A stretch of DNA of 64,000 bases, taken from NCBI GenBank assembly GCA_020052415.1, contig JAGVPB010000010.1, positions 1 through 64,000 on the forward strand. The letters are read 5' to 3'. The notes beneath the pieces were generated by a model, which did no database searches, had not been told where the DNA came from, and saw only the letters and a program-made list of their open reading frames with translations. Made by a program: the position numbers and the translations under genes. Source of the stretch: Bacteroidales bacterium (GTDB taxonomy: Bacteria > Bacteroidota > Bacteroidia > Bacteroidales > JAADJA01). Shown here piece after piece: positions 1 to 64,000 of the stretch (position 1 is its first letter; each line of letters opens with the position of its first letter).

Positions 1-3
1 CAA

Positions 4-97
4 GGGGGTCAGCATCCGCCGGAATGTCATGTAAATGACCGGCTGAATTTTTTATTTACAAAGCCGATTTATGGGGGTCAGTATGCTCCGGAATATC
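4..97. repeat. Two imperfect 25-bp direct repeats, possible IS21-type end
   Basis: A 25-bp motif starting GGGGGTCAG and ending CGGAATRTC occurs at 4-28 and again at 73-97, with 16 bp between the starts of the two conserved blocks in both copies. Repeated GGTCAGT...CCGGAAT units near a terminus are what I recall of IS21-family ends in Bacteroidota; no transposase is visible here, so the element body would lie left of the window. The repeat is seen; the IS assignment is inference. Confidence 0.45.
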
Positions 98-250
98 CAC
101 TTTAGAAGCTGTGAACCTTTTTTAAGACGCGAGAGCGAAGAATACTGGCTTTCAAGCCTTAAAAATTCAAGTTGGGCCCAAAACTGGGAAAATAGATAAT
201 ACACATATTTTCTATTGTGTTCAAATTCAGAAGAATTTGAATGACTTGGA

Positions 251-469
251 TTAATAAAGGCTTGAAAAATCCTCTTTACCTAATGATTCCAATTTTCCAT
301 AGAGTTCATTTGCTGCCTTTAGAAGAGAATCAATATTCGAGTAAAAAGTTTTTTTAGCTAAATTTCTGGATGTTATAAATATCTTTAAATCAGGATACAA
401 AAATTTAAATCCTTCCCACAAGCTACCTCCAAGTATAACTGACAGAATGATTTGTAAAGTTGGATTCAT
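251..469 (-). CDS. Short membrane-anchored hypothetical protein, probably a truncated gene
   Basis: This 72-residue frame starts with a hydrophobic N-terminal segment (about residues 5-25) followed by a charged, probably helical stretch with the motif LLKAANELYGKLESL. It resembles the first part of a longer N-terminally anchored protein and stops abruptly in front of the IS-end-like repeats at 4-97, so I suspect it is the remnant of a larger gene. No function can be named. The lack of family context and the eroded neighbourhood keep confidence low. Confidence 0.4.
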   Translation of the reverse strand: MNPTLQIILSVILGGSLWEGFKFLYPDLKIFITSRNLAKKTFYSNIDSLLKAANELYGKLESLGKEDFSSLY

Positions 470-642
470 CTATATTTCAGCTTCTTATAAGTTTTATTTT
501 ATTTCTTTATTATAATACAAATATGCAAAAAAAATGAATAATGTGTGTTCACTTGTGGCCCACTTCTTAGTGTTTATCTGCCGTCCCCCCAAACTGAAAG
601 CCAAAGATAGCGAAAGAAGTTAAATTGAGGGACGCCGTATGC

Positions 643-866
643 AAATTTCTCAAGTCTCACGTCTAATTTCTCCTAAATAATTTCCCTCAATCAATTTCCA
701 ATTTCCATTATCTTTTGTTTTTTAAACACTGCATTATATCATGAACCAGAGTAGTTTATTGACCGCTTTCACCCCAAGGAAGTATTGGCTCTGGCTTTTA
801 CTGATCCTGTTTTTAACGTTCCTCGTTTATCTCCCTGCTGTTTCAAGTCTTCCTGCCAGGCTTTAG
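643..866 (+). pseudogene. Truncated duplicate of the 5' end of the TMTC-like gene at 2253
   Basis: Positions 643-835 closely match 2154-2347, covering about 95 bp of upstream leader plus the first 32 codons of the TPR membrane protein (start MNQSSLLTAF here, MNKSNLLTFV there; both then KKYW/RKYWLWLLLILFLTFLVYLP-like). The frame begins at ATG 741, leaves the similarity at about 835 and stops at 864-866. The copy has lost everything after the first membrane segment. It is a gene remnant, with no expected product beyond a 41-residue peptide. The two copies form a direct repeat flanking the HEPN/SecB-like island. Confidence 0.85.
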
Positions 867-990
867 TGCATAAGCGCGACTTGAAGCAGTTTTAAAAGTT
901 AACCTAATAAACTCCTGCTGCTACAGTCTTCCAACGTAAGCCTTAGCATTGGTGTTCCTTTTGGCATTTTTATTATGTATAAAACAACAA

Positions 991-1359
991 ATGGCACAAT
1001 ATCCCTATCATGCCATTTTGCCTTTGAAATTATGTAATATAAATTGTGCTTATTATAGCTGTATTCAATTAATGAAACACATTTTACTTTTCACTTTACA
1101 AAAAACCGAAACTGAAATTGCAAATGAAGTCCGAAATTCCGGTGAAGGGTCCCATGAAATAATGATTAACAATATCAATGGTCATTTAAGAAGCAACAAT
1201 AAAGACTGGAAGACGTTTAATTCAAGCATCAATCAACTCAAAAGATTAAGGGTTAATGCTGATTATGAAAATATTCAAATAGATTCAACCACAGGTAATA
1301 ATTCAATACTTTTATCCGATTCAGTTCTCAAACATTTGAAGGCTAATATTAAATTATGA
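991..1359 (+). CDS. HEPN-like protein, first gene of a two-gene module
   Basis: The product has 122 residues from ATG 991 (an in-frame TTG at 949 would add a poor leader). It contains a CAYYSCIQLMKH block and, 75 residues later, RVNADYENIQI, the arrangement I recognise from HEPN-fold proteins where an N-terminal helix with AYYS and a late R..ADY motif recur. HEPN proteins are often RNases or nucleotidyltransferase partners in toxin-antitoxin and defence loci. The stop overlaps the next start by four bases (ATGA), implying translational coupling. The first 20 residues look atypical, so the 5' end may have been damaged by the rearrangement that placed it here. Family assignment is moderate and activity is inference. 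Confidence 0.5.
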   Translation: MAQYPYHAILPLKLCNINCAYYSCIQLMKHILLFTLQKTETEIANEVRNSGEGSHEIMINNINGHLRSNNKDWKTFNSSINQLKRLRVNADYENIQIDSTTGNNSILLSDSVLKHLKANIKL

Positions 1360-1637
1360 CACCAAAAGATTTTATCATTAAAAGCATCAATGATTTGGTA
1401 ATCGAATTTCCAAATACACGGGCGAGGTATGAAAATCATCAATTGTCAAATACCCACTTTATAGAAATTGTTCCAAACGAAGTTTATTACTTGAATGAAA
1501 ATTATCAAAAACAGGAAGAGGAAATTGTTTTCCGGTTTATCGAAAAATTTCCAACACAAAACCTTTGCTTTATTACCGACGATGCAATGGTGGGTATTGC
1601 TAAAATTGATTATCAAGCACAGGGGTCGTCTTTTTAA
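1356..1637 (+). CDS. Small acidic hypothetical protein coupled to the HEPN-like gene
   Basis: A 93-residue soluble protein with no membrane segment. It reads as a compact alpha/beta domain: a helix (FIIKSINDLVIEF), a conserved-looking HFIEIVPNEVYYLNENY strand-turn region, a helix rich in Glu/Phe and a FITDDAMVGI strand. It overlaps the upstream HEPN-like gene by four bases, so the two are co-translated, and small partners in this arrangement are often antitoxins or specificity subunits. Its last residues (after KIDY) may come from a recombination junction, because a SecB-like reading frame missing its own start continues in the same frame directly after the stop. I do not recognise a named family. 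Confidence 0.5.
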   Translation: MTPKDFIIKSINDLVIEFPNTRARYENHQLSNTHFIEIVPNEVYYLNENYQKQEEEIVFRFIEKFPTQNLCFITDDAMVGIAKIDYQAQGSSF

Positions 1638-1982
1638 TCTTTCAAAAGAGAAGCCATAGTAACTTTTGACCAATCAAAGACCACAAGGTCTGTAAACGTA
1701 GATGTGAATGTGCAGGTGAAAGACAAGACCATATTCGTTACAGAAACATTATTCTTTACCCAAAAACATGTAGAAAGTATTGAAGTGACAGCAAATATCA
1801 AAATGGCAGATATTTTTGAAAAAGTTGGTGATTCAACGCTTAATCTGGAAGAATTCGGAAAGGTAAACGGTGCTGCAATCATTTTTCCATATATCAGAGA
1901 ACACCTTACTAACCTTTCTGCAAAGGCAGGCATAGGTTTAATTATTCTTCCACCTTTTAATTTTACGAGAAAAGCTGACTGA
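1638..1982 (+). pseudogene. SecB-like chaperone, 5'-truncated
   Basis: The frame is open from just after the stop at 1635-1637 and encodes a SecB-family C-terminal two thirds: an N-terminal strand region (EAIVTFDQSKTTRSVNV), then the hallmark GAAIIFPYIREHLTNLSAKAG and LPPFNF segments. In intact SecB-like proteins some 30 further residues and a start codon precede this; here no ATG exists between the previous stop and the domain, and the first usable start is GTG 1704, which would cut into the beta sheet. SecB-like proteins serve as export chaperones or as dedicated chaperones of toxin-antitoxin pairs. I call it a remnant rather than a working gene. A terminator follows at 2010. Confidence 0.6.
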
Positions 1983-2009
1983 AACTTCAACCCCAACTTT
2001 TACCGCAGG

Positions 2010-2045
2010 AGCCCCAAAAATGGTAGGGCTTGTGTGTTTTTTTTT
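2010..2045 (+). terminator. Intrinsic terminator after the SecB-like remnant
   Basis: AGCCC at 2010-2014 pairs with GGGCT at 2026-2030 and is followed within a few bases by a T tract reaching 2044. It closes the HEPN/SecB-like transcript before the TMTC-like gene. Confidence 0.65.
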
Positions 2046-2252
2046 AAACTAAAAAGGCACGTTAACTTTATTATGCCAATTAAGCTTTTGATAACCTCTC
2101 CAGTTCAATTTTTAGAAATGTTTTGATTATATTTTATCGGATTTATATCGTAAAAATTTCTCAAGTCTCCTTTCTCAAGTCTAATTTCTCCCCAAATATT
2201 TCCCTCTTATCAATTTCCATTATCTTTGGTTTTTCAAAAGCAGCATTTTATC

Positions 2253-4361
2253 ATGAACAAGAGTAATTTATTGACCTTTGTCACTACAAAGAAGTATTGG
2301 CTCTGGCTTTTGCTGATCCTGTTTTTAACCTTCCTCGTTTATCTCCCCATCCTGCAAAACGGCTTCCTCAAAACCTGGGACGACAACCGGTACGTGCTCG
2401 AAAACCCATACATTCAAAAGATCAATCCTGAAGCCATCGGGAAAATGTTTACCGTATTTTACGATGGACACTATCATCCGCTAACCTTGTTTTCCCTTGC
2501 CCTTGACCATCATTTCGGCGGGCTGACGCCTGAAATTTATCATGTTCACAGTTTGATCCTTCACCTGGTCAATACCTTACTTGTCTTTGTTTTTTTGCAA
2601 CTGCTTTTCAGGAAGAAGAGTCGTTTTATCCCCCTCGTTACAGCCTTCCTGTTTGGTATAAGCACTACACACATCGAAACGGTTGCCTGGGTTTCGGAAA
2701 GAAAGAATCTGCTCTTTGCACTGTTTTTCTTTGCTTCCCTGATTTCTTACATCCGGTTTATCGAAACTGAAAAGAAATGGCTGTACCTGACTTCCCTCCT
2801 GCTCTTCCTGCTTTCCATCCTGTCCAAATCCTCAGCTATTTCTCTTGCTGTAACCATAGTTCTCATTGATCTTTTCTTCAGACGGGAAGTTTTCAGCCGC
2901 CGGGTCATTCTCGAAAAGATTCCGTTTTTTCTCCTTGCCATTATTTTCGGAGTGGTGGCAGTGATGGCCCAAAAAACAACATGGGGAGAGGATTTCAGCC
3001 AGGTGCAATATTCGTTTGCCGGGAGGATCCTGTTTTCCGGTTATGCCTACATCGTTTATATTGTGAAATTGATTTTTCCTTACCGGATGTCGGGTTTTTA
3101 TCCCTATCCTACTGAAAGTACATCCGTTATGACGGCTGTTTACATTCTTTTTACTCTATTATCAATCATTAATGTGGTTGCAGCCATATACTTTTTCAGG
3201 CAAAGCCGGATCAGCACTTTTGGTGTGCTGTTCTTTAGCATCAACATCTTTCTGCTTTTAAAAATGTTTGAAGTACCTGCCGGCGACTACATCATGGCCG
3301 ACCGTTATGCGTACGTGCCTTCTGTTGGAATCCTTCTGATACTCGCAAGAGGCTTTGATGCACTCACCCGGAGAAAATTACTGATCAAATATATGGGCAG
3401 GGCCATACTGATCATCTATTCCCTGTTCATTATGCTTCAAACCTTTAACAGGGTTCCGGTTTGGGAAGACGACATTTCTTTTTTTTCCGACATCATTTTA
3501 AAATACCCGGACACTGAAATGGCCTACACCAATCGCGGCGCCGTCAGAAAGGAAAACCACGAACTTAAAGGTGCATTGTCCGATTTTAATAAAGCGCTTG
3601 AGACGGGAGATAAGGACTATAAAGCCTGGTCGAACCGCGGAGCCGTCTATATAGACCTTGGCGACTATTCCAATGCACTTGCCGACTATCAGCAGGCGAT
3701 CAGATTAAAACCCGGTCATCCGCAAATCCTTGCCGATTACGGTTTTGCCCAAATGCAGACCGGTGATTTGCAGGGCGCCTTTGAATCTTTCAACAAGGCT
3801 CTCGAATTGAAAAGCTTTAATCCCGATGTTTATGTGAACCGTGGTACTTTACGTTATAAGGCTGGTGATTACGCAGGAGCTATTGAAGATTACAGCACAG
3901 CATCGAAACAAGATCCGGAGAATGTAAATGCTTGTTTTAACAGAGGACTGGCAAGACTTATGTCGAAAGATTTACAGGGAGCAATAGATGATTTTTTATC
4001 AGCTATAAAACTTGATCCTTCACACGAGCAAGCCTGGTCGAACATGGGAGTGGCATGGTCACGACTGAATGATCTTTCGAAAGCAATGGAGTGTTACGAC
4101 AAGGCGATCAGTCTGCAGCCGGATTATTTTGAAGCCTGGTTAAACCGAGGGATTGACAAGTATTATGCAGGTGACTTCAGCGGATCATTAACGGATTTAA
4201 ACAGAACCATTGAACTGAACAATGGCATGGCGCCGGCGTATTATTTTCGGGCTATGGCAAATTTAAAATCAGGAAATCAGCAAGTGTGTGATGACTTGGA
4301 AAAGGCGCTCAGCCTTGGATTCCAGGCAGCATCGGAAGCAATTCAAACATATTGTAAATAG
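2253..4361 (+). CDS. TMTC-like multispanning membrane protein with C-terminal TPR repeats
   Basis: A 702-residue protein. The first 400 residues carry about ten membrane helices with the GT-C layout: a first helix, an extracytoplasmic loop containing FLKTWDDNRYVLENPYI (acidic DD as in catalytic loops of GT-C enzymes), H-rich YHPLTLFSL and HIETVAWVSERKN. From about residue 425 to the end there are roughly eight TPR units (for example AYTNRGAVRKENHELKGAL). This is the layout of TMTC-type O-mannosyltransferases and their bacterial relatives; the sugar donor and acceptor cannot be read from sequence. ATG 2253 is preferred over an upstream TTG because the duplicated copy at 741 keeps the same ATG. 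The gene stands alone after a terminator. Confidence 0.75.
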   Translation: MNKSNLLTFVTTKKYWLWLLLILFLTFLVYLPILQNGFLKTWDDNRYVLENPYIQKINPEAIGKMFTVFYDGHYHPLTLFSLALDHHFGGLTPEIYHVHSLILHLVNTLLVFVFLQLLFRKKSRFIPLVTAFLFGISTTHIETVAWVSERKNLLFALFFFASLISYIRFIETEKKWLYLTSLLLFLLSILSKSSAISLAVTIVLIDLFFRREVFSRRVILEKIPFFLLAIIFGVVAVMAQKTTWGEDFSQVQYSFAGRILFSGYAYIVYIVKLIFPYRMSGFYPYPTESTSVMTAVYILFTLLSIINVVAAIYFFRQSRISTFGVLFFSINIFLLLKMFEVPAGDYIMADRYAYVPSVGILLILARGFDALTRRKLLIKYMGRAILIIYSLFIMLQTFNRVPVWEDDISFFSDIILKYPDTEMAYTNRGAVRKENHELKGALSDFNKALETGDKDYKAWSNRGAVYIDLGDYSNALADYQQAIRLKPGHPQILADYGFAQMQTGDLQGAFESFNKALELKSFNPDVYVNRGTLRYKAGDYAGAIEDYSTASKQDPENVNACFNRGLARLMSKDLQGAIDDFLSAIKLDPSHEQAWSNMGVAWSRLNDLSKAMECYDKAISLQPDYFEAWLNRGIDKYYAGDFSGSLTDLNRTIELNNGMAPAYYFRAMANLKSGNQQVCDDLEKALSLGFQAASEAIQTYCK

Positions 4362-4772
4362 AATCAGGAACAGCCAACATCCAAAAGCCAAGAGCCAACA
4401 GCCAATCTTAAAAACTCCCGACCACAAAACAGGTTCATTCTTTTTTTGTTGTTATGTGAAATATTTACTTATAGAATTTCAGTTCAGTTGGATTATTACA
4501 GGAAATTCAGTGACTGGCGGTACTTTGGCATAAGGTTTCTCATTTGTTGAATTGAACAGAATAATTATTAATAGTCTGTTAATAAATAATGTTTTTTACA
4601 GGTACTGTTTTTTGATTCAATGCGATAGCAATTTTTCAACAATCTTTTGTTTATAACTGCTTTTGCTTTCCGCATAGTAATCTTCGTATCTTGGCGACAC
4701 GGAATTTAAGGGGTTTAAGAATTTCTACTTTTCAGTAAGTCAATATTTTACAATATTATTCTTCACCACAAA
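4362..4772. other. Intergenic region with AAC-rich repeats and the nrdJ promoter
   Basis: The 411 bp between the TPR gene and nrdJ hold a short degenerate repeat of AGCCAAC-type units at about 4370-4407 and, near the end, a promoter candidate described separately. I see no cobalamin-riboswitch signature and no further gene. Confidence 0.5.
4662..4694 (+). promoter_or_regulatory. Bacteroidota-type promoter for nrdJ
   Basis: TTTG at 4662-4665 lies 21 bp before TATCTTGG at 4687-4694, close to the TTTG / TAnnTTTG pair used by the primary sigma factor of this phylum. It would give a leader of about 75 nt. Confidence 0.45.
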
Positions 4773-7493
4773 ATGATTAAGGGAATGAAAGATAGTCTTT
4801 TTGCCAATATAGAGGACAAACAGGAATTAAAACCTATTGTCAATGAGTTTAAGGATATACTTGCAAACCGTCAGCGACCGGAAGTACCGGGTGAAGAAAT
4901 TGGAATTGAGCCTGCATTAAAGAATTCGCTCGATCTAAGAGAAATACCAGGACAAAAAAATGATTTAACCATTCATTCAGTTGATGAGGTGAGAAATAAA
5001 GCTACAGAATATTTTGGCGGCGATGAGCTTGCAGCCAATGTTTGGATGAATAAATATGCATTGAAAGACAGCAATGGGAATCTTTATGAACAGACCCCCG
5101 ATGAAATGCACTGGCGCATTGCAAATGAAATTGCAAGAATAGAGTCCAAATACCCTAAACCAATGCCGGCACTGGATATATACCTGCTGCTGAAAGATTT
5201 TAAATATATCGTTCCCCAGGGCGGCCCTATGACCGGTATAGGCAATAATTTACAAATTTCTTCTCTGTCAAATTGCTTTGTAATTGGCAACAACGGTTCG
5301 TCTGATTCGTATGGTGGGATACTGAAGATTGACCAGGAACAGGTACAGCTTATGAAACGGCGTGGCGGCGTAGGCCACGACCTGAGCCATATTCGGCCCG
5401 AAGGAAGCCCGGTTAAAAACAGCGCATTGACTTCAACGGGCATAGTGCCGTTTATGGAAAGATATTCAAATTCGACCAGGGAAGTTGCCCAGGGCGGAAG
5501 GAGAGGAGCGCTAATGCTTACTATTTCTGTTAAACATCCTGATGCAGACAATTTCATTGATGCCAAGATGGAAAAAGGAAAGGTAACCGGTGCAAATGTC
5601 TCTGTGAAAATTGATGATGAATTTATGAGGGCAGTAAAGGAAGGAAAACCGTATCTTCAAAAATATCCCATCAATTCTGATAAACCGGTTTATACCAAAG
5701 AAATTGATGCCCTGAAACTCTGGAACAAAATCATCCATAATGCGTGGTCTTCAGCAGAACCCGGAATATTGTTCTGGGATACTATAGCAAGGGAAGCTGT
5801 CCCTGATTGCTATACCGACTTCGGATTTAAAACGGTTTCTACCAATCCCTGCGGCGAAATACCGCTTTGTCCTTACGACAGTTGCAGGTTACTGGCGCTC
5901 AACCTTTACAGCTATGTTGAGAATCCATTTACAGCAAAAGCAAATTTCAATTCCGAACTTTTCTCAAAACATGTTCATTATGCCCAGCGGATCATGGACG
6001 ACATTATTGACCTTGAGGTTGAGAAAATTGATGCGATCATTGCAAAGATTGATTCCGATCCTGAAGAAATCGAGATTAAAAGCGTGGAATTGAATCTATG
6101 GAAAAATATTCGTGAAAAAGCCTTGCAGGGAAGGCGTACAGGCATTGGTATAACAGCGGAGGGCGACATGATCGCTGCCCTCGGATGCAGATACGGTACA
6201 AAAGAAGCTACGGATTTTTCAGTCGAGGTTCATAAAGTATTAGCCATCGAAGCTTACCGTTCATCAGTGAATCTTGCAGAAGAACGGGGCGCTTTTCTCG
6301 TATTCGATATCGAAAAAGAAAAGAATAATCCCTTTATCAACAGGATAAGGGAAGGAGCTCCTGTTGTTTATGAAAAGATGAAAAGAGTAGGACGCAGGAA
6401 TATCGCCATGCTCACCATCGCGCCTACAGGAAGCGTCAGCATTTGTACGCAGACCACTTCGGGTATTGAACCGGTTTATATGATTTCATACAAAAGAAGG
6501 AGAAAGGTAAATCCGAATGACAAGGATGTAACTATTAATTTCGTTGATGATTTGGGAGATGCATGGGAAGAATACCACGTTTTTCACCCGAAATTTGTAA
6601 CCTGGCTTACTGTTAACGGATACGACGCTGAAAAGGTCAAAAGATATCCTGATGATGAATTGCAGCAAATCATAAATAAATCGCCTTATTACAAAGCAAC
6701 TTCGAATGATGTGGATTGGGTCGAAAAGGTCAGGATGCAGGGCGAGGTTCAGAAATGGGTTGACCATTCAATAAGTGTAACCGTCAATTTGCCCAAAGAT
6801 GTTACCGAAGAGCTGGTAAGCAAGGTTTATCTCACAGCCTGGGAAAGTGGTTGCAAAGGCATGACCATTTACCGTGACGGTTCGCGCGATGGTGTTTTGG
6901 TGAGTCACGAGAAAAAGGCGGAAGATACCAATGAGTTTAAAGAAACCAGGGCTCCGGTCAGGCCGGCTATACTCGATGCTGAAGTGGTCAGGTTTCAGAA
7001 TGATTATGATAAATGGGTTGCTGTTGTAGGATTACTCAATAACAAACCCTATGAGATTTTTACAGGAAAGGCCGACGAATTTTACCTTCCGCCGGGGGTA
7101 GCTAAGGGATGGGTCATAAAGAACAAACCCGAAAAAGGCGAACCGGCAAGATACGATTTCCAGTTTGCAGATAAAGCCGGATATAAAATTACCATTGAAG
7201 GACTTTCGCGTTCATTTAATAAGGAGTTCTGGAATTATGCCAAGCTGATCTCAGGAATACTGCGTCATGGAATGCCATTGCCTTATGCTATAAACCTCGT
7301 GGATAACCTTACCTTAGACAACGAATCAATCAATACTTGGAAAAATGGTGTTGTACGTGCTTTGAAAAAATTCATCCCCGATGGAACTGTTGATAAAAAA
7401 AGCAAATGTCCGGAATGCCATGCAGAGGGTTCTCTGATGTATAAGGAAGGATGCCTGGTTTGCAAAGATTGCGGTTATTCAAAATGCGGTTGA
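4773..7493 (+). CDS. nrdJ: Adenosylcobalamin-dependent ribonucleotide reductase (class II)
   Basis: The 906-residue protein reduces ribonucleotides to deoxyribonucleotides in the cytoplasm using a cobalamin-generated thiyl radical, so it works with or without oxygen. The catalytic core shows LSNCFVIGN, a KRRGGVGHDLSHIRPEG block, the STNPCGEIPL active-site motif near residues 356-365 (radical Cys and acid-base Glu), and APTGSVS near residue 550. A thioredoxin-interacting, zinc-ribbon-like tail with CPEC, CLVC, CGY and a final CG pair ends the protein, as in the long bacterial NrdJ subfamily. Allosteric N-terminal ATP cone is not evident. It is transcribed alone, from the promoter at 4662. No class I or III enzyme is in this window. 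Confidence 0.93.
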   Translation: MIKGMKDSLFANIEDKQELKPIVNEFKDILANRQRPEVPGEEIGIEPALKNSLDLREIPGQKNDLTIHSVDEVRNKATEYFGGDELAANVWMNKYALKDSNGNLYEQTPDEMHWRIANEIARIESKYPKPMPALDIYLLLKDFKYIVPQGGPMTGIGNNLQISSLSNCFVIGNNGSSDSYGGILKIDQEQVQLMKRRGGVGHDLSHIRPEGSPVKNSALTSTGIVPFMERYSNSTREVAQGGRRGALMLTISVKHPDADNFIDAKMEKGKVTGANVSVKIDDEFMRAVKEGKPYLQKYPINSDKPVYTKEIDALKLWNKIIHNAWSSAEPGILFWDTIAREAVPDCYTDFGFKTVSTNPCGEIPLCPYDSCRLLALNLYSYVENPFTAKANFNSELFSKHVHYAQRIMDDIIDLEVEKIDAIIAKIDSDPEEIEIKSVELNLWKNIREKALQGRRTGIGITAEGDMIAALGCRYGTKEATDFSVEVHKVLAIEAYRSSVNLAEERGAFLVFDIEKEKNNPFINRIREGAPVVYEKMKRVGRRNIAMLTIAPTGSVSICTQTTSGIEPVYMISYKRRRKVNPNDKDVTINFVDDLGDAWEEYHVFHPKFVTWLTVNGYDAEKVKRYPDDELQQIINKSPYYKATSNDVDWVEKVRMQGEVQKWVDHSISVTVNLPKDVTEELVSKVYLTAWESGCKGMTIYRDGSRDGVLVSHEKKAEDTNEFKETRAPVRPAILDAEVVRFQNDYDKWVAVVGLLNNKPYEIFTGKADEFYLPPGVAKGWVIKNKPEKGEPARYDFQFADKAGYKITIEGLSRSFNKEFWNYAKLISGILRHGMPLPYAINLVDNLTLDNESINTWKNGVVRALKKFIPDGTVDKKSKCPECHAEGSLMYKEGCLVCKDCGYSKCG

Positions 7494-7495
7494 TT

Positions 7496-7649
7496 AGGCT
7501 ATCTCAAAAGTCAGGAATCTGGGTCACATTGAGACTTCGGCGTGAGCTCAGTCGAACGTCTGTCGAAATGTGTATTGGACTGAAAATCAATCATACTTCG
7601 ACAGGTTCAGTATAACTGTGTAACTCAAAAAAGACTTTTGAGACAGCCT
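7496..7649. repeat. 154-bp inverted-repeat element with 17-bp arms
   Basis: The arms 7496-7512 and 7633-7649 are complementary with one mismatch. Inside sit two inverted copies of a CTTCGRC..GYTCAGT unit (about 7543-7566 and 7603-7622), the short interspersed repeat often met between genes of Bacteroidota. It can fold as a long hairpin between the convergent nrdJ and ybaB genes and may act as a bidirectional transcript end or be a non-autonomous mobile repeat. Confidence 0.7.
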
Positions 7650-7698
7650 CTTAGTTCAATAAATTTGCGGATAAAGCTTGAATTTCTGTTATAGGTCG

Positions 7699-8010
7699 TC
7701 AAATCAATCCGGGAAAATTGGGAAGCATGTCTCTTGTAATCTTCTTCATTTCTACTTCCCCTTTTTGAGCTGCCTCTTCCAGGGCGCTATTGACCGCAAA
7801 TGCTAAAGATTCTTCAAGTTGTTGCTTATTGCCTGGTTTCAGCAAATCTTCAGAAATTTCAATGCTGACGATGGCTTTATTTGCATTTGCCATTACCCGG
7901 ATAGCGCCATTTTCGGCTGAAGACTCTACAATTATATCATCTAATTTACCCTTTGCTTTCTCAATTTTATCACGCGCTTCCTGAAGTTTCGAAAATAAAT
8001 CACCTAACAT
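7699..8010 (-). CDS. ybaB: YbaB/EbfC-family nucleoid-associated protein
   Basis: A 103-residue cytoplasmic protein that binds DNA as a dimer and helps organise the nucleoid. It has the family pattern: a first amphipathic helix (LFSKLQEARDKIEKAKGKLDD), the central sheet with GAIRVMANANKAIVSIEIS, and a C-terminal helix (QLEESLAFAVNSALEEAAQ) followed by a Pro/Gly tail. In many bacteria this gene sits with dnaX and recR; here it stands alone between nrdJ, which converges on it, and a DUF5103 gene on the same strand. Length matches the family. Confidence 0.88.
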   Translation of the reverse strand: MLGDLFSKLQEARDKIEKAKGKLDDIIVESSAENGAIRVMANANKAIVSIEISEDLLKPGNKQQLEESLAFAVNSALEEAAQKGEVEMKKITRDMLPNFPGLI

Positions 8011-8165
8011 GTTAATAATATTTAAGGGGTCAACAAATATCCCGTTAATGAATCTTCAAATTTAAATGAAAAAACATGCGATGGTATAGACAACTGAAAT
8101 TTTTTTTGATTTGGATATTTGAAACGAAAGGAAAATTCAAAATTCACATCTTGCCCTTAGATTTG

Positions 8166-9803
8166 CTAATCGTCCAGCGAGTTAAGGTGCTTCACACCAG
8201 CAAGCCTGTCATATCCTGATCCGGATTCGGAATAATAGATATAAATTGTATAAGAGTTGCCTGTTTCCGAATGGTTTCCTTCGATGAAAGTTTCATCTCC
8301 TGCCGTCGAGTCAAAATACCGGAGTATGTACTGATAGTTGTAATAACCCTGTTTCAAAAGTAATGTTTGTTCATAAGCCTTAAGATTGTAATTATAGTCC
8401 ATCTTCGATTCATCCGAATATTGCCAGTCGGTTACCTGGCCGATAATGTACATACTGGCATCAATCATCGGTGCGGCGTACGGAAGCGTAAAATAGACAT
8501 TTACATATTCTGCATCGGTTTCAGTATCCTCGCTATCTTCCGTTTTTATCTTCATCATTCCGTCAATATCATCCTGTTTTTTATAAATTGTAAAAGTCCT
8601 GCGATCACTTTGACGCAGGTAAATATGGTACCCGGAGTAATCCTTTTCAATCCGGGAAACGAATTCAGTATTATATTTCAGGCTTTTTATATCGAATGAA
8701 CGGAATTCATTGCCTCCGTTAAAAACATTTTCCCTGTCGTAATCAAAATCAAGCTTATTACCCACAGCCATTTTAGGTTTTAAATTCCGGAGGGCATTGT
8801 CCCACCTTCCATTTTGAGTAATGACGACTTTTAAATCACGGAATGGATTAATAATATCCAACCCACTTGTTGTTGCACTGAAATCAACTTCTTGTTTATA
8901 ATAGCGGTCTTCGTTGTTTGATGCTTGTTTTATCCTGCCTTCAATGCCGATTTTATTATCAACTATCATGAACCTCCTGGTAAAACAAATGCTGTCGGGT
9001 TGAAGAATAAATACCTTTAAGATATAATTACCGCTTAGTTTTGGAATCAAATCCTCCGACGGAAAGGTAAGTTCATAATGTGTATAGGGTACTATTGTAT
9101 TTACCGAAAAATCAAATTCCGGAATATCATCCTCAAAATACCCCTCAATGTATTCATTTTGCCGGAGATCAGATGGCTTCCAACCGGCATCACAATGTAT
9201 GATTGTATATAAATAATCTTTTTTGTCAGCATCGAGGTCATCAAATGAGAGTTTTAATTTTTCAACCGAGTTGAATTTTATTAACGAAGGAGACAGATCC
9301 CAACCTTCGCGATGGAAAAGGACGGTTTTGATATTAGGTAGGAAAATTTTGTTGCTCATTTCCGTATAATAATTAACTGAATCATATTCCTGGGACAGGA
9401 TTGAAATTGGACAGATGGTTAGTATGGCAAACAGGGGAAATAAGGGAAATAGGGGAAATATGGGAATAAAGGAGATATATTGAAATAAATAGAAATTTAT
9501 CGAAATAGGATGCTCCAACTCAGAACACGGAACCCTGAACTCAGGGCTGTGAAAAGTATATGGGAAATAAGGGTATAGAGTTAATCGGGTGAATCGGTTG
9601 AATGGGTGGAATAATTTGATTCGTGCATTTCGTGTAATTCGTGGACTGAATCGGTTGAATGGGTGGAATAATTTGATTCGTGCATTTCGTGTAATTCGTG
9701 GACTGAATCGGTTGAGTTGGGTGAATCGGTTAAGTGGTATGATTATATGGATCAGGGTGAACCTGATAAATGTTATAAATATTAATTTGATAATATCCTT
9801 CAT
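8166..9803 (-). CDS. Secreted DUF5103-family protein, start unclear
   Basis: The conserved part, from about 9389 down to 8166, is a Bacteroidota-specific DUF5103 protein (markers: FLPNIKTVLFHREGWDLS, IIHCDAGWKPSDL, NGRWDNA, YIIGQVTDWQ, GYYNYQYI) of beta-sandwich type, probably periplasmic or surface exposed, function unknown. Just before it a hydrophobic stretch (residues FIPIFPLFPLFPLFAILTICPISIL, split here only for description) looks like a signal peptide ending SQ, but no ATG, GTG or TTG precedes it at a sensible distance. The only ATGs in frame (9803 and 9860) lie beyond two tandem 57-bp repeats that translate into junk. Either the start codon was lost when repeats expanded, or initiation is non-canonical. 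Coordinates use ATG 9803; the functional start is probably nearer 9500. Confidence 0.7.
   Translation of the reverse strand: MKDIIKLIFITFIRFTLIHIIIPLNRFTQLNRFSPRITRNARIKLFHPFNRFSPRITRNARIKLFHPFNRFTRLTLYPYFPYTFHSPEFRVPCSELEHPISINFYLFQYISFIPIFPLFPLFPLFAILTICPISILSQEYDSVNYYTEMSNKIFLPNIKTVLFHREGWDLSPSLIKFNSVEKLKLSFDDLDADKKDYLYTIIHCDAGWKPSDLRQNEYIEGYFEDDIPEFDFSVNTIVPYTHYELTFPSEDLIPKLSGNYILKVFILQPDSICFTRRFMIVDNKIGIEGRIKQASNNEDRYYKQEVDFSATTSGLDIINPFRDLKVVITQNGRWDNALRNLKPKMAVGNKLDFDYDRENVFNGGNEFRSFDIKSLKYNTEFVSRIEKDYSGYHIYLRQSDRRTFTIYKKQDDIDGMMKIKTEDSEDTETDAEYVNVYFTLPYAAPMIDASMYIIGQVTDWQYSDESKMDYNYNLKAYEQTLLLKQGYYNYQYILRYFDSTAGDETFIEGNHSETGNSYTIYIYYSESGSGYDRLAGVKHLNSLDD
9590..9720. repeat. 57-bp tandem repeat, two full copies and a partial third
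   Basis: Two identical 57-bp units occupy 9590-9646 and 9647-9703, and a third starts at 9704. Each contains the ATTCGTGCATTTCGTG idiom common in intergenic DNA of this phylum. The period is a multiple of three, so the antisense reading frame of the DUF5103 gene stays open through them. Confidence 0.9.
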
Positions 9804-9885
9804 TGGGAACCCTTTCACTAAACAACCTTTAAAACCGAACTTTTCCAAACGGTATAACAATTTAACAATTTAACCATTCAACAGT

Positions 9886-11082
9886 TTAGCCATTCCCCAA
9901 CTCCCTCACGGCCATCCATGCCATCAATCCCATACCGGTTTCAATGCTGGTTTCATCTACATTAAAAGTGGCAGAGTGCAGGTTCGATGTGATCCCTTTG
10001 GCTTCATTCCTTATACCAAGCCTGTAAAAACAACCGGGTATTTTCTGTGCGTAATATGCAAAATCTTCGGCTGTCGTCCTCATTTCAAGTTCCACGACAT
10101 TTTCACTTCCAAGGTATTCTGATGCATATTTCATTGCATTACCGGTTAGCGATTCGTTGTTTACCAAAACCGGGTAACCCTCATCAATAAAGACCTCACA
10201 TGTGCCGCCCATACTTTCTGCAAGGGTTTGAACCAATGAAGTAATTCTGATTTTCATTTCTTTCCTCCAGGTTTCATCGAAGGTTCGCATGATACCTGCG
10301 AGCTTAACTTCGTCAGGGATCACATTGGTTTGTCCATCGGCAATGATTTTTCCAAAGGAAAGGACCGTAGGCATAACTGGATTGGCATTGCGGCTCACAA
10401 CCTGTTGTAATGCAACAATAATATGAGCAGCGATTAAAACAGGATCAATATTTTTATGAGGTGTCGCACCGTGTCCGCCACGGCCTTTTACAGTAAGAAA
10501 AATCTCATCCGTCGAAGCCATATACTTACCACCTTTCATACCTGTTTTACCGGAATCGAGATCAGGATAAACATGTTGCCCGAAGATAGCTTTGGGTTTG
10601 GGATTTTCAAGAACACCGGCTTCAATCATGACTTTAGCACCTCCCGGATATCGTTCTTCGGAAGGCTGGAAAATCAGCTTGATGCTTCCTTCATACTCAC
10701 TTTGTAAAAGGTTTAATATTTTGGCTGCGCCCATCATGGACGCCAAATGCACATCATGGCCGCAAGCATGCATTTTACCCTGATTTTTTGATTTATAATC
10801 AACCTCATTTAATTCAGTTATAGGTAAAGCATCCATATCGGCCCGAAGAGCAATGGTTTTTTTCTCCGGATTTCTGCCTTTAATCATTCCGACAATGCCT
10901 GTTTTTGCAATCCCTTTGCGGTATTCTATCCCGTTCTTTTCCAGAAAATCCGAAATAAGGTTTGCGGTTTCAAATTCCTGAAATGACAATTCGGGATTGG
11001 CATGAATCGTTCTCCTGATCAGTATCATTTCTGATAAAAATTCCTTTGAAAGACTCTTTATTTTATGTTTGATCTTTTCCAT
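9886..11082 (-). CDS. M20-family metallo-amidohydrolase
   Basis: A 398-residue cytoplasmic hydrolase of the M20D group, which removes acyl groups from N-acyl amino acids or related amides. Visible metal and catalytic residues: ALRADMDALPI (Asp), MHACGHDVHLA (Cys, His, Asp), FQPSEERYPGGA (Glu-Glu), and TTAEDFAYYA; the dimerisation lid begins near GRGGHGATPHKNIDP. Close relatives are annotated as hippurate hydrolases, N-acetyl-diaminopimelate deacetylases or IAA-amino-acid hydrolases; sequence alone does not choose among these. ATG 11082 is preferred over an upstream in-frame ATG because a -7 box lies at 11104-11111. Divergent from nqrA. Confidence 0.85.
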   Translation of the reverse strand: MEKIKHKIKSLSKEFLSEMILIRRTIHANPELSFQEFETANLISDFLEKNGIEYRKGIAKTGIVGMIKGRNPEKKTIALRADMDALPITELNEVDYKSKNQGKMHACGHDVHLASMMGAAKILNLLQSEYEGSIKLIFQPSEERYPGGAKVMIEAGVLENPKPKAIFGQHVYPDLDSGKTGMKGGKYMASTDEIFLTVKGRGGHGATPHKNIDPVLIAAHIIVALQQVVSRNANPVMPTVLSFGKIIADGQTNVIPDEVKLAGIMRTFDETWRKEMKIRITSLVQTLAESMGGTCEVFIDEGYPVLVNNESLTGNAMKYASEYLGSENVVELEMRTTAEDFAYYAQKIPGCFYRLGIRNEAKGITSNLHSATFNVDETSIETGMGLMAWMAVRELGNG

Positions 11083-11103
11083 TATTATTGCTTGTAGCCC
11101 GAA

Positions 11104-11111
11104 CAAAGATA
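11104..11111 (-). promoter_or_regulatory. -7 box (TATCTTTG) for the amidohydrolase
   Basis: The reverse strand reads TATCTTTG, an exact TAnnTTTG match, 22 bp before ATG 11082. No clear TTTG -33 element. Confidence 0.45.
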
Positions 11112-11172
11112 GCTGAATTCAGGCAACAATATAAATCTGAATATTTGATATTTAAAAATCTAAATGATTTTA

Positions 11173-11180
11173 TAAATTTG
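11173..11180 (+). promoter_or_regulatory. -7 box (TAAATTTG) for the nqr operon
   Basis: TAAATTTG at 11173-11180 is an exact TAnnTTTG match 54 bp before nqrA; the nearest TTTG upstream is 25 bp away, longer than usual. Confidence 0.45.
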
Positions 11181-11234
11181 CAACCTCGAATTAATAACGG
11201 CTGTCTGTAAATTTTTTAGATATATACCAGTATT

Positions 11235-12587
11235 ATGTCTGATGTAATCAGGATCAGAAAAGGACTTGATATAAAACTTCTCGGTGAAGCCGTGAAGAAA
11301 ATATCCAAAATTACCACTGATAAATTCGCTTTAAAACCGGCTGATTTCAATGGTGTTTTTCCCAAATTATCTGTGAAGGAAGGAGATGAGGTGAAAGCAG
11401 GCTCTCCGTTATTTTTCGATAAATACCGGGAAAATATCATTTTTACATCTCCCGTGAGTGGTAAGGTAAGTGAAATTTATCGTGGTGAAAAAAGGAAGAT
11501 CCTTGAAGTGAGGATACAGACAGATGAAAAAATGAACTATGAATCTTTTGACGCTGCTGATCCCTTAAAGCTTTCAAAGGAAGAGATTTTACAAAAGCTG
11601 TTAAAAAGCGGAATATGGTCGTATATCCGGCAAAGGCCCTATTCAATTATCGCTGATCCAAAAGATCAGCCGAAGGCAATTATTATTTCAGGTTTTGATA
11701 GTGCCCCGCTTGCCCCGGATTATAATTTTATTCTTGAAAAGCAAGAAAAAGCATTCCTGACAGGGATTGATGCCCTCTCAAAACTTACGGCCGGTAAAAT
11801 TCATATAACAACCCGTTCAGGACAGGCTGTTGCAGTTGCATTCAGCAATGCAAAAGGTGTTGTTCATCATGCGGTCACAGGTCCTCATCCCTCAGGCAAT
11901 GTTGGGATACAAATACACCATATTGATCCGGTCGGTAAGGGTGAGATTGTTTGGTTTGTCAATCCCCAGGCCGTAGCAACCATTGGTAAGCTTTTTTTGG
12001 AAGGCAGGTACGATGCTTCCAAAGTTATAGCCCTGACAGGCTCCGAAATCAAAAATCCACAATATTTTGAAGTAGTCAACGGAATTCAGTTGTCTCCTTT
12101 TTTTAAAGAACAACCAAAGTTAACAGAGGTAAGGTATATCAGTGGTAATGTGTTGACAGGGACAAAAGTTGACAAGAACGGATTCCTCGGTTTTTATGAT
12201 GATCAGTTGACAGTTATTCCTGAAGGAAATTACCATGAATTTATAGGGTGGGCCTTGCCGCGATTGAATAAATTCAGTTTTTCAAAAAGCTTTTTTTCCT
12301 GGCTAAACCCAGGAAAAAAATACAGGCTCGATACAAACCTGAATGGAGGTCGCAGGGCTTTTGTACTGACCGGCCAGTACGAGAAGGTATTTCCGATGGA
12401 TATTTACCCGATGCAATTGCTCAAAGCAATTCTGGCAAGGGATATTGACCAGATGGAAAATTTGGGTATTTACGAGGTTGACGAGGAAGATTTTGCATTG
12501 TGTGAATTTATTGATGCCTCGAAGACCGATATGCAGGCTATTGTGAGAGAAGGTTTAGATTTTATCCGTAAAGAGATGGCAGGCTAA
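11235..12587 (+). CDS. nqrA: Na+-translocating NADH:quinone reductase subunit A
   Basis: The 450-residue peripheral subunit of Na+-NQR, the membrane complex that oxidises NADH, reduces quinone and exports sodium. Family markers: N-terminal IRIRKGLDIKLLG, barrel-sandwich-like region with VKEGDEVKAGSPLFFDK (lipoyl/biotinyl-like fold), IWSYIRQRPYSIIADP, ITTRSGQAVAVA, HHIDPVGKGE and TGSEIKNPQYF. NqrA sits on the cytoplasmic side and contributes to quinone binding. First gene of the operon nqrABCDEF; a 161-bp repeat-bearing gap separates it from nqrB. Length is normal for the family. Confidence 0.96.
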   Translation: MSDVIRIRKGLDIKLLGEAVKKISKITTDKFALKPADFNGVFPKLSVKEGDEVKAGSPLFFDKYRENIIFTSPVSGKVSEIYRGEKRKILEVRIQTDEKMNYESFDAADPLKLSKEEILQKLLKSGIWSYIRQRPYSIIADPKDQPKAIIISGFDSAPLAPDYNFILEKQEKAFLTGIDALSKLTAGKIHITTRSGQAVAVAFSNAKGVVHHAVTGPHPSGNVGIQIHHIDPVGKGEIVWFVNPQAVATIGKLFLEGRYDASKVIALTGSEIKNPQYFEVVNGIQLSPFFKEQPKLTEVRYISGNVLTGTKVDKNGFLGFYDDQLTVIPEGNYHEFIGWALPRLNKFSFSKSFFSWLNPGKKYRLDTNLNGGRRAFVLTGQYEKVFPMDIYPMQLLKAILARDIDQMENLGIYEVDEEDFALCEFIDASKTDMQAIVREGLDFIRKEMAG

Positions 12588-12631
12588 ATCGAAATAATAG
12601 ACTAAGGAATAGAGATGGTTGGCAATCCGCA

Positions 12632-12742
12632 AAACCCGAAACCAGAAACATGGAACCTGGAACCTGAAACCTGGAACCTGGAACCTGAAAACTGGAACCT
12701 GAAAACTGGAACCTGAAACCTTGAACATTAAACTTGGAACCA
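12632..12742. repeat. Degenerate GGAACCTGAAAC tandem repeat inside the nqr operon
   Basis: About ten imperfect copies of an 11-13 bp unit (GGAACCTGAAAC and variants) fill most of the gap between nqrA and nqrB. Both genes remain intact and colinear. The array resembles those at 40344 and 60861. Confidence 0.85.
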
Positions 12743-12748
12743 ACATAA

Positions 12749-13918
12749 ATGAAGGCAGTAAGAAAATATCTTGATAAGGTAAAACCGCAATTCCAAAAAG
12801 GAGGAAGGTTTGAAAAATTTCATTCCACCTTCGATGCCTTTGAAACCTTTTTATTTGTACCTGATACTGTCACTATTAAAGGCAGTCACATCCGCGATCC
12901 GCTCGACATGAAAAGGACCATGAGCGTTGTGATCATCGCACTGATGCCGGCTCTTTTGTTTGGCATGTGGAACGTTGGATATCAGTATCATTTATCTGTC
13001 GGCAGCGAAGCAGGGATTTGGGAAAATTTCTGGTTCGGATTCCTTAAAGTATTACCGATTATTATTGTGTCTTATGTTTCAGGACTTGGGGTGGAATTTA
13101 TATTTGCCCAGTACAGGGGCCACGAGGTAAACGAAGGCTTTCTTGTTTCCGGGATGCTGATACCCTTGATCGTTCCGGTGAATATACCTCTTTGGATGGT
13201 GGCAGTCGCTACGATTTTTGCAGTTACTATCGGTAAGGAAGCCTTTGGGGGAACCGGTATGAACATTTTTAATCCGGCATTGCTTACCCGCGCATTTCTT
13301 TTCTTTGCCTATCCGGCACAAATAACGGGTGACCTGGTTTGGATTTCAGGTCTTACAGGAAATGCGCAGGTTGTTGACGGATTTTCGGGTGCTACGCCAT
13401 TAAGTAGTGCAGCATTGGGTATGTTTGATAAAATTCCGCCATTGAGTGACTTGTTCTTTGGTTTCATACCGGGATCCATTGGTGAAACCTCAAAACTGGC
13501 TATTCTGATCGGTGCATTTATTCTCCTTGCAACCGGTATTGGCAGTTGGAGGATAATGCTTTCAACTTTGCTTGGGGGAATTATTATGACCCTGATATTT
13601 AATGCGTTTGGTGCAAATGAATACATGAAAATTGATGCTCTGACACAAATCATGCTGGGTGGTTTTCTGTTTGGGGCAGTGTTTATGGCAACCGATCCGG
13701 TAACTGCCTCTCAGACCAATCGCGGTAAATGGATTTATGGATTTCTCACAGGCGTTTTTGCGATTTTGATCAGAGTGTTTAATCCGGCCTATCCCGAAGG
13801 AATGATGCTTGCCATCCTTCTTATGAACACTTTTGCACCACTTATTGACTATTATGTGGTTCAGGCAAATATCAAAAAAAGACTTAAAAGGGTAAAACTT
13901 GCAGTTGAGAATAAATAA
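12749..13918 (+). CDS. nqrB: Na+-NQR subunit B
   Basis: A 389-residue integral membrane subunit with about ten helices. It carries a covalently bound FMN through a phosphoester to threonine: the attachment motif SGAT is at residues 213-216 within DGFSGATPL. RKYLDKVKPQFQKGG at the N-terminus, GKEAFGGTGMNIFNPALL and FMATDPVTASQTN are typical. NqrB also holds riboflavin and is central to the sodium channel of the complex. The FMN is loaded by ApbE, encoded at 18118. Confidence 0.96.
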   Translation: MKAVRKYLDKVKPQFQKGGRFEKFHSTFDAFETFLFVPDTVTIKGSHIRDPLDMKRTMSVVIIALMPALLFGMWNVGYQYHLSVGSEAGIWENFWFGFLKVLPIIIVSYVSGLGVEFIFAQYRGHEVNEGFLVSGMLIPLIVPVNIPLWMVAVATIFAVTIGKEAFGGTGMNIFNPALLTRAFLFFAYPAQITGDLVWISGLTGNAQVVDGFSGATPLSSAALGMFDKIPPLSDLFFGFIPGSIGETSKLAILIGAFILLATGIGSWRIMLSTLLGGIIMTLIFNAFGANEYMKIDALTQIMLGGFLFGAVFMATDPVTASQTNRGKWIYGFLTGVFAILIRVFNPAYPEGMMLAILLMNTFAPLIDYYVVQANIKKRLKRVKLAVENK

Positions 13919-13929
13919 ATATTAAAAAG

Positions 13930-14631
13930 ATGCACAGCAACAGATATATAATTGTTTATTCCACAATAATGGTAGTACTGGTGGCTGTTTCGCTCACCTT
14001 TGTTGCAGTTCAGTTAAAACCAAGGCAGGAAGATAACATCAGGATTGAAAAAATGCAAAATATACTCGCATCAGCCAATATCGCTACAACTGTAACGAAT
14101 GCAATTGAAACCTATAATAAATTCATTACTCAAACATTAGTTGTAAACAATAAAGGTGAAGAGATCAAAGGATCGGACGCTTTCGGACTTGATATGGCAC
14201 TGGAAATTAAAAAGCCAGTTGATCAGCAACAACTCCCTGTGTTTATTGCGACCCTTGAGGATGGTAAAAAGTATAGCATTTTTCCGCTAAGGGGAAAAGG
14301 ACTTTGGGGTCCGATTTGGGGTTATTTATCACTTACCGAAGACTTCAATACCATTTACGGCGTAACCTTCGACCATAAAGGTGAGACTCCCGGGCTTGGC
14401 GCTGAAATTAATACCGACATTTTCGAGAAACCCTGGGGCGGAAAACAGCTTTTCGATCTGGATGGTATTTTTACTTCCATAACGGTTACCAAAGGCGGAG
14501 CAAGACCCGGTGATATTCATGCTGTGGATGCCATTTCCGGCGGCACAATTACCAGTAAGGGCCTGGAGAAAATGGTTAAAGATTGTATGTTAAGTTATGA
14601 AGTTTACATTAAAAATAAAGGCAGGATATGA
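13930..14631 (+). CDS. nqrC: Na+-NQR subunit C
   Basis: A 233-residue subunit with one N-terminal membrane helix (about residues 7-28) and a periplasmic FMN-binding domain. The covalent FMN site is SGGT at residues 203-206 (Thr206), where the family more often has SGAT; the S-G-x-T core recognised by ApbE is kept. Other markers are GKGLWGPIWGYLSL and HKGETPGLGAEI. The gene starts 11 bp after nqrB and overlaps nqrD by four bases. Confidence 0.95.
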   Translation: MHSNRYIIVYSTIMVVLVAVSLTFVAVQLKPRQEDNIRIEKMQNILASANIATTVTNAIETYNKFITQTLVVNNKGEEIKGSDAFGLDMALEIKKPVDQQQLPVFIATLEDGKKYSIFPLRGKGLWGPIWGYLSLTEDFNTIYGVTFDHKGETPGLGAEINTDIFEKPWGGKQLFDLDGIFTSITVTKGGARPGDIHAVDAISGGTITSKGLEKMVKDCMLSYEVYIKNKGRI

Positions 14632-15287
14632 GCGCAAACAATAAATCAAATCAGGAACCTTTGTTCTCAGCCAAAAATACGAAACTCCTGAAAAAACCAT
14701 TTAACTTAGAAAATCCAATTACAGTACAGGTTCTTGGAATATGTTCGGCACTTGCTGTTACTGTTCAAATGAAGCCTGCGATTGTTATGGCATTGTCAGT
14801 TACAATTGTTACCGGGTTTTCAAACCTGTTAATTTCTTTTCTCCGGGATACAATTCCTGCCCGCATCAGGATCATTGTTCAACTGGTTGTTGTAGCTGCA
14901 CTTGTTATAATAGTTGACCAGATATTAAAAGCATACCTGTACGATGTAAGTAAAAAACTTTCGGTTTTTGTAGGGCTGATTATTACGAATTGTATTCTGA
15001 TGGGACGTCTTGAAGCCTTTGCAATGGGTAATAAACCCTGGCCTTCATTTCTGGATGGTATTGGAAACGGGATCGGATATGGAGCAATTCTTGTTATCGT
15101 AGCTTTCTTCAGGGAACTCCTCGGTTCAGGAAAAATATATGGTTATGATGTTATTCCAAAAGTAGTTTTTGAAACAGGTTATGTCAATAACGGTTTAATG
15201 ATCCTGCCTCCCATGGCTCTCATTACCATTGGTGTGATAATTTGGCTGCAGCGAAGTCGAAATCGTGAACTCGTTGATAAATCATAA
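14628..15287 (+). CDS. nqrD: Na+-NQR subunit D
   Basis: A 219-residue membrane protein, paralogous to NqrE, with about six helices in an inverted arrangement. The two half-channel cysteines that ligate the intramembrane iron centre are visible: Cys39 in LGICSALAV and Cys122 in TNCILMGRLEAFA. It overlaps nqrC by four bases (ATGA) and ends 20 bp before nqrE. Related to RnfE/RsxE, but the gene order identifies it as NqrD. Confidence 0.95.
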   Translation: MSANNKSNQEPLFSAKNTKLLKKPFNLENPITVQVLGICSALAVTVQMKPAIVMALSVTIVTGFSNLLISFLRDTIPARIRIIVQLVVVAALVIIVDQILKAYLYDVSKKLSVFVGLIITNCILMGRLEAFAMGNKPWPSFLDGIGNGIGYGAILVIVAFFRELLGSGKIYGYDVIPKVVFETGYVNNGLMILPPMALITIGVIIWLQRSRNRELVDKS

Positions 15288-15307
15288 AAATCTTAGGAGA
15301 TTGAGAT

Positions 15308-15925
15308 ATGGATAGTTTATTCAATTTATTTGTAAGATCGGTTTTTATCGACAACATGATATTTGCCTATTTTTTAGGTATGTGTTCTTTCCTTGCAGTT
15401 TCAAAAACTGTAAAAACGTCGGTCGGTTTGGGTATTGCTGTTATTTTCGTTTTATTACTCACAGCGCCAATAAACTGGCTTGTTGACACTTATTTATTAA
15501 AGCCCGGAGCTATGGCATGGATTTCTTCTTCACTGGCAAATGTTGATCTGAGTTACCTGAGTTTTCTGATCTTTATAGCAGTAATTGCCGCATTTGTCCA
15601 ACTGGTGGAGATGTTTGTCGAAAAATTTTCACCGCCTTTGTATAATGCATTAGGAATTTTTTTGCCGCTGATTGCGGTGAACTGTGCAATTCTCGGTGTA
15701 GCGCTTTTTGTCCAGGAGCGGGAATACCAGACCTTAAGTGAAGTTACTGTATATGCCGCAGGATCGGGTGTTGGATGGTTTCTGGCGATCACAGCCATAG
15801 CTGCCATCAAGGAAAAAATAAAGTACTCCCATATACCACCACCATTGCGGGGCCTCGGGATTTCATTTATACTTACTGGCCTGATGGCCATTGCTTTTAT
15901 GGGATTTATGGGAATTAAAATCTAA
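15308..15925 (+). CDS. nqrE: Na+-NQR subunit E
   Basis: A 205-residue membrane protein that pairs with NqrD around the shared iron centre; its ligand cysteines are Cys26 ([11 protein letters not shown]) and Cys126 (IAVNCAILG). Typical markers [23 protein letters not shown] are kept. An AGGAG sequence 9 bp upstream of the ATG is one of the few Shine-Dalgarno-like sites in the operon. Followed 25 bp later by nqrF. Confidence 0.95.
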
Positions 15926-15950
15926 AATAATTTGCGTTAAACTTTTAGTT

Positions 15951-17198
15951 ATGGGAATTGCAAGTCTGATTCTGATCGCTTCATTTATATTTTTACTTGT
16001 TATATTGTTTCTGGTTGTTATGCTGCTTGTCGCAAAATCAAAACTTGCACCATCCGGACCGGTAAAAATCAATATTAATGGCGAACGCGATTTAGAGGTC
16101 TTTGGCGGGTCTTCCCTTCTGACAACACTTGCCAATGAAAAAATATTCCTTCCTTCGGCCTGCGGGGGAGGAGGAACGTGCGCAATGTGCAGGTGCAGGG
16201 TTCTTGAGGGTGGAGGATCAATTCTGCCAACTGAAACCGGGTTCTTTACCAGGAAGGAACAACTTAACAACTGGAGGCTGGGTTGCCAGGTGAAAGTCAG
16301 GGAAAATCTTACAATTGAAGTCCCGCACGAAATTTTTGGAATAAAGAAATGGGAATGTGAAGTTGTTTCAAATAGAAATGTTGCAACGTTCATTAAAGAA
16401 TTTGTCGTCAGGCTACCTGAAGGAGAGCGGCTTGATTTCAGGTCGGGCGGTTATATACAGATTGATGTTCCTCCCTGTGAAGTTGATTTTGGCAAGGATA
16501 TAAAAGTGGAAGAAGAGTATCGCGGTGATTGGGATAAATTTAATATGTGGGAATTAAAAATGAAAAATTCCGAACCGGTTTTCAGAGCATATTCAATGGC
16601 AAATCATCCTGCCGAAGGTAACATAGTTATGTTGAATATCCGCATTGCCACCCCTCCCTGGGACAGATCGAAAAAAGCATTCATGAATGTCAATCCGGGA
16701 ATTTGTTCCTCCTATATTTTTTCCCGAAAACCGGGAGATAAAGTGATGGTTTCGGGGCCCTATGGTGAATTTTTTATTAAAGACACCAGGCGTGAAATGA
16801 TGTTTATTGGTGGTGGTGCCGGAATGGCTCCGATGCGTTCGCATATTTTCGATATGTTTCATACAAAAAAAACGGATCGTAAAGCTACCTTCTGGTACGG
16901 AGGAAGATCAATGCGTGAGTTGTTTTACGTAGAGCAGTTCGAGGATATTGCAAAAAACTTTTCCAATTTTAGATTTCACATAGGCCTTTCGGAGCCATTG
17001 GCAGAGGATAAATGGAATGGTTATGTGGGATTTATTCACCAGGTGATATACGATAACTATTTAAAAAACCACCCTGAACCGGAGGAAATTGAATATTATC
17101 TCTGCGGTCCCCCAATGATGAACGATGCCGTTCAAAAGATGCTGGATGAGTTGGGAGTGCCACAGGAGATGATCGCATTTGATGATTTTGGAGGTTAA
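15951..17198 (+). CDS. nqrF: Na+-NQR subunit F, NADH dehydrogenase module
   Basis: The 415-residue entry point for NADH electrons. It has one N-terminal membrane helix (residues 4-27), a ferredoxin domain with 2Fe-2S ligands Cys71, Cys77, Cys80 and Cys112, then a ferredoxin-reductase domain with the FAD motif RAYSMANHP, a [11 protein letters not shown] nucleotide-binding loop, YLCGPPMM and the conserved DDFGG end. Electrons run FAD to 2Fe-2S to the NqrD/E iron and on to the NqrC and NqrB flavins. ATG 15951 is chosen because an upstream in-frame ATG would overlap nqrE and add a non-conserved leader. Last of the six nqr genes. Confidence 0.96.
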
Positions 17199-17278
17199 TG
17201 TTTAAATTTGGTTTCCGTTTAATTTGCAGGTTCAAAAATGTTTTGAACTATTTTAAATATTTTTTAAAATCCATGAGT

Positions 17279-18028
17279 ATGAAAACGTTAAGTTTATTTC
17301 TTTTCTCCCTTGTTTTTATGAATAGCTCCAGTTTAATTTCGCAAACTCAGGACACTATTTTATTGAAATCCGGAACTAAAATCATAGCTGATGTAACTGC
17401 GATCAGTGACACTGAAGTCAGGTACAAAGAACTGTCCAGTCCCGATGGACCGGAGTATATACTGAGTAAGAATTCAATTGAAAAAATAAACTTCAGCAGT
17501 GGCGACGTTAAAGTTTTTTCGTTAAAAAGAATAGACCAGCTCTATGGTCAAAACATAATATCTTACCATATATTTGATGTTATTTACCAGGATTTTACTA
17601 TTGCTTATGAATTTATTACCGATGGAGGAATGACGGGAATCAGGGTACCACTAACATTTGGTTTTAATACGGAAAATGACAGAGAGGGACCATTTAGCTT
17701 CAGGAACCTGGTTTCGACAGGTATGGGTTTTAATATTTACCTTCTAGGCCAAAGAAGAGCTTCCTATTTTATGGGTCCGGAATTAGATTTCGGACTCGGA
17801 AGGCGTTTTAATTACGACTATTATAATTTTGAGGAACATTTCGATAAAACGGATTTTATTTATGGAAGATTACTCATAAACAATGGAATATCAATCAGTC
17901 CGGTAAGTAATTTCAGGTTATCTGCCATGTTGGGTATCGGGATCAGGTATTTTGACCTCGCAGAATCACAGGAGGGTGGAGTAAAGTCATCAGCTTATTT
18001 TACCTTTTCGATGGGCTACCGGTTTTAA
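17279..18028 (+). CDS. Secreted hypothetical protein, probable outer-membrane barrel
   Basis: A 249-residue protein starting MKTLSLFLFSLVFM, with a signal peptide cleaved near SQ/TQD. After a short N-terminal domain with DTILLKSGTKIIADVTAISDTEVRYKE (a pattern seen in Bacteroidota proteins that read as a small beta domain), residues 90-249 alternate polar and aromatic residues and end in the aromatic FTFSMGYRF, as expected of a small beta barrel. ATG 17279 is preferred to 17198, which lies on the nqrF stop and adds a charged stretch. It sits between nqrF and apbE; whether it has any link to Na+-NQR is unknown. Confidence 0.65.
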   Translation: MKTLSLFLFSLVFMNSSSLISQTQDTILLKSGTKIIADVTAISDTEVRYKELSSPDGPEYILSKNSIEKINFSSGDVKVFSLKRIDQLYGQNIISYHIFDVIYQDFTIAYEFITDGGMTGIRVPLTFGFNTENDREGPFSFRNLVSTGMGFNIYLLGQRRASYFMGPELDFGLGRRFNYDYYNFEEHFDKTDFIYGRLLINNGISISPVSNFRLSAMLGIGIRYFDLAESQEGGVKSSAYFTFSMGYRF

Positions 18029-18092
18029 CTAATTCAGTCATTTCATAAAATTTTATTGCTTTCCCTGCTTTCAGGCCAGCCTTTCATTTTCA

Positions 18093-18100
18093 TACTTTTG
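18093..18100 (+). promoter_or_regulatory. -7 box (TACTTTTG) for apbE
   Basis: TACTTTTG is an exact TAnnTTTG match. It ends only two bases before ATG 18103, so transcription should begin at or after that codon; this argues for ATG 18118 as the real apbE start. Confidence 0.5.
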
Positions 18101-18117
18101 CAATGAAAAAATATATT

Positions 18118-19134
18118 ATGAAACGGCTTAGCCTAAAAATTTTGTTGTCTTTTTCTCCTTTCTTCCTTATTTGTTGCCACACCGAAAATCCGGTAATGGT
18201 AAAATTTACAGGCGAAACACAGGGTACTTACTATGCAATCACTTACTTCGAAAATGATGGCATAAATTATCAGAAAGAGATTGATTCCCTGCTTGCAGTT
18301 TTCGACTATTCAGTGTCAATGTGGCTTCCCGGTTCAATCATTTCAAAAATCAACAGCGAAAGTTCGAATGTTGAACCTGATGAAATTTTTAAATCTTTAT
18401 TCCTGAAGTCAAAAGATGTTTATGAGAAATCAGCCGGTGCATTCGATCCAACGGTCGGCCCTCTTGTAAATGCCTGGGGATTCGGATTTACCGACCGTAT
18501 GAAAGTGAATCAGCATATAGTTGACAGCCTGCTGCCGCTTATTGGCTTTGATAAAATAAAACTTGAGAATAACAGGATTATCAAGTTTGATCCTCGTGTA
18601 CAATTTGATTTTAACGCGATAGCACAGGGCTATGCCGTTGATCTGATCGGTAAATATCTGTCGGGTAAGGGAATAATAAATTTTCTTATTGATATTGGTG
18701 GTGAGGTTCTTGCGTCTGGTAATAAACCCGGGGATGAATTTTGGCAGGTTGGTATCGAAAGGCCCAAAGATAATGCCTCCTACGGTGAAGGACTTACGGC
18801 CATTGTCAACCTTAAGAACAAAGCCCTTTCTACTTCTGGAAGCTACCGCAAATTTTTCGAAGAAAACGGCAACCGTTACTCACATACCATTGATCCGAAA
18901 ACAGGTTATCCGGTGAACCATTCTGTGCTTAGCGTATCTGTATTAGCTTCGGATTGCTGTGCGGCAGATGCGTGGGCTACGGTTTTTATGGTAATGGGAC
19001 TTGAAAGGTCAATGGAATTTTTAAATCAGCAGGATAAACTTGAGGCTTATTTTATTCACAGTGGAAAAAGCGGAATCCTTGAAACCTATTACACTCCCGG
19101 CTTTAAAGATATTTTGGTTGAAGAATTGAAATGA
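18118..19134 (+). CDS. apbE: FAD:protein FMN transferase, flavin loading of Na+-NQR
   Basis: A 338-residue lipoprotein that transfers FMN from FAD onto threonine of SGxT motifs in NqrB and NqrC. The signal peptide ends at a lipobox (FLICC), anchoring the enzyme on the outer face of the inner membrane. Conserved elements: TQGTYYAITY, AFDPTVGPLVNAWGFG, VQFDFNAIAQGYAVDLIG, INFLIDIGGEVLASG, LSTSGSYRKFFEENG and the late SVLASDCCAADAWATV metal-binding region. Placement right after the nqr operon fits the substrate. ATG 18118 is chosen over 18103 on promoter grounds; the difference is five residues. Confidence 0.93.
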   Translation: MKRLSLKILLSFSPFFLICCHTENPVMVKFTGETQGTYYAITYFENDGINYQKEIDSLLAVFDYSVSMWLPGSIISKINSESSNVEPDEIFKSLFLKSKDVYEKSAGAFDPTVGPLVNAWGFGFTDRMKVNQHIVDSLLPLIGFDKIKLENNRIIKFDPRVQFDFNAIAQGYAVDLIGKYLSGKGIINFLIDIGGEVLASGNKPGDEFWQVGIERPKDNASYGEGLTAIVNLKNKALSTSGSYRKFFEENGNRYSHTIDPKTGYPVNHSVLSVSVLASDCCAADAWATVFMVMGLERSMEFLNQQDKLEAYFIHSGKSGILETYYTPGFKDILVEELK

Positions 19135-19180
19135 TTTTAAATTATTAATACTCTGTTAATTTCAGCAAATAAAATATGGA

Positions 19181-19393
19181 TCATCTGCCGGAAGTTCCAT
19201 GATGTTCTTCATAATATGCACATTGATCCGGTTCATCACTGTTACATACACAACCGACTTTTTCTCCATCCGAAAATTCTATTGAACTACAGGTTTTGGT
19301 AAAATGTCCGTCCTTTTGAACCAGCATTTTAATTGCAATGCCTCCAACAGCAAGGCCAACGAGAATTATTGCAGCAATTATAACAACAAGCAT
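19181..19393 (-). CDS. Four-cysteine single-pass membrane protein, NqrM-like candidate
   Basis: A 70-residue protein: one N-terminal membrane helix (residues 2-23) and a short soluble tail with cysteines at 35, 48, 50 and 58 (FTKTCSSIEF, KVGCVCNSDEPDQC). NqrM (DUF539) is a small membrane protein with an N-terminal helix and a cysteine cluster, needed to build the NqrD/E iron centre. The size, topology, cysteine number and place beside apbE and nqr agree with that role; the sequence itself is divergent, so the assignment is inference. It is convergent with apbE. Confidence 0.6.
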   Translation of the reverse strand: MLVVIIAAIILVGLAVGGIAIKMLVQKDGHFTKTCSSIEFSDGEKVGCVCNSDEPDQCAYYEEHHGTSGR

Positions 19394-19464
19394 AATGTTT
19401 TAAATTTACTCCATTTAGAAACGCAAAGATATTCATATTGTTTCCGGGTATCCGGTTTTCATTA

Positions 19465-20235
19465 TCATTTTGTCTTCTGCCGTCTTTTAAATTCAGCGCA
19501 AATAACAGCCGTTGCCAGGGATGCATTTAATGATTCGGCTGAAAAAGATTTACTTGCCGAGTAGTCAGGTATCCTGATTTTATGGGTTATGAAGGGAAGC
19601 AGTTCTTTAGAAATTCCATGCGACTCGCTGCCGATAATAATAATTCCTGAATTCCCAGATTCAACCGAATAAAGATTGTTCCCATCAAGCATTGCTCCAT
19701 AAGTGTCAATCATAGAAGTCATTTGTATAATATATTGTTCAAGATCAGTATAATAAACAGGTACTCTGAAAATTGATCCGGCGGTTGCCTGAACTACTTT
19801 AGGATTAAAAATATCTACACAATTTTCTGAGCAAATGATATGCTGAATTCCAAACCAGTCTGCTGTTCGGATAATTGTACCCAAATTACCAGGATCGCTG
19901 ATTCCATCCAGCATTAAAACAAAGTTAACGATTTCCGGTATTTTAGTTGGTACGTCAGGGATTTGAACAATAGCCAATACCTGGTTCGGCGTTTTTTGAC
20001 TGCTTATCCTGGCTAATTCGTTTTCCTGGACTTCAATCAAATTAATATGATGAGGAATTTTACCATCATTCATTTTTATCCATTCAGCAGTTGCGTATAT
20101 TTCCAATACTTTAAACGGGCTCTTTAAAAGCTCCCCGATAATTTTTGGACCTTCAGCAATAAATTTCCCATACCGATTTCTAAATTTTGCCGACTTAAGA
20201 GCGTTAATATGACGAACTTTTTCCTTTGAAATCAT
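19465..20235 (-). CDS. SpoU/TrmH-family RNA 2'-O-methyltransferase
   Basis: A 256-residue enzyme that methylates ribose 2'-OH in tRNA or rRNA with S-adenosylmethionine. It has an N-terminal substrate-binding domain (KFRNRYGKFIAEGPKIIGELL) and a trefoil-knot SPOUT domain with the three motifs: LDGISDPGNLGTIIRTADWFG, IIIGSESHGIS and IPDYSASKSFSAESLNASLATAV. The last reads PDYSASKSFSAESLN where relatives usually have IPM/G...ESLNVS. The exact RNA site cannot be read from sequence. A second member of the family is at 46058. Confidence 0.85.
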   Translation of the reverse strand: MISKEKVRHINALKSAKFRNRYGKFIAEGPKIIGELLKSPFKVLEIYATAEWIKMNDGKIPHHINLIEVQENELARISSQKTPNQVLAIVQIPDVPTKIPEIVNFVLMLDGISDPGNLGTIIRTADWFGIQHIICSENCVDIFNPKVVQATAGSIFRVPVYYTDLEQYIIQMTSMIDTYGAMLDGNNLYSVESGNSGIIIIGSESHGISKELLPFITHKIRIPDYSASKSFSAESLNASLATAVICAEFKRRQKTK

Positions 20236-20254
20236 AGCCGGATTTTTAAAAATG

Positions 20255-20262
20255 CAAAAATA
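20255..20262 (-). promoter_or_regulatory. -7 box (TATTTTTG) for the SpoU methyltransferase
   Basis: The reverse strand reads TATTTTTG 20 bp before ATG 20235, an exact TAnnTTTG match. Confidence 0.45.
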
Positions 20263-20298
20263 GAAAAATTAACTTGTACTAAATGAGCAATTTATAAA

Positions 20299-20350
20299 TT
20301 TCATATAGTGGTTTCCCACTATTTTTTTTTTTAGTGGTTTCCCACTATAT
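20299..20350 (+). promoter_or_regulatory. Double palindrome with T11 spacer, site 1
   Basis: Dyad 1 is ATAGTGG (20305-20311) / CCACTAT (20316-20322); a run of 11 T covers 20322-20332; dyad 2 is TAGTGG (20332-20337) / CCACTA (20342-20347). Dyad centres are 26 bp apart. The site lies 46 bp before ATG 20394. Site 2 at 24282 has the same arms, the same T11 and the same spacing but different loop bases, which points to selection on the arms. It could be an operator for tandem dimers of the adjacent NarL-type regulator, or an RNA attenuator (hairpin plus T tract, with an alternative pairing). Confidence 0.75.
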
Positions 20351-20393
20351 AATTTCGAAAAATTGTATATATTATTGTATTGAAATATTGACG

Positions 20394-20708
20394 ATGAAAA
20401 AGGTTAATTTCATAAAGAGTATAAAGTTGCTGAAGGATGAGACCGAATCCGGTTTACTCGCAGTAAAGGCGACAGGTATTGCTGAATTAAAAAATCTTAT
20501 AGCTCCTGTACTTATTTCATCTAAAAATTATGATAATCCTCCGGCTGATGGGATATATGAACTCGATTTTGTTCTTGATTCATCGGATAAGGATTACACT
20601 TCACTTGAACTGGAAGTTGATGTAGTTTTTCGAATAAAGAATCTCCCTTCATGGGTAAAAGGATTTAAAGTGAATGCAAAAGAAAATTCAGATATAGAGT
20701 TGATTTAA
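20394..20708 (+). CDS. Small hypothetical protein preceded by double-palindrome site 1
   Basis: A 104-residue soluble protein without signal peptide. The first 30 residues look helical (KKVNFIKSIKLLKDETESGLLAVKATGIAELKN), the rest alternates like a small beta domain (GIYELDFVLDSS, SLELEVDVVFRIKNLPSWVKGFKVNA). ATG 20394 is preferred to a start at 20334, which lies inside the palindrome. The leader shares ATATTGAC..TGATGAAAAA-type bases with that of the small gene at 24400, so the two are likely co-regulated. No family recognised. Confidence 0.6.
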   Translation: MKKVNFIKSIKLLKDETESGLLAVKATGIAELKNLIAPVLISSKNYDNPPADGIYELDFVLDSSDKDYTSLELEVDVVFRIKNLPSWVKGFKVNAKENSDIELI

Positions 20709-20727
20709 GAAGGAAATAAAATGCCAG

Positions 20728-20761
20728 CCGGCCGGTATGTTAAAGACTACATACCGGCCGG
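20728..20761. repeat. GC-rich hairpin with 13-bp perfect stem
   Basis: CCGGCCGGTATGT (20728-20740) pairs perfectly with 20749-20761 across an 8-nt loop, 20 bp after the stop of the 104-residue gene. There is no T tract after it on the plus strand, so it may be an RNA-stability element or a factor-assisted terminator rather than a plain intrinsic terminator. Confidence 0.7.
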
Positions 20762-20918
20762 AAAAACCAAGGTATTAATAGAAAGACAATATCACTAATT
20801 TCTGAAAAAGCTTTGAGAAAAATATTTTATTTTTTATGAATTCGAAACCCATTTATAAATATTATCTATCTTTATGAAAGTGAAAAATAAAAATTATCAA
20901 TTTTAAAACTTTTCATTC

Positions 20919-21233
20919 ATGAACAACTACAAGCCCTATTCTTACCTGTATAAAAAAACTTCTGAACCCGCTCAATTGCGTTCGTGCTTTGTAGCTAAGA
21001 TTCCGATCTACATGAATCTGTCGGATCCGGCAATCAGTACAAATAATCATGTGACAACAATCACATACTCCGTAGTCAGCGACCAAAGTAAAATCCGCGA
21101 GTGGCAATTCGAGGATGAAAATGTACTCAGTTGGGATGGACTTGAACATTCAGTTGAAATAAAAATTGGAAGCGGGAGCGGAAGTACGGGAGGAACTTCA
21201 GATAATAGTTCTGGCAAGGCTGAAATTGAGTAA
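20919..21233 (+). CDS. Small hypothetical protein with Gly/Ser tail, upstream of the TPR kinase
   Basis: A 104-residue protein with no signal peptide and no membrane segment. Residues 1-80 look like a small beta-rich domain (AKIPIYMNLSDPAI, TTITYSVVSDQSKIREWQFEDENVLSWDG); residues 83-104 are a flexible Gly/Ser/Thr tail ending KAEIE. It ends 17 bp before the histidine kinase start, so the two are probably co-transcribed. No family recognised; a role as ligand, partner or target of the kinase is possible but unsupported. Confidence 0.6.
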   Translation: MNNYKPYSYLYKKTSEPAQLRSCFVAKIPIYMNLSDPAISTNNHVTTITYSVVSDQSKIREWQFEDENVLSWDGLEHSVEIKIGSGSGSTGGTSDNSSGKAEIE

Positions 21234-21250
21234 TTAATAGATTGTTTTCA

Positions 21251-23395
21251 ATGAATCGCTATATGACACCCGCATTGGTACCAATCAGGACAACTGTTTT
21301 GACTATTATCGCTATGATTTTCGCAATGGATTATAGCTCTTCTTGTTTACTGGGTCAGTCCTTAGCTGAGATTGATTCCATTGAAAAGGTAATCATTACA
21401 CAGGATAATGATACCAACAAAATTAATAATCTTGTCATTGTGACTAAAGGTTATATATATAGAGACTTGAACAAAGTAGAATCTCTTATTGATGACATAT
21501 TACTTTTATCACAAAATCTTAAATTTTATCCTGGAATTGCCGATTACTACTATTTAAAAAGCATATTATACAAGAATAATTTAAATTATGATTCATCATT
21601 AATTTTACTCAATAACGCTCTCGCGTTGATTGATTCGGTAAATGACTTTAGGCGCCTTGCGAATTATTACCGCCTTTATGCTATGACACTCCATAAGCAA
21701 GGGTTAAATATTACTGCATCTGTCTATTATAAGAGAAGCCTTATGTTATATGAAGACCTTAATGATCAGGAAGGGATTACCAAAACCTATAATTCGCTTG
21801 GTATCATATATGACGATGCCATGAAATATGATTCAGCTTTGCATTATTACTTCAAATCATTATCACTTGCAGAAAAAAATATGGATTTCCAAAATCAGAT
21901 GCCTCCATGCATTAATATCGGCAGAATTTTTAATGACATGAAAGATGCTGAAAAAGCTATCGAATTTTTCAATAAATGTCTTGATATCAGCACCAGGCAG
22001 AAAAACATTTCCTTTATCGGACAATCGTACAATAATCTTGGTATGGTCTTTCACAATTTAAATAAATTTGAAGAAGCCCTGAAAAACTATGGGATAGCTA
22101 TTGAAAATTTTAATTCCATTGATGCCATTCGGGATAAAGCAACTACTTTAATAAATATGGGTAATGTTTACCGGGCATTAGGAGATAAAACAAATGCATT
22201 AAAAAAATACCATGAAAGTCTGGCAATTTATAAATCACATGGTATAATACACGGAATAATAGATGCTGAGATCCATATTGCACTCTATTATGAGGATATA
22301 GGAAATTATACCAGGACTCTTCAAATCTATGACAGTTGTTTAACTCTCGCTAAGGAATCTAATTATCTTGAAATCATGCCAATTCTGTATAATAATATTT
22401 ATAAAGACTACGAACTTGCAGGCAATTGGTCACAAGCTTTTCATTATCAGTCATTGCATACCGCCCTAAAAGATTCAATCTATACACTTGAGAAGGAACG
22501 TATAATTAATGATCTTGAGCTGAATTATGAAAAGGAAAAAAATGAAGCCCAAATACTTTTGCTTCAAAATGATAATCTTCAAAAAGACATTGCATTAAAG
22601 AAAAGGACGATCCAGAGAAACATTTACATTTTCATTGCCCTTATTATTGTCATTTCCGGATTGTTGTCCTTTGGTCTGTTTTATACCCGCTCCAGGAAAA
22701 ATAAAATTATCATGGAGCAAAAACTGAGGCAGTTGGAAGATGAAAAGAAATTACTTGCCGCACAAAGTATTGTAGAGGGCCAGGAACAAGAGCGAAAACG
22801 CATCGCCTACGATTTGCATGATGGCATTGGAATATTGCTGTCATCAGCACGATTGCAATTCTCCAGTATTATTGAAAAAGTTCCTAAGCACAAAGAACTA
22901 CTCGATAGGGCAAATAAGCTGATAGAGCAGGCTGCAACTGATATCCGGAAAATTTCACATAATATGATGCCAGGTATCCTAACTAAGTTTGGGCTACTAG
23001 AGGCTGCTGAAAGCCTGTTTGATCAGTTTGAGGATAGTCCGGATATATCAGCCACTGTAAATATTACCGGCAATCCTGTTCGCTTAACTGAAAACACTGA
23101 AATAATGCTTTACAGGATAGTACAGGAATTGCTCAACAACACTATAAAACATGCATCTGCCCAAAATATAGTATTGCATTTTCACTTTACGGACAAGCTG
23201 CAAATCCAGTATTCAGATGATGGGCGAGGCTTTAATGTTGATGAGAAAATGGGTTCAGGCACATTTGGTTTAAAAAGCATTCAGTCAAGAGTAAACTTTC
23301 TTAGCGGTGAATTGACTTTTGAATCAAAACCCGGTAAAGGATTTACCTGCTTTATTCATGTGCCAATTCAAAATCAAATAGCAGAAGTAAATTGA
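21251..23395 (+). CDS. TPR-domain sensor histidine kinase (HisKA_3 type)
   Basis: A 714-residue kinase. An N-terminal signal/anchor segment (about residues 10-38) is followed by around eight TPR units (residues 60-420) predicted to be periplasmic, a membrane helix (IYIFIALIIVISGLLSFGLF), a coiled coil, the HisKA_3 dimerisation helix with His523 in RKRIAYDLHDGIGILLS, and a HATPase domain (MLYRIVQELLNNTIKHA, YSDDGRGF, GTFGLKSIQSRV). It should phosphorylate the NarL-type regulator 57 bp downstream. The sensed signal is presumably a peptide or protein bound by the TPR part; that is inference. ATG 21251 is chosen over TTG 21242. Confidence 0.88.
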   Translation: MNRYMTPALVPIRTTVLTIIAMIFAMDYSSSCLLGQSLAEIDSIEKVIITQDNDTNKINNLVIVTKGYIYRDLNKVESLIDDILLLSQNLKFYPGIADYYYLKSILYKNNLNYDSSLILLNNALALIDSVNDFRRLANYYRLYAMTLHKQGLNITASVYYKRSLMLYEDLNDQEGITKTYNSLGIIYDDAMKYDSALHYYFKSLSLAEKNMDFQNQMPPCINIGRIFNDMKDAEKAIEFFNKCLDISTRQKNISFIGQSYNNLGMVFHNLNKFEEALKNYGIAIENFNSIDAIRDKATTLINMGNVYRALGDKTNALKKYHESLAIYKSHGIIHGIIDAEIHIALYYEDIGNYTRTLQIYDSCLTLAKESNYLEIMPILYNNIYKDYELAGNWSQAFHYQSLHTALKDSIYTLEKERIINDLELNYEKEKNEAQILLLQNDNLQKDIALKKRTIQRNIYIFIALIIVISGLLSFGLFYTRSRKNKIIMEQKLRQLEDEKKLLAAQSIVEGQEQERKRIAYDLHDGIGILLSSARLQFSSIIEKVPKHKELLDRANKLIEQAATDIRKISHNMMPGILTKFGLLEAAESLFDQFEDSPDISATVNITGNPVRLTENTEIMLYRIVQELLNNTIKHASAQNIVLHFHFTDKLQIQYSDDGRGFNVDEKMGSGTFGLKSIQSRVNFLSGELTFESKPGKGFTCFIHVPIQNQIAEVN

Positions 23396-23452
23396 ACTAA
23401 ATTTGATTAAGTGAATATAAAGATTTTCTGATCATTTAAGTATGAGCGAAAT

Positions 23453-24088
23453 ATGATAAAAATTTTAGTTGCCGACGATCATCAGCTTCTTATTGACGGA
23501 ATAAAAAGCACACTTGAGGATGTGGAAGATATTAAAATAATTGCCAAAGCAAATAATGGTTTTGAGGTAATTAAAATATTAGAAACAAAAAAAGCAGATA
23601 TTGTATTGATGGACATCAATATGCCTTATATGGATGGACTTGAATGTACAAAAATTATTAACCAGAAATTTCCTGATATTAAAGTAATTGCTTTAACACA
23701 GTATGATGAGAAACGATTTGTAAAACGAATGATAAAAAACGGTGCTTCCGGATATTTATTAAAGGATGCAAGCAAGGCGGAATTATTGAAAGCTATCAGA
23801 GATGTTAATGCGGGTAAGAAATATTTTAGTCCCAAGCTTTCAGTTAAGTTTTTGGAAGACCACTATCAAACACCAAGAACAAATCCGCTTTTTCCACATT
23901 TAACCGAGCGTGAGCAGCAGGTATTAAATTTAATTTGTAAAGAATTTTCCAGTAATGAAATATCAGAACAACTAAATATCAGTTATAATACCGTAGAAAA
24001 TCATCGCGCAAGTTTGATGGAAAAATCTGAAACAAAAAACACAGCAGGGCTTGTACGATGGGCAGTCGAAAATGAATTGATTGATTAA
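23453..24088 (+). CDS. NarL/LuxR-family response regulator
   Basis: A 211-residue DNA-binding regulator. The receiver domain (1-120) has the acidic pair in VADDHQ, phospho-acceptor Asp54 in VLMDINMP, Thr in IALTQYD and Lys in GYLLKDAS. The HTH (about 147-205) reads LTEREQQVLNLICKEFSSNEISEQLNISYNTVENH, the standard LuxR-type helix-turn-helix. Its partner is the TPR kinase just upstream. NarL-type dimers bind inverted repeats, so the double palindromes at 20299 and 24282, on either side of this locus, are natural candidates for its targets. Confidence 0.9.
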   Translation: MIKILVADDHQLLIDGIKSTLEDVEDIKIIAKANNGFEVIKILETKKADIVLMDINMPYMDGLECTKIINQKFPDIKVIALTQYDEKRFVKRMIKNGASGYLLKDASKAELLKAIRDVNAGKKYFSPKLSVKFLEDHYQTPRTNPLFPHLTEREQQVLNLICKEFSSNEISEQLNISYNTVENHRASLMEKSETKNTAGLVRWAVENELID

Positions 24089-24281
24089 CTTCCCCTGTTT
24101 TTCTTACTTCCATATTAATTTCTTTCTTTTAAATTATCCAAGCCTGGAGACACTCACTAATTTTAAATTTTGTCGGGTATTTTCATCATTTTAAGCAGAA
24201 ATTTTTAAGCCATTTTTAAGACTGAAAAAAAAATAATTGTAAAATGAATTTTTAGAACTCTAATAGTAAGGATGTTATAAT
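24089..24281. other. Intergenic stretch before site 2
   Basis: AT-rich sequence between the response regulator and the second palindrome site. I see no terminator hairpin, repeat or reading frame worth calling. Confidence 0.4.
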
Positions 24282-24333
24282 TTTCATATAGTGGAAAACC
24301 ACTATTTTTTTTTTTAGTGGTTTTCCACTATAT
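24282..24333 (+). promoter_or_regulatory. Double palindrome with T11 spacer, site 2
   Basis: Dyad 1 is ATAGTGG (24288-24294) / CCACTAT (24299-24305) with loop AAAA; 11 T cover 24305-24315; dyad 2 is TAGTGG (24315-24320) / CCACTA (24325-24330) with loop TTTT. Centres are 26 bp apart, as in site 1. The flanks TTTCATATAGTGG before and CACTATATAATTT after are also shared. It lies 67 bp before ATG 24400. Confidence 0.75.
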
Positions 24334-24399
24334 AATTTTCAATATGATGTATTAATTTTAAGCAAGAAAATTATATAATAAACAACAATATTGACTGTG

Positions 24400-24558
24400 A
24401 TGAAAAAAATCTTTAAAAGTTCAACTTTACTGATCATCATATTTATGATGATGTTAGCTCTGATGGTTGTCCTGATAATGAGGTTGCAAATCCGTGAGAA
24501 CACAAGTGAAAAACTAAATGAACAATCAGATCAGTTTTTTAAGCTCCAAAAACGCTGA
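24400..24558 (+). CDS. 52-residue single-pass membrane protein behind site 2
   Basis: The short gene encodes a basic N-terminus (MKKIFKSS), one long membrane helix (about residues 9-27, rich in Met, Leu, Ile and Val) and a charged polar tail (RLQIRENTSEKLNEQSDQFF) ending KR. It has its own palindrome site and a leader resembling that of the gene at 20394, and a strong terminator follows at 24663, so it looks like a complete monocistronic unit. Small membrane proteins of this shape often modulate kinases or transporters; here the TPR kinase is a plausible partner, by inference only. Confidence 0.6.
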   Translation: MKKIFKSSTLLIIIFMMMLALMVVLIMRLQIRENTSEKLNEQSDQFFKLQKR

Positions 24559-24662
24559 CAGATAAAAATACCCCTGTGAGATTTAAGAAAAATCCTACCC
24601 ATATATACAATTTCTTCACTAAATCTCAATTTTAATCCTACCTGACAATTTCGACCTGAAAC

Positions 24663-24693
24663 AAAAAAACCCGGAGATTTTCCGGGTTTTTTT
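24663..24693. terminator. Bidirectional intrinsic terminator
   Basis: CCCGGA (24670-24675) pairs with TCCGGG (24681-24686), with seven A before and seven T after. It can end transcription of the small membrane protein gene on the plus strand and of the rpsF-rpsR-rplI operon on the minus strand. Confidence 0.88.
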
Positions 24694-24709
24694 AATTTTA
24701 GTAAATCCT

Positions 24710-25159
24710 TTATTCTGCAAAGACTTCAAAATTTATTACAACTTTAATTTCCTTGTGAAGATGAATTTCAGCAGTATATGTCCCGAGTTCTTTTATATGC
24801 TCGCCATCAACAATGATCCGTTTTCTTTCAACGTCATAATTGTATTGACTTTTTATTGCCTCAGCTATCTGGATATTGTTGACTGAGCCATAAATTTTAC
24901 CCGATTCGGCAGCTTTAGCTCCGATCCTTACGGTAATTCCGTTCAGAGCTTTAGCTAAAGTTTCTGCTTCCTTCCTGATCTTTTGATCTTTAAAAGATTT
25001 TTGTTTTAAATTTTCCGAAAGTATTTTTTTGTTAGTTTCAGTTGCAACTATAGCCATGCCCTTTGGAATTAAAAAATTCCGTGCGTAACCGGCTTTAACT
25101 TTAACAACCTCATTGGAATACCCAAGACTGGGAATATCTTGCTTTAAAATAATTTCCAT
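24710..25159 (-). CDS. rplI: 50S ribosomal protein L9
   Basis: A 149-residue ribosomal protein that binds 23S rRNA near the L1 stalk base and helps hold the reading frame. The N-terminal domain MEIILKQDIPSLGYSNEVVKVKAGYARNFLIPKGMA is diagnostic; a long helix and the C-terminal domain (GSVNNIQIAEAI) follow. Last gene of rpsF-rpsR-rplI. Unusually for this phylum it has an exact AGGAGG five bases before the ATG, overlapping the rpsR stop. Confidence 0.97.
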   Translation of the reverse strand: MEIILKQDIPSLGYSNEVVKVKAGYARNFLIPKGMAIVATETNKKILSENLKQKSFKDQKIRKEAETLAKALNGITVRIGAKAAESGKIYGSVNNIQIAEAIKSQYNYDVERKRIIVDGEHIKELGTYTAEIHLHKEIKVVINFEVFAE

Positions 25160-25164
25160 TTTAA

Positions 25165-25170
25165 CCTCCT
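25165..25170 (-). promoter_or_regulatory. Exact Shine-Dalgarno sequence of rplI
   Basis: The reverse strand reads TAAGGAGGTTAAAATG: the TAA is the rpsR stop, AGGAGG follows, then five bases to the rplI ATG. Most genes in the window lack such a site. Confidence 0.8.
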
Positions 25171-25439
25171 TATTTTAATAAATCTCCAACATAGGGCATG
25201 ATTGCGATGTGCCTGGCCCGTTTAATCGCCTGTGATACTTTTTTCTGGTATTTGGTCGAAGTTCCGGTAATTCTGCGGGGCAATATTCTGCCCTGCTCAT
25301 TTACAAACTTCAACAAAAAGTTAGCATCCTTATAGTCAATATATTTGATTCTGCTCTTTCTGAACCTGCAGTATTTTTTCTTTTTAGTATCAACTGCTAT
25401 TGGGGTTAAATACTTAATATCTGAATTTGCCTGAGCCAT
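25170..25439 (-). CDS. rpsR: 30S ribosomal protein S18
   Basis: An 89-residue 30S platform protein that pairs with S6. Family core: [47 protein letters not shown] is recognisable in pieces ([33 protein letters not shown]). In Bacteroidota S18, S6 and S21 together cover the anti-Shine-Dalgarno end of 16S rRNA (established for Flavobacterium johnsoniae). Middle gene of the operon. Confidence 0.97.
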
Positions 25440-25463
25440 TTTCTGAAATTTTTTAATTAATGA

Positions 25464-25814
25464 TTATTCTTCTGATTTTTCTTCTTTGACTTTTTTCCTT
25501 TTCTTTTCATTGTAAGCAATTGCGTGCTTATCAAGCTTCACTGTAAGAAAACGCATGATACGTTCATCACGTTTAAAGGTCACTTCAAAGTCTCTGATCA
25601 CTGATGGATCAGCTTTGTACTCGATGAGGTTATAAAATCCTGTGGATTTTTTGTGTATGGGGTAGGCAAATTTTCGCATGCCCCAACAATCATCGAAAAT
25701 GATTTCAGCCCCCTTATTAATTAAATAATCTCGAAATTTTTTTACCGTTTCCTTCATCTGTTCATCAGACAAAACGGGAGTCATAATGAAAACGGTTTCA
25801 TACTGGTTTAACAT
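25464..25814 (-). CDS. rpsF: 30S ribosomal protein S6
   Basis: A 116-residue platform protein of ferredoxin-like fold. NQYETVFIMTPVLSD at the N-terminus, WGMRKFAYPIHKKSTGFYNLIEY and FKRDERIMRFLTVKLDKHA are typical; the tail is lysine and glutamate rich. First gene of rpsF-rpsR-rplI, 24 bp before rpsR, with a -7 box 47 bp upstream. Confidence 0.97.
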   Translation of the reverse strand: MLNQYETVFIMTPVLSDEQMKETVKKFRDYLINKGAEIIFDDCWGMRKFAYPIHKKSTGFYNLIEYKADPSVIRDFEVTFKRDERIMRFLTVKLDKHAIAYNEKKRKKVKEEKSEE

Positions 25815-25860
25815 AATTTAATTTTAAATTTATAATAAAAATGCTATTTAAAAAGGTGGG

Positions 25861-25868
25861 CAAAAGTA
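25861..25868 (-). promoter_or_regulatory. -7 box (TACTTTTG) for rpsF-rpsR-rplI
   Basis: The reverse strand reads TACTTTTG, an exact TAnnTTTG match 47 bp before the rpsF start. Confidence 0.5.
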
Positions 25869-25918
25869 GATATAATTTTAAAATAAAAAAAGCTAATTTA
25901 CATGTTTTTAAGAATTTA

Positions 25919-26455
25919 TTACTGCTCCCTGAATAAACTGAAATTTACATTACCATATTTTCGGTGATCAAAGCAATAAGTTTGAGCTGAAAAATCAGTA
26001 TTCCTGCTATGCTCAATAATTAACCAGCCGTCAGGCTTCAGAATCTTTCGGTTAAAAATTATTACCGGTAAATCTGCTACACCTTCCATATCGTAAGGGG
26101 GATCTGCATAGATCATATCCCATTTTTTTTCAGTGTGAATTAAAAACGACTTATAGTCGCTGCGGATAACAAAAAGATTTTTGTAGTTCAATTTTTCAGC
26201 AGTTTGTTTTATAAAATTCGTACAACTTGTGTTGATATCAATAGCTAATACGGATTTTGCCTCTCTGGAAATAAACTCATAAGAGATATTTCCAGTTCCG
26301 GCAAACAGATCAAGTACTTCCAATTCCTTAAAATCGAAATGGTTTGCAAGGATATTAAACAAGCCTTCCTTTGCAAAATCTGTAGTAGGACGAACCGGCA
26401 AATTTCCCGGAGCTGTAATTTTTCGGCCCTTGTTTTTACCGCTTATGATTCGCAC
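25919..26455 (-). CDS. rsmD: 16S rRNA (guanine-966 N2)-methyltransferase
   Basis: A 178-residue SAM-dependent methyltransferase acting on 16S rRNA in the assembling 30S subunit. Markers are MRIISGKNKGRKI, RPTTDFAKEGLFNIL, the SAM-binding VLDLFAGTGNISYEFISRGA-like segment (here FISREAKSVLAID) and the catalytic motif YADPPYDM. Overlaps the upstream DUF3822 gene by 13 bases, an arrangement common in this phylum. Confidence 0.93.
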   Translation of the reverse strand: MRIISGKNKGRKITAPGNLPVRPTTDFAKEGLFNILANHFDFKELEVLDLFAGTGNISYEFISREAKSVLAIDINTSCTNFIKQTAEKLNYKNLFVIRSDYKSFLIHTEKKWDMIYADPPYDMEGVADLPVIIFNRKILKPDGWLIIEHSRNTDFSAQTYCFDHRKYGNVNFSLFREQ

Positions 26456-27345
26456 AATGGTAAATGAAGAAGGTTAAAAAAGTAATGGGATGGAATGTCA
26501 CTGAATAAATAGCTGTACGAAAATCCGGCAGGTTTCGGCTGAAAACTTACATTTCGAACGTACTTGTAAATGGTGTCAAAAATCAGTGAGTTTTTTTCTA
26601 TTATTCCTGAAAATATGATTTCAATTTCTTCAGGATTTAGTTTCAATTGGTCCATGACATAAATTACATAATAAATAAAATCCTCCTTCGACAGATAATT
26701 GAAAGTGTTAAAATACAGCAGGCTTCTTCCGTCAAGAATGACAATGTCAAGATAGGATTTTCGAACATTGATAAAAATTCTTTTTTGGTTCACTGAGTTT
26801 TTATACGTGACCAGCAAATTATCTATAAAAATCCCGGCATGACTATAGAATTTATGGCCAGGAAATAATTCTTCAAGATCTTTCTTCAGAACTTTGGGTA
26901 CGAGATAAAGGTTATAGGCATCCAGATTCTTTATCTTGTCGCTCAGTGTATCATGATCATCAGATTGGGTAAAACTGAATTTTGAAAAACTCATTTTTTC
27001 CGACTCATCATACATAGGTTCTGGTATTAGTGATGAATTAGTACTTTCAAAAAGGATGTAAACAGATTTAAATTGATGATTTGTTGCAAAATGATCAGAA
27101 AAAAAATGTTTTAGAAGAGAATAAATATCCGGATTTAGTTCAGGGTTATCAAATTCGACATGTTCAATGGAAAGAAATTTATTGTTTTCAGTATTAAAAG
27201 TAGATAACGACAAACCCTCCATGGATATCTGGAGGAATAAATTCAGTTGTGTAAAATCGGCTTGCTTTAAAGCCTCATCATATTTTTTTATTAATGGAAT
27301 TATTTGCCCATACATTTCAAAAACAGGATTACTCCCAGTTTCCAT
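26443..27345 (-). CDS. DUF3822-family protein
   Basis: A 300-residue cytoplasmic protein conserved across Bacteroidota next to rsmD. Markers include LNLFLQISMEGLSL, FSHFF-like region SLLKHFFSDHF, HAGIFIDNLL, IFINVRKSYLDIVILDGRSLLYFNTFNY (read in two parts) and DQLKLNPEEIEIIFSG. The fold is reminiscent of ASKHA/actin-like proteins (PilM-like), which I infer from the strand pattern IFINVRKSYLDIVIL and LLYFNTF. Function unknown. It overlaps its upstream neighbour by 17 bases and rsmD by 13, so the three are one transcript. Confidence 0.8.
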   Translation of the reverse strand: METGSNPVFEMYGQIIPLIKKYDEALKQADFTQLNLFLQISMEGLSLSTFNTENNKFLSIEHVEFDNPELNPDIYSLLKHFFSDHFATNHQFKSVYILFESTNSSLIPEPMYDESEKMSFSKFSFTQSDDHDTLSDKIKNLDAYNLYLVPKVLKKDLEELFPGHKFYSHAGIFIDNLLVTYKNSVNQKRIFINVRKSYLDIVILDGRSLLYFNTFNYLSKEDFIYYVIYVMDQLKLNPEEIEIIFSGIIEKNSLIFDTIYKYVRNVSFQPKPAGFSYSYLFSDIPSHYFFNLLHLPLCES

Positions 27346-27928
27346 CAGTTGAGGCTTCAGTCATAGAACCAACCTTTAAGCCCGGAAATTTTTCAATTTG
27401 TTCCCTGGAGGCAATAAGGTTAGTGACCAATTGTTTATCTAAACCGATAAGAAAATTATTATAAAGTGTAGATGCTTCGAAAACATTAACCTGTACACCT
27501 CCTTTATCCACTACTCCTGCATTCAATTCAAACTTCTTTTTATCCGATTGAGGGACGTATTTGATATTCTCAAGGTTATAACCAGGTCTGGTTCTGAATA
27601 AGGAATCTTTTACCGGAATGTACCCGATAGTGTCGCGGATGGTCTTTGTAAATGTAGTATCGGTTGGATCCGGAATGATTTTAACTACAGGTATTTCACC
27701 GGTTTTAAGGAAGGCGATCAGTGTATCGAAACTTGCTGTATATTTCCCATGAATAGATTTATAGCTCAGTTGGGCAGTCCGGATATCTATCAGGTTTTGA
27801 ATTACCTCCTTACTTCTTTGGTCAACAGATTTATTGAAACGAACGGGTTTCATTACACTTTCGTAAATAAAATAAACCAGAAGAATAATAACAATGAGCA
27901 ATGAAATTTGAACGATATTTTTAACCAT
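27329..27928 (-). CDS. Membrane-anchored hypothetical protein, first gene of the rsmD operon
   Basis: A 199-residue protein with one N-terminal membrane helix (residues 6-26) and an extracytoplasmic domain. After the helix, VIQNLIDIRTAQLSYKSIHGKYTASFDTLIAFL resembles the start of pseudopilin or type II secretion G-like domains, in which a helix is followed by a YxxxxGKY motif; with the PilM-like strands of the next protein this could hint at a reduced pilus-type assembly, but that is weak inference. Conserved in position with DUF3822 and rsmD in the phylum as far as I recall. Confidence 0.65.
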   Translation of the reverse strand: MVKNIVQISLLIVIILLVYFIYESVMKPVRFNKSVDQRSKEVIQNLIDIRTAQLSYKSIHGKYTASFDTLIAFLKTGEIPVVKIIPDPTDTTFTKTIRDTIGYIPVKDSLFRTRPGYNLENIKYVPQSDKKKFELNAGVVDKGGVQVNVFEASTLYNNFLIGLDKQLVTNLIASREQIEKFPGLKVGSMTEASTDGNWE

Positions 27929-27950
27929 GATACTAAGTTTTAACCACCTG

Positions 27951-27958
27951 CAAATTTA
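27951..27958 (-). promoter_or_regulatory. -7 box (TAAATTTG) for the DUF3822-rsmD operon
   Basis: The reverse strand reads TAAATTTG 23 bp before ATG 27928, an exact TAnnTTTG match. Confidence 0.5.
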
Positions 27959-28163
27959 GAAATTATTTCAAATGAAATTTTTTTTTCACCTAAAAATGAA
28001 ATTTTTAATCACCCTATCATAAAATAATTTGTTTATTGGTTATTTCATTGAAATCAGCATTTACTATTTTTGTCTAGTAAATTTAATTTTGAAATAATGA
28101 AGGCACCTTATTACTTCAAGAAATCTATTTTCCTTTTTAGTCGTGAAATTTATTTAGATAAAA

Positions 28164-28736
28164 ATGTTTCATAAATACCTCTCTATTATTATCCTGTCAT
28201 GCTGGTTACCTTTAACCGCCCAGGTAAGTAACAATTTTGTTTACCGCGGCAATAACGGTCATGTCAGTTTTATTTCGGAAGCTCCGCTTGAAATCATTTC
28301 AGCAGAATCCAATGAATTAAGAGGGATAGTTGATCCTGAAAACTACTCTTTTGCCTTTCAGCTTGAAGTAAGTTCGCTGAAAGGATTTAACTCAACATTA
28401 CAACAGGAGCATTTCTATGAGAATTATGTGGAATCTGAAAAATACCCGGTAGCAACTTTTACCGGCAAAATCATTGAAAGGGTGGATTTTACCAGAACGG
28501 GGATTCAAAACATACGGGCTAAAGGCATCTTTAAAATTCATGGTATCGGTCAGGAACGAATTATTCCATGTACGATTGAAGCCAACAAGGACAGCTTTCA
28601 TGTATCTGCAACCTTTGTTGTGCCTCTTGCCGATCATAATATTTTAATTCCAAAAGTCGTCTATCAGAAAATCGCTGAAGAGATTAAAGTGATAGTAAAT
28701 ATTGATTTTTCACTTTCACAACGAACAATTCGATGA
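28164..28736 (+). CDS. YceI-family periplasmic lipid-binding protein
   Basis: A 190-residue secreted protein: signal peptide (residues 1-20, ending TAQ), then the YceI lipocalin-like barrel with GHVSFISEAPLEIISAES, GFNSTLQQEHFYENYVESEKYPVATFTGKI and a late KVVYQKIAEEIKVIVNIDFSL strand. YceI proteins bind polyisoprenoid-type lipids in a long pocket. The stop overlaps the propeller kinase start by four bases (ATGA), so the protein is made with that sensor. A paralogue is at 34862. Confidence 0.88.
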   Translation: MFHKYLSIIILSCWLPLTAQVSNNFVYRGNNGHVSFISEAPLEIISAESNELRGIVDPENYSFAFQLEVSSLKGFNSTLQQEHFYENYVESEKYPVATFTGKIIERVDFTRTGIQNIRAKGIFKIHGIGQERIIPCTIEANKDSFHVSATFVVPLADHNILIPKVVYQKIAEEIKVIVNIDFSLSQRTIR

Positions 28737-31663
28737 AAGTTAATTATCTCTGTCTCCGTCAATATTACTTCGCCTCCACTGTTTTTGTACTATTGTTGGC
28801 CGGTTCACTTTCGGCGCAACAACCTTACCTCAGATTTATATCTTCTATTCAGGATTTCGGCGACGGACATTTAAATACAATATACCAGGACAAACAGGGA
28901 TTTATTTGGCTCGGCGCTACCTCAGGCGCATATCGCTTTGATGGGACTGATTATTTTGCAGTGGAACTGCATGATAGTATTTTAAATAAAAGTGTTTCAG
29001 CCATTTTTGAAGATTCAAATGAGATGATCTGGTTCGGGTTCGAAGATGGAAATATTTTATATTACGATCGTTTTAAAATTAATGTATTTCAACCGAAAGG
29101 GAAACTCCCATCAGGTAAAATTACAGACATTACAGAAGGAATGAACAGCAGCCTGTGGTTTGGAACTTATGGTGAAGGGATATTTATTTTACAAAATGGT
29201 AGTTTGTCGAACCTGAACACTGAATCCGGCCTGTCTGATAATTACATTTATTGTTTTTTGCCCGACAATAATTTGAATATATGGGCTGGAACAGATAATG
29301 GGATTAACATTTGCAAACTTGAAAACGGAAATCCTGTTATTCGTACAATGTTAGTTTCTGATGGCCTTCCTGATTTCATAGTACAGTCACTTGAAATGGA
29401 CAGTTCAGGTATTGTCTGGATTGGTATGCAGGATAAAGGGATCTGCTATTTTGATCCTGAAAATAATACGTTTATTACGCCTGATGAATTGAAGGGCTGG
29501 AAGTCTGGATCAGTAACGGATATGTATTTCACCAGCCAGTCCATTTGGATTTTAACCCCGGGAACTGAAATTACTGAGTACAATCTAGTAAATAAGTTAC
29601 TTACTACCATTGCATTTTTGGGTGAGCCAATCGTGACGAGAATCAATTCAATCATAGGGGACAGTGAAGGAAATGTCTGGTTGATTTCTAATACTGATGT
29701 CTATCTTTCGTTGGGAGGGGGATTTGAATACCTGAACAGCATCAATGGTTATTCCTTTATAAATATTCATGCACTTGTCGCAGATAATGAAAACAGGCTT
29801 TGGTTCGCAAATGATGACTATCTGTTCAGTTATAAAATAAATAACCGGAATGCCGGAGAAAAAATCCGAACCTATCCGATTCAAAATTTTCCTGAAATAA
29901 ATAAAATTATGAGCCTTTACCGCGACAATTTTGGATTTCTTTGGATAGGGACATTCGGAAACGGATTGGTGCGGTTTGACCCCGAAAGCGGGAAAAGGAT
30001 CCACATTTCGGAGAAAGACGGATTATTAAACGGAAATGTACTGACGATCAAAGGATCCGCCACTGAAATTTGGTTTGGAACATTGGGCGGAGCTTTCCGG
30101 TGTATTATAGATGAGAGATTTTCAAAACTGAACTTTGTTCCGGAATTTGAAAGTTATGGACAAGCCGAAGGATTAAGCAATAACTACATTTATAATTTGT
30201 TTATTGACAAAACAGACAGGGTATGGTTCGCAACCGACGGAAGCGGGGTTTGTTACTATGAAAATGACAAATTCCATAATATTTCAGTTGATTCTGCTTT
30301 TGCGGATAAGGTCATTTATTCTGTTACTGTCGGGTCCGAAGGAATGGTTTGGATGAATGCAGCAAATGAAGGTCTGTTTAGTTTTAACGGAAAAAAGATT
30401 GACCGTGTCCTGCATGATGAAGCACACAAGAATCTTTCTTTCAGCGGAATACTTGCAAATCCGGCCGGTGAACTGGTGATTGCCTATGATAATGGAATTG
30501 ATGTGCTCAATACACTTACAGGTACAATCAATCATTTCGAAAATAATGCCGGGCTCACCAATATTAATCCCGATCTCAATACCTTGTCTATGGATTCCTC
30601 CGGCTGTATTTGGATTGGTACATCAAAGGGGATCATTAAGTATTTAAAAACTACCGGAAAAATATGGGATCACCCGCAGTCAAAAATTACTGATGTCAAC
30701 ATCTTTCTACAAAAATCAGATCACCGGAATAAAAATGTTTTTAAATACAGCCAAAACTATATTTCCTTTAATTATGCCGGCTTATGGTACCAGTATCCGG
30801 AACAGGTGGAATATCTGATTAAGCTCGAAGGCCATGACCTTGATTGGATAAAAACAAAGAATAAAAATGTGATTTACTCTTCACTTCCGCCCGGTAAATA
30901 TACCTTTAAAGTAAAATCAGCCTTATATAATAACTTTGAAGCCGCTTCATCCGATAGTTATTCATTTACTATTGGGAAACCGTTTTGGCTGAGTTTATGG
31001 TTTTTTGCACTTGTCTTAATCTCATTAGGAATCGCAGGTTATTTGTATATTATGATGCGGGAAAAAAGGATTAAAAAGAAAGAAGATGCAATTCGGGAGA
31101 AGATACGGTTTCAGTTCGAAAATCTCAAAAGCCAGATCAATCCTCATTTTCTTTTTAACAGCTTCAGCACACTAATCGCCCTGATTGACCAGGACCAGGA
31201 AACTGCCATTGAATATGTTGAGGAGTTGTCGAACCTGTTCAGAAATGTACTGGAGTTTAAGGACCAGGACGTAATAACCCTGAGTGAAGAGTTTAAAATT
31301 ATTGATAATTATTACAGGTTGCAGAAAAAAAGATATGGCGATAATCTTGACCTTAAGATTACAAAGATTGAAACAGCCGATCAAATTAAAATACCGCCGC
31401 TTACACTGCAGCTGGTTGTTGAAAATGCAATAAAACATAATGTGGTTTCAAAAGAGAACCCGCTGCAAATCCATATTTTTGCCGATCCTGAGAATCAATA
31501 TTTATTTGTTGAGAACAATTTACAACAGAAAAAGGAAGATATAATGTCAATGGGCATTGGAATCAATAATATTATTGACAGGTATAATATGCTGACAGAT
31601 AAAAAAATCCAGATTGTAAAAACAGAAAAAAGTTTTAGAATAGGCTTACCTTATATTAATTGA
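28733..31663 (+). CDS. Two-component propeller sensor histidine kinase
   Basis: A 976-residue sensor. A signal peptide (residues 12-29) leads into a two-bladed set of Reg_prop repeats (residues 35-640; recurrent IWFG/LWIGT.GNGL motifs), a Y_Y_Y domain (to about 750), one membrane helix (WLSLWFFALVLISLGIAGYLY) and a His_kinase (LytS-type) domain with His805 in INPHFLFNSF and an ATPase part (LTLQLVVENAIKHN, MGIGINNIIDRY). It lacks the C-terminal AraC domain of hybrid sensors, and signals to the LytTR regulator four bases downstream. Propeller sensors usually read carbohydrate or other periplasmic ligands; the ligand here is unknown. Confidence 0.92.
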   Translation: MKVNYLCLRQYYFASTVFVLLLAGSLSAQQPYLRFISSIQDFGDGHLNTIYQDKQGFIWLGATSGAYRFDGTDYFAVELHDSILNKSVSAIFEDSNEMIWFGFEDGNILYYDRFKINVFQPKGKLPSGKITDITEGMNSSLWFGTYGEGIFILQNGSLSNLNTESGLSDNYIYCFLPDNNLNIWAGTDNGINICKLENGNPVIRTMLVSDGLPDFIVQSLEMDSSGIVWIGMQDKGICYFDPENNTFITPDELKGWKSGSVTDMYFTSQSIWILTPGTEITEYNLVNKLLTTIAFLGEPIVTRINSIIGDSEGNVWLISNTDVYLSLGGGFEYLNSINGYSFINIHALVADNENRLWFANDDYLFSYKINNRNAGEKIRTYPIQNFPEINKIMSLYRDNFGFLWIGTFGNGLVRFDPESGKRIHISEKDGLLNGNVLTIKGSATEIWFGTLGGAFRCIIDERFSKLNFVPEFESYGQAEGLSNNYIYNLFIDKTDRVWFATDGSGVCYYENDKFHNISVDSAFADKVIYSVTVGSEGMVWMNAANEGLFSFNGKKIDRVLHDEAHKNLSFSGILANPAGELVIAYDNGIDVLNTLTGTINHFENNAGLTNINPDLNTLSMDSSGCIWIGTSKGIIKYLKTTGKIWDHPQSKITDVNIFLQKSDHRNKNVFKYSQNYISFNYAGLWYQYPEQVEYLIKLEGHDLDWIKTKNKNVIYSSLPPGKYTFKVKSALYNNFEAASSDSYSFTIGKPFWLSLWFFALVLISLGIAGYLYIMMREKRIKKKEDAIREKIRFQFENLKSQINPHFLFNSFSTLIALIDQDQETAIEYVEELSNLFRNVLEFKDQDVITLSEEFKIIDNYYRLQKKRYGDNLDLKITKIETADQIKIPPLTLQLVVENAIKHNVVSKENPLQIHIFADPENQYLFVENNLQQKKEDIMSMGIGINNIIDRYNMLTDKKIQIVKTEKSFRIGLPYIN

Positions 31664-31667
31664 AATT

Positions 31668-32429
31668 ATGAAAGTCCTTATCATCGAAGACGAACAGCCG
31701 ACTGCACTCCGGTTGAAGAAACTCCTGCATGAGGTTGATCCGGAAATATTGGTACTTGATATTCTTGACAGTATTGATTCCTGTGTAAAATGGTTCAGGC
31801 AAAATCCTCATCCCGACGTTATTTTCCAGGACATCCAACTTGCCGATGGATCCAGTTTTGAGATTTTTAACCAGGTAGATATAAAAGCACCTGTCATTTT
31901 TGTGACCGCCTTTGACCAATACGCACTGCAGGCATTTAAGGTCAACAGCATTGATTATATATTGAAACCAGTAAAAAAGATTGATCTCATTGCAGCGCTC
32001 AATAAACTCAAAAATTTTCAGCCCTTACAAAAAGAACCGGAAATTGATTATACGATTCTGGCCAGATTGCTTAAAACAAATGAACATCCGAAGCGGTTTG
32101 TAGTACGCTACGGCCAAAAGATAAAGGCAATTGATCTGGAAAATATTGCTTATTTCTACACTGAAAGCGGCAATTCATTCTTTAAAACATTTGATAATCA
32201 TCTTTATCCGCTTGACCTTAGCCTCGACAAGCTTGAACCCACACTCGATTCATCAGTTTTTTACAGGATCAACCGGCAGGTCATTATCAATTATAAGTCA
32301 ATACAGGAAATGTATTCCTACTCCAAATCCAGGGTTAGAGTCATCCTTAACCCGCCTTGCGATTTTGAAACAATCGCAAGTACCGACAGGTCGGGAAATT
32401 TCAAGCAGTGGCTGACCGGTAAATTGTAA
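31668..32429 (+). CDS. LytTR-family response regulator
   Basis: A 253-residue regulator paired with the propeller kinase four bases upstream. Receiver domain 1-118 with IIEDEQ, phospho-acceptor Asp55 in VIFQDIQLAD and VTAFDQYALQAFKVNSIDYILKP; LytTR DNA-binding domain about 145-250 with ENIAYFYTESGNSFFKTFD, YPLDLSLDKLE and FYRINRQVIINYKSI. LytTR proteins bind paired direct repeats; I could not identify a target site in the window. Confidence 0.93.
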   Translation: MKVLIIEDEQPTALRLKKLLHEVDPEILVLDILDSIDSCVKWFRQNPHPDVIFQDIQLADGSSFEIFNQVDIKAPVIFVTAFDQYALQAFKVNSIDYILKPVKKIDLIAALNKLKNFQPLQKEPEIDYTILARLLKTNEHPKRFVVRYGQKIKAIDLENIAYFYTESGNSFFKTFDNHLYPLDLSLDKLEPTLDSSVFYRINRQVIINYKSIQEMYSYSKSRVRVILNPPCDFETIASTDRSGNFKQWLTGKL

Positions 32430-32545
32430 ATATATTCAACCACTTATTTTCCCTGTTCGCAGGTTTTTATTCCCTGTTCACCATTATTAATTTCCCACAG
32501 AATTTTTTGTGGTTTTTCTTTGCCGTAAATATAATAATTACGGGT

Positions 32546-32977
32546 ATGAAAAAAGTATTGAAGCTTAGTTTGCTGGTGTTTGTAATGGGTTTGGTTGCAC
32601 TGGTTTTGGGATATAAATTTATCTACAATAAACCCCACCCAGATTTCGAAAAAGCTAAATCGGATTTTTCCATATCGGGCGCTGAATTGTTCTCACAGTT
32701 CAAAAATTCGAGCCAGCAGGCAGCCTCAAGGTACAACGGAAAAGTAATTGAAATTAAAGCTCTATTAAATCATGTAGAAACTCCGGATTCACTTACAGTT
32801 GCAGTATTCATTCTTGGCGAAGGTATGTTTGGTGATGAAGGTATCCGGTGCACCATGCTTCCAAATTACAGAAAAGATATCTGGACTTATGAGGGTAAAG
32901 AAATTAAACTTAAAGGCTATTGTACCGGCTTTAATGAAACTGATGTCATTATTGAAAGTTGTTCGATTGTTCAATAA
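32546..32977 (+). CDS. OB-fold (tRNA_anti-like) membrane-anchored protein
   Basis: A 143-residue protein from ATG 32546 with an N-terminal membrane helix (residues 5-24) and an extracytoplasmic OB-fold of the tRNA_anti-like type: GAELFSQFKNSSQQAASRYNGKVIEIKALLNHVE, then GIRCTMLPN and EIKLKGYCTGFNETDVIIESCSI. The pattern of a strand with NGKVIEIKG followed by C.......G.CTGF is typical of small Bacteroidota proteins of unknown role, often near cytochromes and YceI genes as here. The ligand is unknown. Confidence 0.7.
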   Translation: MKKVLKLSLLVFVMGLVALVLGYKFIYNKPHPDFEKAKSDFSISGAELFSQFKNSSQQAASRYNGKVIEIKALLNHVETPDSLTVAVFILGEGMFGDEGIRCTMLPNYRKDIWTYEGKEIKLKGYCTGFNETDVIIESCSIVQ

Positions 32978-33002
32978 ATTATTAACTAACAAATTTACTT
33001 TT

Positions 33003-34796
33003 ATGAAACTTTTATTATACTTTTTAGGAGCAGCAGGAATATTTATTCTCTTTACTGCTGAAAGCGGGCATTTTAACGGTTCACCCGGTGGAAAAACCGG
33101 AAGTCCCGGCGACGGAGGTGCAACATGTACCCAATGTCATACAGGAACCGCAACCACCATAGAGGGATGGATTACATCCAATATTCCGGCCAGTGGATAT
33201 TCACCCGGGGAAACATATACCATAACTGCTACTGGAACTCATGAAGGTTGTATGAGGTTTGGGTTTGAAGCGACTTCAGAAAATGCGGCCGGAAGCAAAG
33301 TCGGGTCATTAATAATTACTAATGACACGGAAACAAAACTAACCAATCTAAACCATGCGGTAACGCACAAAAGCACAGGTACAACACCTTCCGGCAACAG
33401 CAAAACATGGACTTTCAACTGGATAGCTCCGCCGATTTCAACCGGAGCCGTTACATTTTATGCCGCGTTTAATGCAGCAAACGGAAACGGTAATAATTTC
33501 GGAGATGTGATTTACAAATCTATGATGACCGTTGTTGAGGCGACTCCGCCTTTGCCTGCTCTCACTGTGAATATTGCCGGGATGAATCCCCATATTGGGG
33601 AGAAATTCGAGGCAAGATTGGTAAATAAATATGACCTGCAGGAAAAAGAACGACTGGTCATTGACCCGATCACAGATCCGGATTTTAATATTGTTTTTAG
33701 TTCATTTGAGCCTGGTGGAAATTACTGGATTGATTTTTACGCCGATCATAATAATAACGGCTATTATGATGGTATTCCCACTGATCACGCGTGGAGACTG
33801 ACTGCTAATAATGTAGGTGATAATACGACACTTAATTTTGTTCACAATACCAATTTTTCAGAAATCCATTGGAAACATCTCTATGCACTTGAATTTAATG
33901 GCATGACTCCTCATATAGGAGAAAAACTTGAGGTAAGATTAATTGATCAGTTAACAATGTCAGAGGCAGGCAGAATAAATGTGGGAGCAGTTCCTTCGGC
34001 AGAATTTACAGCAACACTGCCATTTATTGAAACAGGAAATAATTATTTTGTTGATTTTTATGCCGATCACAATGCTAACGGAATTTACGATACTCCCCCA
34101 ACGGACCATGCATGGCGTATTGAATTGCTAAATACTGAAGGTGATGAAGATGATTCTTTCACTCATAATACAGGATTTACTGATATCGGCTGGATTTACA
34201 AATTCAGTTTAAACACCAGCCAAATGAATCCTCATCTCGGAGAATTATTCGAATTGAGGATTGTAAACCAGTCAACTCTTGAGGAGGTTTCAAGAATGCG
34301 CCTTGACAGCATTGTTTTGGCAGATTTTTTTGCAATCACTACAGGCATTGGCCTTAATGGAAATTATTTCATTGATTTTTATGCCGACCATAATGGAAAC
34401 GGTGTTTATGATCCGCCTCCGACAGATCATGCCTGGAGACTCGACCTGAATAATGTCGCTGGCGACACTGAACTCAGTTTTGTACACAATACGAATTTTA
34501 CCGATATTCAATGGCCAACGACTTCAGTTACCGAGAGCATTTACGGACAAATTGTACAAGTTTATCCAAATCCGGTCAGAGAAAACCTTAATATCAGTTT
34601 TGATCAGTTGGTGAATTCGAACATAAGCACAATCGGACTTTACAATTCAATGGGTAGTTTGTACGGAGAATATTTGATTGAATCCTTTGATAATAATTTC
34701 CAGTTTGATATGAGTAATTTGGAAAGCGGCTTGTATTATATGATCATGGAACTGAATAATGGTGAAAAAATTTATAAAACTGTAATCAAATTATAA
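33003..34796 (+). CDS. Secreted CxxCH protein with three repeats and T9SS sorting domain
   Basis: A 597-residue protein. Signal peptide (1-18), then a short segment with one haem-binding-type motif (GGATCTQCHTGTATT) opening a Reelin-like/choice-anchor domain (to about residue 185), then three about 110-residue repeats each with MNPHIGE/MTPHIGE, ..LEVRL.., FYADHNxNGxYDxxPTDHAWR and HNT.F..I.W. The D-H-N-x-N-G-x-Y-D loop may bind calcium. The C-terminus has the type IX sorting pattern (VYPNPVRENLNISF ... LESGLYYMIMELNNGEKIYKTVIKL, in parts). It should be exported across the outer membrane and held at the surface. ATG 33003 gives the signal peptide. Confidence 0.8.
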   Translation: MKLLLYFLGAAGIFILFTAESGHFNGSPGGKTGSPGDGGATCTQCHTGTATTIEGWITSNIPASGYSPGETYTITATGTHEGCMRFGFEATSENAAGSKVGSLIITNDTETKLTNLNHAVTHKSTGTTPSGNSKTWTFNWIAPPISTGAVTFYAAFNAANGNGNNFGDVIYKSMMTVVEATPPLPALTVNIAGMNPHIGEKFEARLVNKYDLQEKERLVIDPITDPDFNIVFSSFEPGGNYWIDFYADHNNNGYYDGIPTDHAWRLTANNVGDNTTLNFVHNTNFSEIHWKHLYALEFNGMTPHIGEKLEVRLIDQLTMSEAGRINVGAVPSAEFTATLPFIETGNNYFVDFYADHNANGIYDTPPTDHAWRIELLNTEGDEDDSFTHNTGFTDIGWIYKFSLNTSQMNPHLGELFELRIVNQSTLEEVSRMRLDSIVLADFFAITTGIGLNGNYFIDFYADHNGNGVYDPPPTDHAWRLDLNNVAGDTELSFVHNTNFTDIQWPTTSVTESIYGQIVQVYPNPVRENLNISFDQLVNSNISTIGLYNSMGSLYGEYLIESFDNNFQFDMSNLESGLYYMIMELNNGEKIYKTVIKL

Positions 34797-34804
34797 TATT
34801 GTCA

Positions 34805-34837
34805 AAACCGGCGATAATAAAAGTTTATCGCCGGTTT
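34805..34837 (+). terminator. Terminator with 13-bp perfect stem
   Basis: AAACCGGCGATAA (34805-34817) pairs with TTATCGCCGGTTT (34825-34837) across a 7-nt loop, right after the repeat protein gene. The stem is strong; the trailing T run is short. Confidence 0.8.
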
Positions 34838-34861
34838 AATTAAATCATTAGAAATATAAAA

Positions 34862-35413
34862 ATGAAGAAAATAACAATTTTAATATTCACATTTATTATT
34901 GTGTCGGCGACATTCGGGCAGAAGTACGTCACGAAAAACGGACACATTAAATTTTACTCCGAAACACCAGTGGAAACCATTGAAGCACATAATCGCCAGG
35001 TGAACAGTGCTCTGGATATTGCGACAGGAGATTTTGTATTTAAAGTACTGATTAAATCTTTTGAATTTGAGAAAGCTTTAATGCAGGAACATTTTAACGA
35101 AAACTACCTGGAGTCGGATAAATTCCCGGATGCCACCTTTACAGGGAAAATTACAAATCTGAACAGTATTGATTTTGCAAAGGACGGTAAATATGAAGCA
35201 GAGGTTGAGGGATTTCTCAAAATTCACGGGGAAACTAAAAAGGTGAATGAAAAAGGGACCTTTGAAGTATCGGTCGGAAAAATTTTCGGGAAAGCAGTCT
35301 TTATGGTTCATATTGCTGACTATAAGGTCAAAATTCCGAATACCGTCATTAATAATATCGCGGAGGATGTAGAAGTTACGGTAGATATCGGCCTCGAACC
35401 GGTGAAAAAATGA
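34862..35413 (+). CDS. YceI-family protein, second copy
   Basis: A 183-residue secreted protein: signal peptide (1-20, FGQ end) and a YceI barrel with NGHIKFYSETPVETIEAHNRQ, MQEHFNENYLESDKFPDATFTGKI and a terminal VINNIAEDVEVTVDIGL. Close relative of the protein at 28164 in the same order of motifs, but shorter by a few residues. It has its own transcription unit after a strong terminator and is followed by a DUF2892 protein. Confidence 0.88.
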   Translation: MKKITILIFTFIIVSATFGQKYVTKNGHIKFYSETPVETIEAHNRQVNSALDIATGDFVFKVLIKSFEFEKALMQEHFNENYLESDKFPDATFTGKITNLNSIDFAKDGKYEAEVEGFLKIHGETKKVNEKGTFEVSVGKIFGKAVFMVHIADYKVKIPNTVINNIAEDVEVTVDIGLEPVKK

Positions 35414-35469
35414 TTATGAATGAACCGAATTGTTAAAATTTTGTTAACTATTAAATTATAAATCGAAAA

Positions 35470-35679
35470 ATGATGAAAACAAACATGGGATCAACTGACA
35501 GGGTAGTGAGAATTATTATTGCCGTCGCTATTGCTGTTTTATTTTTTATGAATGTCATTTCCGGCATTCTTGCAATTTTATTATTAATTGTGGCAGGATT
35601 ATTTGCGCTTACAAGCCTGGTAAGTTTTTGCCCGACCTACCTGCTTTTCGGAATAAGCACTAAAAAGAAAGAGGTTTAA
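35470..35679 (+). CDS. DUF2892 (YgaP-type) membrane protein
   Basis: A 69-residue protein with two membrane helices (IIIAVAIAVLFFMNVI and LLLIVAGLFALTSLVSF) and an N-terminal MGSTDRVVRI motif followed by FCPTYLLFGIST, the standard DUF2892 layout. In rhodanese fusions such as YgaP this domain anchors sulfur-transfer enzymes; the next-but-one gene is a DsrE-type sulfur protein, so a sulfur link is possible. A terminator follows. Confidence 0.85.
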   Translation: MMKTNMGSTDRVVRIIIAVAIAVLFFMNVISGILAILLLIVAGLFALTSLVSFCPTYLLFGISTKKKEV

Positions 35680-35698
35680 AATTGTTTCAGGCAGGGTA

Positions 35699-35740
35699 AA
35701 AAGTGCATCGGAGTAATAATTCTGATGCACTTTTCTTTTT
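35699..35740 (+). terminator. Terminator after the DUF2892 gene
   Basis: AAAAGTGCATC (35699-35709) pairs with GATGCACTTTT (35724-35734), followed by CTTTTT. Confidence 0.85.
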
Positions 35741-35964
35741 ATTGAAAAATACTTACTTTTCCGTTATTGCTCCAACATACAATACCTCCTGAAAATAATT
35801 CCCTCACTCTTTTGTCCACATGCAATCCCTCAAAACATTAATTGGTTGGCCAAGGTAAAAATGGCTATTTTTGCTGGTCTGCAGAAAATTTTAAAGAGAA
35901 AATTTTGTGCTTTTACAATATGAAAGATATGGATTATGCAAAGTTTTCAATTAACAATACTAAA

Positions 35965-36318
35965 ATGAAGACACTCATCATCATCAACGATGCACCGTAC
36001 GGTAGCGAAAAAGCTTATAACGCTTTAAGGCTTGCCATGCAAATACAGAAAGATTATGAACAATCATCAATCAGTATTTTTTTAATGGCCGATGCTGTAA
36101 ACTGTGCCCTTCCAAACCAAAATACACCAAACGGTTACTATAACATTGAAAGAATGTTAAAGTCGGTGATCAGTAAAAACGGAATAGTTAAGATTTGCTC
36201 TTCCTGTGCCGATGCCAGAGGAATTAAAGACCTAAAACTTATTAATGGCGCCGAACTAAGCTCTATGAAAGAATTAACACAACTGACGATGGAAAGTGAC
36301 AGGATTATTACTTTTTAA
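35965..36318 (+). CDS. DsrE/DsrF-like family protein
   Basis: A 117-residue cytoplasmic protein of the DsrE fold: MKTLIIINDAPYGSEKAYNALRLAMQI, VSIFLMADAVNCALPNQ-like (here ISIFLMADAVNCAL) and GIVKICSSCADARGI. Cys residues near positions 56, 89 and 92 could handle persulfides, as in sulfur-relay proteins of this fold. The start at 35965 gives the family's N-terminus; a further 41 residues upstream look non-coding. It stands alone after a terminator. Confidence 0.8.
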   Translation: MKTLIIINDAPYGSEKAYNALRLAMQIQKDYEQSSISIFLMADAVNCALPNQNTPNGYYNIERMLKSVISKNGIVKICSSCADARGIKDLKLINGAELSSMKELTQLTMESDRIITF

Positions 36319-36709
36319 ATCCTTAATCCTGAATTGCTGATCCACCCGTTTCCGCTTTCTTCAAAGAGTTTGAAACCTCTTGTCTTATTAATCGTTGAAT
36401 AGCCCTGCTTGTTTGATCTGTATGTGTTTTACTAAAAAAAATATTTAAATCAGTAAATTTAAATTATATATACCCGAAGATCAGTTTTTTATCTCTGTCT
36501 TTTCAGGGATAAATAAACTTTTACATTTGCTCGAAATATCCATTTTTTCTTTTTCATTATTTTCAACATTTTACTGAATTTAAGTATCTATCCACACTGG
36601 CAGGATTGTTTTGATGGATTAAATGGAGAAAAGGTATTATAACACCCTGACAAATGTGACAACATTTATTTTCTACAGGTATAAAGTATAGCGGTTTATA
36701 AATAGGAGT
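36319..36709. promoter_or_regulatory. Long leader region of the PAS hybrid kinase, with a -7 box
   Basis: This 391-bp gap has no gene I can support. TACATTTG at 36522-36529 is an exact TAnnTTTG box, which would give a leader of about 175 nt. An AGGAG five bases before ATG 36710 is a good Shine-Dalgarno-like site. Confidence 0.4.
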
Positions 36710-39700
36710 ATGAATGATAAAAATAAATCCAAAGATGTACTTATTCGGGAACTGGAGGAGTTAAGGCTACGATATAATTCAATGGGAAACCTGTTTCAAA
36801 ATTACGTCTCCGGGCAAGGACAGGTTGAACAGGAGTTCCTTTTATCACCTTCACTTGTTGACAGCATTATTGAACAAAGTTCTCATGCTATTTGGATTTC
36901 CGATGATAAAGGGACATTGATACGACTGAACCAGGCGTGCAGGGATTTATTGAATATTAAAAATGAGGAAGTCGTAGGAAAATATAATGTACTTCAGGAT
37001 AATATTGTTGAAGAACAGGGATATTTACCGCTTGTGAAAAGCGTATATGAAGAAGGTAAGGCTCAGAAATTTGTTCTTATTTATAATAGTGCACAACTTA
37101 AACATCTTCATTTAGAAAAAACTGCATCGGTGATCCTGGAGGTAAGCATCTTCCCGGTTAAAGATGCCAGCGGCAGAGTTACAAATGCTGTGATTCAGCA
37201 TAATGACATAACCGTTCGCAAACTTTCGGAGGACGCGCTTCAAAAGTCAGAACAAAAGTATCGCGATATTTTCACCTATGCCCCGGTTGGCATTTATTTG
37301 TCCACCAGAGATGGGAAATTTATTAAGGCGAATAATATGCTTGCAGAAATGCTGGGCTATAGTTCGCCGGAAGAGCTGATGCAAAGGAATCTGACAACCG
37401 AAATCTATTGGGATAAAAATGAGCGGGAAGCTCTTATATCAAAATATGCTCCGCTCGAATCGGTTCACAGCATTGAAGTAAAATGGAAGAAGAAGGACGG
37501 TACTCCTATATGGATCAATTTAAGTTCACATGTGGTTAAAGACGAATCCAAAAATTTTTTATTCTTTGAAGGTTTTATTAAAGATATTTCTGAATACAAA
37601 AGGGTCGAGCAAGCATTAACCGAAAGTGAAGTTCGTTTCCGATCTCTTTATGAAAATTCCACTATCGGTCTGTACCGTACGACTCCCGAAGGGAAGATTC
37701 TGCTTGCTAATCCGGCATTGGTTAAAATGCTTGGGTACTCTAATTTTGAAGACCTTTCAGCAAGGGATCTAAAAGAAGAAGGATATACATCTTCATCTGA
37801 ACGAAAACTTTTCATGAATAAAATTGAAAAAGAAGGTGATATAATTGGTTTTGAGGCTGCATGGACACGCAAAGACAGTACAATAATTCATATAAGGGAA
37901 AGTGCACATGCAATTCGCGATTCAAAAGGAAAATCGCTGTATTATGATGGAACTGTCGAAGATATTACTGCCCGTAAATTGGCAGAGGAAAACCTGGTAA
38001 AACTGAATAAAGCGCTGGATAACTCGAGCGAAGCGGTTTTTCTGACCGATATTGAAGGAATAATCACTTTTATTAATCCCGGATTCACAAAAATATACGG
38101 ATATACCGGTGAGGAAATTATTGGCCGGGTAACTCCACGGATACTCAAAAGCGGGATAATGCAACCTCAGGTTTATGAAATTCTCTGGGAAACATTACTC
38201 AAAGGCCAGGAATTAAAAGGAGAATTTATTAATAAAACAAAAGATGGAAAACTATTGGATATAGAAGGAAGTGTTAATCCGGTCTTTAACGAAAAGGGAA
38301 TAATTACAGGCTTCTTAGGGATTCAGCACGACATTTCAGAACGTAAGAGGGCTGAAAAGGAACTTCAGAAAAGCCGTCAGGAACTGCTTGACTTTTTTGA
38401 AGATGATGTGACCGCGAATTATATATCTACACCCGATGGTAAACTTGTACAATGCAATAAAACTTTTCTAAAATTATTTGGATTTACTTCAAAAGAAGAA
38501 TCATTCGAGTATCCCATTGAAAAACTTTATACCAACCCAAATGCAAGAAGAATATTTATAGACCTTATCAGGAAGTGGAAAAAAATTGAACATTTGGAAA
38601 GTGAATACATCTCACTTGATGGTAAAATAATTTACACCCTGGTAAACGCAAGGGGTGAATTTGATGAGGCCGGTGAACTAGTACAGTTGAGAGGTTATAT
38701 TCTTGATATTACAAAACGTAAGAAAGCTGAAGAAGGCTTAAGAAAACTCTCGAGAGTTGTTGAGCAGGCCCCCGCTTCGGTTGTCATAACCAATCCTCAG
38801 GGAGACATCGAATATGTGAACGAAAAGTTTTGCAGGGTAACAGGATATACAAGAGAAGAAGTCATTGGTAAAAATCCGCGTATTCTTAATTCAGGCCATC
38901 ACCCGCTTCAGTTATATAAAGATCTTTGGGATACCATCCTGTCTGGTTCAAATTGGAAAGGTGATTTATTGAACAGAAAGAAAAATGGAGATTTATATTG
39001 GGAGTCTGCCCTGATTTCCCCCCTGGTGACTAACGGAGGCGAGATAACCCATTTTGTTGGCATTAAGGAAGATATAACCGATAAAAAGAAATTATTTGAT
39101 GAACTGGTCAAAGCCAAGGAAAAAGCCGAAGAAAGCGATCGTCTTAAATCCGCTTTTCTTGCCAATATGAGCCACGAAATACGGACTCCCATGAATGGCA
39201 TTCTTGGATTTGCTTCCCTGTTGAAAAACCCGAAGCTGTCAGGCGAGACGATGAGCGAATATATCAATATAATGGAAATAAGCGGTGCACGAATGCTCAA
39301 TATCATCAACGACCTGATTGACATTTCAAAAATAGAATCGGGACAGATGAAAGTTGTTCTTTCAGAGTTCAATATAAATGAACAGGCCGAATATGTTTAT
39401 TCCTTTTTTAAACCCGAGGTTGAACGAAAAGGATTATTGCTTTTATTAAAAAAGGGTTTGCCTGTAAATGACGCAGTCATCAATACTGACAGAGAGAAAA
39501 TCAATGCCATTCTTGTTAATCTTGTTAAAAATGCAATTAAATTTACCGATAGAGGAACAATTGTATTTGGCTATAAAAAAAGTGAAGATTATCTTGAATT
39601 TTTTGTTAAAGATACCGGAATCGGGGTTGAAAAAAATAAATTGAAAGCCATCTTCGAGCGCTTTGTCCAGGCTGATCTTGAGGCTGCCAAAGCTTACGAT

Positions 39701-40258
39701 GGAGCCGGGTTGGGATTGTCCATTTCAAAAGCTTATGTCGAAATGCTCGGCGGCCGGATTTGGGTTGAATCTGAAATAGGAAAAGGGACACAATTTTATT
39801 TTACCATTCCCCTCCAGTTAAGTCCGAATGGAAAAGAATTTATACAAGAAACGGCTTATCAGTCCGATAAAGTAATTCAAATCAAAAACATCAAAATGCT
39901 GATAGCCGAAGATGAAGAATCGGCAGCAAAGTATCTTTCAATAATTTTCCATGATATATGTAAGGAAATTCTGCATGTCAAAACCGGGAATGATGCTATC
40001 GAAGCCTGCCGCAATAACCCGGACCTTGATTTGGTGCTGATGGACATTAAAATGCCCGGAAATACCGATGGCCATGAAGCTGTCAGGCAAATAAGGGAAT
40101 TTAATGACAAGGTTGTGATTATTGCACAAACCGCTTATGCTCATGCAAGTGATCGGGAACGTGCTCTTAAAGCCGGGTGTAATGATTATATTTCAAAACC
40201 AATCGTCAAAGACAAATTGATTGAATTGATAAGTAAATATGTTAATATTAAAAATTAA
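36710..40258 (+). CDS. Hybrid histidine kinase with six PAS domains
   Basis: A 1182-residue soluble sensor: no membrane helix or signal peptide. Six PAS/PAC units follow a short coil at about 45-165, 180-300, 305-425, 430-550, 553-675 and 680-800 (recurrent GTLIRLNQAC, GKFIKANNML, GKILLANPAL, GIITFINPGF, GKLVQCNKTF, GDIEYVNEKF). Then HisKA with His822 in NMSHEIRTPMNGILG, HATPase_c (LVNLVKNAIKFT, VKDTGIG, GAGLGLSISKAYVEMLGG) and a C-terminal receiver with Asp1112 in LVLMDIKMPG. PAS domains of this type sense redox state, light, gas or small molecules; none of the usual ligand residues is decisive here. The final target regulator is not adjacent. Confidence 0.92.
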   Translation: MNDKNKSKDVLIRELEELRLRYNSMGNLFQNYVSGQGQVEQEFLLSPSLVDSIIEQSSHAIWISDDKGTLIRLNQACRDLLNIKNEEVVGKYNVLQDNIVEEQGYLPLVKSVYEEGKAQKFVLIYNSAQLKHLHLEKTASVILEVSIFPVKDASGRVTNAVIQHNDITVRKLSEDALQKSEQKYRDIFTYAPVGIYLSTRDGKFIKANNMLAEMLGYSSPEELMQRNLTTEIYWDKNEREALISKYAPLESVHSIEVKWKKKDGTPIWINLSSHVVKDESKNFLFFEGFIKDISEYKRVEQALTESEVRFRSLYENSTIGLYRTTPEGKILLANPALVKMLGYSNFEDLSARDLKEEGYTSSSERKLFMNKIEKEGDIIGFEAAWTRKDSTIIHIRESAHAIRDSKGKSLYYDGTVEDITARKLAEENLVKLNKALDNSSEAVFLTDIEGIITFINPGFTKIYGYTGEEIIGRVTPRILKSGIMQPQVYEILWETLLKGQELKGEFINKTKDGKLLDIEGSVNPVFNEKGIITGFLGIQHDISERKRAEKELQKSRQELLDFFEDDVTANYISTPDGKLVQCNKTFLKLFGFTSKEESFEYPIEKLYTNPNARRIFIDLIRKWKKIEHLESEYISLDGKIIYTLVNARGEFDEAGELVQLRGYILDITKRKKAEEGLRKLSRVVEQAPASVVITNPQGDIEYVNEKFCRVTGYTREEVIGKNPRILNSGHHPLQLYKDLWDTILSGSNWKGDLLNRKKNGDLYWESALISPLVTNGGEITHFVGIKEDITDKKKLFDELVKAKEKAEESDRLKSAFLANMSHEIRTPMNGILGFASLLKNPKLSGETMSEYINIMEISGARMLNIINDLIDISKIESGQMKVVLSEFNINEQAEYVYSFFKPEVERKGLLLLLKKGLPVNDAVINTDREKINAILVNLVKNAIKFTDRGTIVFGYKKSEDYLEFFVKDTGIGVEKNKLKAIFERFVQADLEAAKAYDGAGLGLSISKAYVEMLGGRIWVESEIGKGTQFYFTIPLQLSPNGKEFIQETAYQSDKVIQIKNIKMLIAEDEESAAKYLSIIFHDICKEILHVKTGNDAIEACRNNPDLDLVLMDIKMPGNTDGHEAVRQIREFNDKVVIIAQTAYAHASDRERALKAGCNDYISKPIVKDKLIELISKYVNIKN

Positions 40259-40343
40259 ATATACCATCAACAAATAACCAGTAACCAGTCGGCAGTATGC
40301 AGTAGGCAAAGGAACTCTCAAACAGAAAACCCGGAACACAAAA

Positions 40344-40385
40344 CCAGCCACCAGCCACCAGCAACCAGCCACCAGCCACCAGTAA
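40344..40385. repeat. 7-bp tandem repeat CCAGCCA, six units
   Basis: Six 7-bp units (four exact CCAGCCA, one CCAGCAA, one CCAGTAA) abut the stop codon of the DUF5777 gene, preceded by looser AAC-rich repeats from about 40270. Confidence 0.9.
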
Positions 40386-40386
40386 C

Positions 40387-41292
40387 CTATTTCTTAAAAC
40401 TCCCCGGCTTTTTTAACGTAAATACCCGTGAAATACCAAAACCAAAATAAATATCGCCCTTTGTCCATTTACCGTGAGTTTCCGTAAGGTATCCCCGGTC
40501 AAAAAATGCCTGTGCATTCGAGAAATGAAGCTGGAATACATGGCCGCCGGTCTCAATTTCCAGTCCAACAGATAATGGCTGGTTGAAATAGTACGAAATT
40601 TGCGAGGCCGGTGTATAAAAATATTCGGCATTTACGGTCATCCGTTTTGTAATCTTAATCCTGCCTCCGATCCCAACCGAATATATGTCATTTTTATCCT
40701 CAGAAGTTGCCACAAGATTTTTATGCAGCAGGGTAGGCATGAGTTGTACAGATAATACATTACTGAACTTACGGGCTATAAGTAACTGGTGTGTATAGGA
40801 TATTCGTGAGCTATAATAATTCGTCCTTTCGCCCACACCCATCTCCTCCCATTTCAGGGTCGAAATAGCAGAGCTTGCATAATACGACATTGATACGGGC
40901 ATTTTTCGTGCTCCCGAACTTTGTAATAAAATTTTATATTTCAGGAAACCGTCAAAGGTCTTCTGGTATGAACTTCTTCCTGCTCCTATACATAATCGTT
41001 TTGTAATTCCATATTCCAACCCGATGCGTATCGTCGCCTGGTCAAGACCGAAAAACTCGTACGAACCCGTGTTAAGCCTTCCAAACCTGTGCTGGATAAG
41101 AAACATCAGAACCCCCGGAGCCGGGTTTTCGACCGATTGGGAATTGATGATGCGGGTGGTTTTAAACGTCGCGTAGGCATAATCCACCTCCTTTTTATCG
41201 TTTTCCAAAAGGTCCATCAGGTCATCCTGCCCCCTGAGATAGATATTCGTTACAAAAAGAGGAATGGCTAATAAAATAAGAAGATGTTTCAT
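40387..41292 (-). CDS. DUF5777-family outer-membrane beta-barrel protein
   Basis: A 301-residue secreted protein: signal peptide (1-21), then a barrel of alternating strands (FKTTRIINSQSVENPAPGVLMFLIQHRFGRLNTG is the family opening, seen as TTRIINSQSVE and IQHRFG). Later strands: FFGLDQATIRIGLEYGITKRLCIGAGRS, SVQLMPTLLHKN and DIYFGFGISRVF. DUF5777 barrels in Bacteroidota are usually encoded with c-type cytochromes and YceI proteins; here two CxxCH proteins follow upstream on the same strand. The transported or bound molecule is unknown. Confidence 0.82.
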   Translation of the reverse strand: MKHLLILLAIPLFVTNIYLRGQDDLMDLLENDKKEVDYAYATFKTTRIINSQSVENPAPGVLMFLIQHRFGRLNTGSYEFFGLDQATIRIGLEYGITKRLCIGAGRSSYQKTFDGFLKYKILLQSSGARKMPVSMSYYASSAISTLKWEEMGVGERTNYYSSRISYTHQLLIARKFSNVLSVQLMPTLLHKNLVATSEDKNDIYSVGIGGRIKITKRMTVNAEYFYTPASQISYYFNQPLSVGLEIETGGHVFQLHFSNAQAFFDRGYLTETHGKWTKGDIYFGFGISRVFTLKKPGSFKK

Positions 41293-41304
41293 TTTACAAT
41301 ATTA

Positions 41305-41703
41305 TTAGTTGTTCAATGCTCCGGCGTTTATCCATATTTTTATTTTTTTAAGATCGCATTCCGAAAGCTGAGGCCTGTCCTTTGGCATGAAAGTATATCC
41401 GGTTTCATGATTTACCACACCCCATAGTTTACCATTGTCGGCAATTACTTTCAAATCGTCATAATTGTCTGTCTGAACATTTCCTGAAAGAGTAGCTGCG
41501 TCATGACATGAATTACAATTAACATTCATGATCGAACTGATTACGCCGGAGTAGGTGACATTTAATGTATCACAACCTGTTAATGAAGGGTAAAGCTCCA
41601 TTTCATTGTCATAATAGCAACCGCTGAATTCGAGCATCAGCAATGAAGCTGCAAGGTAAAAGAGATGTTTTAATTTTTGATATCCTCTGTTTTCAGTTAT
41701 CAT
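41305..41703 (-). CDS. Small lipoprotein with one CxxCH motif
   Basis: A 132-residue lipoprotein (lipobox near FSGC, Cys29) of the cytochrome c type: YSGVISSIMNVNCNSCHDAATLSGNV with CNSCH, then NYDDLKVIADNGKLWGVVNHETGYTFMPKDRPQLSECDLKKIKIWI. The MP.....LS.CD...I..WI ending is the pattern of planctomycete-type cytochrome c domains (PSCyt1-like). It has the same unit as each repeat of the larger protein upstream at 42046-43638, and is 12 bp from the DUF5777 gene, so the three are probably one operon. Confidence 0.78.
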   Translation of the reverse strand: MITENRGYQKLKHLFYLAASLLMLEFSGCYYDNEMELYPSLTGCDTLNVTYSGVISSIMNVNCNSCHDAATLSGNVQTDNYDDLKVIADNGKLWGVVNHETGYTFMPKDRPQLSECDLKKIKIWINAGALNN

Positions 41704-41881
41704 TGTCTGTGTTTTTTAATATTTATAATTTACATCCTTGCCGTAATAAGGATTTCTGCAAATTTCCATAAATATTCTCAACTAAATTACTACTTAGTTC
41801 ATTAATTTCCTTCGTGTACATCGCATAAAGTTGTGTTCCATCATTCCATTATTCCTTGCCCGTTCCGGTCAGGTGGGCACC

Positions 41882-42024
41882 ATTCCACCATTCCAGTATT
41901 CCACCATTCCACCATTCCAGTATTCCATCATTCCAGTATTCCATCATTCCACATTCCACCGTTCCACCATTCCATCTTTCCACCATTCCATCTTTCCAAC
42001 ATTCCATCATTCCACCATTCCATC
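41882..42024. repeat. 8-bp tandem repeat ATTCCAYC, about 18 units
   Basis: A degenerate array of ATTCCACC / ATTCCATC / ATTCCAGT units runs between the small CxxCH gene and the large one. Because 8 is not a multiple of 3, all three frames on both strands stay open for 60-90 codons, producing spurious reading frames. It resembles a variable-number tandem repeat. Looser copies extend left to about 41836. Confidence 0.92.
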
Positions 42025-42045
42025 TCTCTTTCAACAAATTCCATC

Positions 42046-43638
42046 CTAATTATCCGGCATCCCGTTCTCAATCCATTTTCTGATCCTGGCTATATTGCAG
42101 TCCGATAATTTGTTTCCGTTTTGTGGCATGGGCAGGTTACCGCTTGTCCAGGTTATTACGCCCAGAAGACTGCCTGCATTTCCTGGAGGAATAGCGCCCG
42201 CAGTTTTGATTTGGTTGTAATTTGTCAGACTGATTCCGCCACCCGGGCTTGCTCCGCTGTGACAACCATAGCAATTATTCTGTATAATCGGGAAAACGCT
42301 TCCTGAAAAGGTAACATTCACCGAATCGCATGGCTCATTTTCGCAATTATTATCCAATGCCCCCTGTGAAATCCAGTTATAGATAATTTGTTTCTGATCC
42401 GCATTTAATGGAGCAGAAGGTGCCGGAGGCATTCTATCCGAGACAAAATCATTTGCAATCACTTCCCAGAGCTTGCTTTCTTCGGGTTGAAACGGCTGCA
42501 CTTCTGCGGTTTGCATAACATAATAATAGCTGGTTAATATCACATCATGTTCGTGGGTAATCGGGTCATGACATCCGGTAGTGCCGCACGACGATTGCAG
42601 CAAGGGGAGAACCGTGTTTTGAAAATATACCGTATCCGGATCACAGGGAATTCCCGGTTCAGTAAAGGTTGTATCGTTTATCCATTTTTGAATAAGTCCT
42701 ATTTCACAAGATGTAAGGGGAGGTGCATTATCAGGCATCGGAACATAACCCGTCAGATGTTTTATTGCGCCCATCAAAGAACCATTCTGAGCTATAAATG
42801 CAACATCAGTAAAATCGGTCAGGTCAATCCCAGCTTGAGGAGTTGGTGGTGCATGGCAGGAAATACAATTTGCTTCAAAAATTGGAAATACAGTCCAGGG
42901 ATAAGTTACAAAACTTGAATCGCATCCGGTAGTGTCCGGCGGAGCAATAAATGTAGTATCCTGAATCCACTTTTCAATGAGGGTTATTTCGCAACTGGTA
43001 AGAGGTGGTGCATCTTTTGGCATTGGTGAATATAATGAATCATGTCTGATAGCTCCGGATAAAATTCCGTTCTGAGCCACAAATGCCAGATCAGCCCAGT
43101 TGGTAAGGTCAATTCCGCCACCTGGTATGGGAGGTGCATGACATGAAATACAATTTGCCTGTAAGATAGGAAGTATGGTTCCCTGATAAGTGACAAAAGA
43201 TGTGTCACAATCAGTGGTATCAGGAGGTACTATAAAAGTTGTATCGCTGATCCATTTTTCAATCATTGCAATTTCGCAGGCGGATAATTTACCTCCATCC
43301 TGGGGCATCGGTACAAATCCTTCCTTATGATTCAGCGATCCTGATAATTGTCCGCTCTGAGCTACATAGGCAACATCCCCATAATCTGTAAAATCAAGTG
43401 CACCCGAAGGTGTTGCTCCGCTGTGACAGGAAATACAATAGGCATTTAGGATGGGAAAAACAATGCCCTGATACGTCACGTTGGATGAATCGCAGGCAAT
43501 GGTATCTATTGGTGGCTTAATGGTATCAATGTTTTCATTATTTAATATTACTTCATCCGGTACGTGCTTACAGGAGTAAAACAACAGGAATAATCCAGGG
43601 AACGACAGGATAAAAACGGATAAATCAAACCTCTTCAT
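42046..43638 (-). CDS. Lipoprotein with five cytochrome-c-like repeats
   Basis: A 530-residue lipoprotein (lipobox LLFYSC). After the anchor come five about 90-residue units, each with a haem-binding-type motif followed by a MP..G..L..CEI..I.KWI ending. Units 1, 2, 3 and 5 have CISCH, CISCH, CISCH and CYGCH; unit 4 has CGTTGCH, a CX4CH variant, and ends differently (MPPAPSAPLNADQKQIIYNWI). If haem is attached, this is a periplasmic or surface electron carrier; no typical distal Met ligand is certain. Units 2 and 3 are nearly identical, suggesting recent duplication. ATG 43638 gives the signal peptide. Confidence 0.8.
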   Translation of the reverse strand: MKRFDLSVFILSFPGLFLLFYSCKHVPDEVILNNENIDTIKPPIDTIACDSSNVTYQGIVFPILNAYCISCHSGATPSGALDFTDYGDVAYVAQSGQLSGSLNHKEGFVPMPQDGGKLSACEIAMIEKWISDTTFIVPPDTTDCDTSFVTYQGTILPILQANCISCHAPPIPGGGIDLTNWADLAFVAQNGILSGAIRHDSLYSPMPKDAPPLTSCEITLIEKWIQDTTFIAPPDTTGCDSSFVTYPWTVFPIFEANCISCHAPPTPQAGIDLTDFTDVAFIAQNGSLMGAIKHLTGYVPMPDNAPPLTSCEIGLIQKWINDTTFTEPGIPCDPDTVYFQNTVLPLLQSSCGTTGCHDPITHEHDVILTSYYYVMQTAEVQPFQPEESKLWEVIANDFVSDRMPPAPSAPLNADQKQIIYNWISQGALDNNCENEPCDSVNVTFSGSVFPIIQNNCYGCHSGASPGGGISLTNYNQIKTAGAIPPGNAGSLLGVITWTSGNLPMPQNGNKLSDCNIARIRKWIENGMPDN

Positions 43639-43766
43639 ATAAAATAATTTAATGCCCAGTACGATAAAAAAATCAAGCAAAAAAACCATGAAATATTCTC
43701 GGCAGGAAATAGAATCCTGTGAACCGGGAAAAATGACTTATGAACAGGAATAAAAAAAGGTCAGGC

Positions 43767-45251
43767 TTATTTTCTAACGGATTTAAATTTTGAAATCCGT
43801 ACGACCCACGCATCTGTGCAGGGTGGTGATTTCTGTAATTCAGAAGGAATTAATATACTGCAACCGTTGCCTACAGCTTCCCATTGAACCTTTTGTTCAA
43901 AGCCCAAAATACTGATGTCAGCTCCTGTTTCCGGCTGAAAGTCCGCGATCTTGATTTTATCCGGCATGTTGATTTCACCATTGCCTGCGAGATAAATGGC
44001 ATACAATGAGCCATTCTCTTTATGAGTAAAGCAAATGTTACCGGTTTTATAAGGTGCAAGCGCTCGTGTTTCATAAATAGCTTCGCTGTTCACCTTCATC
44101 CAGTTTCCAATTTCATTCAGAAGCTGGTATGCACCTTCATCCCATTGGCCTTCAGGTCCCGGAGCGATGTTCAGAAGGAGGCTTCCTCCTTTGGCAACAA
44201 TATCGACAAGGAGGTGAATAGCATCACGTCCGGTCATATATTTTGCATCGGGTATCCACGACCAGCTTCCGCCTGAAATGATGCAGGATTCCCAGGGATA
44301 GGGAAGGGCCTCTTTTGGAACCGTATTTTCAGGAGTAAGGTAATTTTGGTTTTTGCCAGGAACAGCTCTGTCAACCACAATTAAACCCGGCTGTTTTTGC
44401 CGGGCTTTTTCAACAAGTTCATCCATTCGGATATCCTGATTAACGATCTTACTTTTGAGAAAACCGGATTCGGATTCTTTCACATTTTGATCATAGAAAT
44501 TTTTAATTTCTGTTTGGGATTGTTTTGCAACCCAGCCACCATCGAGCCAAAGAATATCAATTTTTCCGTAATCCGACATCAGCTCCATGATTTGGTTTTG
44601 AGTGAATTGTACGTATTTCTCCCATTTCTCAGGAAATTCAGCCGGATCATAATTGACATTCCTGTCCATAGGCGGAAAGTATGGATCCCAGTAGTAGTCG
44701 CAATGCCAGTCGGGTTTGGAAAAATACGGGCCTACCCACATCCCTTCGGCCCTGAAAGCATCGAAAATTTCTTTTGTAATATTCGCTTTTGGATTCGTGT
44801 GAAAAGGACAGCCAGTATCAGTAATTTTATAATCGGTGTATTTTGAATCGAACATGCAAAATCCGTCGTGGTGCTTAGTTGTAAAAACGACATATCGCAT
44901 TCCTGCATCCTTTGCAGCTTTCGACCAACGATCAGGATCGAACCCAACCGGGTTGAAAGTCGTTTTCAGGTTTTCGTATTCTTTCACGTATTCGAAATAA
45001 TTTTCAGGATGATCTCCTTTTTTGCGTTCGCACCAGCCATAATCTTCCGGGCAGATTGACCAGGATTCGACAATTCCCCACTGGCTGTATGTTCCCCAGT
45101 GCATAAGCAGTCCAAACTTCAAATCCTGCCATTGTTCCAGCCTTTGCTGGACGAGTGGATCGGGATCGGGGATGTATTTATTTTCAAAATCCTGGGCTTG
45201 TAAATTGAGAACGATGATTAAAAATACAGAATTGAGTAACTTATTCTTCAT
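43767..45251 (-). CDS. Alpha-L-fucosidase, glycoside hydrolase family 29
   Basis: A 494-residue secreted enzyme (signal peptide 1-19) that releases alpha-L-fucose from glycans. Family markers: WQDLKFGLLMHWGTYSQWG, YVVFTTKHHDGFCMFDS, and the nucleophile Asp in KIDILWLDGGWV; later MTGRDAIHLLVDIVAKGGSLLLNIAPGPEGQWDEGAYQLLNEIG (in parts) matches GH29. The last 90 residues are a beta domain. It precedes no polysaccharide-utilisation susC/susD pair in this window; a GH3 gene lies 3.9 kb away on the same strand. Confidence 0.93.
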   Translation of the reverse strand: MKNKLLNSVFLIIVLNLQAQDFENKYIPDPDPLVQQRLEQWQDLKFGLLMHWGTYSQWGIVESWSICPEDYGWCERKKGDHPENYFEYVKEYENLKTTFNPVGFDPDRWSKAAKDAGMRYVVFTTKHHDGFCMFDSKYTDYKITDTGCPFHTNPKANITKEIFDAFRAEGMWVGPYFSKPDWHCDYYWDPYFPPMDRNVNYDPAEFPEKWEKYVQFTQNQIMELMSDYGKIDILWLDGGWVAKQSQTEIKNFYDQNVKESESGFLKSKIVNQDIRMDELVEKARQKQPGLIVVDRAVPGKNQNYLTPENTVPKEALPYPWESCIISGGSWSWIPDAKYMTGRDAIHLLVDIVAKGGSLLLNIAPGPEGQWDEGAYQLLNEIGNWMKVNSEAIYETRALAPYKTGNICFTHKENGSLYAIYLAGNGEINMPDKIKIADFQPETGADISILGFEQKVQWEAVGNGCSILIPSELQKSPPCTDAWVVRISKFKSVRK

Positions 45252-45316
45252 GAATCAATTATTTATTTCATTTTTTTGTTAAAAATAACAAGAAACTGAA
45301 ATAAACTGTATTTTAT

Positions 45317-46000
45317 CTAAAAATTCTTTGCTTCTATTCTCCACGAACCAAAATAACGGTAATCTCTACCAGTATTGGTTGCAAAAATTCCTGAGCTTGT
45401 ACAAAATGGAAAAACTAATTCACTTATTTCTATTTTGAAAAATGATATTGAATAAGTAATTCCATTCGGGTTCCCGTTATAAGTTAAGTAGTAAGCATTT
45501 ACTTCCTGTTGTAATAAATAAAAATACATTTCGAAATAGCCATCCTGTGATTTGCACTTAGCATACCATTGATATGGTATTCCTCTAATTTGTTGAGATT
45601 TTTCATAGATCGTATCAATTTTGAATTTATTCTCCTCATATTTGCTATAGTAACTATCACCAATTTTATAGTTTTCTTTTATATATGTACGTAAAAAAAT
45701 CAGCGTCTCTAATTTTTCTTTTATTGAGCAATTACTTTTATCTTTTACTTCTTTATAAAGTTTATTAAATTGAAAAGAACTAAATTCATCTAGTAAAAAC
45801 TTTTTGTTTTCTATTTCGCCAATGATTACAAGATGATCCAAACCCCTTATTGCAGAATAGAATTTAACAGAAGGAAATACTTTTATTAGTAAAGGATTGG
45901 AAATTTCTTCGACCAATCGAAAATTTGTAAAATCTATCTGGGCAACACTAGGGATAAATAAAAAACCAGAAAGCAAGATAAGCAATAGTAAACGTTTCAT
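45317..46000 (-). CDS. Secreted hypothetical protein, AT-rich orphan
   Basis: A 227-residue protein with a signal peptide (1-20, ending VAQ). The body is lysine, tyrosine and glutamate rich, with no motif I recognise; FRLVEEISNPLLIKVFPSVKF, RTYIKENYKIGDSYYSKY and GIPYQWYAKCKSQDGYFEMYFYL are its most structured-looking parts. The base composition is clearly more AT-rich than its neighbours, and it has an exact AGGAGG seven bases before the ATG, both unusual here, so it may be a recent acquisition. The stop is 65 bp from the fucosidase start. Confidence 0.65.
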   Translation of the reverse strand: MKRLLLLILLSGFLFIPSVAQIDFTNFRLVEEISNPLLIKVFPSVKFYSAIRGLDHLVIIGEIENKKFLLDEFSSFQFNKLYKEVKDKSNCSIKEKLETLIFLRTYIKENYKIGDSYYSKYEENKFKIDTIYEKSQQIRGIPYQWYAKCKSQDGYFEMYFYLLQQEVNAYYLTYNGNPNGITYSISFFKIEISELVFPFCTSSGIFATNTGRDYRYFGSWRIEAKNF

Positions 46001-46007
46001 AATAATT

Positions 46008-46013
46008 CCTCCT
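46008..46013 (-). promoter_or_regulatory. Exact Shine-Dalgarno sequence of the AT-rich orphan
   Basis: The reverse strand reads TAGGAGGAATTATTATG: AGGAGG, seven bases, then the ATG at 46000. One of two exact AGGAGG sites found before genes in the window (the other is rplI). Confidence 0.7.
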
Positions 46014-46057
46014 ATTTAGATTTTTCAATTTTTAGTAACCAATTACAAAAATATCAT

Positions 46058-46867
46058 TTAAAATATTTTAGTTGAGAGTTGATTACTTACAAATCCACGC
46101 TGCCTCATTGCTTCAAAAACCAAAATTGCAGCCGAAACAGAAACATTCAATGAATCATGTGAACCAAGCATTGGAATAATTATCTTTTCATCGGCTGCTT
46201 TCATCCATTCCGCTGTCAGACCGGTTGCTTCGGTACCAAGGATAATTGCCGAAGGCACCGTGAAATCAACCCGATCATATCTTTTACTTGCCGATAAGGC
46301 AGCGGCAAAGGTTTGGATTTTTTCTTGTCTGAGAAAATCAATCGTTTCCTGGTTTTTACAAGTTACAACCGGAACAGAAAAAACGCATCCCAGGCTGGAG
46401 CGGATAACATTGGGATTATAAATATCGGTGAGCGGATCGCATACGATTACTCCATCCACCGCAGAAGCCTCGGCTGTCCTTAAGACTGCTCCCAGATTTC
46501 CTGGTTTTTCAACAGATTCCAAAACAATCAGCAACGGATTTTTTCGAAGCTTCAATGTATCCAAGGAATGAAATTTAGGTTTGGCAACTGCAATGACTCC
46601 TTCTGTGTTTTCACGGTAAGCAACTTTTTCAAAAACTTGTGGTGCAAGCAGGAAAACTTTTCCGGAAATCCTGTTTATTTCTTCAATTTTATTATCATTC
46701 AGGTAAAATGCTTCTATTTCAAAACCTTTGTCAATTGCCTGATTGATTTCTCTCCAACCTTCGATAAGGATCAGATTCTGGCTTTTCCGTTCGGAACTTT
46801 TCTGAAGCTTTACAAGGTTCTTTACCTTGTCGTTTTGAAGGCTTGTAATTTTTTCAACAGACTTCAT
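46058..46867 (-). CDS. SpoU/TrmH-family RNA 2'-O-methyltransferase, second copy
   Basis: A 269-residue SPOUT methyltransferase. N-terminal substrate domain (KNLVKLQKSSERKSQNLILIEGWREINQAI) and the catalytic knot with LIVLESVEKPGNLGAVLRTAEASAVDGVIV, AIILGTEATGL and IIIPMLGSHDSLNVSVSAAILVFEAMRQ. The last motif keeps the classical IPM.G...SLNVS form, unlike the paralogue at 19465. Substrate unknown. It starts on the GH3 stop (TAATG), a one-base overlap, so translation is coupled to an unrelated glycosidase. Confidence 0.87.
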   Translation of the reverse strand: MKSVEKITSLQNDKVKNLVKLQKSSERKSQNLILIEGWREINQAIDKGFEIEAFYLNDNKIEEINRISGKVFLLAPQVFEKVAYRENTEGVIAVAKPKFHSLDTLKLRKNPLLIVLESVEKPGNLGAVLRTAEASAVDGVIVCDPLTDIYNPNVIRSSLGCVFSVPVVTCKNQETIDFLRQEKIQTFAAALSASKRYDRVDFTVPSAIILGTEATGLTAEWMKAADEKIIIPMLGSHDSLNVSVSAAILVFEAMRQRGFVSNQLSTKIF

Positions 46868-49029
46868 TATAGCACAATTAAGTTTTTCTGTTCAATATCT
46901 TCCGATGAACTTCCGACCATGATCTCATATTCTCCCGGCTCAACCAAATATTTTTGCTGCCCCGTATCCCAGTATTGAAGCTGCTTTTTATCAATTTGGA
47001 AGAGAACAGTTTTTTGTTCACCCTTAGTCAGTGAAATCCTTTTGAAGCCTATCAATTGTTTGACAGGACGCCAATTTGGGGAATTTGTTTTATGGGCATA
47101 AACCTGCACGATTTCGTTTCCATCATACTCACCTTTATTCCGAATCCCCACTTTTATTTTTAGTTCATCTGCCTGAACTTCAATTTCAGTATCGGAATAT
47201 TCAAATTCAGTAAAACTTAAACCATACCCGAAGGGATAAAGCGGTTCACCCTTAAAATACCTATAGGTTCTGCCGTCCATGCTGTAATTTTCGAAATCTG
47301 GGAGATCGGAATCGGATTTATAAAAGGTGACCGGCAACCTTCCCGATGGATTTACTTTTCCAAAAATAATATCTGCTACTGCATTCCCACCTTGTTCTCC
47401 GGGATACCACGCGAACAGAATAGCATCGGCAAGTTCATCAATTTCAGAAATTGCTAAAGCGCTTCCACCGGTCAGAACCACGATCAACGGTTTATTGCCT
47501 ATCCTTTCTCTCATTTTTCTCACATATTCAACCTGGTTTGCCGGTAAAGAAATAGAAACACGGTCGCCGCCATTCGGGTTCATCATGGCATCGCCTTCCT
47601 CGCCTTCAAAAAGAGGACTGATTCCGATACAAACAATCACTGCATCTGCCCTCGATGCCTGCCAGAAGCCATGCATGATACTGTCGTTATGATACATGAA
47701 TCCCTGGTTGTGCTCCACAATTGTACCTTCATTTACGCGACTGATCAGCCCTTCCAGTATCGTTACAAACTCTCCGGATAATCCGTTATAATTTCCAAGA
47801 AGGCAGTTGACATCGGTTGTTGTGGGGCCGGTAACAAACAAGTTCTTTAAGGTATCCCGGTTGAGCGGAAGTACCTTGTTTTTATTCTTGAGAAGTACAA
47901 TTGATTTTGAGGCAGCTTCGTAAGCCAGTTGTTTATGCTTTTCGCAATTGACAACTTCCTTTGGGATTTTTGAATATGGGTTCAAATCGTCGGTATCAAA
48001 AAGTCCGAGTTTAAATCGTGTCCGGAGCAAAGGTTTAAGAGCAGTATGTACAATTTCTTCGGTGATCAATCCGGTATCAACCGCTTTGGGAAGGTATTCA
48101 TAAATATAACCACAGTTTAAATTAACTCCTGCCTGTGCTGCCATAGCCGCAGCCTCCACACGTGTCGGAACGACCTTATGCCGAAGCCAGATGTCATCGA
48201 GCGCCCAGCAATCGGAAACGACATGTCCCTGAAAGTGCCATTCTTTTCTAAGAATGCTATCAATAAGGAAATTACTTCCGCAACAAGGCTCCTCATAAGT
48301 TCGGTTATAAGCGCACATCACAGATTCAACATTGCCCTTTTCAACCAAGGCCTGAAAAGCCGGAAGATAGGTTTCCCTGAAATCGCGTTCATCCGGTAAG
48401 GCATTAAATTCATGTCTGACTTTTTCCGGCCCGCTGTGGACTACATAATGCTTTGCGCAAGCAGAAGTTTTCAAATATTTGGAATCATTTCCCTGAAGCC
48501 CTTTTACAAATGCAATTCCTATTTGAGAAGTCAGGAATGGATCCTCTCCATAAGTCTCCTGTCCTCTTCCCCAGCGCGGATCACGAAAGATATTGATGTT
48601 TGGAGTCCAGAAAGAAAGTCCGTTATACTGCGCTCTGTTTCCCATCCTGACTGCTTCATGGTGTTTGGCCCTGGCTTCGTCTGAAATGGCGGTAGCAACC
48701 CTGAAAATCAATTCCTCATCGAAAGTGGCTGCCAGCCCGATTGCCTGCGGAAACACGGTTGCCCTGCCGGCTCTTGCAACACCGTGCAGGCATTCATTCC
48801 ACCAGTTGTATTCTGGGATGCTGAGCCGCTCGATTGCCGGCGAATTGTAAAGCATCAGGGAAGCTTTTTCTTCAAGTGTGAGCTCTGAGATTAAATCGTC
48901 AATACGCTCATCCAGAGTTAATGATGTATTTTGAAATGGGTATTGATATTCAGCTTCTTTATTTGCTGACGGAGAATTGCATCCAGCATTAATAAGAACT
49001 AAAATGAAAAACAGACAGAATGATTTCAT
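46867..49029 (-). CDS. Glycoside hydrolase family 3 (beta-glucosidase/xylosidase type)
   Basis: A 720-residue lipoprotein (lipobox INAGC). The (beta/alpha)8 N-domain has NEALHG-like NECLHGVARAG, TPNINIFRDPRWGRGQETYGEDP, KHYVVHSGPE and the nucleophile Asp in GHVVSDCWALDD; the second domain and a C-terminal fibronectin-type domain (NWRPVKQLIGFKRISLTKGEQKTV) follow. VMCAYNRTYEEPCCG with paired Cys is typical of the xylosidase-like subgroup of GH3. The sugar cannot be fixed from sequence. It is a surface or periplasmic exo-acting glycosidase. A -7 box lies 36 bp upstream. Confidence 0.92.
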   Translation of the reverse strand: MKSFCLFFILVLINAGCNSPSANKEAEYQYPFQNTSLTLDERIDDLISELTLEEKASLMLYNSPAIERLSIPEYNWWNECLHGVARAGRATVFPQAIGLAATFDEELIFRVATAISDEARAKHHEAVRMGNRAQYNGLSFWTPNINIFRDPRWGRGQETYGEDPFLTSQIGIAFVKGLQGNDSKYLKTSACAKHYVVHSGPEKVRHEFNALPDERDFRETYLPAFQALVEKGNVESVMCAYNRTYEEPCCGSNFLIDSILRKEWHFQGHVVSDCWALDDIWLRHKVVPTRVEAAAMAAQAGVNLNCGYIYEYLPKAVDTGLITEEIVHTALKPLLRTRFKLGLFDTDDLNPYSKIPKEVVNCEKHKQLAYEAASKSIVLLKNKNKVLPLNRDTLKNLFVTGPTTTDVNCLLGNYNGLSGEFVTILEGLISRVNEGTIVEHNQGFMYHNDSIMHGFWQASRADAVIVCIGISPLFEGEEGDAMMNPNGGDRVSISLPANQVEYVRKMRERIGNKPLIVVLTGGSALAISEIDELADAILFAWYPGEQGGNAVADIIFGKVNPSGRLPVTFYKSDSDLPDFENYSMDGRTYRYFKGEPLYPFGYGLSFTEFEYSDTEIEVQADELKIKVGIRNKGEYDGNEIVQVYAHKTNSPNWRPVKQLIGFKRISLTKGEQKTVLFQIDKKQLQYWDTGQQKYLVEPGEYEIMVGSSSEDIEQKNLIVL

Positions 49030-49064
49030 ATTTGCAATTTCTATGTAATTTTACTATTGAATAG

Positions 49065-49072
49065 CAAATTTA
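49065..49072 (-). promoter_or_regulatory. -7 box (TAAATTTG) for the GH3 gene
   Basis: The reverse strand reads TAAATTTG 36 bp before ATG 49029, an exact TAnnTTTG match. Confidence 0.5.
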
Positions 49073-49130
49073 CATGAAATCAACCGGGGGTGTTATTATA
49101 TTTTACAAAAACAATCAAATTAGATAAAAA

Positions 49131-49538
49131 ATGACATGGATGTGCCCAACCTGCGGACGTCAGTTCAGGAATACCAATCAGGATCATAGCTGCATGGTTA
49201 CTGATCTTGAAAGCCATTTTGTAAACAAACAACAGAATGTGATTGACACATTTGCTAAGATCAGGTATGAAGTTATGCAATTTGAAGGAGTCAGAATTAA
49301 TTCGGTAAAAAATGCAATTCTTTTTCAGGCTAAGAGTAATTTCCTGGCGGTCAAACCAAAGAAATCGCATCTTGATATTGAGTTTGTTTTGGATGAGAAA
49401 ATCGAAGAATTCCCGATCTATAAAACTTTTCAGGCTACGAAATCGAAATGTGCTCACTTTGTAAGGCTGGAATCGCCGGAAGAGGTAGAAGAGCAGTTGA
49501 TTACATGGCTCAGGAAAGCTTATATCATTTGTTGCTAA
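49131..49538 (+). CDS. DUF5655-domain protein with N-terminal zinc finger
   Basis: A 135-residue cytoplasmic protein. A short zinc-binding element (WMCPTCGRQFRNTNQDHSC; CxxC...HxC) opens the protein, followed by a DUF5655 domain (HFVNKQQNVIDTFAKIRYEV, then NAILFQAKSNFLAVKPKKSHLDIEFVL and an ending VEEQLITWLRKAYI). DUF5655 resembles the DNA/RNA-contacting domain of some restriction-type and transport proteins; this stand-alone version is common in the phylum and has no assigned role. Confidence 0.75.
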   Translation: MTWMCPTCGRQFRNTNQDHSCMVTDLESHFVNKQQNVIDTFAKIRYEVMQFEGVRINSVKNAILFQAKSNFLAVKPKKSHLDIEFVLDEKIEEFPIYKTFQATKSKCAHFVRLESPEEVEEQLITWLRKAYIICC

Positions 49539-49817
49539 CCTAAGGCAGATAAAAAAATAAGTTCCTGAAACCAATTATTTTATTTTGGATAAATACTTTT
49601 CTAAAAAAACCGGCAAATTGCAAACCTGTATGTTTTCCTTTGCCGGATAATCATCGGAATACGGGATTTTGACTTAGTTATTAATTGTTTTAGGATCTTT
49701 GGTACATAATAGCAAAACCTTTTGTCGGATGAGGTGTTGAAGTAAATTTGATTTCAGCAACAGCAAAGGGCTGTAAAGCTTTTACAAAAAAGAATAATTT
49801 CTACACCCAGTGTCTTT

Positions 49818-50582
49818 CTATTTATTTATGCCAACGTTTGGTACATTGAGTAAATCCAAGCCGCTTACCATATCATAAAGCATGTACTGACCAGGTATTG
49901 TTTCATCGTCTATGCGTGCGAATTCAAATTTATCTATATTGTCCCGTCTGATAGTTGGGCGGTTCAAATCCGGTCCTTCTCCAAGCTCCTTGTCGTAGTT
50001 TTTTTCGTCTTTCTTGCCAGTCGGTCCAATCGCAAGGAGTGTGGTAGGGGTAGATATCACTTTTGTCCCATCGCTTAGTGTACAGATTGCGCCTTCGTGG
50101 GTGAAGATTTTTGAGTTGTCTGAGGCACGGAGGACAATCCCAATCGATTTATCATTCTTATAGAATGCTGGTTTATCATAAATCAATAATGATGCGCCAT
50201 CTTTCTCAATGATGTAATAGGCAACCTTCCTGGTCTCTTGTTTTCCCTCCTCGTTGGTAAAACTAATCTCCCTAAAATCTTGCCATTTGACATCTGCACT
50301 AGTTACTTCACTGGTAATGCCTGATTTCTTTAAATTAATCGTATTTGTTAGATCTACCAATCGTCCATCTATAGTGATTTTCTTATAAGTAATTATTCCA
50401 TCCGCAATCTCAATCCCCTCGCACCATGGCGCGCCCTTTGGCTTGTAGCCTGGGTCGATTTCATCTGATTTTATAATTGTTGAATCAATAGTATCATTGC
50501 TTCCTCCATTCTTTACCTGCTGGGCATTCATCCATGATAAAATCAGTATTGAAACAATTAGAAAGATTACTATTTTCTTCAT
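49818..50582 (-). CDS. Secreted hypothetical protein
   Basis: A 254-residue protein from ATG 50582 with a signal peptide (MKKIVIFLIVSILILSWMNAQ). The mature part is soluble and beta-rich: EIADGIITYKKITIDGRLVDLTNTINLKKS, then a conserved-looking KQETRKVAYYIIEKDGASLLIYDKPAF and SIGIVLRASDNSKIFTHEGAICTLSDGTKVISTPTTLL. No family recognised. It sits 120 bp from, and divergent to, the AAA/DUF4143 gene. The start choice discards 33 residues of a longer frame that would carry two signal-like segments. Confidence 0.65.
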   Translation of the reverse strand: MKKIVIFLIVSILILSWMNAQQVKNGGSNDTIDSTIIKSDEIDPGYKPKGAPWCEGIEIADGIITYKKITIDGRLVDLTNTINLKKSGITSEVTSADVKWQDFREISFTNEEGKQETRKVAYYIIEKDGASLLIYDKPAFYKNDKSIGIVLRASDNSKIFTHEGAICTLSDGTKVISTPTTLLAIGPTGKKDEKNYDKELGEGPDLNRPTIRRDNIDKFEFARIDDETIPGQYMLYDMVSGLDLLNVPNVGINK

Positions 50583-50668
50583 GGCAGAAATTATTGAGAT
50601 TGGTAGTAATAGTAACAAAAATTTGATTACCAAAAAATATTTACCCATTGAATTCGGGAATTTTATAT

Positions 50669-50676
50669 TAACTTTG
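50669..50676 (+). promoter_or_regulatory. -7 box (TAACTTTG) for the AAA/DUF4143 gene
   Basis: TAACTTTG is an exact TAnnTTTG match 26 bp before ATG 50703; ATTG at 50647-50650 is a possible -33 element. Confidence 0.45.
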
Positions 50677-50702
50677 GGCAAATTTGCAATGCAACTGAAA
50701 AT

Positions 50703-51878
50703 ATGCCCAATAATTATGTGACTCGGTTGATTACTGAAGAAGCGCTGGCTTCAGCAAAGGAGTATCCAATCATCAATATAAGCGGTCCGCGGCAATCGGG
50801 AAAAACCACCCTTGCCAGACACCTTTTTGATTATCTTCCATACTACAACCTTGAAAGCCCGGATGTCCGGGATATGATATCCGGAGATACCAGATCATTC
50901 ATTCGTCAAAATCAAGGTGGAGCTATATTGGATGAAATACAACGTGCTCCTGAATTAATGTCTTATCTGCAGGCAACGGTAGATGAGAATAAGAAATGTA
51001 AGTTTGTTCTTACAGGAAGTAATCAATTTTCGATGCTTGAAAAGGTTACACAGTCCCTGGCAGGAAGAACGGTGATTTTAAAATTACTGCCTTTTTGTAT
51101 TTCTGAAATTTCTGCGGTAAAGCCAGGATTATCAGCCGATGACCTGATCTTCATGGGCTCATTGCCTTCGATCCATGCTGAGGGACGCCAGCCAACCCGG
51201 ACTTATCGCAATTATTATGAAACTTATGTTGAGAGAGATGTACGAAATCTGATTAATATAAAAGATATTTCACTTTTCCGGAAATTTCTGAAATTATGTG
51301 CCGGAAGAACCGGGCAAATTTTTAATGCAAGCCAGTTGGCTACAGAAACAGGAATTTCAGTGAACACGATTAAATCCTGGATTTCCGTCCTTGAAACATC
51401 GTTTATTATTTACCTGCTTCCTCCCTGGTATGACAATATTAACAAAAGACTCATAAAATCGCCTAAAATGTATTTTTATGATATCGGGCTTGCTGCATAT
51501 CTTCTTGGTCTTACCAGTCCGGAACAGGTCCAGCGTGATCCGTTAAGAGGTGGGCTTTTTGAAAATCTGGTCCTGAATGAAATCATTAAAAAATATTTTA
51601 ATTCCGGATTAGAACCGGCAATGTACTTTTATCGTGATAAGCACGGAAATGAAGTTGATGCCCTATTGAAAGTTGCACATGAACTTATACCTATTGAAGT
51701 TAAATCATCAGAAACTTTTCGAAACGAGTTTTATAAAAGCCTGGATTATTTTCGAAAGATTTATCAGGATCGGGTCCGGCGTTCATTTTTGGTTTATGCC
51801 GGTGATTTGGAACAAATTTCGGACAATTATAGTCTTGTCAATTTCAGGAATTTCTATAATCAAGTAGATGTGAAATAA
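50703..51878 (+). CDS. AAA ATPase with C-terminal DUF4143 domain
   Basis: A 391-residue protein: Walker A GPRQSGKT at residues 28-35, Walker B-type AILDEIQRAPEL near 73-84, sensor-like FVLTGSNQFSML, then a DUF4143 domain (NYYETYVERDVRNLINIKDISLFRKFLKLCAGRTGQ; WISVLETSFIIYLLPPW; FENLVLNEIIKKYFN) ending in a restriction-fold-like YFYRDKHGNEVDALL..IPIEVKSS. This family is widespread in bacteria and archaea, of unknown cellular role. The nuclease-like D-E-K signature is intact. A second, decayed copy from a different subfamily is at 61470. Confidence 0.88.
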   Translation: MPNNYVTRLITEEALASAKEYPIINISGPRQSGKTTLARHLFDYLPYYNLESPDVRDMISGDTRSFIRQNQGGAILDEIQRAPELMSYLQATVDENKKCKFVLTGSNQFSMLEKVTQSLAGRTVILKLLPFCISEISAVKPGLSADDLIFMGSLPSIHAEGRQPTRTYRNYYETYVERDVRNLINIKDISLFRKFLKLCAGRTGQIFNASQLATETGISVNTIKSWISVLETSFIIYLLPPWYDNINKRLIKSPKMYFYDIGLAAYLLGLTSPEQVQRDPLRGGLFENLVLNEIIKKYFNSGLEPAMYFYRDKHGNEVDALLKVAHELIPIEVKSSETFRNEFYKSLDYFRKIYQDRVRRSFLVYAGDLEQISDNYSLVNFRNFYNQVDVK

Positions 51879-51932
51879 CTATTTCTGGATGGAAATCCCT
51901 TTTGAAATGAAAATGATGTCAAATAAATAGAA

Positions 51933-51971
51933 TTTTGGAAATTTGGAAGTCGGATTTCCAAATTTCCAAAA
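51933..51971. terminator. Perfect 16-bp inverted repeat between convergent genes
   Basis: TTTTGGAAATTTGGAA (51933-51948) pairs with 51956-51971 across seven bases. With A/T-rich ends on both sides it may serve as a bidirectional transcript end for the ATPase gene and the TonB receptor gene, which meet here. Confidence 0.7.
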
Positions 51972-52004
51972 CATCTTAAAACTGGGGCAGGTCGGGTAAA
52001 GTTT

Positions 52005-54380
52005 TTAAAATTCAATCTTATAGCTTATCCCCGGCATCACAATAGTTTGCTCATCCCGGTCAATCGAATTGTCTTTGTAGTTGTACTTGTATCCAAAAAA
52101 CTCCGGTGTTCCCAAAGCATTCATCACCTGGAAGCTCCAGATGCTCGCATGTTTTGGCTTGTTCTTCCTGTAGTTCAGTGTAAAATGCAGATAATAAACA
52201 TTCGGCTTCCGGTTCTCAAAGGCCCGGCTCTCATCATAAATGACTTCCTGTGCAAGATAAGTGGCTTCCTCGTCCACAGGTGTGATCCTGTCGCCACCGA
52301 GCATACTGAATTTTCCGTTCAAACCGATGGTATTGTTTTTATGTTCCCGCCCGACTTTCCATTCCTTACCTCCGACGAAATTGATCACAAAATTCTTGTC
52401 ATAGCGGGCATCGCGAAGAACTCCGTCGCCACCAATGTATGTTGACCTGAAAACAGAAGCCGTTACAATGAAATAATATCCATTGTTCATGTATCTTTCC
52501 AGAGTCAGATCCAAACCATAATTTTCACCGGTGCCTTCATTTGTCAGCGAATCGTTGATATACCAGTCCTGGTCAAGATTTATCAAAGAGTATGAAGTTC
52601 CGGGTCTTACAGGAACACTGAACAGGTGCTGGTAAAAGGCTTCTGCTTTGAACCTCAGGTTTTCGTTCAGACCGAGATCATAACCGAGTACAAAGTGCCG
52701 CGACTTTGTAAAATCAAGGTTTCTGTTGGGAACTGAATTTCCGTTTGCAGTTGGATTTTGGGCAAGATAAATGAACAGCATTTCGAGTTTGCTGTGCGAA
52801 CCATAACCTACACTCAGAGATTGAAAAGTACTGAAATTCCATTTTAAACCCAGCCTGGGTTCGAAAGTATAGTGGCCGTTCAACGTAAAATACTGAAAAT
52901 GTACTCCTGCATTTGCTGTCAGCTTTTCAGAAAGATCGAACCGTGATTGCGAAAAACCCTGGATCAGCTCGCTGTTTCCATTATCATCAACGACGGTAAT
53001 GAGCTCTTGTGACACTGTTGGCGATTCTTGGATCAGCATGTTATAATTCAGAAGATGAAGGGTAAAGCCGGTCCTGTTTGTATGTTTAGCACTGAATTTA
53101 TGATTGAGAAAAGAAGTAATACTATATTTCAATGAATAGTTTTGGATATTACTGGAAGAGTGAAAAACATTTAGGGTATCCATCATGTCATATTTCATTT
53201 CAATGCCTTCTCCCGACAGTGCCAATGATGAATTCAAATAAGATTTCTTCCCGATGATCAGTTTATGAGTCAATCCTAAGGCTCCCATGTATGGTTGTCC
53301 GGTTCCTTCTTCCTGATCCGTTTCATATTGCCATTCATCCGGTTCTTCTTCTACCCTAGTCCCTGAAATATCGGTTGACCCGATTCCCCAAAGTGAAAAG
53401 CTTCCGGCTTTTTTGGTCGGAAAATCCATTTTGAACGACAAATCCTGGTATTTGATCCTTCCGGCATCTTCAGGAAGAATGGGAGCCAATAAAGCAAATA
53501 TTGAGTAACGGTAATTAAAAAGATAGGCAGATCCTTTTCCTTTTCTGAAAGGCCCTTCTGATGAAACATCAATACCGATAAGTCCGATCTGAACAGCATG
53601 TTCGTAATTATCGGCATTTCCCGACCTCAATTTTAAATCGAAAACACCTGAGAGAGCATTGCCGAATTCTGCCGGAAAAGCCCCGGTATAAAAGTCGGAT
53701 GAACCCAGCATTTGAGAGCTCAGGGCCGTAAGTCCGCCGCCGCCGAAAGAGGTCATATTCGCAAAATGGCTGGGATTCGAAATTTCAAGTCCTTCCATTC
53801 TCCATAATAATCCTTTGGGTGCATTTCCGCGAATGACGATACCATTGCTGTTCATGTTCTCCGCAACACCTGCATAAGATGAAACAAGGTGCGAAGGATC
53901 ATCAAAGCCGCCGGCAAACCTTCTCGCTTCCTCCATGTTGATCTGCCGTGCGCTGATGATCGCCATTGAATTCACGGCATCCTTTTTATCCGCCTTTGCA
54001 TTGACCACAACCTGTCCGAGGCTTACAACCGATTCTTTAAGTCCCGCATTAATGATCACTTCTTTTCCTGAGCCAACGATTATTTCACTGACAATAAATG
54101 GCACATATCCGGTATAGCTGACTCTGATATCATACCTTCCGAGCGATACATTTTCGAGCCGGAAAACGCCTTCGGTATTGGAAGAAGTTCCGATCAAAGG
54201 ATCAGAGCCGATGATTACGATGGTTGCTCCCGGCAGGGGTATCTGCGTCTCTGCATCAGTTACCTTACCCTTGATGGTTTGGGTGATCGTTTGTGAAAGC
54301 AAAAGACCGGGTAATAATCCTAAAGTAAAAGTTAAAAGTAAACCGGTTTGAAATGTCTGGAATTTTCTTAAAAATATCAT
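52005..54380 (-). CDS. TonB-dependent outer-membrane receptor
   Basis: A 791-residue receptor that imports a ligand across the outer membrane with TonB energy. Signal peptide (1-29), a carboxypeptidase-regulatory-like domain (IKGKVTDAETQIPLPGATIVIIGSDPLIGTSSNTEG) and plug (QVVVNAKADKKDAVNSMAIISARQINMEEARRFAG, VIRGNAPKGLLWRMEGLEISNPSHF) precede the barrel. No SusD partner is nearby and it lacks the SusC-specific length, so it is a plain TBDR, ligand unknown. ATG 54380 replaces an earlier in-frame ATG at 54554, which would overlap the divergent regulator gene. Confidence 0.88.
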   Translation of the reverse strand: MIFLRKFQTFQTGLLLTFTLGLLPGLLLSQTITQTIKGKVTDAETQIPLPGATIVIIGSDPLIGTSSNTEGVFRLENVSLGRYDIRVSYTGYVPFIVSEIIVGSGKEVIINAGLKESVVSLGQVVVNAKADKKDAVNSMAIISARQINMEEARRFAGGFDDPSHLVSSYAGVAENMNSNGIVIRGNAPKGLLWRMEGLEISNPSHFANMTSFGGGGLTALSSQMLGSSDFYTGAFPAEFGNALSGVFDLKLRSGNADNYEHAVQIGLIGIDVSSEGPFRKGKGSAYLFNYRYSIFALLAPILPEDAGRIKYQDLSFKMDFPTKKAGSFSLWGIGSTDISGTRVEEEPDEWQYETDQEEGTGQPYMGALGLTHKLIIGKKSYLNSSLALSGEGIEMKYDMMDTLNVFHSSSNIQNYSLKYSITSFLNHKFSAKHTNRTGFTLHLLNYNMLIQESPTVSQELITVVDDNGNSELIQGFSQSRFDLSEKLTANAGVHFQYFTLNGHYTFEPRLGLKWNFSTFQSLSVGYGSHSKLEMLFIYLAQNPTANGNSVPNRNLDFTKSRHFVLGYDLGLNENLRFKAEAFYQHLFSVPVRPGTSYSLINLDQDWYINDSLTNEGTGENYGLDLTLERYMNNGYYFIVTASVFRSTYIGGDGVLRDARYDKNFVINFVGGKEWKVGREHKNNTIGLNGKFSMLGGDRITPVDEEATYLAQEVIYDESRAFENRKPNVYYLHFTLNYRKNKPKHASIWSFQVMNALGTPEFFGYKYNYKDNSIDRDEQTIVMPGISYKIEF

Positions 54381-54515
54381 TCGGTAAATTTCTTTAATAT
54401 TAATGACAATCTTTCTCCCTGAAAGTCTAAATGCCTCACAATTATGTTTAAACATAAACACTACAACATACGTTAAATTAAAATCTATATTTTCGTAGCA
54501 AAATTCCAGCATTTG

Positions 54516-54535
54516 CAGTATTGGTTGCAATACTG
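54516..54535. promoter_or_regulatory. 20-bp palindrome between the TonB receptor and the LuxR-type regulator
   Basis: CAGTATTG (54516-54523) and CAATACTG (54528-54535) are perfect inverted arms around GTTG, 17 bp before ATG 54553 and 136 bp before the divergent receptor gene. The length and symmetry fit an operator bound by a LuxR-type dimer, so autoregulation and control of the receptor are plausible. Confidence 0.55.
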
Positions 54536-54552
54536 ATAAATCAGTAATTTGC

Positions 54553-55320
54553 ATGAAAGGACTTCAGGATTTATACCAGGAATATTGGGAATTGTTGAAC
54601 ACACAGCAATTTAAGGAAGCCGACCTTGACTTCACTGTTCTGAAAAATCACATAAACTTTTTAGAACAACTTGACAAGGTTGGCAATAGCGCTATTTCCA
54701 TATTTGACCTCAATAAAAAGGATCATGTCTATATATCTGAAAACTACGGTTCGATCTTCGGTTATGATCTGCAGGAAGTTGAAAAGGAAGGTTGGAGTTT
54801 TTTCGATAAGGATTATCACCCGGAAGACCTGTACCACCTGATGGAAGCAGGCATCTATTTTATTAGAATGGGACTTGCTTTACCGGTTGAAACGGTCAAA
54901 GATTACAAACTGATTTATGATTATCGTCGCAACAATAAACAGGGCCAATACATTCGGGTAATCGAACAACAAACTGTTCTTGAATTGGATAAAAATAACA
55001 ATATTTGGCTGGCATTGAGTATTCTGGATATTTCTCCTGAAAAGGACATATCCATCCCTTTTCGCTGTCGGCTGGTGAATTCAAAAACGGGTGAGCTTTT
55101 TCACTTTCCTCCTGAAGAGGAATCACCAAAGCTGAGTACGAGAGAAAGAGAAATTCTTGGTCTTATTTCGAAAGGACTGATCAGCAAGCAAATTGCGGAT
55201 AAACTTTTTATAAGTGTAAATACTGTGAATACTCATCGTCAGAGGATCATCGAAAAGCTGAATGTCAGCAATACAGCCGAAGCCATACAATATGCTTCAA
55301 GACTGGGATTGACGAATTGA
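54553..55320 (+). CDS. PAS-like sensor with LuxR-type DNA-binding domain
   Basis: A 255-residue one-component regulator. Residues 1-175 hold a PAS-like domain (FLEQLDKVGNSAISIFDLNKKDHVYISENYGSIFGYDLQEVEKEGWSFFDK, in parts: DHVYISENYG, FGYDLQEVE); residues 190-252 a LuxR HTH (LSTREREILGLISKGLISKQIADKLFISVNTVNTHRQRII, in parts). No phospho-acceptor receiver. The signal is probably a small ligand bound by the PAS part. A palindrome lies just before the start, and the divergent gene is the TonB receptor, which suggests a local circuit. Confidence 0.85.
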   Translation: MKGLQDLYQEYWELLNTQQFKEADLDFTVLKNHINFLEQLDKVGNSAISIFDLNKKDHVYISENYGSIFGYDLQEVEKEGWSFFDKDYHPEDLYHLMEAGIYFIRMGLALPVETVKDYKLIYDYRRNNKQGQYIRVIEQQTVLELDKNNNIWLALSILDISPEKDISIPFRCRLVNSKTGELFHFPPEEESPKLSTREREILGLISKGLISKQIADKLFISVNTVNTHRQRIIEKLNVSNTAEAIQYASRLGLTN

Positions 55321-55353
55321 ATAAATGTTAATTAAATTTTCAGAGTCGGATCT

Positions 55354-57465
55354 TTAAATCAATCCCTTTCGTTTCAGCATGGGTTCAATCTTTGGTTCTG
55401 AGCCTCTGAACTGAATATAAAGCTTCATAGGATCCTCAGTTCCTCCCTTCTCAAGTATGTTTTTCCTGAAAGAATTCGCAGTTTCCTTATCAAACAATCC
55501 GTTTTCTTTGAAAGCTTCAAACGCATCGGCATCCAGCACTTCGGCCCACTGGTAACTATAATAACCAGACGAATACCCACCTGCAAATATATGTGAAAAA
55601 TAGGGTGTTCTGTAACGCACCACAATTTCCGGGATCAGCCCAATCTTATCCATTGCCGCTTTTTCAAAAGTGTTGACGTCTCTCTGAACTGTGTCAGAAA
55701 GAGTATGCCAGTTCAAATCGAGGTAGCCTGCGGCAGTAAATTCAACAGTCGCAAAACCCTGGTTGAAATTCTGGGAAGCTTTCATTTTATCAATCAATTC
55801 AACCGGGATAGGCTCACCCGTTTTATAATGTTTAGCAAAGGACTGAAGAACCTCAGGTTCCCCTGCCCAGTTCTCCATAATCTGCGAAGGCAATTCGACA
55901 AAATCCCTTGAAACACTCGTGCCGGAAAGCAATTTATAGGTGCAATCGGACAACATCCCGTGTAGGGCATGACCAAATTCATGGAACATCGTGCTCACCT
56001 CTTCAAATGTTAAAAGGGATGGCGTGTCACCGACCGGTTTTGAAAAATTCATGACCATAGTTATGATGGGCGTCACATTGCCTGTACCGGATTTAAACTG
56101 ATCGCGGTAATTGCTCATCCAGGCTCCGGACCGTTTACTTTCGCGCGGAAAGAAATCCATGATCAGAATTGCCTGATGGGTCCCATCACCATCGAAAACT
56201 TCATAAGCAGAAGCATCTTCATGAGGTTTTGGAATATCAGACCGCTCCTTAAATGTGATCCCGAATAATTTTGTTGCAACATCAAACATACCTGTTTTGA
56301 CGTTATTAAGTTCGAAATAGGGTTTTAATAGTTCATCGTCTAGATCGTAATTTTGTTTTCTGAGTTTTTCAGAATAGTACCACCAGTCCCATGCTTCCAG
56401 ATTTTCATTGTGTCCATCGGCAATCATCATTTTCTGAAGTTCTTCTTTTTCCAATTGTGCTTTCGGCAGTGCAGCTTTCCAAACCTGATCCATCAAACCA
56501 TAAACTTTATCGGGTGTTTTCGCCATATTGTCGTCCAGAATGAAATCCGCCCATGTCCGGTACCCCAAAAGTTGTGCTTTTTTAACCCGCAATGATGCTA
56601 TTTTCGATGCAATGGCTGTATTATCATGTTCATTGCCGTTGTTCGCGAGGTTGATATAACCTTTAAATATTTTTTCTCTGAGTTCTCTTTTATCCGAATA
56701 CTGGAGAAAGGGTATAAGGCTCGGCTTGTTTAGAGTAAATACCCATTTCCCCACGAGCCCGGCAGCTTTCGCATCGCTTTGTCCCAAGGCTTTTACAAAA
56801 TCTGGTAACCCGGCAAGATCATCAGTATTCTCAATGACCAGTCTGAATTCATTGGTTTCAGCAAGCAGGTTATCGCCAAACTGAACGCTCAGCGATGACA
56901 AATCTTTATTGATCGCACGAAATTTTTCCTGATCACTTTTATTCAGGTTTGCACCGCCCCTGACAAATTCTTTGTAGGTCTTTTCAAGAAGCATGGTTTG
57001 CTCAGGATTAAGCCCGATATTGAGTTTGTTTTCATATACCTTTTTTATTCTGTTGAACAACTCTGTGTTAAGGTTAATATTATCATTATGAGAAGCCAGC
57101 AATGGGGCAACATCCCGTGCAATTTTCTGAATTTCAGCATTGGTATTGGCGGAGGTAAGATTAAAAAAAACATCGCTGACTTTTGCCAGCAACTGGCCGC
57201 TCCTGTCTTTTGCAACGATGGTATTTTCAAAAGAAGGATCATCGGAATTATGAGCTATAGCTGCAATCTCACCGGCTTGCTGCTTCATTCCTTCTAAAAA
57301 TGCAGGCATAAAATGTTCAGGCAGGATTTTATCAAATGAAGGCACCTCAAAAGACGTATTATACTTCGAATAAAATGGATTGTCTTTTTCCGTCATATTT
57401 TTCTGATTTGATGAACAGGATAAAATAAACATTGTTACAGCAAAAAGGATTAGCAAATTTTTCAT
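55354..57465 (-). CDS. dcp: M3-family peptidyl-dipeptidase (Dcp-like) lipoprotein
   Basis: A 703-residue zinc peptidase that removes dipeptides from the C-terminus of oligopeptides. Lipobox FILSC puts it in the periplasm. The long helical N-domain (LDDNMAKTPDKVYGLMDQVW) is followed by the zinc motif FHEFGHALHGMLSDCTY and the late family pattern FSHIFAGGYSSGYYSYQWAEVLDADAFEAF. Motifs match the Dcp group rather than oligopeptidase F. Its start is 23 bp from a -7 box; the next gene is divergent. Confidence 0.92.
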   Translation of the reverse strand: MKNLLILFAVTMFILSCSSNQKNMTEKDNPFYSKYNTSFEVPSFDKILPEHFMPAFLEGMKQQAGEIAAIAHNSDDPSFENTIVAKDRSGQLLAKVSDVFFNLTSANTNAEIQKIARDVAPLLASHNDNINLNTELFNRIKKVYENKLNIGLNPEQTMLLEKTYKEFVRGGANLNKSDQEKFRAINKDLSSLSVQFGDNLLAETNEFRLVIENTDDLAGLPDFVKALGQSDAKAAGLVGKWVFTLNKPSLIPFLQYSDKRELREKIFKGYINLANNGNEHDNTAIASKIASLRVKKAQLLGYRTWADFILDDNMAKTPDKVYGLMDQVWKAALPKAQLEKEELQKMMIADGHNENLEAWDWWYYSEKLRKQNYDLDDELLKPYFELNNVKTGMFDVATKLFGITFKERSDIPKPHEDASAYEVFDGDGTHQAILIMDFFPRESKRSGAWMSNYRDQFKSGTGNVTPIITMVMNFSKPVGDTPSLLTFEEVSTMFHEFGHALHGMLSDCTYKLLSGTSVSRDFVELPSQIMENWAGEPEVLQSFAKHYKTGEPIPVELIDKMKASQNFNQGFATVEFTAAGYLDLNWHTLSDTVQRDVNTFEKAAMDKIGLIPEIVVRYRTPYFSHIFAGGYSSGYYSYQWAEVLDADAFEAFKENGLFDKETANSFRKNILEKGGTEDPMKLYIQFRGSEPKIEPMLKRKGLI

Positions 57466-57487
57466 CTTTAAAAATTTTAATTGCCGT

Positions 57488-57495
57488 CAAATATA
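57488..57495 (-). promoter_or_regulatory. -7 box (TATATTTG) for the M3 peptidase
   Basis: The reverse strand reads TATATTTG 23 bp before ATG 57465, an exact TAnnTTTG match. Confidence 0.5.
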
Positions 57496-57554
57496 GAAAT
57501 CTTTTTGCCTGTGAGAATTTTTTTATTCCTTTGTTTTACTTCTTTTTATGGATT

Positions 57555-58676
57555 ATGAGATTTCTACTTTTAATGATCACCGGCTTTATTTTTCTCCTTC
57601 CCGTAAAATCGCAAAATTTTATTACTCCGACTATCCTTACAACACTTACTCCTGATTTAAATGAAACATCAGGTTTGATTAACCTTAATGGTGAAATATG
57701 GACGCATACCGATAACGGAGGTGAACCGGAATTATACCGCATAAATACCACTGATGGCAATATTATCAGGACGGTGGAAGTGCATGATGCAAATAATGTG
57801 GATTGGGAAGATATTGCCTGCGATGAGGACTATGTGTATATCGGTGATTTTGGTAATAATGACGGCAGCCGCACCAATCTGAAAGTTTACAGGGTCAGTA
57901 GGTCCGATCTGGCTTCAAGCAATGATGTGGATGCTGATAAAATAGAATTTACATACAGCGATCAAACTAATTTTGAACCGAACTACCACTATACTAATTT
58001 TGATTGTGAAGCACTCACCAGCTTTCAGGATAAATTGTACCTGTTTTCTAAAAACTGGGTTGACAGTCAAACTAAAGTTTACGAACTTTCGAAAGAACCT
58101 GGGGAACATATTGCGGAATATCTTGCCACATTTGATGTAAACTGCCTTGTTACCGGAGCCGAAATGATTTCGTCATTAAATACACTTTTACTGACTGGTT
58201 ATAACGAAAGCGGCGGTACATATACCTGGTTATTTAGCGTCTTTACCGGTGCAGGGTTCTTCGAAGGAAACAATAACAAACTGATCTGGACAACCCTCAC
58301 ACAGGCTGAAGGAATTTGTTATGCAGGCAACAATGAAGCTTATGTCAGCAGCGAAAAATTTGCCGGGGTGATTGAACCGACTCTGTTTTCTCTTGATCTG
58401 TCCGGCTATATGACTCAGGTTGACGTTCCCGTGAATTCACCATTACAGGTCTTTACTTACAATAATCAATTGGAAATTGTTACTCAGTCGGGAAAAGGCC
58501 TAACCGGAAATCTTCAAATTATAGCACTCAATGGCAATGTAATGATGAATGAGGTACTACGTTATCAAAGTTTTATTAAAATTCCTTTAAGCTTTCCGAA
58601 AGGAATTTATCTGATTTCTTTAAAATCAGGATCAAATATTTTTTCAGTTAAAATGTATTTAGCCGGTCAGTTTTAA
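57555..58676 (+). CDS. Secreted protein with T9SS-type C-terminal sorting domain
   Basis: A 373-residue protein from ATG 57555 (signal peptide MRFLLLMITGFIFLLPVKSQ). The body is a beta-propeller-like region (TSGLINLNGEIWTHTDNGGEPELYRINTTDG, then VDWEDIACDEDYVYIGDFGNNDGSRTNLKVYRV, in parts), with recurrent acidic D.N.D motifs, the layout of SdiA-regulated or NHL-type propellers. The C-terminus (LQIIALNGNVMMNEV ... PKGIYLISLKSGSNIFSVKMYL, in parts) matches a type IX sorting domain, so it should be exported to the surface. Ligand unknown. Confidence 0.7.
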   Translation: MRFLLLMITGFIFLLPVKSQNFITPTILTTLTPDLNETSGLINLNGEIWTHTDNGGEPELYRINTTDGNIIRTVEVHDANNVDWEDIACDEDYVYIGDFGNNDGSRTNLKVYRVSRSDLASSNDVDADKIEFTYSDQTNFEPNYHYTNFDCEALTSFQDKLYLFSKNWVDSQTKVYELSKEPGEHIAEYLATFDVNCLVTGAEMISSLNTLLLTGYNESGGTYTWLFSVFTGAGFFEGNNNKLIWTTLTQAEGICYAGNNEAYVSSEKFAGVIEPTLFSLDLSGYMTQVDVPVNSPLQVFTYNNQLEIVTQSGKGLTGNLQIIALNGNVMMNEVLRYQSFIKIPLSFPKGIYLISLKSGSNIFSVKMYLAGQF

Positions 58677-58771
58677 TTAAAAATAAGTTTATCCCCTTTG
58701 GTGTAATTTGGTGTTTCCGTGATTTGGTGGCATAATTAAGAGTCTGTTTTAAAAAGATTTTAATAATTGTA

Positions 58772-58779
58772 TAACTTTG
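58772..58779 (+). promoter_or_regulatory. -7 box (TAACTTTG) for the metallophosphoesterase gene
   Basis: TAACTTTG is an exact TAnnTTTG match 23 bp before ATG 58803. Confidence 0.5.
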
Positions 58780-58802
58780 TTAAAATTTAAGAATTCTCTG
58801 CC

Positions 58803-60788
58803 ATGAACACAAAATATACAATTCAACTGGTTTTTCTACTTGGAATACTGAACTTCATACATCCTTTGTTTGCACAGGTAGGCGTTCAAAATATAAAATT
58901 GTGTGTTATTTCCGATGTTCATTATTTCGATACTTCCTTGCTGGTTAACGAAGGTACAGCCTTTGAGGAATACCTGAATTCCGATCGAAAACTTCTCCGT
59001 GAAAGCTATGCAATTACCGAGTCATTAATTGATTCACTGAACAGTGAACAGCCCGATATTGTACTTGTTTCAGGTGATATAACCAAAGACGGAGAACTGG
59101 TTTGTCACCAAAAAATGGCTGAATATTTCGGAGGGCTGGAATCATCCGGCGCTCAGGTTTTTATTTGTCCCGGTAACCACGACATCAATAATCCGATGGC
59201 GGTAGCGTTTGACGGCGATAACACCTATCCTGTGCCCGCCATCACTCCTGAAGATTTTAAAAATCTGTACTCAGATTATGGCTTTAATGAAGCCATTGCC
59301 GTTGATACAGCTTCTTTAACTTACGTGGCTGAGCCTATCGAAGGTTTGCAGATTTTGGCTATGGATGTTTGCCGGTACGATTCGAATTATATCAATAATT
59401 ACCCGCAAACAAGCGGTGGCTTTAAACCTCAGGTTTTGCAATGGGTTAAAGACAGGATCATTGATGCAAACGGACAGGGAAAAATAATTATCGGAATGAT
59501 GCACCATAATTTCGTTCAGCATTTTACAAACCAGAAAATGATCTTTACTGAATATGTGATTGATGACTGGGAAAATATTTCTGCTCAGCTGACTGATTTG
59601 GGACTGAAGATTATATTTACAGGCCATTTTCACGCCCAGGATATGATCAGCTATACTTCTGCATCAGGCAAGCCTGTATTGGATGTGGAAACCGGTTCAG
59701 TTGTTACCTGGCCTTGTCCTTACAGGATTTGCACACTTCAAACCGATTCGGTGCTGCTTATTAACGGTAAAAAGGTTGAAAACATTGACTATGACACCGG
59801 GTCCCTTACTTTCCAGGAATATGCACATCAGGATCTGGTGACAGGCTTACCGCCGACAATCATTACTTTACTTATGAACCCACCATACAATCTCAGCCAG
59901 GGTGTTGCTGAATTTGTAGAGCCGGCTTTTACTGAAACTATAATAGCACATTATGGAGGTAATGAGGGGAGTCCGTCGTCCAATACCCAATGGGTAATGT
60001 TCTGGCTCAGCATTTCAGGTTATGGATATATAACCCAGGCCTTGCAAAGCGTATGGAATGATGCGGCTCCCGACGACTGGAACACTTCGGTTGACCTGAC
60101 TCCCGATGAACCTAAACTGATCCTCGATCTCACAGCCTTTATGGAAGGCTCGTTTGTAGGACCTGAAATGTCAACATTACTTAATCCCGGATTCATTCCC
60201 TTAAATCAGCCATATACTGCCAGTCCGTGGATTTATACAGGTAGCAACTATGTTTCCGGCATTCCAAATCCAAACATTGTGGATTGGTTGCTGGTCGAGA
60301 TCAGGGACGCTGCAACCGCAGCTGGAGCAACGGCTTCTTCAAGAGCTGGCAGGCAGGCAGCCTGGCTGTTAAACGATGGTTCGATTGTAAGTTTGGATGG
60401 TTCTTCAAACCTTCGGTTCTATCATTCACTGCAACATCAGTTATTTGTTGTTCTCAAACATCGTAATCATCTGGGAATTTTATCTGCCAATCCTTTGATA
60501 GCTTCAGAAGGAGTTTATCCTTATGACTTTTCTTCAGCTGATTCACAGGTTTATGGCGGAACATCGGCCGTTAAGGAAATTTCCCCGGGAATCTGGGGAA
60601 TGATTGCCGGAGATGCAAACGCAGATGGTTTAATAGAAATTGATGACAAAAATTCTTTCTGGTCAGTTCAGGCAGGTACATCAGGATATCTTCAAAGTGA
60701 TTTTAACTTGAACGGGAATGTTAATCATTCGGATAAAAATGAACTATGGCTTATCAATCTGAATTCGTCTTCCCAGGTTCCTGAGTGA
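58803..60788 (+). CDS. Secreted metallophosphoesterase with dockerin-like tail
   Basis: A 661-residue secreted enzyme (signal peptide 1-24). The calcineurin-type phosphoesterase core has all five metal motifs: VISDVHYFD, VSGDITKDG, CPGNHDIN, GMMHHNF and FTGHFHAQD. A long middle region follows with no recognised domain, and the last 65 residues contain two D-x-N-x-D-G-x-I-x-x-x-D loops (GDANADGLIEIDDKN and DFNLNGNVNHSDKN), a dockerin- or EF-hand-like calcium pair, instead of a type IX sorting domain. Substrate unknown; purple-acid or cyclic-nucleotide phosphatase activities occur in the family. Confidence 0.82.
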   Translation: MNTKYTIQLVFLLGILNFIHPLFAQVGVQNIKLCVISDVHYFDTSLLVNEGTAFEEYLNSDRKLLRESYAITESLIDSLNSEQPDIVLVSGDITKDGELVCHQKMAEYFGGLESSGAQVFICPGNHDINNPMAVAFDGDNTYPVPAITPEDFKNLYSDYGFNEAIAVDTASLTYVAEPIEGLQILAMDVCRYDSNYINNYPQTSGGFKPQVLQWVKDRIIDANGQGKIIIGMMHHNFVQHFTNQKMIFTEYVIDDWENISAQLTDLGLKIIFTGHFHAQDMISYTSASGKPVLDVETGSVVTWPCPYRICTLQTDSVLLINGKKVENIDYDTGSLTFQEYAHQDLVTGLPPTIITLLMNPPYNLSQGVAEFVEPAFTETIIAHYGGNEGSPSSNTQWVMFWLSISGYGYITQALQSVWNDAAPDDWNTSVDLTPDEPKLILDLTAFMEGSFVGPEMSTLLNPGFIPLNQPYTASPWIYTGSNYVSGIPNPNIVDWLLVEIRDAATAAGATASSRAGRQAAWLLNDGSIVSLDGSSNLRFYHSLQHQLFVVLKHRNHLGILSANPLIASEGVYPYDFSSADSQVYGGTSAVKEISPGIWGMIAGDANADGLIEIDDKNSFWSVQAGTSGYLQSDFNLNGNVNHSDKNELWLINLNSSSQVPE

Positions 60789-60860
60789 TAGATTTTGAGA
60801 AATGAAAAGTTAGTCCTGAGTATTTAGTCTTAGTCTTTATTGGGCTTTAGAGTGATTTAC

Positions 60861-60923
60861 AGAACTCGAAACTCTGAACTCAGAACTCAGAACACTGAAC
60901 TCTGAACTCCGAACTCCGAACTC
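60861..60923. repeat. Degenerate GAACTCYGAACTC tandem repeat
   Basis: About eight copies of a 7-8 bp unit (GAACTCT, GAACTCA, GAACTCC) lie between the metallophosphoesterase and mgsA genes, which converge. Confidence 0.88.
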
Positions 60924-60930
60924 TTCTTTC

Positions 60931-61404
60931 TTAAATATCCTCAATTGACCTTCGGATATAATCCTGGTAATCCTTCACAATAGGTTTGTAATCCGATTCG
61001 AATAAAGGCGAAGATATCAGGAAATCGGCTGAGGTACGGTTTGAAGCTGTCGGAATGTTGCATAACACAGCAATCCTTAGCAATGCCTTTACATCCACAT
61101 CGTGCGGCTGCTGTGACATGGGATCCCAGAAGAAAATCAAAACATCTATTTTACCTTCAGCAATCATGGCTCCCAGTTGCTGGTCACCACCCAACGGGCC
61201 TGATTTTAACCTGATAATTTCAAAATCCTTTGTCGGCAGATTGTGTTTTTCAGTGATGAACGTATCCTGAATCAGACGTCCTGTAGTGCCTGTACAAACA
61301 AGGATATGGGGAGCCAGTACCTCTTTATTCCAGCGCACCCATTCCACCATATCCTGTTTCTTTTTATCATGAGCCACAAGGGCAATGTTTTTACGTTTAA
61401 ACAT
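60931..61404 (-). CDS. mgsA: Methylglyoxal synthase
   Basis: A 157-residue cytoplasmic enzyme that turns dihydroxyacetone phosphate into methylglyoxal, a bypass of lower glycolysis under phosphate limitation or sugar overload. Motifs match the family: NIALVAHDKKK (His and Asp), LVCTGTTGRLI, LKSGPLGGDQQLGAMI (catalytic Asp), IDVLIFFWDPMSQQPHDVDVKALLRI and CNIPTASNRTSADFL. Length is normal. A -7 box lies 18 bp upstream. It stands alone. Confidence 0.95.
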   Translation of the reverse strand: MFKRKNIALVAHDKKKQDMVEWVRWNKEVLAPHILVCTGTTGRLIQDTFITEKHNLPTKDFEIIRLKSGPLGGDQQLGAMIAEGKIDVLIFFWDPMSQQPHDVDVKALLRIAVLCNIPTASNRTSADFLISSPLFESDYKPIVKDYQDYIRRSIEDI

Positions 61405-61421
61405 GGGTTTAAAATTTGCCG

Positions 61422-61429
61422 CAAAAATA
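61422..61429 (-). promoter_or_regulatory. -7 box (TATTTTTG) for mgsA
   Basis: The reverse strand reads TATTTTTG 18 bp before ATG 61404, an exact TAnnTTTG match. Confidence 0.5.
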
Positions 61430-61469
61430 GATTAAAAAAAAAATCAAAATATATTGCATTAATATAATA

Positions 61470-61928
61470 GTGGTTGTAATCACCAAAAAATTATTAATTT
61501 TGGTGGATGAAATCAGCCAAAAAACGGAATTACATCGTCAAACAATCCTACAATATCTTCAATATCTCGAAAAAGCAAGGATGATAAAACTGCTGAATCA
61601 ACCCGAGAGGTATATCAGTCGTTTGCAAAAACCGGATAAAGTATTTCTTGATAACCCCAACCTGTTTTTTGTACTCAATCCGGAAAGGGTTAATACCGGA
61701 AGTTTACGAGAAACCTTTGCATTAAGCCAGTTATCGGTCAAACATGAAGTCCATTTGCACGACAAAGCAGATTTTACTGTTGATAATAAATATGTAATTG
61801 AAATAGGTGGTAAAAACAAAGATCAAAAACAAATAATGGGTCAGAAAAATTCATTTTTATTTGTGGATGATATTGAAATTGGACATAAAAACCGGATCCC
61901 TTTGTGGTTGCTGGGTTTTTTGTATTAA
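61470..61928 (+). pseudogene. C-terminal remnant of an AAA/DUF4143 ATPase
   Basis: The frame encodes only the DUF4143 half of a second ATPase of this family: a winged-helix-like linker (LHRQTILQYLQYLEKARMIKLLNQPERYISRLQKPDKVFLDNPNLFFVLNP, in parts), then NTGSLRETFALSQLSVKHEV and the nuclease-like KADFTVDNKYVIEIGGKNKDQKQI, ending IPLWLLGFLY. The AAA module with Walker A and B, about 200 residues in intact relatives, is missing, and only a GTG near 61470 could start the remnant. The end fits the family's usual C-terminus, so the loss is at the 5' end. It may have decayed when the mgsA side was rearranged. Confidence 0.75.
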
Positions 61929-61962
61929 GATGCGTACTTTTGAATACATAAAATCATATTTA

Positions 61963-62733
61963 ATGAAACAAATCGCTATTCAACTATTTGCGACAACCCG
62001 GCGAATCCTGAGAGAACTGCTGCGGACAAAACGAAGCCTGATTTTTTGGGCAATCTTCCCAATGCTGATGCTTATCCTGTTCGGACTGATTTACTCAGGC
62101 AACAATGAGCAAAGCAAATCGTTTGACGCAACTGCTCCCGGAATTTTAATCGGAGCGGCATTGTTCTTCAGTTGTCTGGGGGGAACCACGGCACTCATTG
62201 TTGGCGAACGGGAACGGCTTACACTGAACCGTATTCTTATAACACCCATGAGACCACTTTCATACTTTCTCGGAATTGTTTTGGCACAACTGGTTGTCGG
62301 TTTTTTTCAAACCATCGTGGTGTATGGTACTGCATTTCTGTTTGGCGGAAGGATTCACGGATCGCTCTGGCTCGTCTTTTTAATTATTACCATGAGCATC
62401 ATTGCTTTTGTCGGATTGGGATTTGTCTTTGGGGCTACCTTCGCCAAACGAACTGAAGATGTCAATGGACCTGTAGCTGCCATTGGCGTTCCTTTGCTGG
62501 TTCTGGGCGGCACTTTTTTCCCGGTGTCCATTTTACCTGGTTATTTGCTGCTGATCGCCAAAGCTGATCCTGTTTTTCACATGAACCAGGCAATAAAGAT
62601 GGTATCGGCGAACGGAGCAACCATCTCAGAGATCAGTACCTATTTTATTTTCCTTATTTTGTTTTCGACCGCTTCCATCATAGCCGGTGTTTACTTTTAT
62701 CAGAGATTGCTTCATTCCATTAAAAAAACCTGA
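61963..62733 (+). CDS. ABC-2 type exporter permease
   Basis: A 256-residue membrane protein with six helices and a central LIVGERERLTLNRILITPMRPLSYFLG signature, the standard ABC-2 permease layout (KRSLIFWAIFPMLMLILFGLIYSG at the start). It forms a half-transporter with the ATPase encoded one base downstream and probably exports a drug, lipid or polysaccharide precursor; the substrate is not readable. ATG 61963 is used; an upstream in-frame ATG at 61930 adds eleven residues and abuts the remnant's stop. Confidence 0.85.
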   Translation: MKQIAIQLFATTRRILRELLRTKRSLIFWAIFPMLMLILFGLIYSGNNEQSKSFDATAPGILIGAALFFSCLGGTTALIVGERERLTLNRILITPMRPLSYFLGIVLAQLVVGFFQTIVVYGTAFLFGGRIHGSLWLVFLIITMSIIAFVGLGFVFGATFAKRTEDVNGPVAAIGVPLLVLGGTFFPVSILPGYLLLIAKADPVFHMNQAIKMVSANGATISEISTYFIFLILFSTASIIAGVYFYQRLLHSIKKT

Positions 62734-62734
62734 C

Positions 62735-63643
62735 ATGCTTAAAATTGAACACCTCATAAAGTCGTTTGGCGACCAGCCGGTTCTCAAAGATTTGAACCTG
62801 AACATCAGGAAAGGTGAGATATACGCGTTGCTGGGTAAAAACGGGTCGGGAAAATCCACCACTATAAAGATTCTTTGCAACCTGTTAAATGCAGATGGAG
62901 GAAGCATTTCGTTTAAAGACAAACCCCTTGACCATCAATCAAAATACGAAATTGGTATCGCGCCACAGGAAATCTCTGTTTATAACAACCTGACATTTAA
63001 GGAAAACCTTGAGTTCTTTGGCAGCCTGTATGGTTTATCAGGATTTAAACTTAAAAGCCGCATCAGCGAATTGTTTGATATTTTTGGTTTAAACCAACAT
63101 GCAAATAAAAAGATTGATCAGCTTAGCGGCGGTTGGAAACGAAGGATCAACCTGGCGGTTGCATTGATTCATAATCCTGATTTGCTCATTCTGGACGAAC
63201 CCACTGCCGGTCTCGACATTGAAATCCGAAACGAATTATGGGCACTGATCGGAGAATTGAAAAAAAAGGAAATCTCTATTCTGCTGACAACCCATTTGCT
63301 CGAAGAAGCTGAGAACCTCTGCAACAGGATAGGAATCCTGCATAACGGAATGATACAGGCAGAAGGGACGATTGAAGAACTCAAAAAGTTAATTCCTGCC
63401 AAAAAAATTGCTATGGTCGAAACTCCGGATACCGAAAAACTCATCGAAAGAATAAATCAAAATGGCTGGCAGTACAGGTATTATAACAAGCGGCTGGCAA
63501 TGCTGATGCCACAGGATTACAGCCTGAGTGAAATCATTAACCATTTTCCGGATGTGTCTTTGATTTCAATAGCAAAAAGGGATATAAGCCTTGAGCACAT
63601 TTATTACGAGGTGTTGCAAAAAAATGCAGAAATTCCTATTTAA
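62735..63643 (+). CDS. ABC transporter ATP-binding protein
   Basis: A 302-residue ATPase partner of the permease just upstream. Walker A GKNGSGKST (residues 34-42), Q-loop IAPQEISVY, a signature reading LSGGW in place of the usual LSGGQ, Walker B LLILDEPTAGLD and the switch His in LLTTHLLEEAE. The C-terminal 80 residues are a small extra domain (PAKKIAMVETPDTEKLIERINQNGWQ) often seen in daunorubicin-type exporters. It begins at ATG 62735, one base after the permease stop. Confidence 0.92.
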   Translation: MLKIEHLIKSFGDQPVLKDLNLNIRKGEIYALLGKNGSGKSTTIKILCNLLNADGGSISFKDKPLDHQSKYEIGIAPQEISVYNNLTFKENLEFFGSLYGLSGFKLKSRISELFDIFGLNQHANKKIDQLSGGWKRRINLAVALIHNPDLLILDEPTAGLDIEIRNELWALIGELKKKEISILLTTHLLEEAENLCNRIGILHNGMIQAEGTIEELKKLIPAKKIAMVETPDTEKLIERINQNGWQYRYYNKRLAMLMPQDYSLSEIINHFPDVSLISIAKRDISLEHIYYEVLQKNAEIPI

Positions 63644-63713
63644 ACCGGGAGTTAAAGTCGTCATTTGTTTTCCATGAAATAAAAAAGGTAATCCTTATTA
63701 AAGATCACCCTTG

Positions 63714-63786
63714 TCTCCCCGGCAGGGCTCGAACCTGCGACCCATTGATTAAGAGTCAATTGCTCTACCAGCTGAGCTACGGAGAG
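63714..63786 (-). tRNA. tRNA-Lys (anticodon CTT)
   Basis: The reverse strand folds as a complete tRNA: acceptor CTCTCCG/CGGGGAG, D-arm GCTC/GAGC, anticodon arm ATTGA-CTCTTAA-TCAAT with anticodon CTT, T-arm GCAGG-TTCGAGC-CCTGC. Acceptor pairs are all Watson-Crick except one G-T. No encoded CCA is visible. Confidence 0.92.
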
Positions 63787-63796
63787 TATTTATTAT

Positions 63797-63871
63797 TAAA
63801 CGGACAGGATTCGAACCTGCGACCCTCCACGACGTAAAGCCGCGAGGCTCTGCCAACTGAGCTACGGAGCG
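63797..63871 (-). pseudogene. Degenerate tRNA-like sequence
   Basis: On the reverse strand the D-arm (GCTC/GAGC) and T-arm (GCAGG-TTCGAAT-CCTGT) are intact and near-copies of those of the tRNA-Lys 10 bp away, but the acceptor strands CGCTCCG and CCGTTTA do not pair, and the stretch between the arms is three bases too long. The best anticodon stem (two G-T pairs) would give anticodon TTA with a C at position 37, which is not expected of a working tRNA. I read it as a decayed tRNA gene. Confidence 0.6.
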
Positions 63872-63913
63872 CAGGGCGGCAAAATTAGAAAAATATTACT
63901 GATTATTCTTAAT

Positions 63914-63921
63914 TATCTTTG
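63914..63921 (+). promoter_or_regulatory. -7 box (TATCTTTG) near the right edge
   Basis: TATCTTTG is an exact TAnnTTTG match. A reading frame beginning TTG 63938 stays open to the window edge, so this may drive a gene that continues outside. Confidence 0.4.
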
Positions 63922-63937
63922 TCAAAAATATTCATTC

Positions 63938-64000
63938 TTGACTTCTAAACCCGGTAATAAAAAATCTGCACTTAAAGTCAATAAAGGGATTGACCCTCCG
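63938..64000 (+). CDS. Possible partial gene start running off the window
   Basis: From TTG 63938 the frame is open for 21 codons to the edge (beginning with a lysine-rich SKPGNKKSALK stretch), and a -7 box lies 16 bp upstream. Too short to identify; the start codon is not certain. Confidence 0.25.
   Translation, partial: MTSKPGNKKSALKVNKGIDPP

Follow-up and report, generated by a model that had tools for sequence, protein, structure and literature searches.

Two closely matched pairs of palindromes, designated P1 and P2, bracket the genes for a TPR histidine kinase and a NarL-type response regulator in a 64,000-nucleotide stretch of DNA from a Bacteroidales bacterium (hereafter the window), and the locus raises the question, posed by the initial annotation, whether these elements are tandem operators for the regulator or act as RNA. 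The fixed distance from each element to a -7 box, the recurrence of the elements in congeners, the likeness of P1 to P2 within genomes, and the presence of the site in step with the regulator altogether argue for the former. Each element is probably (roughly 0.85) a tandem operator upstream of a promoter, most likely for the NarL-type regulator encoded between the two.

Both elements were confirmed in the sequence as initially described with respect to position, arms, the T11 run, the 26-bp spacing of centres, flanks and loops. Each consists of two 17-bp units, TAGTGG-N4-CCACTAT, at a distance of 26 bp and with a T spacer of 9 bp between them (Table 1). The loops of P2, AAAA and TTTT, are complementary, so that P2 is also one long inverted repeat; in P1 the two palindromes are repeated directly. 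The TPR kinase and the NarL-type regulator lie between the elements as claimed, together with two unknown proteins of 104 residues rather than the single one noted initially. The regulator is composed of a receiver (Response_reg, 99.5 bits) and a GerE/LuxR-type HTH domain (GerE, 57.9 bits). Family searches with ORF1, ORF2 and the 52-residue protein gave no convincing family, and the structure predicted for ORF1 (mean pLDDT 55.6) was too poor a model for fold search. The leader word ATATTGAC, described as shared by P1 and P2, is present in the window, but is not a general feature, since within 60 bases after the element it was found for only one of the 38 elements catalogued below, P1 of the window; for P2 it lies slightly further downstream.

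Table 1. Features of the P1-P2 locus (positions within the window; predicted centres are relative to the putative transcription start).
Feature	Position	Strand	Evidence
SpoU-type rRNA methyltransferase, divergent from P1 side	19465..20235	-	
P1 distal dyad unit TAGTGGTTTCCCACTAT, predicted centre about -68	20306..20322	+	sequence, genome pairs, orthologous elements
P1 spacer, T-rich, 9 bp	20323..20331	+	sequence
P1 proximal dyad unit TAGTGGTTTCCCACTAT, predicted centre about -42	20332..20348	+	sequence
P1 -7 box TATTATTG, 5/6 to TAnnTTTG, 21 bp past proximal unit	20370..20377	+	
ORF1, 104 aa, unknown family, first gene past P1; orthologs in congeners	20394..20708	+	
ORF2, 104 aa, unknown family, variable among congeners	20919..21233	+	
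TPR histidine kinase (TPR, HisKA_3, HATPase_c)	21242..23395	+	
NarL-type response regulator (Response_reg + GerE), proposed operator binder	23453..24088	+	
P2 distal dyad unit TAGTGGAAAACCACTAT	24289..24305	+	sequence, genome pairs
P2 spacer, T-rich, 9 bp	24306..24314	+	
P2 proximal dyad unit TAGTGGTTTTCCACTAT	24315..24331	+	sequence, genome pairs
P2 -7 box TAATTTTA, 5/6 to TAnnTTTG, 21 bp past proximal unit	24353..24360	+	
52-aa protein past P2, one hydrophobic segment; small membrane proteins at same place in congeners	24400..24558	+	

A total of four exact TAGTGG-N4-CCACTA sites were identified in the window, all inside P1 and P2. By allowing up to two mismatches, five matches were obtained against 1.00 +/- 1.02 expected, a number reached by two of 100 shuffles. 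The exact site occurs at 10 places in the complete 4.67-Mb genome, against two for the reversed control, and these ten sites form five pairs, 26-27 bp apart: P1, P2, and one pair each at C4, C9 and C43. P1 precedes the ORF1-ORF2-TPR kinase-NarL regulator genes and P2 the gene for the small membrane protein, while the C9 pair precedes a gene for a sigma-54-activator response regulator. The C4 and C43 pairs precede two paralogous operons, each coding for a protein with FG-GAP repeats and a large protein that carries a type IX sorting tail, and the C4 element lies directly 3' of a paralogous NarL-type regulator gene. The large C4 and C43 proteins had been judged by eye to be caspase-like; this reading was dropped because Pfam shows the sorting tail only.

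For analysis of the promoter geometry, a catalogue of 38 elements was assembled from the five of this genome, 24 of 25 relaxed-pattern matches and nine recognized by eye in orthologous regions. One relaxed-pattern match (G003:C69), with a spacing reduced by 6 bp and running into a transporter-like frame, was excluded ahead of the counts. The left half of the proximal unit agrees with TRGYRG at five or six of six positions in all 38 elements, and the right half conforms to CYRCYA in 32. A box that agrees with TAnnTTTG at five or six of six positions is located 21 bp past the proximal unit in 31 of the 38, and at any other offset between 0 and 49 in five elements at most; elements and genomes share descent, and these counts are not independent. 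By place, the box at offset 21 was found for 9/11 of P1, 9/12 of P2 and 13/15 of the other elements, the last group including G005_Q, which is the P1 element of genome G005. Among the seven elements without a good -7 box at this offset, those of C4 and C43 have the box at offset 22. In 22 of the 38 elements the box ends with A instead of G.

The same distance was observed for sites that took no part in the catalogue. A 44-position profile, which was made from 34 elements (without those of G011, G013, G014 and G062) and ends before the box, detected 28 new sites at E < 1e-4 in the 17 genomes of the genus. The box is at offset 21 in 16 of the 28 and at any other offset from 10 to 31 in four at most. 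The 12 new sites that failed the box test are mostly weaker partial matches; two of them, G002:C82 and G015:C195, are good matches with boxes of 4/6. TAnnTTTG at -7 is the consensus given for the primary sigma factor of Bacteroides (PMC7366714), and most boxes match it at five or six of six positions. With respect to the -33 element of those promoters, the present arrangement is different in that the operator would occupy its place. Given the box at a fixed distance, the dyad centres would be near -42 and -68 of a predicted start site, and a pair so placed relative to a promoter points to an activator operator, not to an RNA.

The genus sample consisted of 17 genomes including that of the window (G000), of which 15 carry an ortholog of the regulator and two (G004 and G012) do not. 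The strict TAGTGG-N4-CCACTA pair was not detected in the 16 congeners, as though it were a repeat private to the genome of the window. The orthologous intergenic regions of congeners contain diverged pairs, such as TAGTGGTATTCTGCCAT, TAATGGTTTTCTGCTAT, CAGTGGTTTTCTGCCAT and TAGTAGAATTCTGCCAT, likewise with two units at a 26-bp distance and a spacer rich in T. The common geometry is two dyad units of about TRGYRG-N4-CYRCYA, 26 bp apart, with a spacer that is usually T-rich. The initial description of conserved arms with drifting loops holds only inside the genome of the window; across the genus the arms drift as well and it is the geometry that stays. In the congeners inspected, the locus is flanked by the SpoU methyltransferase gene and rplI-rpsR-rpsF. 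Among the 15 regulator-bearing genomes, a P1 element was identified in 11 (G000, G001, G002, G003, G005, G007, G008, G009, G010, G015 and G016) and a P2 element in 13 (G000, G001, G002, G003, G005, G008, G009, G010, G011, G013, G014, G015 and G016), the contigs of G006 and G007 stopping at the regulator. Inspection of the P1 spot in G011, G014 and G006 gave no element in the first two and none clear in the third. The P2 units of G011, G013 and G014 are inverted and lengthened into a GC-rich hairpin of considerable length, with T5 following. The small membrane protein past P2 recurs among congeners.

The initial annotation had proposed a scan of related genomes, with occurrence at random sites, or at transcript ends unlinked to such regulators, as the outcome against it. 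In the related genomes the pairs recur at this locus, and congeners carry them at scattered promoters as well; neither of the adverse outcomes was seen. A scan of the collection for the strict pair gave 35 stretches, which by eye are mostly tandem arrays or unrelated palindromes; none of the 35 has a comparable T-run spacer, those of L044 and L057 being A/T-rich.

The presence of the site was then compared with that of the regulator. Profile matches at E <= 0.1 were found in 15 of the 17 genus genomes, that is, in 15 of 15 with the regulator ortholog and in neither of the two without it (listed completeness 90% for G004 and 82% for G012). The orthologs are 56-62% identical; the best relative in G004 is at 44%, and G012 has none at E <= 1e-40. 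The matches in G011, G013 and G014 are weak (E 0.008-0.01). In an order-level sample of 149 genomes, matches at E <= 1e-5 were obtained in G000, G001 and G062, the same three that carry ORF1; in G062, which belongs to another family, the element stands before ORF1 with the regulator gene alongside. A wider sample of 393 genomes gave six genomes with matches (G000, G001, G002, G062, G171 and G282) under stricter filters, by which the congeners G006 and G011 show no match. G171 and G282 carry the site, with no regulator within the 14-kb stretches read.

The units of P1 and P2 resemble each other more within a genome (mean similarity 0.877) than between genomes (0.754), the better of two orientations being taken for each unit pair. 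For eight genomes with both elements, G005 and G015 being outside the set, only four of 40,320 permutations were as good as the observed pairing, and in a reduced set of six genomes, from which one of each sister pair was removed, the observed pairing was the only one of 720. Residues of the predicted recognition helix vary where the motif varies: at column 181, ten relatives and G005 have H, the genome of the window N, and G011, G013 and G014 Y, and at column 185 the genome of the window has N and the others T, S or G. Such positions contact bases in NarL. In G005, where the locus is without ORF1, ORF2 and the TPR repeats, both elements are retained along with the regulator, an indication that the latter is their partner.

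The tandem operator might belong to another regulator, such as a CRP/FNR-like protein or a NarL-type paralog, with the neighbouring regulator being no more than a target. The dyad size is compatible with other dimeric regulators too, and the C9 site before the sigma-54-activator response regulator gene and the C4 site directly after the paralogous NarL-type gene can be read in this way. The presence of the site, however, follows the orthologous regulator and not its paralogs, as G004 has relatives at 44% identity and no site, and among the genomes inspected no DNA-binding protein other than this regulator was read in the conserved locus. Ownership by another regulator is accordingly considered unlikely.

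That the elements function as RNA hairpins, either intrinsic terminators or leader regulators, is less probable still, even though they have properties expected of such structures. P1 and P2 fold better than 200 of 200 shuffles (z -7.7 and -11.9), P2 as RNA folding at -27.3 kcal/mol, and in a terminator scan the first palindrome of each element plus the T-run was rated terminator-like. The dyad pairs covary beyond shuffles (score 0.228, with none of 500 as high), as an inverted-repeat protein site would also do, and changes on both sides of a pair do not exceed what shuffles yield. The RNA alternative left by the initial annotation was rejected mainly because the promoter box follows at a fixed distance, by which the element is placed upstream of the transcript that it precedes. 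In addition, P1 lies between divergent genes, where no terminator of the plus strand is expected, the spacer is an A-run in four of the 38 elements, each short stem contains only three G-C pairs, and the P1 element of G003 barely folds (z -1.8). No Rfam covariance model match reached the gathering score in positions 18000-27000 of the window. The P2 hairpins of G011, G013 and G014, with the T5 that follows, may double as terminators.

It is hardly credible that the copies represent a REP/MITE-like mobile or dispersed repeat, or an invertible promoter. There are a few copies per genome, and between C4 and C43 a stretch of 244 bp around the element is 87% identical; this stretch, however, accompanies paralogous downstream genes, and the other copies share the element and promoter alone. 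The five copies of this genome are tied to -7 boxes, and P1 and P2 occupy orthologous places throughout the genus. P1 and P2, each upstream of its own box, have the same orientation, so that recombination between them would not invert.

Returning to the tandem operator, the following mode of action is proposed from the arrangement of sites and genes. The two dyads would serve as sites for a dimeric regulator, their 26-bp distance corresponding to about 2.5 helical turns, with the proximal site at about -42 and the distal site at about -68 of a promoter that has a Bacteroidota -7 box and mostly lacks a recognizable -33 element. The TPR kinase encoded in the same operon would phosphorylate the regulator, and dimers of the phosphorylated regulator would occupy both dyads, of which the proximal one, overlapping the -33 region, may contact and recruit RNA polymerase in a class II-like activation. 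The targets switched on would be its own operon through P1 (ORF1, ORF2, kinase and regulator), the small membrane protein gene through P2, and a handful of other promoters. The element itself, its geometry and recurrence, and its association with the regulator gene in the genomes compared are observed; binding, its dependence on phosphorylation, activation rather than repression, and autoregulation are inferred.

An arrangement with a closely parallel layout is known for E. coli ogt, where NarL activates from two sites in tandem, one at -44.5 and one at -77.5, and, in a derivative, from -67.5 (PMC7419079). Common to both are a NarL-family regulator (here proposed) and two inverted-repeat dimer sites, the lower near the -35 region and the upper a few turns above. 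The ogt sites, however, are composed of 7-base elements with a 2-bp gap and are 33 bp apart (PMC7419079), whereas the present ones have TRGYRG halves with a 4-bp gap and 26 bp between sites; with 6-bp arms and this gap, they fall outside the 7-2-7 definition of the E. coli NarL site given in that source. The present system differs from ogt as described there also with respect to the Bacteroidota -7 box and the TPR kinase partner, and binding by the regulator is here an inferred property.

Among the proposed targets in congeners is porX. In the portions of PMC7712824 and PMC8265659 drawn on here, PorX/PorY and SigP control type IX secretion in Porphyromonas gingivalis, with porX acting on the sigP and por promoters, and no control of porX by a TPR kinase/NarL-type pair is described in those portions. 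The porX gene (NF052313, 815-836 bits) was identified in 13 of the 17 genus genomes, and in five of these (G001, G002, G003, G008 and G010) an element lies 327-454 bp upstream. The matrix scores of these five, 52-62, compare with a maximum of -3.8 among 260 shuffled sequences, the elements of G001 and G010 having helped to build the matrix and the other three not. An inverted variant of the element with a -7 box is located upstream of porX in G009. No element was found upstream of porX in G000, G004, G005, G006, G011 and G015, nor within 366 bp upstream in G012, and a search for a tRNA between operator and porX gave none. Other sites precede a papain-like gene with a clostripain-like gene downstream of it (G015:C152), a gene whose product carries a T9SS sorting domain (G002:C107), and genes for thioredoxin-like proteins (G003:C107 and G015:C120); several further targets belong to no recognised family or are cut at the edge of the stretch analysed.

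A link of the operator to secretion control is possible, given these targets. Tentatively, and at less than even odds, the locus may represent an unrecognised controller of protein secretion that stands one layer above PorX/PorY. In such a scheme the TPR kinase/NarL-type pair, which is often accompanied by additional kinases, each next to a small beta-rich protein, would set the expression of porX, T9SS cargo and cysteine proteases via the tandem operator, and operator and recognition helix would have co-evolved quickly within one genus. Searches of an open-access library yielded no paper on this operator, on TPR kinase/NarL-type control of porX or on the binding site of such a pair, which leaves absence from print unproved. 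Pairs of a TPR kinase and a NarL-type regulator are numerous in this genus, a first look in the regulator search giving 28-94 candidates per genome, and the present finding assigns to one of them a candidate operator, a promoter geometry and a list of targets. It also offers a natural series of co-varying variants of operator and recognition helix, and a lead toward PorX and type IX secretion.

In three congeners (G011, G013 and G014), P2, the putative paired-dyad operator between the NarL-type regulator gene and the gene for the 52-residue membrane protein, takes the form of a long perfect GC-rich inverted repeat, which may act as operator and terminator simultaneously. Another copy of this inverted repeat is located elsewhere in the genomes of G013 and G014, with a TATCTTTG box downstream. 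In a fourth congener, G010, short tandem repeat copies containing GAGCTTGTCGAAGTG were found between the regulator and the P2 element (L084). In the window itself, a strong intrinsic terminator-like hairpin, possibly serving both strands, is located between the 52-residue protein gene and the rplI operon.

Within G000, the genome of the window, the sequence 3' of the paralogous regulator gene on contig C4 recurs beside another paralog on contig C2, and is also common to the promoter region on contig C43. These repeats are remnants of regulator ends that were copied by segmental duplication.

In G015, genes for papain-like and clostripain-like proteins form one operon downstream of an element, and a second element is located 3 kb further, upstream of a small membrane protein gene.

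Coordinates and DNA stretches (L numbers) of the features described
Feature	Stretch	Contig	Position
Terminator-like hairpin		window	24663-24693
GC-rich inverted repeat, P2 of G011	L087		
GC-rich inverted repeat, P2 of G014	L088		
GC-rich inverted repeat, P2 of G013	L089		
GC-rich inverted repeat	L197		
GC-rich inverted repeat	L198		
Repeated stretch, G000		C2	72824-72904
Repeated stretch, G000		C4	64794-65037
Protease operon, G015	L136	C152	4219-6713
Kinase, G005	L234	C276	3163-3861
Modular locus, G003	L132	C162	2263-11053
Modular locus, G015	L133	C194	1241-7057
Modular locus	L134		
Modular locus	L135		
Modular locus	L137		

The kinase at the G005 locus is composed of 232 residues without TPR repeats; ORF1 and ORF2 are absent from this locus, with the regulator and both putative operators being kept. 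The locus is modular in congeners, 1 to 3 TPR kinases being located upstream of a single regulator, and each TPR kinase adjoins its own, different small protein of 100-115 residues. These small proteins share 20-50% identity with ORF2 (A3 alignment). The modules of kinase and small protein look like swappable sensing cassettes.
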